From: Massilimicrobiota sp. An134
Lineage (GTDB): Bacteria > Bacillota_I > Bacilli_A > Erysipelotrichales > Coprobacillaceae
Direction of reading: 5' to 3'
Length of the DNA: 41,911 nt
NCBI RefSeq assembly: GCF_002160815.1
Contig: NZ_NFLH01000021.1
Location: 1-41,911, forward strand
Position 1 is the first letter of the stretch, and every line of letters begins with the position of its first letter. The translations under genes were made by a program, and so were the position numbers. The notes under the pieces were generated by a model that ran no database searches, was not told the origin of the DNA, and saw nothing but the letters and a program-made list of their open reading frames with translations. Below, one piece after another: positions 1 through 41,911 of this stretch.

Positions 1-132
1 TTGACAGATGTAGTTTCAAGACTACACTTTTTGAGCTTGAGTAAATATTAAAAACCAGGAAAAATATATTTCCATACAATTCCTGGTTAAATATTGTCAT
101 CTTAACTTAATGACATTGGAGCGAAAACAGTC

Positions 133-357
133 ATGTTGTCAGCTTATAATAGACATAAGTATCGTGATTATTATGATGAATTTATTTTGATGAGTGGTCT
201 AAAGAATTTGGCAGTTTCAGATAAGATATCGCCACAAATACCAGCATTGATTATGGTAGATATACTCTATGCACATTATCTTCACTATAATCAATACAAC
301 AAAAGAAAAAAATTACAGATGACTTTAACAGATATAGGATATGAATTAGAAGAATAG
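133..357 (+). CDS. Small hypothetical protein (74 aa)
   Basis: A 74-residue reading frame ending in TAG. The product is rich in Tyr, Lys and Asp, is soluble-looking, and has no signal peptide, membrane segment or motif that I recognise. The ribosome binding site is weak: GGAG lies about 12 bases before the ATG. A hairpin terminator follows about 60 bases downstream, which fits a short transcript. It lies beside gene remnants, so it could itself be the tail of a decayed or mobile element gene. Its coding status is uncertain. Confidence 0.3.
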   Translation: MLSAYNRHKYRDYYDEFILMSGLKNLAVSDKISPQIPALIMVDILYAHYLHYNQYNKRKKLQMTLTDIGYELEE

Positions 358-414
358 GATCTTTATATATGTGCTCGTTTTATTATATTAAAAATGAGCA
401 TATCAAAAATGATA

Positions 415-443
415 GAAGCTGTTTTTGTAACAGCTTCTTTTAT
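415..443 (+). terminator. Rho-independent terminator
   Basis: GAAGCTGTT pairs with AACAGCTTC around a short loop and is followed by TTTT. It lies after the small ORF that ends at 357. Confidence 0.65.
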
Positions 444-456
444 CTTGAAAATGAAT

Positions 457-552
457 TTATCGAGTTGATCTATATTGTGAGGGAGTCATACCTGTGTTTT
501 GATGAAATATTTTTCTAAAGTAACTTGATGTTTGAAAATCACATTTTTCCAT
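457..552 (-). pseudogene. AraC-family regulator, C-terminal helix-turn-helix remnant
   Basis: Read on the minus strand, 31 codons from an ATG at 552 to TAA at 457 encode the hallmark end of an AraC/XylS DNA-binding domain: FQTSSYFRKIFHQ followed by NTGMTPSQYR. This is the second helix-turn-helix and the conserved P-x-x-Y-R tail. Full AraC regulators are usually 250-300 residues, and upstream on this strand the frame meets a stop at once, so only the C-terminal tenth survives. The missing part is not visible in the window. It abuts a HAD pseudogene on the other strand, suggesting a deletion joined two damaged genes. Confidence 0.75.
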
Positions 553-586
553 TTATTTCATCAGTGGAAAAATCTGAATATTGTAA

Positions 587-891
587 CATTTTTTGTCTGA
601 CTTCAACGATATTGAATCAAATATTGGATCGATGATTGATGAAGATAAATATATGAAAGCAAAGGTATTAGCAGAAGATACAGATAAACATAAACCAAAT
701 CCTGCACCATTATTGGAATGTTTAAAGAAATTAAAATTATAGCCAGATGAAGTCATTTATATAATTAGCTTCAAAGAATGCTCACATTGATTTTGAATAT
801 GCGAAGTGGAGGAGGGAGTACATCAGATATAGGAATTGATTATTATACTTATATTTTTGATAAACCAATAGATTTATTACAATTATTATGA
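587..891 (+). pseudogene. HAD-family phosphatase, frameshifted remnant
   Basis: Translation gives KVLAEDTDKHKPNPAPLLEC, the cap-to-core segment of a phosphoglycolate-phosphatase-like HAD hydrolase (KPxP motif). An in-frame TAG at 740-742 and then at least two frame changes follow. In the shifted frames the family sequence resumes: PDEVIYI, then KNAHIDFEYAKW, then a Gly-rich stretch, TSDIGIDYY and FDKPIDLLQLL, ending in TGA at 889-891. The N-terminal DxDxT nucleophile region and the usual GDxxxD loop are missing. Several independent lesions make this a clear pseudogene. Confidence 0.85.
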
Positions 892-916
892 AATGATACA
901 TAACAATCTATTACTA

Positions 917-954
917 AAAAAAGAATCACTTATAAAATATTGTGATTCTTTTTT
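917..954 (+). terminator. Rho-independent terminator
   Basis: AAGAATCAC (921-929) and GTGATTCTT (942-950) form the stem and a T run follows. It separates the pseudogene region from the Kdp-type kinase gene. Confidence 0.7.
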
Positions 955-1025
955 GCGTGGAAAGATAATCATAAAAAGATTGCTTTCTATGGATATATGT
1001 TATTTAATAAAAGCAAGAGGTGAAA

Positions 1026-2495
1026 ATGAAAATGAAATTCAAGTCTTATATTCACTCATTGTTGATTACAGTTATATTATTAGTTATAGCATCCTGTGTA
1101 GGCTTGTTCTTTCAATATTTAGACTGGTCTGAAATAACGATTGTTTTAATTTATATTATTTCTATACTGATCATCTCCTTATTAACAAAAGGATATATCT
1201 ATGGAATAATTAGTTCTATTATTGCAACATTTTTATTTAATTATTTCTTTACAGCACCTTATTATACATTATTATTTTATGATTCCAGATATTTTATAAC
1301 TTTTATATCTATGACATTGACCTCTATTATTGTCAGTACATTAACCTCACGTATCCAACTTTCCCAGAATCAGGCATATAAAAATGCTCAAAATATGAAA
1401 ATGCTTTATGAATTGACAAATCATCTTTCAAAGATTACAGACAAACAGAGACTTTATGATGAAGTCTATCATATATTAAATCAATATTTTCATTATCCAA
1501 TAGATTTCATCTTTTTAGATTATCATAATGAACATAAACATCAAGATATTATTGACTGTTTTCGTAATGAAAATCAAAAATATATTATCAAAGATATGTA
1601 TATTTTCTTTCCTTTATATGGTGTTTCACGATTATTGGGAATTCTCTTTTTTAAAGATGATAATTTTCAACATATGGATGAAACCCAAAAACATATCTTT
1701 TATCTTATGATAGATAATATTTCATTAGCCTTAGATCGTATTTATTCAATAGAGGAACAGTTAAAATTAAATGAAGCAAGTATTAAAGAACATTATCGCA
1801 GCAATCTTTTACGCTCCATTTCTCATGATTTAAGAACACCGTTATCTGGTATTATGGGAACGTCAGAAATGATTATGGGAATCAACCAACCAACAAGTTC
1901 CTCATATCATTTAGCACAGGATATTTATCAAGAGGCTGATTGGTTGTATCTTATGGTACAAAATATTTTGAGTTTAACTAAAGTACAAGAAGGAAAACTT
2001 GTGATTCATAAAGAATATGAAGCGATAGAAGAAGTTATAGGAAGTGCTATTTCCCATGTGCAAAAAAATATGTCTGAGAGGCAGATTGAGGTTCATGTTC
2101 CTGACGAAGTCATGATGGTTGCAATGGATGCACAACTGATTCAGCAAGTCATTATTAATTTACTGGATAATGCCTTTAAACATACTTCAAATAATGAAAA
2201 AATAGTCATTAATGCTTACAAACAAGATCATCAATGTTATCTTGTTGTAGAGGACTACGGGGATGGTTTTCTTGGTGAGGATCCTCAAAAACTTTTTGGA
2301 ATGTTCTATACACAACATCAGTCTTATTCTGATTCCTTTAAGGGAGTAGGACTTGGTTTAACAATATGCAAAGCTATTATAGAGGCACATCAAGGAACTA
2401 TTGAAGCCAAAGAGTGTCTGAATCATCAAGGAGCACAATTTATAATAACATTACCAATGGAGGATGAATATGAATCAAACAATATTAGTTGTTGA
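1026..2495 (+). CDS. KdpD-like sensor histidine kinase lacking KdpD/USP input domains
   Basis: A membrane histidine kinase of 489 residues that matches only the C-terminal half of KdpD. About four membrane helices lie in the first 110 residues (DUF4118-like), then a GAF-like region, then the H-box SHDLRTPL with His near residue 267. The ATPase N box LLDNAFKH, the G1 box DYGDGF and the G2 box GVGLGL follow. Full KdpD is about 850-900 residues; the N-terminal KdpD and universal-stress domains are absent. The ATG at 1026 is chosen because AAGAGG lies five bases before it; a GTG at 1020 overlaps that site. It overlaps the following regulator gene, so the pair is probably co-translated. Expected role: phosphorylating that KdpE-type regulator in response to K+ or turgor; the signal is inferred. 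Confidence 0.85.
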   Translation: MKMKFKSYIHSLLITVILLVIASCVGLFFQYLDWSEITIVLIYIISILIISLLTKGYIYGIISSIIATFLFNYFFTAPYYTLLFYDSRYFITFISMTLTSIIVSTLTSRIQLSQNQAYKNAQNMKMLYELTNHLSKITDKQRLYDEVYHILNQYFHYPIDFIFLDYHNEHKHQDIIDCFRNENQKYIIKDMYIFFPLYGVSRLLGILFFKDDNFQHMDETQKHIFYLMIDNISLALDRIYSIEEQLKLNEASIKEHYRSNLLRSISHDLRTPLSGIMGTSEMIMGINQPTSSSYHLAQDIYQEADWLYLMVQNILSLTKVQEGKLVIHKEYEAIEEVIGSAISHVQKNMSERQIEVHVPDEVMMVAMDAQLIQQVIINLLDNAFKHTSNNEKIVINAYKQDHQCYLVVEDYGDGFLGEDPQKLFGMFYTQHQSYSDSFKGVGLGLTICKAIIEAHQGTIEAKECLNHQGAQFIITLPMEDEYESNNISC

Positions 2496-3159
2496 AGATG
2501 ATGTACAAATTAGAAAATTTATTTGTTATTGTTTAGAAAATAACAATTATCAATACATTACTGCCAGCAACGGACAAGATGCGTTACGAAAAATTTTTTA
2601 CGAAAATATAGACTTAATATTACTTGATTTGGGATTGCCAGATATGGATGGAGTAGATATTATTCAAAGATTACGAGAATTCTCAGAAATTCCTATTATT
2701 GTTGTTTCTGCTAGAGATAAAGACAAAGACAAAGCAGATGCATTAGAATTAGGGGCAGATGATTATTTAACCAAACCCTTTTCAGCAACGGAATTAGTGG
2801 CAAGGATTAAAGTGGCTTTTAGACATTTTTATCGTTATAATCAAGTTCAAATTCAAACATATTATAAAGTCAAGGATTTATCTATTGACTTAGATAAAAG
2901 GCAAGTCTATTTAAATGATCAACCTATTCATGTAACACCATTAGAATATCAATTACTTGTTTTATTTTTTAAGAATGCAGGAAAAGTTTTAACAACAGAT
3001 ATGATTATTGAAGAAATATATGGAAAAGGGTATGGACATGATACACAGGCACTGAGAGCTCTTATGGCAGGATTAAGAAGAAAAATTGAAAAAAATCCTG
3101 CAACACCACAATATATACTTACAGAAATAGGTGTTGGATATAGAATGGTTGATGAATAA
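2470..3159 (+). CDS. kdpE: KdpE-type response regulator (copy 1)
   Basis: An OmpR/PhoB-class regulator of 229 residues. The receiver domain has the acidic pair DD at 10-11, phospho-acceptor Asp53 in LLDLGLPDMDG and Lys102 in TKPF. The C-terminal winged helix ends with the typical GVGYRM. ATG 2470 is preferred over ATG 2464 because the GGAGG at 2459-2463 is correctly spaced only for the former. The start lies inside the kinase gene just upstream, implying translational coupling and a cognate pair. A terminator follows. It is one of three KdpE-like regulators in the window and the most diverged from the other two. Confidence 0.88.
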   Translation: MNQTILVVEDDVQIRKFICYCLENNNYQYITASNGQDALRKIFYENIDLILLDLGLPDMDGVDIIQRLREFSEIPIIVVSARDKDKDKADALELGADDYLTKPFSATELVARIKVAFRHFYRYNQVQIQTYYKVKDLSIDLDKRQVYLNDQPIHVTPLEYQLLVLFFKNAGKVLTTDMIIEEIYGKGYGHDTQALRALMAGLRRKIEKNPATPQYILTEIGVGYRMVDE

Positions 3160-3232
3160 CTGTATGTATAAATGAAAGTATATTTGGCTAAGTTTATAAT
3201 GATTATTTACAATAAAACAATGAAGGTATTAT

Positions 3233-3279
3233 AAAAACGTCAGTAAATATCATAAAAGATTGTTATTGACGTTTTTATA
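3233..3279 (+). terminator. Rho-independent terminator between convergent genes
   Basis: AAAAACGTCAGTAA (3233-3246) pairs with TTATTGACGTTTTT (3263-3276), with one wobble pair. A-rich and T-rich flanks let it work in both directions, for the kdpE copy on the left and the kinase-less kdpD on the right. Confidence 0.75.
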
Positions 3280-3349
3280 GTGTCTATTGGCTTAATGATT
3301 TTATAATAGAATTATCTTGAGAAGAATATTTAAGAATATGGTTATGATG

Positions 3350-5308
3350 TTACATATCTTCATGTTCCAAAGATTCATTTAATTGTTGTTTTAAAATCAT
3401 TTCATTATGAGATTCTTGTTTATAAATTGCATCAATAGCTAAAGCGATTTCATTTAAAATAGCTTTCAATAAAGCTTTTTCATAAGGTGCTAAATCCTCA
3501 CCTTGTTCCATAGCAATACCAATCACTGCAAAAATATTGTCCTTTTTTCTAACAGCAAGATATAATCCTTTAGCAGCGGGAAGAGTGCTGGTTGAAACAC
3601 CGGCATTTTTATTGTTGACAAGAACCCACTGGGCTACAGCTAACTCTTTATGATTAATGTATTCTCTTTTAATATCTGAAGTGATATGTGGACCATAAAT
3701 CATAGGTTTTTGGAGTGTGTTGTTCTTAACGGGATAAAAAATAATTATACGATTTAACATTTTATATAGTTGAAAACATGTAATATTCATAATATCTTGA
3801 TAAGAATTGCTCGTTTGTAAATTTTGACTTGTTTCTAATAGAATATCCATACTATGTGCATGAATAGAGGCTAAAAGGTTTTCTTTCTTTAATTTGTGAG
3901 CCATTGTACTAATGGATATTGATACAATGAACATGACAATAAAAATGAATGGATAATCAGATGAGGACATATTAAAGGTAAATCTTGGATCTATGAAGAA
4001 GTAGTTAATAGCAATAATGCTTAAAAAGGTTGAGATGAGATTGTATATTGGATAATATGTGACAATACCAATGAAACATGAAGCTAAAACATAGAGTAAA
4101 ATAATATTTGTTGTATTGACATGTATTTCATAGAAAATAAAACCTAGTAATGTAGTAATGAGAAAAATAGATAGAGCTAAAATTGTTTCTTTTAATGAAA
4201 ATTTGATAAATTTTGATAAATCTACAGATTTCTTTTGTGCCGTTGAACGATGATCTGGAATAATATAAATTTCTAGGTTTGGAGCATTCATCGTTAATTG
4301 ATCGACAATGGTACTTCTTTTGATTAAAGTTGGTTTTTGATAAGAGCGACCTAACACTAATTTAGAGACACCACTTGTTTTGGCATATTGACCTATTTGA
4401 AATGCAACATCATCCCCATATGTAGAAACAATATCTGCTTTGAGATGTTTGGCTAAATTTAAATTCGACTGAAGTTGAGCTAAGGCTTTCTTAGAGAGAT
4501 TATTACTTTTTGAAGTTTCAACATATAAAGCTGTAAAATCTGCATGAAAAGCCTGAGCCATACGTGAAGCTGTACGAATAACTTTTTGATTAGTTGGAGA
4601 ACTTCCAATGCAAACAAGAATATGCTCTTTAGCAAAAGGTTGATTTTGTTTGGCTGTTACGATATTAACACGATCAGCACAACGTCTTAATGTAATCTCT
4701 CTTAAAGCTGTCAGATTATCTCTAATAAAGAAATGTTCCAAAGCTCTTTTGGCTTGTTGTTTATGATAGATTTTCCCTTCTTTTAATCTCTCAATTAAAT
4801 CATCAATTTCAATATCTACTAATTTGACATCATCAGCATCATCAAAAACATGATCAGGTATTCTTTCATTAACCTTGATTCTTGTAATACTTTCAACAAT
4901 ATCATGTAGACTTTCTAAATGTTGTACATTCACTGTTGTATAAACATCAATACCCGCTCTTAATAATTCTTCAATATCACTATAACGTTTTTGATGTCTT
5001 GAACCATGAACATTGGTATGAGCTAATTCATCGACTAGAATAAGTTGAGGATGTCTTTTTAAAGCACCATCTAAATCAAATTCATAGAAAAGACGATCGC
5101 GATAAATAATTTTCTTTTTAGGAATCTGTTCTAGACCATAAATAAGATCGGTAGTCTCTTTACGATCATGCGGCTCTATATACCCTATAACAACATCAAC
5201 ACCTTGTACAGATTTTTGATGAGCAGCTTCAAGCATCGCAAATGTTTTACCGACACCAGCACAATAACCGAAAAATATTTTTAGACGTCCTTTTTTTATT
5301 GTTTCCAT
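3350..5308 (-). CDS. kdpD: KdpD-type sensor protein without histidine kinase domain
   Basis: A protein of 652 residues that begins like KdpD and stops before any kinase. Domain order: KdpD domain (about 1-215) with P-loop GYCAGVGKT (GKT at 20-22) and VDELAHTN; a universal-stress-protein fold (about 230-360); four membrane helices (DUF4118, about 375-485); and a GAF-like region to the end. No H-box or ATPase boxes are present. The start is ATG 5308 because AAGGAAG lies eight bases upstream; a GTG at 5317 overlaps that site. It is divergent from the kdpFABC operon and shares its control region. In the universal-stress domain GSS, 20 residues, FTALY resembles the SxS-X20-FTAxY c-di-AMP site described for Staphylococcus aureus KdpD. 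Likely a K+/c-di-AMP sensing subunit acting with a separately encoded kinase (inference). Confidence 0.85.
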   Translation of the reverse strand: METIKKGRLKIFFGYCAGVGKTFAMLEAAHQKSVQGVDVVIGYIEPHDRKETTDLIYGLEQIPKKKIIYRDRLFYEFDLDGALKRHPQLILVDELAHTNVHGSRHQKRYSDIEELLRAGIDVYTTVNVQHLESLHDIVESITRIKVNERIPDHVFDDADDVKLVDIEIDDLIERLKEGKIYHKQQAKRALEHFFIRDNLTALREITLRRCADRVNIVTAKQNQPFAKEHILVCIGSSPTNQKVIRTASRMAQAFHADFTALYVETSKSNNLSKKALAQLQSNLNLAKHLKADIVSTYGDDVAFQIGQYAKTSGVSKLVLGRSYQKPTLIKRSTIVDQLTMNAPNLEIYIIPDHRSTAQKKSVDLSKFIKFSLKETILALSIFLITTLLGFIFYEIHVNTTNIILLYVLASCFIGIVTYYPIYNLISTFLSIIAINYFFIDPRFTFNMSSSDYPFIFIVMFIVSISISTMAHKLKKENLLASIHAHSMDILLETSQNLQTSNSYQDIMNITCFQLYKMLNRIIIFYPVKNNTLQKPMIYGPHITSDIKREYINHKELAVAQWVLVNNKNAGVSTSTLPAAKGLYLAVRKKDNIFAVIGIAMEQGEDLAPYEKALLKAILNEIALAIDAIYKQESHNEMILKQQLNESLEHEDM

Positions 5309-5360
5309 ATCTACCACTTCCTTATTTTTTTATTGTACATAAATTTTATAAATAAAAAAG

Positions 5361-5411
5361 TTTTAATAAAAATTTTAATATGATTTTAATATGGGGGTTT
5401 GGTGTTTTAAC
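5361..5411 (+). promoter_or_regulatory. Phased TTTTAAY direct repeats (probable KdpE operator)
   Basis: TTTTAAT occurs at 5361, 5373 and 5384 and TTTTAAC at 5405, that is at steps of 12, 11 and 21 bases, one or two helical turns. Such phased direct repeats are the usual binding pattern of OmpR/PhoB-class regulators. They lie just upstream of the likely kdp -10 element and within the region shared with the divergent kdpD. Assignment to a KdpE is inference. Confidence 0.55.
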
Positions 5412-5433
5412 ACTTTCTTTATTTTATCTATGC

Positions 5434-5439
5434 TAAGAT
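5434..5439 (+). promoter_or_regulatory. Extended -10 element of the kdp operon promoter
   Basis: TGCTAAGAT (TGN plus TAAGAT) lies about 36 bases before the first small ORF. No good -35 hexamer is found at 17 bases; the last TTTTAAC repeat occupies that area, which fits an activator-dependent promoter. Confidence 0.45.
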
Positions 5440-5474
5440 ATATACGTCTAAAAAAGACAAAAGGGGGAAACGCT

Positions 5475-5573
5475 ATGATGATGGACATAATTATGGTAGC
5501 TGTATTAGCTATAGGTTTTCTGCTTATGAAACTTTTTGTAGATTGGAATGATAAACAGATCAATAAAAAGTAA
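5475..5573 (+). CDS. Small single-pass membrane peptide upstream of kdpF
   Basis: An ORF of 32 codons starting ATGATGATGGAC behind a strong AAGGGGGAAA ribosome binding site (7 bases). The product begins MMMDIIMVAVLAIGFLLMKL and ends in a charged tail containing DWNDKQINKK. One hydrophobic helix of about 18 residues followed by a charged C terminus predicts a single-pass inner-membrane peptide. It is the first gene of the kdp operon, 13 bases before kdpF, and so may be an accessory Kdp subunit or regulator. It is not KdpF, which follows separately. Function unknown. Confidence 0.7.
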   Translation: MMMDIIMVAVLAIGFLLMKLFVDWNDKQINKK

Positions 5574-5586
5574 CGGAGGGAAGAAT

Positions 5587-5664
5587 ATGTGGTTATTAGC
5601 GATTGTGATTGTAGCATTAGCAAGTTATTTGGTTTATGCGTTGATCAATCCTGAGAAATTTTAA
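5587..5664 (+). CDS. kdpF: Potassium-transporting ATPase small subunit KdpF
   Basis: A 25-residue peptide, MWLLAIVIVALASYLVYALI then NPEKF, matching KdpF in length, in its single membrane helix and in the terminal NPE-x-F. KdpF stabilises the KdpFABC complex in the cytoplasmic membrane. GGAGGGAAG lies just upstream and kdpA starts 15 bases downstream. The gene is shorter than common gene-calling cut-offs and easily missed. Confidence 0.9.
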   Translation: MWLLAIVIVALASYLVYALINPEKF

Positions 5665-5679
5665 TTTGGAGGAGAGTTT

Positions 5680-7428
5680 ATGTTACAAATAGTATGTACA
5701 TTACTTGTCTTCATGGTGATTATTTTTCCTATTGGAAAGTATGTTTATCATATAACAACTCACAAGAAGACATTTGCAGATCCACTTTTTGATCGTATTG
5801 ATAATGGAATATATAAGATATTAAAAATTGATACATCAAATATGGGGTGGAAAAAGTATGCATTATCTTTATTGTTATTTAATGCATGTTTAGTTTTTGT
5901 TGGTTATCTTATTTTAAGAATTCAATCAATAGGTATATTCAATCCTAATGGTATTGAAGGGATGGAAGCAACATTATCTTACAATACAATTATTTCGTTT
6001 ATGACAAACACAAATTTACAACATTATTCTGGTGAATCAGGTTTATCTTATTTATCACAAATGTTTGTCATCATTATGATGATGTTTACATCTGCAGCAT
6101 CTGGATATGCTGCATGTGTTGCAATGGTTCGAGGAATCTTAGGTAAACGAATGGGTAACTTCTATTGTGATGTGACACGAATTACAACACGTTTCTTGAT
6201 TCCTATGGCTTTCATTGTTGGATTGTTCCTTGTATCTCAAGGAGTACCTCAAAATTTGAGTCCAAATATAACACTAACAACAATTGAAGGAAAATTGCAA
6301 GATATTGCTTCTGGACCAATAGCGGCACTGGAATCAATTAAACACTTAGGAACAAATGGTGGAGGTTTCTTAGGGGCAAACTCATCAACACCACTTGAAA
6401 ATCCAACAGTTTTATCAAATATTGCTGAATTATATTCAATGATGTTCTTACCAGCAGCTTGTGTATTCACATTTGGTCATATGGTTTATGATAAATATCA
6501 AGAAAGAAAAGCTAAAAAATTGGATACAACAGCTTCAAAAGAATTTGATAAACCAAGTTCTAAAGTTTGGTTAGGTAAAGAAGGACGTACAATTTTTGCG
6601 GCAATGTCAATTTTGTTTGTTATTGGTTTAGCACTATGTTTCTTTAGTGAAAGTCAAGGAAATAGTGCAGTTGCATCAGCTGGAATTACTCAAACAATTG
6701 GAAATATGGAAGGTAAAGAAGTAAGATTTGGAGTTGCCCAGTCTTCGCTCTTTACAACTGTAACGACATCATTTACAACAGGAACAGTTAACAATATGCA
6801 TGATACATTAACACCATTAGGTGGATTAGTTCCATTATTGCATATGATGTTAAATGTTGTCTTTGGTGGTGTTGGCGCAGGTCTTATGAATATGCTGATT
6901 TATGCAATTATTGGTGTATTTATTTGTGGTTTAATGATTGGACGTACACCAGAGTATCTAGGTAAAAAAATAGAAGGAAAAGAAATGAAATTAGCAGCAC
7001 TATGTATTATTATTCATCCTTTATTAATATTAGGATTTAGTGCTTTAGCTGTTTCAGTTCAAGCAGGATTAGATGGAATTACAAATCCTGGTTTTCATGG
7101 ATTAACACAGGTATTGTATGAATTTACATCATCTGCAGCTAACAATGGTTCTGGATTTGAAGGATTAGCGGATAATACAGTATTTTGGAATGTTACTTGT
7201 GGTTTAGTTATGTTTTTAGGACGTTATCTATCAATTATTATTCAATTAGCTATTGCTGGAAGTTTATTCAATAAAATTGATGTGAACGAGTCAATTGGTA
7301 CATTAAAAACAAATACTTGGACTTTCGCTATTATCTTAGTTTTTGTTGTTTATATTTTTGCAGCATTAACATTCTTACCAGCTTTAGCTCTTGGACCAAT
7401 TTCAGAGGGATTGACCTTAGGTCTATAG
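5680..7428 (+). CDS. kdpA: Potassium-transporting ATPase subunit KdpA
   Basis: The K+ channel-like subunit of the high-affinity KdpFABC pump, 582 residues with about ten membrane helices, a normal length for the family. The selectivity-filter repeats are visible, notably GTNGGGFLGANSSTP, plus later FTTGTVNNMHD and SSAANNGSGF. It binds K+ from outside and passes it to KdpB. It starts at ATG with GGAGGAGAG upstream and is followed 20 bases later by kdpB. Expression is probably induced by K+ limitation through the repeats upstream of the operon. Confidence 0.96.
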   Translation: MLQIVCTLLVFMVIIFPIGKYVYHITTHKKTFADPLFDRIDNGIYKILKIDTSNMGWKKYALSLLLFNACLVFVGYLILRIQSIGIFNPNGIEGMEATLSYNTIISFMTNTNLQHYSGESGLSYLSQMFVIIMMMFTSAASGYAACVAMVRGILGKRMGNFYCDVTRITTRFLIPMAFIVGLFLVSQGVPQNLSPNITLTTIEGKLQDIASGPIAALESIKHLGTNGGGFLGANSSTPLENPTVLSNIAELYSMMFLPAACVFTFGHMVYDKYQERKAKKLDTTASKEFDKPSSKVWLGKEGRTIFAAMSILFVIGLALCFFSESQGNSAVASAGITQTIGNMEGKEVRFGVAQSSLFTTVTTSFTTGTVNNMHDTLTPLGGLVPLLHMMLNVVFGGVGAGLMNMLIYAIIGVFICGLMIGRTPEYLGKKIEGKEMKLAALCIIIHPLLILGFSALAVSVQAGLDGITNPGFHGLTQVLYEFTSSAANNGSGFEGLADNTVFWNVTCGLVMFLGRYLSIIIQLAIAGSLFNKIDVNESIGTLKTNTWTFAIILVFVVYIFAALTFLPALALGPISEGLTLGL

Positions 7429-7448
7429 AAAGGGGTTTAGTTTAATAT

Positions 7449-9506
7449 ATGAGTCGTCAAGAAAAAACAAAATTTATTACAAAAGATATTCTTGGTTCTT
7501 CTATCAAAGGGGCTTTTGTAAAATTAAATCCTATGTATATGATGAAAAATCCAGTTATGTTTGTTGTTGAAGTTGGATTTGTCATTTGTACTATTCTTGT
7601 CTTTTTCCCACATTTATTTAATGATAAAGGAGATAATTTAAGTTTATATAATGCGATTGTTGCGATTATTTTGTTTATTACTTTATTGTTTGCTAACTTT
7701 GCTGAATCTGTTGCAGAAGGACGAGGAAAAGCACAGGCTGAAACATTAAAGAAAACAAAGAAAGATACAAAAGCTCGTCTTATCCACGAGGATGGATCAG
7801 AAGAAATGATTTCAGCTAGTGAATTACAAAAAGGTGATGTTGTTCTCGTAAAAGCTGGAGAATTAATTCCAAATGATGGTGAAATCATCGAAGGAATTGC
7901 GAGTATTGATGAATCTGCGATTACAGGTGAATCGGCACCAGTCACTAAGGAAAGTGGGGGAGATTTTGCTTCAGTCACTGGAGGAACAACGGTTGTTTCA
8001 GACTGGATTAAAGTGGAAATTACTTCTGAACCAGGGCATTCATTCTTGGATAAAATGATTGCTTTAGTTGAAGGGGCTTCACGTCAAAAAACACCTAATG
8101 AAATAGCTCTAAACACATTATTAGTTTCATTAACAATTATTTTCTTAATCGTTATTGTAACACTTTATCCAATGGCTAATTATTCAGAAGTACAAATACC
8201 AATTTCAACATTAATCGCATTAACTGTATGTTTGATTCCTACAACAATAGGAGCTTTATTAAGTGCTATTGGAATTGCGGGAATGGATAGAGTAACACGT
8301 TTTAATGTTATTGCTATGTCAGGAAAAGCAGTTGAAGCATGTGGTGATGTTGATACAATGATTCTTGATAAAACAGGAACTATTACTTTTGGAAATCGTT
8401 TGGCTAGTGATTTTATCCCTGTATCAGGTATTAAAAAAGAAGAACTCACTGAATACGCTTGGATTGCATCTATAGGTGATGACACACCTGAAGGAAAATC
8501 TACTGTTGAATTGGCAGAAAAATTCGGTTGTCAATTACAAAGAAAAAATTATGAAAATGCTGAATTTATTGAATTTACTGCTGCTAGTAAAATGAGTGGT
8601 GTGAATACGACTGATGGACATGTTGTTCGTAAAGGTGCCGGTGACGCTATGATTCAATATGTTAAAGAAAATGGTGGTAAGGTACCAGATGATTTAACAT
8701 TAAAAGTAGATGAAGTTTCAAAATTTGGTGGAACACCTTTGGTTGTATGTGCAGATTATAGAATTTTAGGTGTTATTTATTTAAAAGATACTGTAAAACC
8801 TGGTTTAGTAGAACGTTTTGAACGTTTGCGTAAAATTGGTATTAAAACTATTATGTGTACTGGAGATAATCCATTAACTGCTGCGACTATTGCTGCTGAA
8901 GCAGGTGTTGATGGTTATATTGCGGAATGTAAACCAGAAGATAAAATTGAAGCAATTAAAAAAGAACAATCTGAAGGAAAGATTGTAGCCATGACTGGTG
9001 ATGGAACAAATGACGCACCCGCACTTGCCCAAGCTAATGTTGGTATTGCTATGAATAGTGGGACATCTGCTGCCAAAGAAGCTGCAAACATGGTTGATTT
9101 AGATTCTGACCCTACAAAGATCTTGGAAGTTGTAGAAATTGGTAAACAGTTGTTAATTACTCGAGGATCATTAACGACTTTCTCAATTGCTAATGATATT
9201 GCAAAATACTTTGCAATTATACCAGCCATGTTCCAAGCTGTTATACCACAATTAAGTGTTCTTAACATCATGGGATTACAAACATCTGAAAGTGCTATTT
9301 TATCTGCATTGATTTTTAACGCAGTGATTATTCCATGTTTGATTCCACTAGCAATGAAAGGTGTTAAGTATAAACCTATGAGTGCATCTAAAATGCTTGG
9401 AAGAAATATGCTAATCTATGGATTAGGTGGAGTGATTTGTCCATTTTTAGGAATTAAGATTATTGATATGATTATTGCACCATTATTAGTTTTATTAGGA
9501 TTATAG
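7449..9506 (+). CDS. kdpB: Potassium-transporting P-type ATPase subunit KdpB
   Basis: The ATP-hydrolysing subunit, 685 residues. The phosphorylation motif DKTGTIT has its Asp at residue 307, the same number as in Escherichia coli KdpB. TGES lies at 159-162, whose Ser162 is the inhibitory phosphorylation site known in E. coli. The GDGTND hinge and a C-terminal membrane bundle are present. It couples ATP hydrolysis to K+ uptake through KdpA. It lies 20 bases after kdpA with GAAAGGGG before the start, and 10 bases before kdpC. Confidence 0.97.
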
Positions 9507-9516
9507 GAGGTAAACT

Positions 9517-10140
9517 ATGAAAAAGTTTTTAAGACACTTTAGATTGGCGTTTCTATTTGCAATAGCAATGTTTGTGATATGTGGATTTATTTATCCCATG
9601 GTATTAACAGGAGTTTCACAAGTTGTATTTCCAAGTCAATCAAATGGAAGTCTTGTTGAAGTAGATGGAAAAGCAGTGGGTTCTGAAATTGTTGGACAAG
9701 ATTTTACTGATGAAAGATTGTTCCATTGCAGACCTTCAGCTTACAACTACAATACTTATACACAAGAACAAAAAGATAGTGGAGAATATGCAGGTTTATC
9801 ATCTGGAAGTAACAACTATGCACCAAGTAATCCTGCTTTGAAAGAAAGATTAGATGAAGATATTGAAAAATTCTTAGAAGAAAATCCTACAGTAAGCAAA
9901 GAAGATATTCCTTCTGACATTATTACTGCATCAGGATCAGGATTAGATCCACATATTTCAGTAGAAGCTGCTAAAGTACAAATGGATAGAGTTGCTAAAA
10001 ATACAGGTTTATCTCAAGAACAATTAGAAAAAATGATTGAAGAAAATACTTCAGGAAAATTCTTAGGTATTTTTGGAGAAGAAACTGTCAATGTTTTAAA
10101 ATTAAACTTAATGGTTGCACAAGAAATAGATATGATTTAA
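9517..10140 (+). CDS. kdpC: Potassium-transporting ATPase subunit KdpC
   Basis: KdpC, 207 residues: one N-terminal membrane helix (about 10-30) and an extracytoplasmic domain with the family motifs FHCRPSA and GSGLDPHIS. It is part of KdpFABC and assists K+ transfer and nucleotide binding. GGAGG lies upstream. It is slightly longer than typical KdpC (about 190) because of an acidic insert around residues 110-128. A strong terminator right after its stop closes the transporter operon. Confidence 0.95.
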   Translation: MKKFLRHFRLAFLFAIAMFVICGFIYPMVLTGVSQVVFPSQSNGSLVEVDGKAVGSEIVGQDFTDERLFHCRPSAYNYNTYTQEQKDSGEYAGLSSGSNNYAPSNPALKERLDEDIEKFLEENPTVSKEDIPSDIITASGSGLDPHISVEAAKVQMDRVAKNTGLSQEQLEKMIEENTSGKFLGIFGEETVNVLKLNLMVAQEIDMI

Positions 10141-10142
10141 TG

Positions 10143-10175
10143 AAAAACTCCACTTTATCCAAGTGGAGTTTTTTG
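10143..10175 (+). terminator. Rho-independent terminator after kdpC
   Basis: AAAAACTCCACTT (10143-10155) pairs with AAGTGGAGTTTTTT (10161-10174). It isolates kdpFABC from the downstream regulatory genes, which must have their own promoter in 10176-10259 unless there is read-through. Confidence 0.9.
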
Positions 10176-10259
10176 GTCTTGTTTATATAGAAAAGACTTT
10201 TTTTCGTAATAGCTATATAGTAAAATATAAATATATTTAAAGGGGAAAAGGAAGAAAAT

Positions 10260-10973
10260 ATGCAGGCGAATATATTGGTTGTAGAAGATGATCATTCAGT
10301 TAGAAATCTTGTGTCTACAACTTTGCAGACACATGGATATCAATTTGATGCTATGATTAATGGTGAGAGTGCTTTATTGGCTATGACATCACATCATTAC
10401 GATATTATTTTATTAGATTTAGGATTACCTGATCAAGATGGTATAGATATTATCAAAACAGTTCGTACGTTTTCGGTTATTCCCATCATTGTTTTAAGTG
10501 CAAGAAGTAGTAATGAAGATAAGATAGCTGCATTGGATGCAGGAGCAGATGATTATTTAACAAAACCATTTAATATTGATGAACTTTTAGCAAGAGTTCG
10601 TTCAACTTTACGTAGAGCTGAATATTTACAAAATATGACGACTCAAGAAGAAACGGTTTTTGAAAATGGTGATTTAAAAATTAATTATTTATCAGCGACA
10701 GTATCTTTAAAAGGAAAAGAAATACATTTAATGCCAATAGAATATAATTTGCTTTGCCTTTTAGCAAAAAATGTTGGTAAAGTCTTAACTTATCAGTTTA
10801 TTTTAGATAAAATATGGAAAAATGCATTGGAATCAGATTTGTCCTCATTACGTGTTTATATGACAACATTAAGAAAAAAGATTGATAAACAGTATGCGGA
10901 TGATCAAAAATATATTCAAACGCATATAGGTATTGGTTATCGTATGGTTAGACAAAAAAAGAGTGGTGAATAA
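10260..10973 (+). CDS. kdpE: KdpE-type response regulator (copy 2)
   Basis: An OmpR-class regulator of 237 residues with receiver Asp53 in LLDLGLPDQDG, TKPF, and a winged helix ending GIGYRM. AAAGGGG and AAGGAAG precede the ATG. It starts a three-gene unit, regulator, full-length KdpD, regulator, with only five bases before kdpD. Its winged helix shares long matching stretches with the third regulator (FENGDLKI, then IHL-x-PIEY, SLRV, YIQTH), so the two look like duplicates flanking the kinase. Likely a KdpD partner controlling K+ uptake; which sites it binds is not known. Confidence 0.88.
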   Translation: MQANILVVEDDHSVRNLVSTTLQTHGYQFDAMINGESALLAMTSHHYDIILLDLGLPDQDGIDIIKTVRTFSVIPIIVLSARSSNEDKIAALDAGADDYLTKPFNIDELLARVRSTLRRAEYLQNMTTQEETVFENGDLKINYLSATVSLKGKEIHLMPIEYNLLCLLAKNVGKVLTYQFILDKIWKNALESDLSSLRVYMTTLRKKIDKQYADDQKYIQTHIGIGYRMVRQKKSGE

Positions 10974-10978
10974 TATTC

Positions 10979-13513
10979 ATGAATGAAGAAAAAAAACATC
11001 AAGGGCGTTTAAAAATATTTTTTGGCTATGCAATGCATACTGGAAAAACATATGCAATGTTACAAGAAGCTAAGGAATTGACGGATATGTCTAATGATGT
11101 GGTTGTGGGGTATATAGAAAATGTAGAAGGGTTAGAGACGATTTTAAAGGGGTTGGAATGTGTTCCCAATCGTCAGTTAATGCTATCTTCACCAGAGGTA
11201 GATATAGATGCTATTTTAGCGAGACATCCACATATAGTATTGATTGATCATATGGCTCATACAAATAGAAATGGCTCTAGGCATTTAAAACGTTATCAAG
11301 ATATTCTTGAAATACTTGAAGCAGGAATTGATGTTTATACAACTGCCAATGTACAAGATATAGTGAGCTTACAAGATGATATTAATAAGATAACTGGAGA
11401 GCATTCAAGTGAAACAATACCTGATTATCTTTTTGAACAAGCACATCAAGTTAAGTTTATTGATAATGAGCCACAATATGAGCATCATTATTCAGTAGAA
11501 ACTTTAAAAGCATTAAGAGAGTTAGCAATCAAATGTTGTGCACAAAGAATAAAAAAGTTAACTTCCTTACCTTCTAAATCTCATTTTATAAATTCTGAGC
11601 ATATCTTAGTCTGCTTGTCACCATCACCTTCAAATGCGAAAGTCATAAGAACAGCAGCAAAACTTGCAAATACATATCAAGCAAGATTAACAGCTTTATA
11701 TATTGCACCATTGGATAAAAAGCTTTCTAAAAAAGAATATCAGTATCTACAAGAAAATATATCTCTAGCAAAAGACTTACAAGCACAAATTGAAGTGCTT
11801 AATGATAATAAGGTTGTATTTGAAATAGCTGAATATGCTAGAATCTCTGGGGTTACCAAAATTGTGCTAGGTCAAAGTCCAACGCATTTTTTTCAACGTT
11901 CTTCATTATCTGAGCAATTAGTTCGATTAGCACCACAACTAGAAATATATGTTATACCTTATATTGATGAAAGGTCTATTTTTAAGTTAGTAAGACCACA
12001 ATTAACACTTAATCGTCAAGATTTCATGCGAACAGCAGGTATGTTGATTTTGTCCACATTGATTGGTGGAATCTTTTATTATCTTGATTTTAAAGAATCT
12101 AATATTATACTGATTTATATTTTAGGTGTTTTAATGACTGCATTGATTACGACAAGAAGAATTTATAGTTTAGCATCTTCATTCATTAGTGTCTTGATTT
12201 TTAATTTTCTTTTTACAAGTCCAAGATTAACATTGAGAGCTTATGATTCAAGGTATATCGTGACATTTATAATCATGTTTATTGTTGCTTTTATTACAAG
12301 CAGTATGACAAATAAGTTACAAACAAGTGCAAAAGATTCAGCACAAAATGCTTATCGTATGAAAATATTATTAGAAACAAATCAGAAACTACAGAAGGAA
12401 AAAAATAAAGAAGGAATTATTTCTGTAACATGTCATTCACTTATGAAATTATTACAAAGGGATATTATTTTCTATCCTGTTTCAAAGAATAATTTAGAAA
12501 AACCACTTATTTTTTGCCAATCGCCAAAGGATAGATCCATATTTCAAAATGAAGAAGCTGTTGCAAAATGGGTTCTCAAAAATAATAAACATGCTGGAGC
12601 GACAACGAAAACATTATCCAATGCATTATGCCTTTATTTAGCAGTACGTATTGGAGAAAAAATTTATGGTATTATCGGTATATATATAGATGACAAACCC
12701 TTAGATTCATATGAAAATAATATTATGCTTTCTATCTTAGGAGAATTAGCTCTTTCTTTAGAAAATGAAAGTGTTATTAAGGAAAAAGCAACCGCAGATT
12801 TAAAAGCCAAAAATGAACAACTCAGAGCTAATCTTTTACGTTCTATATCTCATGATTTGAGAACTCCTCTGACTTCTATCTCTGGTAATGCAGGAATTTT
12901 ATTAAGTACGGGTACAATCTTAGATGAAGATAAAAAAAAGCAGTTATACAGCGATATTTATGATGATTCTTTATGGCTTATTAATCTTGTAGAAAATTTA
13001 TTGTCTGTAACTCGTATAGAAAATGGATCAATGAATTTGAATCTAAAAGTAGAATTAATAGAAGATGTGATTAATGAAGCACTTAAGCATATCAATACAC
13101 GCAGAATACAACATCATATTCAAGTTATTCAAGATGAAAATATATTACTTGCTAAAATAGATGCTAGACTGATTGTTCAAGTCATTATGAATATCTTAGA
13201 TAATGCTATCAAATATACACCTGATCATACAACAATAACTATACAGAGTTATCTTAAAGATAAAAACATCTATATTGATATTGCTGATGAAGGAAATGGC
13301 ATTAATGATAAGGATAAGAAGCATATTTTTGATATGTTTTATACTGTTAATCGTCAAGTCGCAGATAGTCGCAGAAGTTTAGGATTGGGATTATCTCTTT
13401 GTCAGTCCATTATACAGGCACATCATGGGGAAATTAAAGTTTATGATAATTCGCCTCATGGAACAGTTTTTCAGATATCTTTACCGGCACAGGAGGTAGA
13501 AATACATGAATAG
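10979..13513 (+). CDS. kdpD: Full-length KdpD-type sensor histidine kinase with degenerate KdpD domain
   Basis: Kinase of 844 residues: KdpD domain, universal-stress domain, four membrane helices (DUF4118, about 345-445), GAF-like region, then H-box SHDLRTPL (His near 625), N box ILDNAIKY, G1 DEGNGI and G2 LGLGLSL. The kinase half looks active, the N-terminal domain altered: the family P-loop AGVGKT is MHTGKT, DELAHTN is DHMAHTN, and the stretch before ALRE is shorter than in the other copy. The universal-stress domain retains SPS, 20 residues, LTALY, close to the c-di-AMP motif known from S. aureus KdpD. The last codons overlap the next regulator by 8 bases. Likely the main K+/turgor kinase here. 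Confidence 0.9.
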   Translation: MNEEKKHQGRLKIFFGYAMHTGKTYAMLQEAKELTDMSNDVVVGYIENVEGLETILKGLECVPNRQLMLSSPEVDIDAILARHPHIVLIDHMAHTNRNGSRHLKRYQDILEILEAGIDVYTTANVQDIVSLQDDINKITGEHSSETIPDYLFEQAHQVKFIDNEPQYEHHYSVETLKALRELAIKCCAQRIKKLTSLPSKSHFINSEHILVCLSPSPSNAKVIRTAAKLANTYQARLTALYIAPLDKKLSKKEYQYLQENISLAKDLQAQIEVLNDNKVVFEIAEYARISGVTKIVLGQSPTHFFQRSSLSEQLVRLAPQLEIYVIPYIDERSIFKLVRPQLTLNRQDFMRTAGMLILSTLIGGIFYYLDFKESNIILIYILGVLMTALITTRRIYSLASSFISVLIFNFLFTSPRLTLRAYDSRYIVTFIIMFIVAFITSSMTNKLQTSAKDSAQNAYRMKILLETNQKLQKEKNKEGIISVTCHSLMKLLQRDIIFYPVSKNNLEKPLIFCQSPKDRSIFQNEEAVAKWVLKNNKHAGATTKTLSNALCLYLAVRIGEKIYGIIGIYIDDKPLDSYENNIMLSILGELALSLENESVIKEKATADLKAKNEQLRANLLRSISHDLRTPLTSISGNAGILLSTGTILDEDKKKQLYSDIYDDSLWLINLVENLLSVTRIENGSMNLNLKVELIEDVINEALKHINTRRIQHHIQVIQDENILLAKIDARLIVQVIMNILDNAIKYTPDHTTITIQSYLKDKNIYIDIADEGNGINDKDKKHIFDMFYTVNRQVADSRRSLGLGLSLCQSIIQAHHGEIKVYDNSPHGTVFQISLPAQEVEIHE

Positions 13514-14216
13514 TCCAAAAATATTAGTTGTGGAAGATGATAAAGCCGTTCGTAATTTGATTGCTATTACATTACAGACAAGAAATTATAAATATATATT
13601 ATCTGATAGTGGAGAATCAGCTCTTCTAGAGTTTGCCTCTGAACATCCTGATGTTATCCTTCTAGATTTGGGATTACCTGATATAGATGGAATGGAAGTG
13701 ATTCAAAAAATTCGTGAAAAATCACAAATTCCAATCATTATTCTTAGTGCCAGAGGAGAAGAAAGTGACAAAGTGGCAGCTCTTGATGCTGGAGCAGATG
13801 ATTATTTGACAAAACCATTCTCGGTAGAAGAATTATTGGCTCGATTGCGTGTCGCATTAAGAAGAACAGAATATATATGGAATAGTGATGCAAAAAACAA
13901 CCATATATTTGAAAATGGAGATTTAAAAATTGATTATGCTTCAAGTTGTGTGACTCTTAAGGGAGAAGAAATTCATTTAACACCTATTGAATATAAGATA
14001 TTAAATTTGTTATCAAAAAATATCGGAAAAATTTTAACGCATACTTATTTAACACGAGAAATATGGGGAAGTGCTTTTGATAGCGATGTCGCTTCGTTAC
14101 GTGTTTTTATGGCTAATTTGCGTAAAAAGATTGAACCGGAAAAAAGTGGTGTGAGTTATATTCAGACACATGTAGGGATAGGTTATCGTATGATGAAGAT
14201 TGAAAAGAGTGATTAA
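13506..14216 (+). CDS. kdpE: KdpE-type response regulator (copy 3)
   Basis: Response regulator of 236 residues with receiver Asp54 in LLDLGLPDIDG, TKPF and an OmpR winged helix ending GIGYRM. It overlaps the end of the full-length kdpD by 8 bases, with AGGAGG inside that gene, so it is translationally coupled and is the most direct kinase partner. It is closely similar to copy 2, which lies on the other side of the kinase. Immediately after its stop begins an array of TTCTCACA repeats, a good candidate for autoregulation or control of the next gene by one of these regulators (inference). Confidence 0.9.
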   Translation: MNSPKILVVEDDKAVRNLIAITLQTRNYKYILSDSGESALLEFASEHPDVILLDLGLPDIDGMEVIQKIREKSQIPIIILSARGEESDKVAALDAGADDYLTKPFSVEELLARLRVALRRTEYIWNSDAKNNHIFENGDLKIDYASSCVTLKGEEIHLTPIEYKILNLLSKNIGKILTHTYLTREIWGSAFDSDVASLRVFMANLRKKIEPEKSGVSYIQTHVGIGYRMMKIEKSD

Positions 14217-14217
14217 A

Positions 14218-14267
14218 TTCTCACAGCATTCTCACACAAGCTTTTGTTTTCTCACACTCACTTCACA
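14218..14267 (+). promoter_or_regulatory. Phased TTCTCACA direct repeats (response-regulator operator)
   Basis: TTCTCACA occurs perfectly at 14218, 14229 and 14249, with a half-conserved copy (ACTTCACA) at 14260. The steps are 11, 20 and 11 bases. Two pairs with an 11-base period, about two turns apart, is the classic layout for PhoB/OmpR-class dimers. The last pair covers the -35 position of the promoter at 14278. Confidence 0.65.
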
Positions 14268-14277
14268 ATATATTTCT

Positions 14278-14283
14278 TATAAT
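14278..14283 (+). promoter_or_regulatory. Promoter -10 (TATAAT) of the TPR-protein gene
   Basis: A perfect TATAAT lies 26 bases before the chosen ATG. At the matching -35 position (14255-14260) there is CACTCA, not a sigma-A hexamer, and this region is covered by TTCTCACA repeats, as expected for an activated promoter. Confidence 0.6.
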
Positions 14284-14309
14284 AATAGTGAAGATAAGGA
14301 GTGAGTTAT

Positions 14310-14672
14310 ATGAAACAAAATAGAAATGAATATATAGTTTTAGAAAAATTAGGAGAAAAGGTTAAAAGTCTTATTGAAAAGGATCGTTCTGAATGTCAGG
14401 AGTTAGTTGTTCAGGCATTAGTGAATTATCCACATGCACCTCAACCACAGAATTTACTAGGCATTTTAGCAGAAAAACAAGGAGATTTAGCCCTAGCAAT
14501 GAAACATTATCGTGCAGCTTGGTCATTATCTCCTAATTACCGACCATCAAGAAAAAATATTGATCGATTGGTATCTTTATCAAGTTTTCAATGTTATTAT
14601 TATGATCAAGAGTGTTGTGAGATGGAAACGCAAGATTCTCAAGGATTGTTTAAAAGAAAAATTATTATATAA
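14310..14672 (+). CDS. Small TPR-like protein
   Basis: A cytoplasmic-looking protein of 120 residues. The central part (about 30-85) reads as two tetratricopeptide-like helical hairpins, including NLLGILAEKQGDLALAMKHY and a following W-x-L-x-P-x-Y-R-P. The C terminus carries several Tyr and Cys residues (CYYYDQECC). AAGGAG lies eight bases before ATG 14310; the in-frame GTG at 14301 overlaps that site. Alone behind its own promoter and the TTCTCACA array, it is a likely target of the neighbouring response regulators. TPR proteins mediate protein contacts; the partner is unknown. Confidence 0.7.
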   Translation: MKQNRNEYIVLEKLGEKVKSLIEKDRSECQELVVQALVNYPHAPQPQNLLGILAEKQGDLALAMKHYRAAWSLSPNYRPSRKNIDRLVSLSSFQCYYYDQECCEMETQDSQGLFKRKIII

Positions 14673-14724
14673 TTTGCATTTTCATAAAAAAACTTGTTAT
14701 ATTTGGAAAAAATAAAAAAATATA

Positions 14725-14753
14725 TTGACAAAAGAAAGCTATCCATGTATCAT
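14725..14753 (+). promoter_or_regulatory. Sigma-A promoter of the arginine operon leader
   Basis: TTGACA (14725-14730) and TATCAT (14748-14753) are separated by exactly 17 bases. This predicts transcription start near 14760, at the 5' end of the T-box leader. Confidence 0.75.
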
Positions 14754-14759
14754 AAACGC

Positions 14760-14990
14760 ATATTTAAAAAATCGTTGATCAGGAAGAGTAATTTCTTGAA
14801 CGCTTCAAGCGAGGTAGTACAGAGTGGAAGGCTACTAAGTGGAAAGGAATGAAACGCACCTGTGAGAGTCCATTGGAAATAGGAGTATAATGGAACGTAA
14901 CCTGCGTTAAGGGATAGAGTGGTTAGTTTTTCTAACAACTAGAGTGGTACCGTGTATATGCACCTCTGGAGAAATCCAGAGGTTTTTTGT
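14760..14990 (+). ncRNA. T-box riboswitch, probable tRNA-Arg specificity
   Basis: A T-box leader. Stem I begins with a GGAAGAGTA element near 14782-14790, and its distal part contains GAGAG-type closing sequence. The conserved T-box AGAGTGGTACCGTG is at 14941-14954, with the tRNA-end-binding bulge TGGTACC. In the likely specifier loop (GAAACGCACCTG, 14851-14862) the triplet CGC at 14855-14857 is an Arg codon, agreeing with argG downstream; ACG (Thr) overlaps it by one register. Uncharged tRNA-Arg would stabilise the antiterminator and switch on the arg operon. The loop assignment is by eye, not by folding. Confidence 0.88.
14962..14989 (+). terminator. T-box-controlled terminator before argG
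   Basis: ACCTCTGGA (14962-14970), loop GAAA, TCCAGAGGT (14975-14983), then a T run. Its left arm overlaps the CTCT that would close the antiterminator, so the two structures are mutually exclusive. Confidence 0.9.
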
Positions 14991-15010
14991 TTATAGAGAG
15001 GGTGATTGAA

Positions 15011-15118
15011 TTGCGGCGATTGATAGAAAGAATGAATAAATATAATAAAAGAGAAATACAAAATAATGAAAAGGAGAATGAACAATGGAAAAGAAACAAT
15101 ATAAAAAAGTCGTATTAG
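15011..15118 (+). CDS. Possible Arg-rich leader peptide overlapping argG
   Basis: A 35-codon frame starting at TTG 15011 (or GTG 15002) with GAGAGGGTG seven bases before the TTG. It opens with tandem rare Arg codons CGG CGA, has six Arg codons in all, and ends at TAG inside argG, overlapping its start by 34 bases. Translation could modulate argG initiation in response to charged tRNA-Arg. It may equally be a chance frame in the gap between terminator and gene. Confidence 0.25.
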
Positions 15119-16305
15119 CTTACTCAGGGGGATTAGATACATCAATTATTATTGCATGGTTAAAAGAAAATTATGGTTGTGAAGTGATTGCTGTAGCAGG
15201 GGATGTTGGTCAAGGAGATGAACTTGAAGGATTAGAAGAAAAAGCTTTAGCTACAGGAGCATCTAAATATTATTGTGCTGATTGCAAGGAAGAGTTTGTG
15301 AATGATTTTATTTTTCCAGCTATTAAAGCCAATGCTGTGTATGAAGGAAAATATTTACTAGGAACTTCTCTAGCAAGACCGATCATTGCGAAAAAATTAG
15401 TAGAGATTGCTAAAAAAGAAGGGGCAGATGCCATTTGTCATGGTTGTACAGGTAAAGGAAATGATCAGGTCAGATTTGAACTCACAATTAAAGCCTTTGC
15501 GCCAGAATTAGATATTATTGCACCATGGAGAGTATGGGAATTAAAGAGTAGAGAAGATGAAATTGAATATGCCCAAGCGAGAAATATTCCTTTAAAAATC
15601 AATAAAGAAACAAATTATTCTAAGGATAAAAACTTATGGCATTTATCACATGAAGGATTGGATTTAGAAAATCCTGCAAATGAACCAATGTATGATAAGA
15701 TTCTTGAATTAGGTGTCACACCAGAAAAAGCACCAGATAAGCCAACATATATTACTTTAACTTTTGAAAAAGGAGTACCTGTTGCTTTAAATGGTGAAAA
15801 AATGAATGGTATTGATTTGATTACTGCTTTAAACAAAATTGGTGGAGAAAATGGTATTGGCATCATTGATATGGTTGAAAACAGATTAGTTGGTATGAAA
15901 TCAAGAGGTGTTTATGAAACACCGGGTGGAACAATTCTTTATAAAGCACATGCTGATTTGGAAGAAATCACAATTGATAAAGAAACACAACATTTCAAAT
16001 ATCAGGTTTCTCAAAAGCTAGCCGATATTTTATATAACGGTCAATGGTATACACCACTAACAAAAGCATTACTTGCTTTTATTGATGAAACACAAAAGAC
16101 AGTCAATGGAGAGGTGAAATTAAAACTATATAAAGGAAATATTATGGGTGCTGGTATGACTTCACCAGATACTTTATATAGTGAACAGACAGCTTCATTT
16201 GGAGAAGATGAAGATTATAATCAAATGGATTCTCAAGGATTTATTAATTTATATGGTTTACCTATTAAAGTGAAAGCTTTATTAGACCAACAAAGAAAGA
16301 AATAG
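15085..16305 (+). CDS. argG: Argininosuccinate synthase
   Basis: Joins citrulline and aspartate with ATP to give argininosuccinate, the penultimate step of arginine synthesis. The 406-residue protein has the family length. The N-terminal ATP pyrophosphatase loop AYSGGLDTS, the GDVGQ strand, [14 protein letters not shown] and the [10 protein letters not shown] segment are all present. AAGGAG precedes the ATG. First gene after the T-box terminator, followed 11 bases later by argH, the enzyme that uses its product. Confidence 0.97.
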
Positions 16306-16316
16306 GAGTTGAAAAT

Positions 16317-17702
16317 ATGGCGTTATGGGCAGGGAGATTTAAAAAAGAAATCAATGCTAATGTGAATGCTTTTAATTCATCTATATCATTTGATGCAAGA
16401 ATGTATAAACATGATATTATGGGGAGTCAGGCACATGCTAAAATGTTAGCGAAACAAGGCATTATTTCTAGGCAGAATTTAACTGAAATATTAAAAGGAT
16501 TGGATGACATATTATGTGAATTAGAAAATGGTGATTTGCTGTTTGATCCTCATGCTGAAGACATTCATATGTTTATTGAAGCAGAACTCACAAAGCGATA
16601 CCCAGAAAGTGGTAAAAAACTTCATACTGCCAGATCACGTAATGATCAGGTTGCTTTAGATTTAAGGTTATATACACGTGATGAAATCAAAGATATTCAG
16701 GGTATGTTAATGGAATTGATGCAAGTGCTTATCAATCAGGCTAAAGGGCATACACATACCATTATGTGTGGTTATACACATTTGCAACGTGCTCAACCCA
16801 TAACATTTGCCCATCATTTAATGGCTTATGTTGAAATGTTTTATCGTGATTATACAAGATTGGATGACTGCATGAAACGACTCAATGTTTCACCATTAGG
16901 TAGTGGGGCATTAGCGACGACAACATATCCTATTGATCGTCATTTTGTAGCACAGGAACTTCATATGAATGATATTATGTATAATTCATTAGATGGTGTC
17001 AGTGATCGTGATTATGCAATTGAACTAGCCAATGATTTGGCTATGATTATGATGCATTTATCACGTTTAAGTGAAGAAATCATTTTATGGTGTTCATGGG
17101 AATTCAAATATATTGAACTGGATGATGCTTATGCGACAGGATCAAGCATCATGCCACAAAAGAAAAATCCAGATATTGCTGAACTGGTCAGAGGAAAAAG
17201 TGCCAGAGTCATCAATGATGTTTCTACATTACTGACAATGATGAAAGGTTTACCGCTTGCTTATAATAAGGACATGCAGGAAGATAAGGAAACTTTATTT
17301 GATGCGATTGATCAGGTGAAATTATGTTTACCAGTCTTTAGTGATATGATCAACACAATGAAAGTGAATAAACAGCGTATGCAAGAATGTGCAGCTAAAG
17401 GATTTATTAATGCAACGGATTGTGCAGATTATCTTGTGAAAAAAGGAAAAGCTTTTAGAGATGCTTACAAAACAACAGGAGAGCTTGTTGCTTATTGCAT
17501 TGATCATGATGAAGTTCTTGAAACTCTTCCACTTGATATCTATAAGTCTTTTGATGAAGTTTTTGAAAAAGATGTTTATCAGGCTATATCACTTTTAACC
17601 TGCGTTGAAAATAGACTTGTTGATGGAGGACCTGCTCCTCAAACATGCCAAAAAGCAATCGCAAGAATGGAAAAACAATTGGAGGCGTTGAATCATGGTT
17701 AA
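16317..17702 (+). CDS. argH: Argininosuccinate lyase
   Basis: Splits argininosuccinate into arginine and fumarate. The 461-residue protein belongs to the fumarase/aspartase superfamily and carries the signature GSSIMPQKKNPD with the catalytic Ser loop, plus HTARSRNDQVALDLRLY and GYTHLQRAQP near the active site. TAGGAG precedes the ATG. The last 8 bases overlap argC, indicating coupled translation. Confidence 0.97.
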   Translation: MALWAGRFKKEINANVNAFNSSISFDARMYKHDIMGSQAHAKMLAKQGIISRQNLTEILKGLDDILCELENGDLLFDPHAEDIHMFIEAELTKRYPESGKKLHTARSRNDQVALDLRLYTRDEIKDIQGMLMELMQVLINQAKGHTHTIMCGYTHLQRAQPITFAHHLMAYVEMFYRDYTRLDDCMKRLNVSPLGSGALATTTYPIDRHFVAQELHMNDIMYNSLDGVSDRDYAIELANDLAMIMMHLSRLSEEIILWCSWEFKYIELDDAYATGSSIMPQKKNPDIAELVRGKSARVINDVSTLLTMMKGLPLAYNKDMQEDKETLFDAIDQVKLCLPVFSDMINTMKVNKQRMQECAAKGFINATDCADYLVKKGKAFRDAYKTTGELVAYCIDHDEVLETLPLDIYKSFDEVFEKDVYQAISLLTCVENRLVDGGPAPQTCQKAIARMEKQLEALNHG

Positions 17703-18729
17703 AGTAGGAATTATCGGTGCCAGTGGATATGCTGGGGCAGAGTTATATCGTTTGTTGTTGAATCATCCACATGTTGAAATTGTTGCAATCAGCTCTCAAA
17801 GTTATGAAGGAAAGATGATTTCACATTTATATCCATCATTTTATGGAGTCTTTGATATGACATTCACGAATGATCAGGAAGTCATTGAAAAAGCTGATAT
17901 GATTTTTGCATCATTGCCTCATGGTCTCAGTGAAAAATATGCTAAACAATGTGATGAACAAGGAAAGAAGTTTATAGATTTAGGTGCAGATTTTCGTTTG
18001 GATCAAGAAAAAGATTATCAACAATGGTATCAACATGATTATCAATATCCACAATTACATGAAAAACAGGTTTATGGTTTAAGTGAAGTCAATCGTGAAC
18101 AGATTAAACAGGCATCAATTATTGGAAATCCAGGGTGTTATCCAACATCCATTACTTTAGGATTATATCCATTATTAAAAAATCATATGCATAAAGATGA
18201 AAAGATTATCATTGATTCCAAATCTGGAACAACAGGAGCTGGAAAGTCTTTAACAGAAGATACCCATTTTCCTAAATGTAATGAATCATTTCATCCATAT
18301 AAAATAGCAAGTCATCGTCATACACCAGAAATTGAACAGGAATTATCAAAGATGGCTCATCAGGCTGTTCATGTCATGTTTACACCACATCTATTACCTG
18401 TTAATCGTGGGATTATTTCAACAATATATGTTCCATTAAAAGATAATGTTGATTTTGATGATGTTTATGATATCTATCAAAAGACTTATCAGGATGAGTA
18501 TTTTGTAAGAGTTTTACCAAAAGGGCAAGTTGCTGATTTAAAATTTGTCCAATATTCTAACTTCTGTGATATATCTTTACATTATGATGAGAGATATCAT
18601 CAGCTGATTGTTGTTTCAACAATAGATAATATGGTGAAAGGGGCAGCTGGACAAGCTATCCAAAATATGAATTTGATGTATGGTTTTGATGAAAAAGAAG
18701 GATTAATGATGGTACCAGCATCATTTTAA
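17695..18729 (+). CDS. argC: N-acetyl-gamma-glutamyl-phosphate reductase
   Basis: NADPH-dependent reduction of N-acetylglutamyl phosphate to the semialdehyde. The protein has 344 residues, with N-terminal Rossmann motif GIIGASGYAGAEL and active-site Cys in GNPGCYPTS, followed by SGTTGAGK and HRHTPEIEQE. The start lies within the end of argH, behind TTGGAGGCG. Its product should next need the ArgD aminotransferase, which is not in this cluster. Confidence 0.97.
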   Translation: MVKVGIIGASGYAGAELYRLLLNHPHVEIVAISSQSYEGKMISHLYPSFYGVFDMTFTNDQEVIEKADMIFASLPHGLSEKYAKQCDEQGKKFIDLGADFRLDQEKDYQQWYQHDYQYPQLHEKQVYGLSEVNREQIKQASIIGNPGCYPTSITLGLYPLLKNHMHKDEKIIIDSKSGTTGAGKSLTEDTHFPKCNESFHPYKIASHRHTPEIEQELSKMAHQAVHVMFTPHLLPVNRGIISTIYVPLKDNVDFDDVYDIYQKTYQDEYFVRVLPKGQVADLKFVQYSNFCDISLHYDERYHQLIVVSTIDNMVKGAAGQAIQNMNLMYGFDEKEGLMMVPASF

Positions 18730-18741
18730 GGGGGAAAATAT

Positions 18742-19959
18742 ATGTTTAAAGATATTGATGGAGGGGTGTGTGCCCCTCTAGGATTTCAAGCCTCTGGAAT
18801 CCATTGTGGTATTAGAAAAAATAAAAGTAAAAAAGATTTGTCTTTAATTGTCAGTGATGTTATGTGTCATTGTGCGAGTACCTATACTCAAAACAAGGTG
18901 AAAGGGGCACCCATCTATGTCACACAACAGCATTTAAAGAATCTTGAAGCCAAAGCTATTATTTGTAATAGTGGTAATGCCAATACATGTAATCCTAATG
19001 GCATTGAAATAGCAGATCAAATTTGTCAATTATGTGGAAATGAACTTCATATTGATGCAAATGACATTGTTGTGGCTTCAACAGGAGTCATTGGCCAGCC
19101 TTTAAGTCTGACACCTTTTCAAAATCATATGTCAGATTTAATCAATGCTTTATCAACGAAGGGAAGTCAGGATGCCTGTGAAGGTATTATGACAACAGAT
19201 ACTGTGAAAAAAGAATATGCGGTTGAATTTGAACTTGATGGCAAGACTTGTCATATTGGAGCAATCGCAAAGGGAAGTGGGATGATTCATCCCAATATGG
19301 CAACAATGTTAGCTTTTGTGACAAGTGATGTTGCGATTTCTAAAGACATGTTAAATGAGGTTATTCATGAAGTTGTTGATGATACATTTAATATGGTGAG
19401 TGTTGATGGGGATACTTCTACTAATGATATGTTGACATTAATGTGTAATGGTCTAGCTCAAAATAATGAAATTACGCAAAAAGATGAAAATTATTATGTT
19501 TTTAAAGAAGCATTGATGTATATTTGTACGAAATTATCTCAAGCGATTGCGAAAGATGGTGAAGGAGCAACAAAACTTTTAACTTGTAGCGTTTTACATG
19601 CAAAGACAAAAAAGGATGCAAAGATTGTTGCTAAATCTGTTATTACAAGTTCACTTTTGAAAGCTGCTATGTTTGGTGAAGATGCAAATTGGGGACGTAT
19701 CTTATGTGCTATTGGTTATAGTGATGCTGATTATGATATTCAAAAAATTGATGTTGATTTTAAAAGTAAAAAGGGGAAAATTTGTGTTTGTCAAAATGGT
19801 GGTGGATATCCTTTTAGTGAGGAAGAAGCTGCTCAGATCTTAAGTGAAGATGAGATAGAAATAATCATAGATTTACATGATGGAGATGATCAGGCAACTG
19901 CCTGGGGATGTGATTTAACTTATGACTATGTCAAAATTAACGGCGATTATCGCACATAA
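18742..19959 (+). CDS. argJ: Glutamate N-acetyltransferase / ornithine acetyltransferase ArgJ
   Basis: Transfers acetyl from acetylornithine to glutamate, recycling the acetyl group; some members also use acetyl-CoA to prime the cycle. The 405-residue precursor contains the self-cleavage site GSGMIHPNMATMLAF, with cut between Ala187 and nucleophile Thr188 giving alpha and beta chains. AAGGGGG lies upstream. No argA is seen, so whether this ArgJ is bifunctional matters but cannot be read from the sequence by eye. Confidence 0.95.
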   Translation: MFKDIDGGVCAPLGFQASGIHCGIRKNKSKKDLSLIVSDVMCHCASTYTQNKVKGAPIYVTQQHLKNLEAKAIICNSGNANTCNPNGIEIADQICQLCGNELHIDANDIVVASTGVIGQPLSLTPFQNHMSDLINALSTKGSQDACEGIMTTDTVKKEYAVEFELDGKTCHIGAIAKGSGMIHPNMATMLAFVTSDVAISKDMLNEVIHEVVDDTFNMVSVDGDTSTNDMLTLMCNGLAQNNEITQKDENYYVFKEALMYICTKLSQAIAKDGEGATKLLTCSVLHAKTKKDAKIVAKSVITSSLLKAAMFGEDANWGRILCAIGYSDADYDIQKIDVDFKSKKGKICVCQNGGGYPFSEEEAAQILSEDEIEIIIDLHDGDDQATAWGCDLTYDYVKINGDYRT

Positions 19960-19971
19960 AGGGGAATAATT

Positions 19972-20832
19972 ATGAATCAAAAAGCAGTGATTAAAGCAGA
20001 AATTTTATCTCAGGCATTACCATATATTCAAAAATATCATGATAAAGTTGTTGTGATTAAATATGGTGGCAATGCCATGATTAATGAAGAATTAAAGATG
20101 AATGTGATTCAGGATGTCGTGTTATTATCAGAAATTGGGATTAAAGTCATTCTAGTACATGGTGGTGGACCAGAAATTAATCAGACATTAAAGAAGATGA
20201 ATATTGAATCTCAGTTTATTCATGGTTTAAGATATACGGATGATGAAACAATGAATGTTGTGCAGATGGTTTTGGCAGGTAAAACAAATAAAGATCTTGT
20301 AAAATTAATTATGCAAAAAGGTGGTAATGCAGTAGGAATCAGTGGTATTGATAATCAACTGATAGTTGCGAAAAAACATGAATCTCAAGATGATTTAGGA
20401 TATGTAGGAGATATTGTCAAAATTAATGCTCATATCATTATAGATTTATTAGATAAAGGCTATATTCCAGTTGTTTCAAGTGTGGGGACTGATGAAACAG
20501 GACAGACTTATAATATTAATGCTGATACGGCAGCTGCTGAAATTGCAGCCCAAATCCAAGCAGAGAATATGATTTTGGTGAGTGATATACCAGGATTATT
20601 AATGGATAAAGATGATGAATCAACATTGATTCCTTTGGTTCATGTCTATGAAGTGAAAGGATTAACAGATAAAGGGATTATTAGTGGTGGTATGATTCCT
20701 AAAGTAGAATGTTGTGTGAGGGCCATTCGTGAAAATGTAAAAAAAGCAGTGATTATTGATGGTCGTATTCCTCATTCTATTTTAATTGAAATGTTATCTA
20801 AAGATGGTATTGGAACAATGTTTACAAGATAG
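19972..20832 (+). CDS. argB: Acetylglutamate kinase
   Basis: Phosphorylates N-acetylglutamate. The 286-residue amino-acid-kinase fold has VIKYGGNAM at the ATP site, VHGGGPEINQ and NADTAAAEIA. An N-terminal extension of about 25 residues precedes the first strand. In known arginine-feedback-inhibited hexameric enzymes such an N-terminal helix is present, whereas the insensitive E. coli enzyme lacks it, so feedback inhibition by arginine is likely. AAAGGGG precedes the ATG. Confidence 0.96.
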   Translation: MNQKAVIKAEILSQALPYIQKYHDKVVVIKYGGNAMINEELKMNVIQDVVLLSEIGIKVILVHGGGPEINQTLKKMNIESQFIHGLRYTDDETMNVVQMVLAGKTNKDLVKLIMQKGGNAVGISGIDNQLIVAKKHESQDDLGYVGDIVKINAHIIIDLLDKGYIPVVSSVGTDETGQTYNINADTAAAEIAAQIQAENMILVSDIPGLLMDKDDESTLIPLVHVYEVKGLTDKGIISGGMIPKVECCVRAIRENVKKAVIIDGRIPHSILIEMLSKDGIGTMFTR

Positions 20833-20841
20833 GAGGATTAT

Positions 20842-21834
20842 ATGGTCAATTTAAAAAATAGAAGCTTTTTAACATTAAAAGATTATTCTAAAGAAGAAAT
20901 TCGTTATTTATTAGATATGGCACATCGTTTAAAAAAAGCAAAGAAAAATGGAAGAGTTGGAACAGCATTAAAAGGAAAAAATGTAGTCTTATTATTTGAA
21001 AAAACATCAACACGTACACGTTGTGCCTTTGAAGTTGCCACTTTAGATGAAGGTGGACATGTGACTTTTTTAAGCAATTCACAGATGGGGAAAAAAGAAT
21101 CTTTAGAAGACACAGCGAAAGTTTTAGGAAGAATGTATGATGGTATAGAATTTAGAGGATTTGAACAAAAGACTGTTGAAGATTTAGCCAAATACTCAGG
21201 TGTTCCTGTATGGAATGGATTAACGGATGTCGATCATCCAACTCAGACATTGGCTGATTTTATGACTATTGAAGAACATTTGAATAAACCATTAGAAGAA
21301 GTCAAATTTGTTTTTACAGGAGATATTAGGAATAATGTCTGTTATGGGCTGATGTATGGTGCAATGAAAATGGGAATGCATTTTGTATGTTTAGGACCCA
21401 AAGATTTACAAATTGATCCTGAAGTTTTAGCGTATTGTCAACAGGAAGCACAAAAATCAGGTGGAAAAATTGAGGTTTTAGATAATGTTGATGAAGCGGT
21501 GAAAGATGCTGATGTCATTTATACAGATATTTGGGTTAGCATGGGAGAAGATGAAGCTTTATATGAACCAAGAGTCAAAATGTTATCACCTTATAAAGTG
21601 ACAACAGAAATGATGAAAAAAACGGGAAAAGAGTCTACACTTTTTATGCATTGTTTACCATCATTTCACGACTTTGAAACAGAAGTCGCTAAGGCTAAGT
21701 ATGAACAGGGAATTGATATTAGAGAAGTTGAAGATGAAGTTTTCAGATCATCACAATCTGTTGTTTTTGATGAAGCTGAAAATAGAATGCATACAATTAA
21801 AGCTGTCATGGTAGCCACAATTGGTAATTATTAG
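20842..21834 (+). CDS. argF: Ornithine carbamoyltransferase
   Basis: Makes citrulline from ornithine and carbamoyl phosphate. The 330-residue protein has the carbamoyl-phosphate motif STRTRCAFE, the DHPTQTLAD loop and ornithine-site [13 protein letters not shown] precedes the ATG. Position as the last gene of the biosynthetic arg operon favours anabolic argF over catabolic arcB, which cannot be told apart by motif alone. A terminator follows directly. Confidence 0.94.
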
Positions 21835-21840
21835 AAAAAG

Positions 21841-21877
21841 AAACTGTTAATTTCTAAACTGATTAACAGTTTTTTCA
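21841..21877 (+). terminator. Rho-independent terminator of the arg operon
   Basis: AAACTGTTAAT (21841-21851) pairs with ATTAACAGTTT (21862-21872), followed by T residues. Confidence 0.88.
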
Positions 21878-21936
21878 TATATTATCCACATCAAAGACTT
21901 ATAATCATAGTGTATAAAAGATGGGAGAATAAACAA

Positions 21937-22482
21937 ATGAAAAAATTATTGTTAGTATTACTTGTTGTTTGTTTAAGTGGGTGTACACAAACAATTCAAA
22001 ATGATCCGTTAAAAAATAGTCAATCCATAAAACAAGATGACAAACAAAAAGTTGTAGAAGCTGAAAAAAAGCAGCTTATGGATGGGATAAAACAGACAAT
22101 GCCTGAAGAGATATATCAGGAGTTAACAAATAAAAAAGTGGTTTATGAAATAGATGATATCATCACAATTGGCAATGATCAAAATAACCCTACTTTACGC
22201 TTGGATTTTGCTTATCAGGATGGTCAATTGGTTCAATTTGTTAATAAGGAATATGGTTTTTTAGATACATTACCAACACGTATGACAAGCGAACAGCAAG
22301 CCAAAGAAACAGCAAAGACTTTTGCGAAAGTTTTCTTGAATCAAGATGTCAAGTTACAAAAAACAACAGCTTTAAGTGGCTATGACACTGACCAATATAT
22401 AACATTTAAAGACGAGAATCATCACACATATCTTGTGGCATTAAATATTAATGTTTTATTGAAATATAATGAAAATTCATGA
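21937..22482 (+). CDS. Hypothetical lipoprotein
   Basis: A 181-residue protein starting MKKLLLVLLVVCLSGC, a type II signal peptide with lipobox LSGC and Cys16 as lipidation site. The mature part is hydrophilic, Lys/Gln/Asp-rich, with no domain I can name. ATG 21937 has GGGAG nearby; an upstream in-frame start would put a non-hydrophobic stretch before the signal peptide. A TATAAT lies at 21900-21905. It ends TGA directly followed by TAA. Located between the arg terminator and the bce genes; it is separated from bceR by a hairpin, so a joint role is only possible. Confidence 0.8.
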   Translation: MKKLLLVLLVVCLSGCTQTIQNDPLKNSQSIKQDDKQKVVEAEKKQLMDGIKQTMPEEIYQELTNKKVVYEIDDIITIGNDQNNPTLRLDFAYQDGQLVQFVNKEYGFLDTLPTRMTSEQQAKETAKTFAKVFLNQDVKLQKTTALSGYDTDQYITFKDENHHTYLVALNINVLLKYNENS

Positions 22483-22540
22483 TAAAGGAAACTTATTATA
22501 TTTTCAATATTGATAGCCAAGAAGATCTATGAATAGACTT

Positions 22541-22577
22541 AGCATAATGTTACATTTTTGTAATGTTGTGCTTTTTT
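22541..22577 (+). terminator. Rho-independent terminator with wobble pairs
   Basis: AGCATAATGTTACA (22541-22554) pairs with TGTAATGTTGTGCT (22559-22572) using three G-T wobbles, followed by TTTTT. Confidence 0.7.
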
Positions 22578-22627
22578 CTTTTCGTGAAGATTTGAAAAAT
22601 ATATAATATTTTTAAGAGGTGATGGAA

Positions 22628-23305
22628 ATGGAAAAAATGCACATCATGATTGTAGAAGATGATGAAACACTTGCTAGAGAAATAAAAGATTTTTTGATGA
22701 GATGGGGATATTATGCTGTTATCGCAACACATTTTGAAAATATTGTTGAAGATTTTTATAATTATAAACCTCATCTTATTTTAATGGATATTAATTTACC
22801 GTATTATGATGGTTTTTACTGGTGTACACAAATTAGAAATACATCACAAGTTCCTTTGATTTTTATAAGCAGTCGTAATGATGATCATGATAAAATCAGA
22901 GCCATTCTTCAAGGTGGTGATGATTATGTCGATAAGCCATTTCATTTGGAATTGTTGAAGGCTAAGATTGAAGCTATTTTAAGAAGAACATATCAATATA
23001 AAGTTAAAGATCAAATGAGAATCAATGCCGATATTTATTATGATAAAACAAAGGGCAGCTTGTTTTATCATGAACATGAGATTCATCTGACAAAATCAGA
23101 AAGTCAGATAGTTTGTCTTTTATTAGAATCTCAAGGAGCCATAGTCACAAGACAGGCATTAATGGAAGCGTTGTGGAATACCGATGAATTTATTTCAGAT
23201 AATTCTTTAACAGTGCTTATTTCCAGATTGCGTACAAAATTAAAAGATGAATGTCATCAGGATATTATTTGTACAAAGAAAGGACAGGGATATTATATAT
23301 CATGA
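22628..23305 (+). CDS. bceR: Bce-type response regulator
   Basis: OmpR-class regulator of 225 residues with receiver Asp in LMDINLPYYDG, Lys in DKPFH and a winged helix with GQGYYIS at the end. AAGAGG fits ATG 22628 (eight bases) better than ATG 22622. Its TGA overlaps the ATG of the kinase gene (ATGA). Together with the kinase and ABC transporter that follow, this forms the BceRS-AB arrangement of Bacillota, where flux through the transporter signals the kinase to induce the transporter. Confidence 0.88.
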   Translation: MEKMHIMIVEDDETLAREIKDFLMRWGYYAVIATHFENIVEDFYNYKPHLILMDINLPYYDGFYWCTQIRNTSQVPLIFISSRNDDHDKIRAILQGGDDYVDKPFHLELLKAKIEAILRRTYQYKVKDQMRINADIYYDKTKGSLFYHEHEIHLTKSESQIVCLLLESQGAIVTRQALMEALWNTDEFISDNSLTVLISRLRTKLKDECHQDIICTKKGQGYYIS

Positions 23306-24288
23306 TTTATTTACGAAAATATAGTCGCTATATCCTTGTCATAACCTTGATTATATTGGCGTATAATCTCTATTTTATTTATCTTGTTCCTGGAGCTAAT
23401 ACACAATATCTGATTTATTTTGATGTTGTTGTAGGGCTATGTCTTCTTTCTTTCATTTTTTTAGACTTTATGCATGAAAAAAACCGTTTAGATAAGAAAA
23501 AGGATTATTTAAAATCAACAGAAGTCATTTGTTTTGAGTTTGATCATTTTGATAATATTGATATTGCTTATCACGATGTTCATGTTCTTCAAAAGCAGCT
23601 AGATGAAATATATCAAGTCAATAATGATTTACAGGATTATATGACAAAATGGTGCCATGAAATTAAAATTCCATTATCAGCTAGTTTATTGATCAATCAG
23701 AAAAATACAGATTATCAACAAAAACAAAATATGCAGGAACAGTTAGAAAAAATGAACCAGTATCTGAATCAAATCATGGTAGTGAGTCGTATTCAAAGTC
23801 AGATTCATGATATATACATTAAACCTGTTTCATTAAAAGACAGTGTTTATCAATCCATCAAGAATAATCAATTCTTTTTGATTAATAAGCATTTTGAAAT
23901 GGATGTAAATGTAGAGAATTTACAGATATATAGTGATAAAACATGGCTCATCTATGTCTTGGATCAGATTATTAATAATGCCATTAAATATGCCAAAGAG
24001 TCACCTCAATTAAAAATCTGGAGTGAACATCATGAAGAGCAGATAGATTTATATATTGAAGACAATGGAGAAGGTATTCAATCACAAGATTTGCCTAGAA
24101 TTTTTGAAAAAGGATTTACTGGTCAAAATCATCATAATGGACAATATAAATCTACTGGAATGGGATTATATATGGTGGAAAAAGTCATTTCTCAATTAGG
24201 TCATTCTATTGAAGTAGATAGTGTTTTTCAAAAGTTTACCCGTGTTCATATAACATTTCGGGATCAAAGAGATTATTTTTATCGCTAA
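23302..24288 (+). CDS. bceS: Bce-type (intramembrane-sensing) histidine kinase
   Basis: Kinase of 328 residues with two close N-terminal membrane helices (about 8-28 and 38-56) and almost no extracellular loop, the hallmark of intramembrane-sensing kinases that read the state of a BceAB transporter. H-box KWCHEIKIPLSA, N box INNAIKYA, G1 EDNGEGI and G2 STGMGLYM are visible. The start at 23302 overlaps the bceR stop (ATGA). The transporter genes begin 100 bases later behind what should be a regulated promoter. Confidence 0.88.
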   Translation: MIYLRKYSRYILVITLIILAYNLYFIYLVPGANTQYLIYFDVVVGLCLLSFIFLDFMHEKNRLDKKKDYLKSTEVICFEFDHFDNIDIAYHDVHVLQKQLDEIYQVNNDLQDYMTKWCHEIKIPLSASLLINQKNTDYQQKQNMQEQLEKMNQYLNQIMVVSRIQSQIHDIYIKPVSLKDSVYQSIKNNQFFLINKHFEMDVNVENLQIYSDKTWLIYVLDQIINNAIKYAKESPQLKIWSEHHEEQIDLYIEDNGEGIQSQDLPRIFEKGFTGQNHHNGQYKSTGMGLYMVEKVISQLGHSIEVDSVFQKFTRVHITFRDQRDYFYR

Positions 24289-24302
24289 CCTTTCAGTCAA
24301 TG

Positions 24303-24360
24303 TAAGATATAAATAGATATTGTTATCAAGATGTAAGGATTTCTCATCAATGATATCTTA
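24303..24360. promoter_or_regulatory. Inverted-repeat candidate operator before the ABC genes
   Basis: TAAGATAT (24303-24310) and ATATCTTA (24353-24360) are perfect inverted repeats 50 bases apart; AGATAT also repeats at 24305 and 24315, one turn apart. The region between the kinase and ABC genes is where BceR-type regulators bind in known systems. In AT-rich DNA these short matches may be chance. Confidence 0.3.
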
Positions 24361-24388
24361 AAATGGAAAGTGTTAGGAGGAATGATTT

Positions 24389-25150
24389 ATGGATAAGAAA
24401 AAAGTTGTTGAAATCAAAGGATTAGTCAAAAACTATGGAACAAGAGGTTTTCAAACAAGAGTCTTAAAAGGTATTGATTTAACCATTTATGAAAATGATT
24501 TTATTGCGATTATGGGACCGAGTGGAAGTGGAAAGACAACGTTGTTGAATATTTTATCAACGATTGATAAACCGACACAAGGAACAGTACTATTGGATGG
24601 TAAAGATGTTACAAAGTTAAAAAATAAAGAATTATCTCAGATACGAAGAGATAAGATTGGTTTTATTTTTCAAGATTATAATTTGTTGGATACAATGACT
24701 TTACAAGATAATATTTCCTTGCCATTATCATTAAATGGTGTTTCTTCTCAGGAATGTATATCAAAATGCCAGGCTTTAGCACAGGTTTTTGGATTAAAGG
24801 AGCATTTAAAGAAATATCCTTACCAATTATCAGGCGGACAAAAACAAAGAGGAGCCACTTGTCGTGCATTAATCAGTGAACCTGAAATCATATTTGCAGA
24901 TGAACCAACGGGCGCTCTCGATTCAAAATCAAGTCGTGATTTACTGGAACGTCTTAAAATGGTCAATGATGAAGGAAAAGCCACTATCTTAATGGTGACA
25001 CATGATGCTTTAAGTGCTTCGTATGCTAAAGATGTCTATATTTTAAGTGATGGTATGATGAAATGTCGTTTAACGCGAGGAGATTCTCGTAAAGAATTTT
25101 ATGATCGTATCATTGATATGCAAGTGTCTATGGGAAGTGATTTTTCATGA
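24389..25150 (+). CDS. bceA: Bce-type ABC transporter ATP-binding protein
   Basis: ATPase of 253 residues in the MacB/LolD/BceA group: Walker A GPSGSGKTT, Q-loop FQDYNLL, signature LSGGQKQRGA, Walker B IIFADEPTGALDS and H-loop VTHD. It powers the adjacent FtsX-type permease. GGAGG precedes the ATG; the TGA stop overlaps the permease ATG. Expected role: removing antimicrobial peptides from their lipid II-cycle targets and signalling to the kinase. Confidence 0.92.
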   Translation: MDKKKVVEIKGLVKNYGTRGFQTRVLKGIDLTIYENDFIAIMGPSGSGKTTLLNILSTIDKPTQGTVLLDGKDVTKLKNKELSQIRRDKIGFIFQDYNLLDTMTLQDNISLPLSLNGVSSQECISKCQALAQVFGLKEHLKKYPYQLSGGQKQRGATCRALISEPEIIFADEPTGALDSKSSRDLLERLKMVNDEGKATILMVTHDALSASYAKDVYILSDGMMKCRLTRGDSRKEFYDRIIDMQVSMGSDFS

Positions 25151-27048
25151 GCTTAGCCAAATTATCCATCATGAACTTCAAAGCAAGTTTTAAAAACTAT
25201 GTTTCACTGATTATATCATTAGCTTTTACAGTTCTTATTATTTTTAATTTCTTTAATCTTATGGATTCTTCTATTATGGAATCATTAGGAAAAATAAATA
25301 GTCAAAATATAAAGATTGTCATTCAATGTATGATTGTTGTTTTAAGCTGTTTTATGTTTTTCTTTATCTGGTATGCTACAAACGTTTTTTTAACCAAACG
25401 TAAAAAAGAAATTGGTGTCTATGTTTTTATGGGACTCACAAATCAAAGAATTGGAAAACTTTATATGTTGGAAACAATGCTGATTGGTCTTGTTGCTTTG
25501 GTTATGGGAATCGGTTTTGGCATTTTAATATCTCAGTTGTTTACAATGACTTTAGTAACGATTTCTGATATCGAAGTCAATCTTTCTTTTGAAATTTCAT
25601 TGTCAGCCGTTTTATGGAGCAGTTTGATTTACTTTATTGTTTATATGATTTTTGTTTTCAAAGGATATATCAATTTAGTAAGAAGCAGTGTTTTAGATAT
25701 GGTCAGTGCCAATCGTCAAAATGAATATGTGAAACAAAATAAAGTGATTCTCTTTTTAAAAGCCATACTTGGAATTATCATTCTGGTTTTAGGATATTAT
25801 TATGCCATTAAAGAAGGTGGCATGGAAACAATGGCTAATGCCTTATTAGCAGTTATTTTGGTCATCATTGGTGTCTATTTGCTCTTTGGTGGTTTCATTC
25901 CATTGATTTATCAGACATTGGCTTCCAATAAAAGATTTCTATACAAGAAACAAAGAACTTTATGGATCAATCAGATTATCTTTCGTATGAAGAAAAATTA
26001 TCGTACTTATGCGATTGTGACAGTATTAATGATATGTGCCCTCACAGCATTAGCTACAGGTGTGGCTATGCATGAACGTTGTCAGATGATACATGATTTT
26101 GAAAATGTCTATACGTATCAGATTTTTTCTCAACAGGCTAATCTCCAAAATGAATTTATGCAAGTGATAGAAGAACATAATGATGTGCAGTATAGTTCCT
26201 ATATTGAAATGTTGCAGATTGAAGGGAGTTATGCCAGTACAACCCATCAAAAGAATACATTTGCTTTGATTCCTTATTCTCAACTCAAAAAATTAGCCCA
26301 GGATTCTCATCAGACATTTGAACTTAAACAGCCACAAAATGATGAAGTGATTGATTTAGCTCATCAATATATCCTTTCATTAATTACAACGGATGAATTA
26401 GAAGATATTCAGATACAAAATCAAGTCTATGATACAATTCAAAGAACAACAGTACCATATTTAGGTTATTTACAGGAACAAGTTTCTTTCTACTGTGTCA
26501 GTGATGAAGAATATGAAAGATTGAAATCTGCAGGAGCATCTTTATATGTCTATAATTATAAGATTGAGAATACCAAAATGTTAAATGCATCTGTTGATGA
26601 TATTCAACAACATCAGGATTGTGTAGGTCTCATTAAAATTGATCCTCAAAATGATTCTACGCAATGGATTCAAATGCTTTATCCTGTTTGTATCTTTATG
26701 TTTATGGTCTTTATTTTTGCGAGTGGAAGTATCATTTTTATGAAACTTTATAATGATGCTTTTGAAGAAAAAGAACGTTATCGTGTTCTAAGAAAAATAG
26801 GGATTGGCTCAAAAACATTAAGAGCAGGTGTCCAAAAAGAATTGTTATTGACATATATTGTCCCATTTTTACTTATGAGTCTTTCTTCTTATTTTTCAGT
26901 GCATGCATTGGCTAATATGATGCAGACTGATTTGTTATCGGTCAATATATTGAGTGTAGGCGTCATTGCTATATTCTTTGTTGTATGTTATGGCTTATCA
27001 GTTGTTATATACTGTCAAAATGCAGGTATTTATGAAAAAGGATTCTAG
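25147..27048 (+). CDS. bceB: Bce-type ABC transporter permease
   Basis: Permease of 633 residues with about ten membrane helices in the 1-4-2-3-like pattern of BceB proteins and a large extracellular domain (about 310-510) between helices 7 and 8, which in this family helps recognise peptide antibiotics. FtsX-like segments lie around 60-180 and at the C terminus. It overlaps the ATPase gene by four bases. Which drug is recognised cannot be predicted from the sequence. Confidence 0.9.
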   Translation: MSLAKLSIMNFKASFKNYVSLIISLAFTVLIIFNFFNLMDSSIMESLGKINSQNIKIVIQCMIVVLSCFMFFFIWYATNVFLTKRKKEIGVYVFMGLTNQRIGKLYMLETMLIGLVALVMGIGFGILISQLFTMTLVTISDIEVNLSFEISLSAVLWSSLIYFIVYMIFVFKGYINLVRSSVLDMVSANRQNEYVKQNKVILFLKAILGIIILVLGYYYAIKEGGMETMANALLAVILVIIGVYLLFGGFIPLIYQTLASNKRFLYKKQRTLWINQIIFRMKKNYRTYAIVTVLMICALTALATGVAMHERCQMIHDFENVYTYQIFSQQANLQNEFMQVIEEHNDVQYSSYIEMLQIEGSYASTTHQKNTFALIPYSQLKKLAQDSHQTFELKQPQNDEVIDLAHQYILSLITTDELEDIQIQNQVYDTIQRTTVPYLGYLQEQVSFYCVSDEEYERLKSAGASLYVYNYKIENTKMLNASVDDIQQHQDCVGLIKIDPQNDSTQWIQMLYPVCIFMFMVFIFASGSIIFMKLYNDAFEEKERYRVLRKIGIGSKTLRAGVQKELLLTYIVPFLLMSLSSYFSVHALANMMQTDLLSVNILSVGVIAIFFVVCYGLSVVIYCQNAGIYEKGF

Positions 27049-27070
27049 TATCTCATCTAGAATCTTTTTT
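27037..27070. terminator. Bidirectional terminator
   Basis: GATTCTAG (27041-27048) pairs with CTAGAATC (27057-27064), with A-run before and T-run after. The left arm contains the bceB stop codon. It serves bceB and the convergent acetyltransferase. Confidence 0.85.
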
Positions 27071-27554
27071 ATTCAAAATATAAAACCATATCATACCAAG
27101 TTTCATTCGCAAGTGTTGATTGAGATAGACCAAGATTCATAAATCCAAACTTTTCATAATAATGAATGAGTTCCTCTTTACAAGTTAAAATACAACCTTT
27201 GCGATTTTGTTTTCTTGCATCCTCAATCAGCTGATACATCAGCTTTGAAGCATAACCATGATTTTGGTGCTTTAATGATGTATTGACACCTAAAATAGCT
27301 TGCCACTTTCCATTTTCATTATGAATACGAGGATCATGAAACATAACATCCTGAATGCGAGAATGATCAGTCACAGGACCGTTGATAAAAGCAAGGATTT
27401 CTTTTTGCTCTTCCATAATCCAAAAGTGTTGAGGATATGTTTCTCATCTGTGTTTGTATTCAATTTCTGATATTCTTTCTTCAGGCGGATAACACTCATT
27501 ACATATTTGCACAAGCATAGATAAATCTTCTAGACGAGCATGACGTATCATCAT
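27069..27554 (-). pseudogene. GNAT-family N-acetyltransferase with one in-frame TGA
   Basis: The frame starts at ATG 27554 with AGGAG upstream and reads MMIRHARLEDLSMLVQIC onward. After 36 codons a TGA stands at 27444-27446, and the same frame continues to TAA at 27069 without any other lesion. After the stop come the GNAT hallmarks: GKWQAILGVNTSLKHQNHGYASKL (acetyl-CoA motif, shown in two parts: strand ILGVNT and loop QNHGYASKL) and YYEKFGF. The 161 sense codons match a small GNAT. Either a young nonsense mutation, translation restarting at the Met 27416, or readthrough. The substrate is unknown. Confidence 0.75.
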
Positions 27555-27700
27555 AAAGTTTCTCCTCATATTTAATAGATTTATATTGATTATAAAGTGT
27601 TAACTTTATTTTGAAAATATATATGGCATATAAAAAAATAAAATCTAAAGCTATATGTTTTGATAAAAAAGTAGTATGATAATCATAGAGGTGAAATAGG

Positions 27701-28819
27701 ATGGAAAAAAGGAAGTTTGAAAAATTAGGGATTGAATCATCGTTACTAGGTTTTGGATGCATGCGTTTTCCTTTAGATGAAAATGGGAATATTGAAGAAA
27801 AAGAAGCTGAACAGATGTTAGACATGGCGATTGCAAATGGAGTCACTTATATTGATACAGCATATCCATATCATAATGGAGATAGTGAACCATTTGTTGG
27901 GAAAGTCTTGAAAAAATATGATAGACATCAATATACATTAGCGACAAAATTGCCAATCTGGAATGTCAATAGTCAACAGGAAGCCAGAGAAATCTTTGAA
28001 TCACAACTACAAAGATTAGATGTGGAATATGTAGATTTTTATTTGTTGCACGCTTTAGATGAAAAGAAATGGGAAAAAGTATTAGAATATCATATTATTG
28101 AATTATGTGAACAATTAAGACAGGAAGGAAAAATTAAATATTTAGGATTTAGTTTCCATGATGAATATCCTGTTTTTGAAAAAATATTAAAAGCTCATGA
28201 TTGGGATTTTTGTCAGTTACAGTTAAATTATATGGATATGAATATTCAAGCTGGACAAAAGGGTGTTGATTTAGCCAACCAATTAGGAGTACCTATTGTT
28301 GTTATGGAGCCTATTAAGGGTGGAAGTTTGGCTACTTTACCACAAGATGTGACACAAATGTTTAAGGATTATGATGCAAACAGAACTTTAGCATCTTGGG
28401 CATTAAGATATGTAGGAACTTTGCCTGGTGTAAAAGTCATCTTAAGTGGGATGTCAACATTATCACAGGTTGAAGATAATTTAAAAACTTTTGAAGATTA
28501 TCAGAATTTAAATGATGAAGAAATGAATATCGTTCAAAAAGTTGCAGATACATTACATGCTCGTACAAGAAATGGATGTACAGGTTGTGGATACTGTATG
28601 CCTTGTCCTTTTGGTGTTGATATACCTGCTAACTTTAGATATTGGAATAATTGTTTTGTTTATGATGATGAAAAATTATTTAAAGGAAAATATGAGAAAA
28701 TGGAAGATCAGGCTAAGGCCAGTCATTGTCAGCAATGTGGAGCATGTGAAAGAATGTGTCCACAACAATTACCAATTAGAAAGGATTTAAAACGTGTTGT
28801 ACAAGATTTTGAGAGATAA
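27701..28819 (+). CDS. Aldo/keto reductase with C-terminal 4Fe-4S ferredoxin domain
   Basis: A 372-residue protein: an aldo/keto reductase barrel (about 1-280) with catalytic YIDTAYPYHNGDSE, ATKLP and LLHALDE, then two Cys clusters, CTGCGYCMPC and CQQCGACERMC-P, of the bacterial ferredoxin type. The combination is common in anaerobes and suggests electron transfer to or from the barrel; the substrate is not predictable. GAGGTG precedes the ATG. A terminator hairpin overlaps the stop codon. Confidence 0.88.
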   Translation: MEKRKFEKLGIESSLLGFGCMRFPLDENGNIEEKEAEQMLDMAIANGVTYIDTAYPYHNGDSEPFVGKVLKKYDRHQYTLATKLPIWNVNSQQEAREIFESQLQRLDVEYVDFYLLHALDEKKWEKVLEYHIIELCEQLRQEGKIKYLGFSFHDEYPVFEKILKAHDWDFCQLQLNYMDMNIQAGQKGVDLANQLGVPIVVMEPIKGGSLATLPQDVTQMFKDYDANRTLASWALRYVGTLPGVKVILSGMSTLSQVEDNLKTFEDYQNLNDEEMNIVQKVADTLHARTRNGCTGCGYCMPCPFGVDIPANFRYWNNCFVYDDEKLFKGKYEKMEDQAKASHCQQCGACERMCPQQLPIRKDLKRVVQDFER

Positions 28820-28838
28820 TCCATCTCTCTTTTTTTTA
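28811..28838 (+). terminator. Rho-independent terminator
   Basis: GAGAGAT (28811-28817) and ATCTCTC (28823-28829) followed by a T run; the left arm covers the last codons of the aldo/keto reductase. Confidence 0.85.
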
Positions 28839-28883
28839 TATCGGAAAGATGATAAAATGAATATACTGAAGGGAGAAGGTATT

Positions 28884-30179
28884 ATGACGAAAAAGAAATG
28901 GATCATATTGATTTTATCTATTGTGATTGTCGTTGCAGGAGGAATTGGTGGATATATCTGGTATCAAAATGGTCAAAAACAAAAAATACTCGATTCTATT
29001 CAACTGACTTTTACTGATCAGACAGTAATTGAGTATGGAAGTGATTGCCAGGCAGAGGATTTAGTCGCAAAACAAAGTGGACAATTATCAGTTCCTCAAA
29101 TGGATACAATGACAATAGGAAAGCAGACTTTGGAATATAAAGTTTCTAAAGGTGAATTAAGTAAAACATTTTCACATGAAATAGAAGTGAAGGATACACA
29201 GTTGCCAGAAATTAAATTGACAAAAGAGTCTGTAACACTTGATTATGGTGATCAATTTGATATGAAACAATATATTGAATCGGTGAGGGATAAAGTAGAT
29301 GGCGATTTAACATATGTCAGCCAAGATAAAGTTAAAGATGATCAAAATAACTACTATACATATGAAAGTAATGTCAATACAAAGAAGGCTGGAACATATA
29401 AAGTTGTTTTGAAAGCAGTCGATAAAAATCAAAACAAAGCTGAAAAAACATTGAAAGTGACAGTAAAAGAGGAAGTTAAAGAAGAAGTAATAAAACCTCA
29501 AAGTTCATCATCAACAACATCTTCTTCATCTTCATCAAAACAATATGTCGCTTCACCCAATAATAAAGTGATTGTCATTGATCCGGGACATCAGGGACAG
29601 GGGAACAGCTCTTTAGAACCTATTGGTCCAGGAGCATCAACAAAGAAAGCAAAAGTTGCTGGTGGAGCAACAGGAACATCAACAGGTATTCCTGAATCAC
29701 AGACAACATTGGAAATTGGTCTCAAATTAAGAAATGAATTACAAAGTAGAGGCTATACTGTCATTATGACAAGAACAAGTCAAGGTGTTAATATTTCTAA
29801 TAAAGAGCGTGCTATGATTGGTAACAACAATAATGCTGCAGCAGTGATTCATTTACATTGTGATGGAGCTGGATCAAGTGCCAGAGGAGCACATACGATT
29901 GCACCTGCAAGTGATAATCCTTATTGTTCATCTATTTATAGTGCTTCATCAAGACTAGCCCAAAATGTGATTAGTTCTTATTGTGCCAAGACAGGAATTA
30001 AAAGTCGTGGAGTATCTTATCGTAATGATTTGTCTGGATTAAATTGGAGTGAAGTCCCAGCTATTTATATTGAAATGGGATTTATTACGAATCCAACAGA
30101 AGATCAACTTTTAAATGATGATGCTTTTCAAACAAAATGTGCACAAGGTATTGCTGATGGAATAGATGCTTATTTTTAA
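28884..30179 (+). CDS. N-acetylmuramoyl-L-alanine amidase, membrane-anchored
   Basis: A 431-residue protein. An N-terminal membrane anchor (about 6-27) is followed by two Ig-like cell-surface domains (about 38-205), a Ser-rich linker and an Amidase_3 catalytic domain (about 225-431). Zinc and catalytic residues are visible: DPGHQG (His236), ESQTTLEIG (Glu271), IHLHCDG (His325) and EMGFITN (Glu397). It cleaves the amide between muramic acid and the stem peptide, in cell separation or wall turnover. GGGAGAAGG precedes ATG 28884; upstream in-frame starts lie inside the terminator. Confidence 0.88.
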   Translation: MTKKKWIILILSIVIVVAGGIGGYIWYQNGQKQKILDSIQLTFTDQTVIEYGSDCQAEDLVAKQSGQLSVPQMDTMTIGKQTLEYKVSKGELSKTFSHEIEVKDTQLPEIKLTKESVTLDYGDQFDMKQYIESVRDKVDGDLTYVSQDKVKDDQNNYYTYESNVNTKKAGTYKVVLKAVDKNQNKAEKTLKVTVKEEVKEEVIKPQSSSSTTSSSSSSKQYVASPNNKVIVIDPGHQGQGNSSLEPIGPGASTKKAKVAGGATGTSTGIPESQTTLEIGLKLRNELQSRGYTVIMTRTSQGVNISNKERAMIGNNNNAAAVIHLHCDGAGSSARGAHTIAPASDNPYCSSIYSASSRLAQNVISSYCAKTGIKSRGVSYRNDLSGLNWSEVPAIYIEMGFITNPTEDQLLNDDAFQTKCAQGIADGIDAYF

Positions 30180-30191
30180 GGAGGATAACAT

Positions 30192-30629
30192 ATGCGTTAT
30201 TATTCAAAGATTGGAGTTATATGGATGATAGCTATCGCTGTTATTGTTTGGTGCAATTATATGTTACTAAAGCCAGTTACATGGCGATTAGATGATTGGG
30301 GTATGTGGTTAACATTACTCATTTTCATTCCTATTGATGTTTTATTTGTGATATGTACTTTTTGGACATATTATGAGTTTCATGATGATTATTTGGAAGT
30401 CAGAAATGGTTATTTCTTTCATGAAGATATCCTATATCATGATATCCGTTCTTTTAAAGAAACGCATAATCCACTGGGTTCCTGTGGTTTATCACTTGAT
30501 CGTCTTGATATCATATATAAAGCACAAAAGGGGAGAAATGGAAATAGTGAAGTCTTGATTTCACCAGTTAAAAAGCAAGAGTTTATTCAAGAATTAGAAA
30601 AACGTAGTCGAATCTTTTTATCAAAATAG
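30192..30629 (+). CDS. Two-helix membrane protein with PH-like domain
   Basis: A 145-residue protein with two membrane helices (about 8-28 and 38-60) followed by a soluble part that starts YEFHDDYLEVRNGYFFHEDI and contains LDRLDIIYKA, the strand pattern of bacterial PH-like domains. GGAGG lies before the ATG. It follows the amidase by 12 bases, so the two are probably co-transcribed, and a terminator follows. A role at the cell envelope is inferred; no function is known to me. Confidence 0.6.
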   Translation: MRYYSKIGVIWMIAIAVIVWCNYMLLKPVTWRLDDWGMWLTLLIFIPIDVLFVICTFWTYYEFHDDYLEVRNGYFFHEDILYHDIRSFKETHNPLGSCGLSLDRLDIIYKAQKGRNGNSEVLISPVKKQEFIQELEKRSRIFLSK

Positions 30630-30652
30630 TCATGAAAAAATGACTATTTTTT
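30623..30652 (+). terminator. Rho-independent terminator
   Basis: AAAATAGTCAT (30623-30633) pairs with ATGACTATTTT (30640-30650), followed by T residues. Confidence 0.8.
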
Positions 30653-30757
30653 AGTTGCGATAAAAAAGTCGTAAAATAATAAAAAGTTTGTAGACTTTTT
30701 TTATGAAATTGATTAGAATAGGGATGTAAATTAGAAGACAAAGGAGATAGGAACAGT

Positions 30758-32170
30758 ATGAGTGGTTTTTTTGGGGTAGCGTCACAAAATGATTGTGTCA
30801 TGGATTTGTTTTTTGGAGTAGATTATCATTCACATTTAGGAACAAGAAGAGGTGGTATGGCTGTTTATGGAAAGGATGGTTTTCAACGTTCTATACATAA
30901 TATAGAAAATTCACCTTTTAGAACAAAGTTTGAAAAAGATGTTGAAGAATTTGCTGGAAATATTGGAATTGGATGTATTTCTGATAGTGAAGCACAGCCA
31001 TTGTTGGTGAATTCGCATTTAGGGTCATTTGCGATTACAACAGTTGGAAGAATTAATAATTTAGATGAATTAAGAACGTTATGCTTTGAACAGGGAAAGA
31101 CACATTTCTTGGAAATGAGCGGGGGAGAAATCAATCCAACAGAAATGGTGGCTGCATTAATTAATCAAAAAGAGTCAATTGTGGAAGGAATTCAACATGC
31201 TCAAAAATTAGTCAAAGGATCAATGAGTATATTGGTAATGACGAATGAAGGGATTTATTGTGCAAGAGATAAATTAGGAAGAACGCCTGTTATTATTGGA
31301 AGAAAAGATGATGCTTATTGTGTCACTTTTGAAAGTTCTGCTTTCTTAAATCTTGGTTATCATCATTATAAAGATTTAGGATCAGGAGAAATTGGATTTA
31401 TTTATCCTCATGGATTTACACAAAAAGTTAAACCAAACGATCAAATGAAAATTTGTTCATTCTTATGGGTTTATTATGGATATCCAACTTCAACATATGA
31501 AGGAGTCAATGTTGAAAAGATGCGCTATGATTGTGGAAGTATGTTAGCGAAACGTGATCAAGGAACAGTTGAGCCTGATAGTGTCGCTGGAGTTCCTGAT
31601 TCAGGATTGGCACATGCGATTGGTTACGCTAATGAATCTGGTATCCCATTTGCAAGACCATTTATTAAATATACACCAACTTGGCCACGTTCATTCATGC
31701 CGCAAAGTCAAGGTCAAAGAAATTTAATCGCAAAAATGAAACTCATTCCTGTAAAAGAATTAATTAAAAATAAAAGTTTATTATTGATTGATGACTCTAT
31801 TGTCAGAGGAACACAATTAAGAGAAACAACAGAGTTTTTATATCAATCTGGGGCTAAAGAAGTTCATGTGAGACCAGCCTGTCCACCTATCTTATACGGA
31901 TGTAAATATTTGAATTTCTCACGTTCTAATTCAGAATTAGATTTAATTACACGTCGTGTGATTAAAGATTTAGAACAAGGTGATGTCACTGATGAAATAT
32001 TAGCTGAATATGCAAATCCTGATAGTGAAAAATATCAACAAATGTTAGATGAAATCTGTAAGAGATTAAAATTCACATCTTTAAGATATCATCGTTTAGA
32101 TGATTTGATTGAATCTATTGGTATTGAACCTTGTAAGTTATGTACTTATTGTTGGGATGGAAAAGAATAA
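30758..32170 (+). CDS. Amidophosphoribosyltransferase (PurF) paralogue with Ser at the catalytic Cys position
   Basis: A 470-residue protein homologous to PurF. An N-terminal Ntn-hydrolase (glutaminase) domain is followed by a phosphoribosyltransferase domain with the PRPP loop LLLIDDSIVRGTQLRETTE. True PurF begins M-C-G-x-F/I-G after processing, with Cys as nucleophile; here it is MSGFFGV, so Ser replaces Cys. The usual QHRGQE motif is GTRRGG. It ends with a Cys-rich tail (CKLCTYC). It may be an ammonia-dependent or repurposed enzyme. AGGAG precedes the ATG and no other pur gene is adjacent, so a role outside core purine synthesis is possible. Confidence 0.82.
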   Translation: MSGFFGVASQNDCVMDLFFGVDYHSHLGTRRGGMAVYGKDGFQRSIHNIENSPFRTKFEKDVEEFAGNIGIGCISDSEAQPLLVNSHLGSFAITTVGRINNLDELRTLCFEQGKTHFLEMSGGEINPTEMVAALINQKESIVEGIQHAQKLVKGSMSILVMTNEGIYCARDKLGRTPVIIGRKDDAYCVTFESSAFLNLGYHHYKDLGSGEIGFIYPHGFTQKVKPNDQMKICSFLWVYYGYPTSTYEGVNVEKMRYDCGSMLAKRDQGTVEPDSVAGVPDSGLAHAIGYANESGIPFARPFIKYTPTWPRSFMPQSQGQRNLIAKMKLIPVKELIKNKSLLLIDDSIVRGTQLRETTEFLYQSGAKEVHVRPACPPILYGCKYLNFSRSNSELDLITRRVIKDLEQGDVTDEILAEYANPDSEKYQQMLDEICKRLKFTSLRYHRLDDLIESIGIEPCKLCTYCWDGKE

Positions 32171-32203
32171 AAGTGATTAGAGCGTATGCTTTAATCATTT
32201 TTA
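32170..32203 (+). terminator. Rho-independent terminator
   Basis: AAAGTGATTAGAGC (32170-32183) pairs with GCTTTAATCATTTT (32188-32201), with two wobbles, followed by T residues. It follows the PurF paralogue. Confidence 0.75.
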
Positions 32204-32251
32204 TTTGATTATTTTCAAAATATAATATATAAAGAATAAAGAGGTGAAACA

Positions 32252-32689
32252 ATGATTACATTTGAGAATATAACACAAACAAAATCAGTTTATACACATT
32301 TTTTACCCGTTTTATTAATTCCTCTGATAACGCCCTATTTAAAAAAGGCAGACATTCCATTTAAAACACTTGGATTAGAAGATTGAACTGTCAATCATCA
32401 ATTGACTGGTGAAATTCAACCAGTATATAAAAAGAATGTAGAAGACGCAAGAGAAAAATATAGAGATGCAGGATATCAAAATGTAAGATGCATAGGTGCG
32501 ATTATAACGCGTATATCTCCTGATGATTTTTATGCTATGACACTTCAATTCTTTGGTGATACAATGGACTTGGATTTTGTTAGAGAACAACGTTTGGCTA
32601 AGGAAAAATCTGATGCACTTTATGAATCTTCTTATAAAGATTGGTTTCCAGAAGGAACGTTACCAGTTTGTGACAATAAAAATAAATAA
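32252..32689 (+). pseudogene. Unknown protein with one in-frame TGA at codon 45
   Basis: GAGGTG lies eight bases before ATG 32252. The frame reads MITFENITQTKSVYTHFLPV onward, meets TGA at 32384-32386, then continues intact for 100 codons to TAA, including a well-formed soluble stretch with SPDDFYAMTLQFFGDTMDLD. No other damage is visible. A truncated restart at TTG 32402 is the only alternative start seen. I do not recognise the family. It lies between the PurF paralogue and the TtcA-like gene. Either a recent nonsense mutation or a read-through codon. Confidence 0.55.
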
Positions 32690-32750
32690 AAATTGTCAAA
32701 TGATAAGATGTTTGATATAGTTTGGATGTGTGAAATTAAAGGAGAAATAC

Positions 32751-33587
32751 ATGGATAGAACAAAACAGATTGAACAAAGTATTATAAAGAAATATCGAAA
32801 ACCAATATGGAGAAAATTTGTGAAGGCTATTCAGACATATGATCTTATTCAACCAGGTGATAATATTGCAGTATGCATTTCTGGGGGAAAAGATTCTATG
32901 TTAATGGCTAAGTTACTACAGGAAATTAAACGTCATGGACAGTTTGATTTTGGATTGGTTTTCTTATCAATGGATCCAGGATATAATGAAAAAAATCGTA
33001 AAAAAATTGAAGAGAACGCAAAAATTATGGGAATACCTGTTCAGTTTTTTGAATCAGATATTTTTAAGGTTGTCACAAATATCGAAAAATCACCATGTTA
33101 TTTATGCGCAAGAATGCGACGTGGTTTTTTATATGCGAAAGCCAAAGAATTAGGATGCAATAAAATCGCATTAGGACATCATTTTGATGATGTCATTGAA
33201 ACAATTCTTATGGGAATGTTTTATGGTTCACAAATACAAACGATGATGCCTAAGTTACATAGTACAAACTTTGAAGGAATGGAATTAATTAGACCGATGT
33301 ATTTAATAGAAGAAAAAGATATTATCAATTGGTGTAAATATAATGATTTGTCTTTTATTCAATGTGCCTGTCGTTTTACTGAAGAAATGGAAGAATTAGG
33401 AGAAGTGCATCATACTTCTAAACGAGAAGAAATGAAAAACTTATTAAAATATTTAGAAACAATGAATCCTAATGTGAAAAAGAATGTTTTTAAAAGTGTA
33501 GAAAATGTGAATTTGGCAACCATTATTTCATATAGCGATGAATCAGGAAGACATCATTTTTTAGATGATTATGATAAAGGAGAATAA
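32751..33587 (+). CDS. TtcA-family tRNA 2-thiocytidine-type sulfurtransferase
   Basis: A 278-residue PP-loop ATPase: ISGGKDS in the N-terminal third for ATP, CYLC near the middle and CAC near residue 208, the Cys set that holds an Fe-S cluster in TtcA-type enzymes. These thiolate tRNA bases; TtcA makes 2-thiocytidine at position 32, but relatives have other targets, so the base is not certain. AAGGAG lies seven bases before ATG 32751, and an in-frame GTG at 32730 precedes that site. It is followed within two bases by the start of TcdA, giving a small tRNA-modification pair. Confidence 0.85.
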   Translation: MDRTKQIEQSIIKKYRKPIWRKFVKAIQTYDLIQPGDNIAVCISGGKDSMLMAKLLQEIKRHGQFDFGLVFLSMDPGYNEKNRKKIEENAKIMGIPVQFFESDIFKVVTNIEKSPCYLCARMRRGFLYAKAKELGCNKIALGHHFDDVIETILMGMFYGSQIQTMMPKLHSTNFEGMELIRPMYLIEEKDIINWCKYNDLSFIQCACRFTEEMEELGEVHHTSKREEMKNLLKYLETMNPNVKKNVFKSVENVNLATIISYSDESGRHHFLDDYDKGE

Positions 33588-33588
33588 A

Positions 33589-34281
33589 ATGTTTTCAAGA
33601 TTTGAATTATTAATAGGAGAAGATAATATCCAAAAGTTAAATCAGGCTCATGTCATTGTATTTGGTGTTGGTGGTGTTGGTGGATATGTTGTTGAAGCAC
33701 TGGTGAGAAGTGGTATTGGACATATCACGATTGTGGATAATGATGTTATTTCTTTGTCGAATTTAAATCGTCAAATTATCGCAACACAGGAAACCATTGG
33801 TCAAAAGAAAGTTGATGTGATGAAAAAAAGAATATTATCAATTCATCCTGAGTGTGACGTGACAACATTGGATATGTTTTATTTACCTGAAACAGCTAAT
33901 CAAATTGATTTATCACAATATGATTATGTGGTTGATGCCATAGATACAATCACTTCTAAAATAGAATTAGCTGTTCGTTGTGACCAAAAGATACCTTTGA
34001 TCAGTTCAATGGGAACAGGAAATAAAATGAATCCAGCATTATTACAAGTCAGTGATATTTATAAAACATCTGTTTGCCCACTTGCTAAGGTGATGCGTAG
34101 AGAATTGAAGAAACGTCGTGTCAAACACTTGAAAGTTGTTTATTCTCAAGAATTACCAATGAAACCTTATGCATCAGATGAAATAACCCATAAAAGAGCT
34201 ATCCCAGGAAGTACAGCTTTTGTACCCTCTAGTGCGGGACTTTTAATTGCCAGTGAAGTTGTTAAAGATTTGTTGAAATAA
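33589..34281 (+). CDS. tcdA: tRNA threonylcarbamoyladenosine dehydratase
   Basis: A 230-residue E1-like protein: ATP-binding FGVGGVGGYV, then DNDVISLSNLNRQI, VDAIDTITSK and SSMGTGNKMNP, typical of TcdA (YgdL), which cyclises t6A37 of tRNA to ct6A. CPLAKVMRREL and the following Arg-rich patch match the tRNA-facing segment. ATG 33589 has AAGGAG seven bases upstream; a longer frame would start inside the preceding gene. It is probably co-transcribed with the TtcA-like gene and ends in a terminator. Confidence 0.9.
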   Translation: MFSRFELLIGEDNIQKLNQAHVIVFGVGGVGGYVVEALVRSGIGHITIVDNDVISLSNLNRQIIATQETIGQKKVDVMKKRILSIHPECDVTTLDMFYLPETANQIDLSQYDYVVDAIDTITSKIELAVRCDQKIPLISSMGTGNKMNPALLQVSDIYKTSVCPLAKVMRRELKKRRVKHLKVVYSQELPMKPYASDEITHKRAIPGSTAFVPSSAGLLIASEVVKDLLK

Positions 34282-34292
34282 ACAAATCTTTT
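34264..34292 (+). terminator. Rho-independent terminator
   Basis: AAAGATTTGTT (34264-34274) pairs with AACAAATCTTT (34281-34291). The left arm covers the last tcdA codons. Confidence 0.82.
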
Positions 34293-34338
34293 TTCACATT
34301 TATGGATTATTGACATATGTTAAATTGAGGTGTAAAAC

Positions 34339-34749
34339 ATGCGTGAACAACTTCAATCTTATATTTATACAGAAAAATTTTTAGCTCAACTTTATCGTCG
34401 AGCAGCAGCTTTAGCTTCATCACAGGAAGAAAAAAATGCATTATTGGCTTTTGCTCAAAATGCTGAAACAAATGCCAATTACTTGAATTATTTTTATAAG
34501 TTAGAATATGGTGTTAACTTTGATCCAATGGTCCCAGAGATTAATTTACAGGGAGGATACAGGGCAGTATTAAATGAAATATTGAAACTTGAAATCAGTT
34601 CTTATCTTGAATATCGTAAACTCACATACAATCAAAGTAACAATGAGTTTAGAGAAACAGTGAGAGCTATTTCTGATACAAAGCTTGGACATATTTTAAC
34701 AGTTTTAGCAATTATTACGAATTTGAATACTCCACAGACCAATGGCTAA
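34339..34749 (+). CDS. Ferritin-like helical protein (hypothetical)
   Basis: A 136-residue, almost all-helical protein with repeated Glu/Tyr/His positions: YIYTEKFLAQLY, AQNAETNANYLNYFYKLEYG, EISSYLEYRKL and DTKLGHIL. The spacing recalls ferritin-like/rubrerythrin four-helix bundles, but the full di-iron ExxH pairs are not clear, so metal binding is uncertain. GAGGTG lies nine bases before the ATG, and terminators on both sides make it a single-gene unit. Confidence 0.6.
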   Translation: MREQLQSYIYTEKFLAQLYRRAAALASSQEEKNALLAFAQNAETNANYLNYFYKLEYGVNFDPMVPEINLQGGYRAVLNEILKLEISSYLEYRKLTYNQSNNEFRETVRAISDTKLGHILTVLAIITNLNTPQTNG

Positions 34750-34770
34750 CAGTTTTGTTAGTCATTTTTG
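34742..34770 (+). terminator. Rho-independent terminator
   Basis: ATGGCTAACA (34742-34751) pairs with TGTTAGTCAT (34756-34765) with one wobble, then a T run; it overlaps the stop of the ferritin-like gene. Confidence 0.75.
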
Positions 34771-34817
34771 TATTCTTTTAGAAATATTGACTAAATATTT
34801 TCTTTATTTTTGAAAAG

Positions 34818-34826
34818 TGATATACT
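34818..34826 (+). promoter_or_regulatory. Extended -10 promoter of the PBP gene
   Basis: TGATATACT (TGN plus TATACT) lies 24 bases before the PBP start codon; the -35 (TTTCTT, 16 bases upstream) is weak, as is usual for extended -10 promoters. Confidence 0.5.
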
Positions 34827-34849
34827 AAGCTTGCAAAGGAGGAGAAGAT

Positions 34850-36847
34850 ATGGGAGTCGTATATACGAATCGTAATCGAAAGAAATATATTGCTATTGGA
34901 GGTCTTGTAGCGATTGTTGTGATTGTAGCAGTAGTGTTATTCTTTTTATTATCAGGGAATAATAATGAATCCACATTAAAGAATTTTTATGCACAAATAT
35001 CTGAAAAGAAATATGAAGATATGTACAATAGTCTAAGTAGCGAATCACAGAAATCTTATGATCAGCAAACATTTGTGGAAAGAAATCAGAATATTTATGA
35101 AGGTATTGAAGCAAGTGATTTTCAAATTGAAGTTACAGATGAAACTGATAATGAATTAACGTATAATGTGAAAATGAATACAATTGCTGGAGAAGTTACT
35201 TTTGAAAATAAAACAACGATTGAAGATGGAAAAATTGTGTGGGATGATTCATTTATTTTTCCAGATTTAACACAAAATGATAGAGTGAGAGTTTCAGAAG
35301 ATGAAGCAATCAGAGGACAAATTTTAGATCGTAATGGAAAAATGTTGGCAGGACAAGGAGAAGCTTATTCTGTTGGTTTAGTAAGAGGTAAACTGAATGG
35401 TGAAAATGATTACGACCAACTGGCTGAGTTGTTAGGTTTAACAAAAGAAAGCATTCAAAAAACAATGAGTGCATCATGGATTCAAGATGATTCCTTTGTT
35501 CCATTAACAACAATTCCATCAACAGATACACAGTTAGAAAACCAATTACTACAAATTCCAGGAGTACAGCTCAATACAGTTGAAGTTCGTACTTATCCAT
35601 ATGGTGAAGTGACATCACATTTAACTGGATATATGCAACAGGTGACTGCTGAAGATTTAGAAAAACATCAAGGTGAAGGTTATACAGAAACATCAATGAT
35701 TGGAAGAAGCGGTATTGAAGCAGCATATGAAAAACAGTTAAAAGGAACGAATGGGGCAACAATTTCTATTGTTGATGAAAATGGAAGTACAAAGAGTACA
35801 GTTGCTACGCAGGAAAAACAGGATGGACAGGATATCACATTAACGATTGATGTTGATTTACAAAGAGATTTATATAATGCGTTTGATGAAGATCAAAGTG
35901 CATCAGTTGCGATGAATCCAACAAATGGTGAAGTTTTGGCTTTAGTCAGCACACCATCTTTTGACAGCAATGATTTTATTTATGGTTTTTCAACGGAAGA
36001 ATGGGATGATTTAAACAATGATGAAGATCAACCATTAACAAATCGTTTTAGAGCGACTTGGGTGCCTGGTTCAACAATGAAGGCTATAACAGCAGCCATT
36101 GGATTGGAAACTGATTCTTTAGATGCATCTAAAGATTTTGGAGCTGAAATGAAATGGCAAAAAGATTCTAGTTGGGGAGATTATTTTGTCACAACTTTAC
36201 ATGCACCAAATCCAAATAATTTAAGAAATGCTTTAATTTATTCTGATAATGTTTATTTTGCGAAAGCAGCATTAGAAATTGGAAAAGATAATCTTGAAAA
36301 AGGATATAAATCTTTAATGATTGGAGAAGATATTCCTTTTGAATTGGCTCTTACAAAATCACAATATACAAGTGATTCATTTGATGATGAAATACTGATT
36401 GCAGATAGTGGATATGGACAAGGCCAGATTCTTATGAATCCAGTTCAAATGACATCTATTTATAGTTCTTTTATGAATGATGGTAAAATGATGACACCAC
36501 ATGTTGTGAAATCAACAGAAACATCAGTTTGGGCAGAACCATTTTCTAAAGAAACAACGGATGAAATCAAATCTGATTTGATTCAAGTTGTTGAAGACAA
36601 TAATGGAACAGCACATGCTTTAAATAACAGTCAATATCAGTTAGCTGCAAAAACAGGAACAGGAGAGATTAAGAATTCACAAGATGATACAACAGGAACA
36701 GAGCTTGGATGGTTATCTGTTGCTTCTACTGATTCATCAAAACCAATTGTCATTACAACAATGGTAGAAGATGTCAAAGGTCGTGGTGGAAGTAATTATG
36801 TTGTTAATGGTGTTAAACAGCCACTGATGTCATATTTACAAAAATAA
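34850..36847 (+). CDS. Class B penicillin-binding protein with NTF2-like (MecA_N) domain
   Basis: A 665-residue transpeptidase. A membrane anchor (about 13-35) is followed by an NTF2-like MecA_N domain (about 40-140), the dimerisation/pedestal domain with IRGQILDRNGK, and the transpeptidase domain with SxxK STMK (Ser near 408), SDN (near 464) and KTGTGE (near 600). It cross-links peptidoglycan stems at the outer face of the membrane. This architecture is shared by Bacillus PBP3 and by MecA; similarity in layout does not by itself show beta-lactam resistance. GGAGG precedes the ATG. Confidence 0.92.
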   Translation: MGVVYTNRNRKKYIAIGGLVAIVVIVAVVLFFLLSGNNNESTLKNFYAQISEKKYEDMYNSLSSESQKSYDQQTFVERNQNIYEGIEASDFQIEVTDETDNELTYNVKMNTIAGEVTFENKTTIEDGKIVWDDSFIFPDLTQNDRVRVSEDEAIRGQILDRNGKMLAGQGEAYSVGLVRGKLNGENDYDQLAELLGLTKESIQKTMSASWIQDDSFVPLTTIPSTDTQLENQLLQIPGVQLNTVEVRTYPYGEVTSHLTGYMQQVTAEDLEKHQGEGYTETSMIGRSGIEAAYEKQLKGTNGATISIVDENGSTKSTVATQEKQDGQDITLTIDVDLQRDLYNAFDEDQSASVAMNPTNGEVLALVSTPSFDSNDFIYGFSTEEWDDLNNDEDQPLTNRFRATWVPGSTMKAITAAIGLETDSLDASKDFGAEMKWQKDSSWGDYFVTTLHAPNPNNLRNALIYSDNVYFAKAALEIGKDNLEKGYKSLMIGEDIPFELALTKSQYTSDSFDDEILIADSGYGQGQILMNPVQMTSIYSSFMNDGKMMTPHVVKSTETSVWAEPFSKETTDEIKSDLIQVVEDNNGTAHALNNSQYQLAAKTGTGEIKNSQDDTTGTELGWLSVASTDSSKPIVITTMVEDVKGRGGSNYVVNGVKQPLMSYLQK

Positions 36848-36870
36848 CGGAGTGATGACTCCGTTTTTTA
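36846..36870 (+). terminator. Rho-independent terminator after the PBP gene
   Basis: AACGGAGT, loop GATG, ACTCCGTT, then T residues. Confidence 0.92.
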
Positions 36871-36880
36871 AATACTTTTT

Positions 36881-36926
36881 TTGAAAATATAAAATAGCTT
36901 TACTATAAAAATGAATATGTTATACT
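36881..36926 (+). promoter_or_regulatory. Two overlapping promoter candidates for the interrupted lipoprotein gene
   Basis: TTGAAA (36881-36886) with TATAAA (36904-36909) at 17 bases is one sigma-A fit. TGTTATACT (-10 at 36921-36926, extended) with TTTACT (36899-36904) at 16 bases is another, closer to the start codon. Confidence 0.5.
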
Positions 36927-37012
36927 GATAGTGAGAAGAGATATTATTTTAAATATTTAAATTATTTTCATATCAAATAATATATTATAAAGATAAGGTA
37001 GGTGAAAAAGGT

Positions 37013-37456
37013 ATGAAAAGAATAGGAATGTTTATATTGAGTGCAGTTTTAGCTTTTGCTATGAGTGGATGTCAAGTCAATGACAATCAGGTTGATATGG
37101 TAGAGGTGGCAGAAAAATGAGTCAGTTATTCACAAGAAGTCATGCAAAAGGCAGAAGAAGATCCCAGTGATATTGCATCACAAGAACAAATCTATCAGGA
37201 TATGGAAGCTGAATTTCAAGATGTCATGGAAGAAGATACACTTAAAGATGTCCAAATAAAAATTGTGACATTTATCATGAATGAGTTATCATCGTATTCA
37301 TTACCTGTCACAATTCAATCTGTTTCTATTGAAGAAGGTGATAGTCAAGTTTTGACAGTTAAATTCAAAGATCAAAACCAAAAACAGGGAGAAGTTATTT
37401 TAAGAATGCAGGAAAATAATGGAAAGATTTCTTATGTAGGAGTTTATGGAAAATGA
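37013..37456 (+). pseudogene. Small lipoprotein with one in-frame TGA at codon 36
   Basis: ATG 37013 follows AGGTAGGTGAAAAAGG. The frame begins MKRIGMFILSAVLAFAMSGC, a type II signal peptide with lipobox MSGC. After VEVAEK a TGA stands at 37118-37120, then the same frame runs undamaged for 112 codons to TGA 37454-37456, encoding an acidic helical and beta mature domain. An internal Met at 37142 could restart it, but without the signal peptide. The end overlaps the next gene by four bases (ATGA), which argues that the full frame was until recently, or still is, translated. Confidence 0.6.
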
Positions 37457-37731
37457 ATAGGAAAATAGATCAATTATTTATAAAGATACAATGGTTTATT
37501 ATTTTGATAGCAGGTATATTTTTATTGCTTCATGGAGCGCATCAGAATTTAGTCATTATCATATGGATATTTTCCATATTATGCAATGCTTTTTGGGCAA
37601 GAGGAAGTCGTATTGCAAATGTAGAATATACTTATTTTCGTTTATTTCGTCGCTATCCAACAATTTGGTTAGCCATCAGAATGCTGTTGGTTGTGATGAT
37701 GTCATTATTCGTTATTGGATATGCAATATAA
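37453..37731 (+). CDS. Small membrane protein (hypothetical)
   Basis: A 92-residue protein with three predicted membrane helices (about 10-28, 32-45 and 68-90), separated by a short basic stretch GSRIANVEYTYFRLFRRYP. No family is recognised. Its ATG overlaps the TGA of the preceding lipoprotein frame, so translation is probably coupled to it. A shared convergent terminator follows. Confidence 0.6.
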   Translation: MNRKIDQLFIKIQWFIILIAGIFLLLHGAHQNLVIIIWIFSILCNAFWARGSRIANVEYTYFRLFRRYPTIWLAIRMLLVVMMSLFVIGYAI

Positions 37732-37757
37732 AAACATCTCAAATGAGATGTTTTTAT
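37731..37757. terminator. Bidirectional terminator between convergent genes
   Basis: AAAACATCTC (37731-37740) and GAGATGTTTT (37745-37754) with A and T runs on either side serve both the plus-strand membrane protein and the minus-strand VWA gene. Confidence 0.9.
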
Positions 37758-39610
37758 ATTGCAATTTCTTTTAATTTATTAATGAGCATATCAGGTAAAG
37801 TTTGTATATCTTCTATAAATAAACTGTTAGGATATGTTTTTGTAATTAATGGGGCAGTTTGAATACCAATTCCAATGACATCTATATTCTTATCTTTTTT
37901 ATAAAGATGTGTTAATTCATGAATATGTTCAACACCATGAGTATCACCATCAGATAATACAAAAACAAAACCTTTTCTTTGTCTTTTATATTCAGCAAGT
38001 TTTTTTAATACATATTCTAAAGCTATATCCTCATGTGTTCCACCAGATGTATGCATTGCAAAGATACGATCTAACATATATCTTTTTTGACAGTCTTGAA
38101 AAGATATAATTTCAGTGAGTTGTACTTTGGTTTGTCCTAAAGCTTTATGAGATGAGATGCAAAAGGGGATTTTTAAAGTTTGTAATACTCTTGCCAGTTC
38201 AAAACAGCCTTTCATAGTATTGATTATTTTTTCTCCGCTCATTGATTCACTTGTATCGACAAGAATATAAACGCATAAATCTTTCTTTTGGCCTTGTTTA
38301 TGTTCCTTAAAAACACGACCATCTAAAGTAGCACGGTAAAGATTTTGCTGATCTAAATGTCTACCATATTCTAATCTATGTTTTGTACGACTTTTAGAAG
38401 CATACATTCTTTCACGTTTAAACAGTCTTGCCAGTTTATTACTTCGGACTATACTTTCATGTTGACTTCTTAAAGCAATAATACCATATTGAGTTGGTGT
38501 TGTTCTTTCTAAAGGAGATAAAACAATAGATTGTTCAATAGTTGATTGATATGTTTGGGTTTGAAGCCTTTTTTCTGATTGTTTTCTTTGTTTTTCTTCA
38601 CGTCTATGAATATCTTGTAAAATTTGATGATTATTTGTTTTTTCTGCTTCATTTTCTAGAGATTCAATACGTTGAAATTCTTCATCAGAAAGATTCATTT
38701 TGTACTTTGTTGGTGTTTCTTGCGGTTGAGTATCATTGGAAGTACTTTTTTGAAATTGAACAGCAATTTCACTGGACATTTGAGAAAAAAGACTGTTAGA
38801 GATGCCAGATATTTTAGAGCCGTTTTGAATAGTATCAATGATTTCTTTGACAGTTTCTTCCATAATAGGGGAACAGAGCTGTAAAATCATTTGAGCTATT
38901 TCTAAACGCTCAGTTGTATTATGGGTTTGTAAACGTCCCTTAATAGCAAGTTTTCTTATTTCATTAAAATGCTGATGCAAATAGCGTGGCAGATAAACAA
39001 TGCTATCATTTAATTTAAAGCGATAACCATAAGTGCAGATAGCCATTATTTCTTTAATGATTTTATCCATAAGAAATGAGGTGTCATGATGATTATGGTT
39101 TTCTTTCATAAAAGCCAGTATGATGGCTTGTCTGGCATACATTAAAGCATTCCATGTTTCAGGATATTCTATTCCCATAGCATTTTCAACTGCACCTTCT
39201 TCAATGGCTTTTAAGACTAATGGAAGATTGGTTTGATAGACATAATGGAAAAGAATATCTTTCAAATCACGATATTTGATTTCTTTATTTAAATATGCTT
39301 TGGCACTCTGATTGGCCATATCTAAAGCTTCAGTGGCTTTTTGATAGACATGGGATAGCACTTGAAAATCAGTATATAACAAAGAAGCCAGTTCGTGTAA
39401 TTCCAGACCTTCCATAAACATGGCATAACCTTGAGGATGAAAGTTTGCAAGATAACGATAAGGGGCTTGTTCACCTAAAATAATGAGTGCTTTTTGATTT
39501 TGGATTTGTGAATAATGCTGATTGCTTGTATCTATTTGTAATTGAACAGGCATTCTGGCATAGAGAGCAGCATTTTTTTTAAGTTTTCTTTTTTCATCTT
39601 GTGATAACAT
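37754..39610 (-). CDS. VWA-domain protein partnered with a MoxR-type ATPase
   Basis: A 618-residue soluble protein. The N-terminal part (about 1-290) is helical with no recognised motif; a charged Gln/Lys/Glu linker follows; the C-terminal von Willebrand A domain (about 440-618) has the complete metal site DTSES (near 452), SGGTHED and LSDGD. This resembles CoxE/CobT-like partners of MoxR ATPases, which insert metals or remodel protein complexes. It starts 11 bases after the ATPase gene. The substrate is not evident: no chelatase, oxidase or other target gene is adjacent. Confidence 0.85.
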   Translation of the reverse strand: MLSQDEKRKLKKNAALYARMPVQLQIDTSNQHYSQIQNQKALIILGEQAPYRYLANFHPQGYAMFMEGLELHELASLLYTDFQVLSHVYQKATEALDMANQSAKAYLNKEIKYRDLKDILFHYVYQTNLPLVLKAIEEGAVENAMGIEYPETWNALMYARQAIILAFMKENHNHHDTSFLMDKIIKEIMAICTYGYRFKLNDSIVYLPRYLHQHFNEIRKLAIKGRLQTHNTTERLEIAQMILQLCSPIMEETVKEIIDTIQNGSKISGISNSLFSQMSSEIAVQFQKSTSNDTQPQETPTKYKMNLSDEEFQRIESLENEAEKTNNHQILQDIHRREEKQRKQSEKRLQTQTYQSTIEQSIVLSPLERTTPTQYGIIALRSQHESIVRSNKLARLFKRERMYASKSRTKHRLEYGRHLDQQNLYRATLDGRVFKEHKQGQKKDLCVYILVDTSESMSGEKIINTMKGCFELARVLQTLKIPFCISSHKALGQTKVQLTEIISFQDCQKRYMLDRIFAMHTSGGTHEDIALEYVLKKLAEYKRQRKGFVFVLSDGDTHGVEHIHELTHLYKKDKNIDVIGIGIQTAPLITKTYPNSLFIEDIQTLPDMLINKLKEIAI

Positions 39611-39621
39611 ATTTTATACCT

Positions 39622-41259
39622 TTATGCTTCCTGTTCAACAAATTCATGAACGATTAATGACATCACTGAAGAAGCAGCACCGTTTGTTGATAAAATTTGA
39701 CGAACATCTTCCAGATTAAGAATTTCATCATCTTCCTCAGCTAATTCAGAAATAATAGTGACTAGACTGGCACGTAATACATCGCCATCTAAGTCAACTG
39801 TTTTATTAGCCCAGTTTAATAAGGTTCTCAAGTCAATTCTTTGTGTTGTTTCATTTCCTTCGTTTATAATAACATTATTGAAAGCATCGAGTAATGATGC
39901 CATTTGAGTTGCTGTTTTTAAGTCGATATCTGTTTCCTTGACAATAATTTGTGCCATTTTATCAATAGGTAATTGACTGATTTTTATTTTATTTTGAATA
40001 CGTGATTTATGAGAAAGGTTCATTTCATTCGTTCCAGCATAACCAATATTCATACTTTCAGCAAATCTAAACAAAGGATGTGCATGAATAATTTCACCAT
40101 TATCTAGTATTTTTTGCTTTGTACCATCGAGAACATCATTTAATGAAGAAATAATATCACTATCAACCATATTAATTTCATCAAAAATAAACATTCCACC
40201 ATATTTCATCATTAAACTTAAAGGACCATATTCAAAAACAGTTTCACCATTTCTTAAAACATATTTTCCAAATAATGTTGATTCATCAATAGAACGACTT
40301 CCAACCATTTTCAGTGATGGTAAACCTAATGCCCCAGCAACACAAAGTAATTTTGTTGTTTTACCTGTTCCTGAAGGACCATAGTATAAACAAGACCAAG
40401 TTTTTCCTCTTTGAAATGATTTGATTAAATCAAAATCATTTTGATCTAAAAAATGACGATTCTGCATATATAAGTGTTCATTATCTTTGATAGATTCCTG
40501 TAAAAATAATGGAAGCTTTTGTTTTTCCTGATCACTATAAAGAGGATTGATATCTAAAATAGTATAAGAAGCTGTGGATAAAGATTCATAAAATTTTTCT
40601 TGAGATTGTAAATCAAGTAAGAGATTTTGAGGATCTTTTTGAAACAGAAAGGTTTCACATAATGATTGTGTGTTAAATGTAATATGTTGATGTTGCATAA
40701 ATTCTTCAACAGAATCATAATGTAAAGATAAGAAACAGTCAGGTTGATTCATCATTTCTTTTACAAGTTCAATGAGCCTATTTGCTATATGTAAAACATA
40801 TTTATATTCATTGGCATCCCATTGTTGACCATGCTCATGTTGTGACATATCAATATGACGCCAATTTTCATAAATATCAGCAAATTCTTCAATCTGATAT
40901 TGATTATATAAGTAATTAATAGCTGTTAAAAGTAAACGATATAGACTATCGCTTTCTTCATTGATAGTTGCCATAATAAAACGATGCTCATGAAAAGAAT
41001 ATTCTAAATAAGCTTCTATTTTATTTTGATGAGTGATTTGAAATAAAAGAGAATGCTCATGGATAAAAACAAAAACAAAATCATGTTGATAGTGACTATG
41101 AACAATACCTTGTATAGCTTTAGCAGTATCATGTTGATAAGGATATGTTGTGTGAGGGATGAGCTCATCTGTGCTTTCAGTCCCATATAGAATCATGTCA
41201 CTATGATATCCTGGTGAGATCGAATAGGGTTTAAATTGTTTAAGTGTATCAAGTATCAT
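39622..41259 (-). CDS. MoxR-type AAA+ ATPase
   Basis: A 545-residue protein: an N-terminal region of about 260 residues without recognised motif, then an AAA+ module with Walker A YGPSGTGKTTK (near 295), Walker B GGMFIFDEINM and a following DSDIISSLNDVLDG typical of MoxR/CbbQ enzymes. A C-terminal helical lid follows. The N-terminal extension is long for MoxR proteins (about 300-350 residues). AAAGGAG lies before ATG 41259. Transcribed with the VWA gene downstream, it probably forms a two-part chaperone or remodelling machine. Confidence 0.88.
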   Translation of the reverse strand: MILDTLKQFKPYSISPGYHSDMILYGTESTDELIPHTTYPYQHDTAKAIQGIVHSHYQHDFVFVFIHEHSLLFQITHQNKIEAYLEYSFHEHRFIMATINEESDSLYRLLLTAINYLYNQYQIEEFADIYENWRHIDMSQHEHGQQWDANEYKYVLHIANRLIELVKEMMNQPDCFLSLHYDSVEEFMQHQHITFNTQSLCETFLFQKDPQNLLLDLQSQEKFYESLSTASYTILDINPLYSDQEKQKLPLFLQESIKDNEHLYMQNRHFLDQNDFDLIKSFQRGKTWSCLYYGPSGTGKTTKLLCVAGALGLPSLKMVGSRSIDESTLFGKYVLRNGETVFEYGPLSLMMKYGGMFIFDEINMVDSDIISSLNDVLDGTKQKILDNGEIIHAHPLFRFAESMNIGYAGTNEMNLSHKSRIQNKIKISQLPIDKMAQIIVKETDIDLKTATQMASLLDAFNNVIINEGNETTQRIDLRTLLNWANKTVDLDGDVLRASLVTIISELAEEDDEILNLEDVRQILSTNGAASSVMSLIVHEFVEQEA

Positions 41260-41284
41260 ATATCTTACTCCTTTTCTGTTTCAT

Positions 41285-41312
41285 ATTATAACATGTATCA
41301 GACATATCACAA
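41285..41312 (-). promoter_or_regulatory. Promoter of the AAA+/VWA operon
   Basis: On the minus strand TTGTGA (41312-41307) is followed after 16 bases by TGT-TATAAT (-10 at 41290-41285), an extended -10 promoter about 26 bases before the start codon. Confidence 0.7.
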
Positions 41313-41331
41313 ATTATGTGCTTATATAAAT

Positions 41332-41356
41332 AAAAAAACGATCATAAGATCGTTTG
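41332..41356 (-). terminator. Terminator of the tRNA cluster
   Basis: On the minus strand AAACGATC, loop TTAT, GATCGTTT and a T run end the tRNA transcript that runs towards lower coordinates. Confidence 0.85.
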
Positions 41357-41365
41357 CTTGAAAAA

Positions 41366-41441
41366 TGGTGACCTGTACGGGATTCGAACCCGTGAATGCA
41401 TGCGTGAAAGGCATGTGAGTTAACCGTTTCTCCAACAGGCC
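41366..41441 (-). tRNA. tRNA-Glu (TTC)
   Basis: 76 bases with encoded CCA. Acceptor GGCCTGT pairs with ACAGGTC; T loop GGTTCGAATCC; anticodon TTC at 41408-41406. It is the last tRNA of the cluster, next to the terminator. Confidence 0.95.
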
Positions 41442-41448
41442 ATAAAAA

Positions 41449-41524
41449 TGGCGCTTGAAGTAGGACTCGAACCTACGACCGATCGGTTAACAGCCGATTG
41501 CTCTACCAACTGAGCTATTCAAGC
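41449..41524 (-). tRNA. tRNA-Asn (GTT)
   Basis: 76 bases with CCA; acceptor GCTTGAA/TTCAAGC, discriminator G73 as usual for Asn, anticodon GTT in CTGTTAACC. Confidence 0.95.
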
Positions 41525-41527
41525 GTA

Positions 41528-41601
41528 TGGAGCGGGTGATGGGAATCGAACCCACGTAGTCAGCTTGGAAGGCTGAAGTTCTACCATTGAACTACACCCG
41601 C
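41528..41601 (-). tRNA. tRNA-Gly (TCC)
   Basis: 74 bases with CCA; acceptor GCGGGTG/CACCCGC, discriminator U73, anticodon TCC at 41569-41567. Confidence 0.95.
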
Positions 41602-41608
41602 AAAAGAA

Positions 41609-41697
41609 TGGTGCCCAGGGCCGGAGTCGAACCGGCACGGATTTTAAGGTCCGCAGGATTTTAAGTCCTGTGCGTCTACCAATTTCGCCACCTGGGC
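41609..41697 (-). tRNA. tRNA-Leu (TAA)
   Basis: 89 bases with CCA and a long variable arm (class II); acceptor GCCCAGG/CCTGGGC; anticodon stem CAGGA/TCCTG with TAA at 41663-41661. Confidence 0.95.
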
Positions 41698-41711
41698 ATA
41701 TGTGCTTTTAA

Positions 41712-41787
41712 TGGTGACCCGCAGGCGACTCGAACGCCTGACCCTCTGATTAAAAGTCAGATGCTCTACCTACTGAGCTAGCGGGTC
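41712..41787 (-). tRNA. tRNA-Lys (TTT)
   Basis: 76 bases with CCA; acceptor GACCCGC/GCGGGTC; anticodon loop CTTTTAA with TTT. Confidence 0.95.
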
Positions 41788-41794
41788 AAAAGAA

Positions 41795-41878
41795 TGGTGG
41801 GGAGGGGCGGATTCGAACCACCGAACCGAAAGGAACTGAGTTACAGTCAGCCGCGTTTAGCCACTTCGCTACCTCCCC
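41795..41878 (-). tRNA. tRNA-Tyr (GTA)
   Basis: 84 bases with CCA and a long variable arm; acceptor GGGGAGG/CCTCCCC; anticodon GTA at 41844-41842. Confidence 0.95.
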
Positions 41879-41883
41879 GTATA

Positions 41884-41911
41884 TGGTGCCGGCTAAAGGA
41901 CTTGAACCCTC
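41884..41911 (-). tRNA. Partial tRNA, probably tRNA-Thr
   Basis: The 3' end only: T arm GAGGGTTCAAGTCCTTT, acceptor strand AGCCGGC, A73, CCA. The AGCCGGCACCA end matches Thr tRNAs of Bacillota; the anticodon lies outside the window. Confidence 0.65.

Follow-up and report, generated by a model that had tools for sequence, protein, structure and literature searches.

A conserved four-box array in front of a small TPR-like gene of Massilimicrobiota sp. An134, a probable operator of a KdpDE-type system linked to potassium uptake

The window, by which we mean the whole stretch of 41,911 nucleotides of Massilimicrobiota sp. An134 DNA that was analyzed, carries genes for three KdpE-type response regulators (RR1, RR2, and RR3), two sensor kinases, a kdp operon, and a small TPR-like protein, the last preceded by an array of four direct repeats and a promoter (Table 1). 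The locus is nearly identical to that of Massilimicrobiota timonensis An13, the proteins of the TPR-kdp cluster being 99 to 100% identical. Divergent from the kdp operon, a KdpD-like protein is encoded on the minus strand (3350 to 5317), with a sensor domain and DUF4118 and no kinase-domain match. Directly behind the TPR gene lies a T-box leader (14766 to 14970; Rfam, 124.5 bits) that precedes argG and further arginine biosynthesis genes; this T-box and tRNAs were all that the search for RNA elements found.

Table 1. Positions of the array, its promoter, and the genes considered in the text
Feature	Position	Strand	Remark
Half-site 1, TTCTCACA	14218..14225	+	Spacing invariant in 7 family loci
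Half-site 2, TTCTCACA	14229..14236	+	11 bp from half-site 1
Half-site 3, TTCTCACA	14249..14256	+	31 bp from half-site 1
Half-site 4, ACTTCACA	14260..14267	+	Weaker copy, TCACA core intact
-10 box, TATAAT	14278..14283	+	10 bp past half-site 4
Ribosome-binding site, AAGGAG	14296..14301	+	Read off the sequence
Small TPR-like protein, 120 aa	14310..14672	+	ATG at 14310; heads the trk operon of most relatives
Four-box array of the kdp promoter, TTTTAATA	5373..5423	+	Similar geometry, other word
HK1, DUF4118-HisKA-HATPase sensor kinase	1020..2495	+	Paired with RR1
RR1, KdpE-type response regulator	2464..3159	+	Proposed binder of the array, 11 kb upstream of it
RR2, KdpE-type regulator	10260..10973	+	Regulator of the kdp cluster
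KdpD-type sensor kinase	10979..13513	+	
RR3, KdpE-type regulator	13506..14216	+	Immediately 5' of the array; rival binder

The sequence-only reading of this DNA had described three perfect repeats and one partial repeat in two pairs of 11-base period, 20 bases apart. Coordinates, shuffling, and conservation all agree with this: the half-sites start 11, 20, and 11 bp from one another, and their cores all lie in direct orientation, not as inverted repeats. Likewise, the perfect TATAAT was found, but the -35 element that the repeats were thought to overlap was not, as the hexamer 17 bp 5' of TATAAT is CACTCA (14255 to 14260), no recognizable -35 is present, and the array itself fills that position. 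The TTCTCACA 8-mer by itself is ordinary in the window (3 observed versus 3.0 expected), with all three copies inside the array. Among 20,000 dinucleotide shuffles of positions 14200 to 14310, none contained three TTCTCACA copies, a perfect 11-bp pair, or four TCACA cores at the array spacing. The array further shows what is expected of a tandem operator of the OmpR/PhoB type, namely, a direct-repeat period of 10 to 11 bp and a location at the -35 followed by a good -10 box.

A genome-wide search for the pair had also been proposed as a means to name the regulator. The perfect 11-bp TTCTCACA pair occurs a single time in its own 2.56-Mb genome, with no second promoter-placed perfect pair anywhere in it, while conservation across genomes is clear. 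Of the refuting outcome named beforehand, the lack of other occurrences thus applies within this genome, and the lack of conservation does not. When up to 3 mismatches were allowed, 41 matches were found in this genome versus 30 in the control, which is no clear enrichment. Five of the 41 were inspected besides the window (L002 to L006): L002, L003, L005, and L006 were rejected as further targets, all lying inside reading frames, and L004, a match with 2 mismatches, is situated between frames.

Four boxes precede the TPR orthologue in eight genomes of the family and in three of another family. The seven family loci compared agree in all four TCACA cores and in the spacing, and TATAAT or TACAAT follows about 10 bp on, with a shift of 0 to 1 bp. 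Across the order, the four-TCACA pattern with at most one mismatch was detected in 13 of 315 genomes (14 sites) and its reversed control in none; as the same four boxes recur before the orthologous gene at 11 of these 14 sites, the array is not a product of chance. Of 392 genomes sampled evenly from the phylum, 3 had the pattern (G000, G002, and G027), each carrying the TPR gene. The three sites without a TPR gene downstream are those of G078, G085, and G119 (contig C25), the first two adjoining ftsH-like genes. In two related genomes, array matches (L084, near 159; L085, near 9948) lie just beyond the 3' end of an ftsH-like gene and point at that gene, with no TPR gene found. At G119 (L086, 9902 to 9951), the four-box array is exact and has a -10-like sequence, but only short reading frames lie downstream; it is a possible second target or remnant. 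Judged by its sequence, the array is a real, conserved operator and in kind an ordinary one, composed of the tandem direct repeats of a presumptive OmpR/PhoB-type regulator. What is unusual, by the same measure, is its word, a four-box geometry common to paralogous, apparently potassium-responsive regulators, and the orphaned first gene in this species.

Orthologues of the TPR gene were identified in 11 of 43 family genomes, 8 of the 11 with the array upstream, and the gene is retained in only 2 of the 5 genomes of the genus. With a family profile, the gene was recovered from 42 of the order's 315 genomes and from 5 of 392 in the phylum sample, all five from the order and none from outside it. 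The 120-aa protein had been called TPR-like with a Tyr/Cys-rich tail, and the first part of that description held. Its predicted structure consists of helical pairs and a low-confidence tail (pLDDT, 83.8), as in a helical-pair TPR fold, and its family profile matches the TPR repeats of OGT (3.5e-15). The Pfam gathering score was missed (best match, TPR_2, 19.2 bits versus a cutoff of 27), and the top matches in a fold search were designed TPR proteins, none at E ≤ 0.001; these matches were to TPR proteins only and indicated no specific function. The Tyr/Cys-rich tail is not conserved as such among orthologues and does not stand as a feature; an acidic D-Q-D-like stretch is conserved.

Two TrkA-type genes and one TrkH-type gene come immediately after the TPR gene in the family relatives G014, G025, G027, G032, G033, and G037, and Pfam confirmed TrkA_N, TrkA_N plus TrkA_C, and TrkH at L021, L023, and L028. 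The first TrkA of the operon (L021, 10360 to 10797, and relatives) matches TrkA_N only and the second matches both TrkA_N and TrkA_C; the two genes are perhaps a split regulator pair. Among the 42 order genomes carrying the TPR gene, trkA lies directly 3' of it in 31 (G218 and G293 showing only trkA or part of trkA), trk genes are near it but not directly after it in 2 (G209 and G210), and neither trk nor kdp is beside it in 5 (G000, G002, G059, G187, and G188). In the other 4 (G015, G016, G035, and G238), the gene lies within or directly before the kdp operon, too few for it to be a constant part of that operon. It stands between kdpF and kdpA in G015, G016, and G035, with no array upstream. 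The placements between kdpF and kdpA at L026, L027, and L029 and between HK1-RR1 and kdp at L112 tie the TPR protein to Kdp as well as to Trk.

The TPR gene had been taken as the only gene under this promoter, which is true of the window but not of relatives, where the promoter would drive TPR-trkA-trkA-trkH. Phosphate or potassium had been suggested as the physiological link. The trk operon of relatives and the four kdp placements argue for potassium and not for phosphate, and no phosphate gene was identified at the array loci, where most neighbors were compared only with window and trk/kdp queries. Because the genes keep company with Trk and Kdp, the TPR protein most likely serves potassium uptake as a cytosolic accessory (or adaptor). 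In Longibaculum, the gene order is TPR-trkA-trkA-trkH, two genes, and argG; in the window, trk genes are absent between TPR and argG. A close TrkH was not found in G000 or G002, and G000 has one distant TrkH elsewhere in its genome. The simplest reading, we infer, is that the trk genes were lost in this lineage, the alternative being gain elsewhere.

The distribution of the three regulators points to RR1. At E ≤ 1e-75, every one of the family's 8 array genomes had an RR1 orthologue and none of the other 35 did (n = 43); the cutoff was of our own choosing, and the next, weaker family matches start at 9.7e-70. The TPR gene is likewise carried by all 18 order genomes whose RR1-like matches reach E ≤ 1e-78; matches at E ≤ 1e-60 occur in 78 genomes, among which the loci examined were those 18, other TPR-gene carriers, G059 (C7), and G247. 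HK1-RR1 adjoins the TPR operon at many loci. As RR1 and the TPR gene travel together, the match between RR1 and array is in part a reflection of gene linkage. RR2 was found at the kdp loci of G015, G016, and G035, all without an array. A tree of 46 regulators was built without G002 (a near copy) and without genomes having no complete regulator in the sequence retrieved from them (such as G236, G276, G302, and G188). In it, the TPR-linked rows, except those of G060, G089, and G118, fell into one 30-row clade (support, 99/98) distinct from the RR2 and RR3 rows; the RR1 subclade has 18 rows with a support of 89/96, below the starred level of the tool.

A weight matrix was trained on the seven family arrays only. 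In every one of the 11 RR1-subclade loci of the other family, its best site in the whole locus lay just 5' of the TPR gene. At loci without RR1, the TPR-upstream site ranked first in 3 of 21, with all scores at or below 6.4. It also ranked first at L159 of G236, a genome with the array and with no RR1 at E ≤ 1e-60, where the contig ends just upstream, before any regulator. The array in its strict form (no more than 1 mismatch in the 20 core positions) was present in 13 of 13 rows with the recognition helix ALRALMA[GA]LRRKI and in 0 of 20 other rows, a helix class that was defined after the sequences had been seen and that amounts to three independent comparisons (sign test, p 0.25). Two rows that the expression did not parse were scored as altered in this count, and their sequences show that both are. 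The correlation suggests, rather than independently proves, that the recognition helix of RR1 tracks the array word.

Throughout the order, the promoter layout consists of two 11-bp pairs 31 to 32 bp apart and a -10 box about 10 bp on, and the words follow the regulator clade: TTCTCACA with RR1, TTTTAAT at kdp, and elsewhere TTTATA-like words (in the sister clade of RR1, e.g., G295) or TTAACA-like words (in G060, G089, and G118). A motif-free scan for four mutually similar 8-mers at the array spacing plus a -10 box (both strands, 300 bp on each side of the gene start) had its highest-scoring hit of the locus beside the TPR gene at 25 of 27 loci; the exceptions were L112, where the weight matrix found the array, and L156. 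When 60 geometries were compared over 38 loci, peaks were obtained for an 11-bp period with the pairs 31 or 32 bp apart (20 and 17 loci, respectively). The remaining geometries reached at most 8 of 38 loci, except for a second peak at 13 bp/31 bp (14 of 38), which we tentatively ascribe to the CACA contained in the word. The window's kdp promoter carries no TTCTCACA array. The kdp promoters of the seven loci tested have four boxes arranged in a similar way, with words like TTTTAAT or TCTTAATA; this arrangement was the best on its own strand of the locus in three and third or fifth in the rest. In the G298-G309 group, the TPR promoter also has an inverted repeat between boxes 2 and 3 (L164, ~9362 to 9410; L166, ~6420 to 6466; L171, ~9283 to 9330), the arms of which change together (GGTGTTAAG..CTTAACACC and GATGTTAAT..ATTAACATC); this is perhaps a second operator.

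Taken together, the array, its conservation, the co-occurrence with RR1, the operon context, and the geometry make it probable that the array is the operator of HK1-RR1, a KdpDE paralogue dedicated to Trk-type potassium uptake, with phosphorylated RR1 as the activator and potassium as the presumed signal. Activators of the OmpR/PhoB type are established to bind as tandem dimers that contact RNA polymerase in place of a -35. Phosphorylated RR1 could occupy the array as two head-to-tail dimers, one per 11-bp pair, that lie 31 bp (three helical turns) apart on the same DNA face, stand in for the missing -35, and bring RNA polymerase to the TATAAT box that lies 10 bp farther on. The outcome in most relatives would be expression of TPR-trkA-trkA-trkH; in this species, with the trk genes missing between TPR and argG, the operator would drive the TPR gene alone.

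The sequence-only reading had seen in the TPR gene a dedicated output of the neighboring regulator. An operator-like array with one perfect site in the genome is consistent with a dedicated output, but the neighbor, RR3, is probably not the regulator concerned, as it was found at 3 of 7 nonredundant family array loci (the window, L022/L032, and L024) versus RR1 in 8 of 8 genomes. RR3, as the cognate of the KdpD at 10979, might still bind the array and activate the TPR gene, since it is physically adjacent to the array in the window and in G033 and belongs to the OmpR/PhoB-type family, which 11-bp direct repeats fit. We consider this improbable in view of its absence from the array loci of G027, G014, G025, and G037, its recognition helix, which differs from that of RR1, and the TTAACA/TTTAAC-like words that accompany RR3/KdpE-like regulators beside TPR-trk in G060, G089, and G118, where RR1 is missing. 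Use of the TCACA cores by another DNA-binding protein, such as one of the CRP/FNR type, appears far-fetched. TCACA is indeed one half of a CRP site, but CRP/FNR sites are inverted repeats (TGTGA-N6-TCACA), whereas the cores here are direct repeats with an 11-bp period, and the presence of the array follows RR1. The array was rejected as a CRP/FNR site on account of this direct orientation.

With RR1 as the binder, repression instead of activation is quite improbable. The array does overlap the -35 position, where repressors also sit; however, the lack of a usable -35 hexamer and the constant distance of ~10 bp to the -10 box both suit an activator, and a similar geometry is shared by the kdp promoter of the window, kdp being activated in other bacteria. 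It is conceivable, if rather doubtful, that the array-TPR unit of this species is a decaying, nonfunctional remnant after trk loss, as the trkA-trkA-trkH set found between TPR and argG in Longibaculum is absent here and just two of the five genomes of the genus retain the TPR gene. Against decay, M. timonensis An13 has the same array, -10 box, and protein, its gene differing by two silent changes, a weak argument between such close genomes; HK1-RR1 is also intact.

Activation by RR1, our preferred reading, would name the likely regulator, operator, and target of a potassium-uptake system in gut Erysipelotrichales. We are evenly divided over a broader proposal, namely, that the layout (11, 20 to 21, and 11 bp, with the -10 box ~10 bp on) was kept across the Erysipelotrichales while the word changed with the regulator, that as many as three KdpE paralogues of a single 14-kb locus are insulated from one another by operator word, and that the TPR protein is a new accessory factor common to Trk and Kdp uptake. 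Across these promoters, nature provides a series of paralogous response regulators that appear to have diverged, together with their operators, at fixed promoter geometry, which makes the gain of new DNA specificity by paralogous regulators directly testable. The promoters also draw attention to an uncharacterized TPR-like protein linked with Trk uptake as well as with Kdp uptake. No description of the TPR-trk operon or its operator was found in open-access literature.

Among known systems, the pho box of PhoB consists of 11-bp direct repeats in place of the -35 that end ~10 bp before the -10 box. The array resembles it in all three respects but differs in its word and in its association with potassium rather than phosphate genes. 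As in TrkAH/Ktr systems, the operon of relatives combines a TrkH pore protein with TrkA NAD-binding subunits (Pfam); unlike in those systems, TrkA is present as two proteins, of which the first lacks a TrkA_C match, a small TPR-like protein precedes the trk genes, and a two-component system of its own is linked to the operon. The canonical operator of KdpE is not what is found here, as the array has no TTTATA/TTTACA with 5 bp between them and does not control kdpFABC. The Escherichia coli KdpE half-sites are TTTATA and TTTACA, 5 bp apart (PMC3264566), a single AT-rich pair where the array has two pairs of the word TTCTCACA. Because the AT-rich words resemble this known E. coli site, TTCTCACA looks derived relative to the AT-rich KdpE words, the direction of change being our inference. 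The kdp promoter of the window, unlike the TPR array, has AT-rich four-box repeats. With the E. coli operator of kdpFABC (PMC3264566), the array shares a putative OmpR/PhoB-type regulator, the 11-bp direct-repeat period, and, in relatives, a potassium-uptake target.
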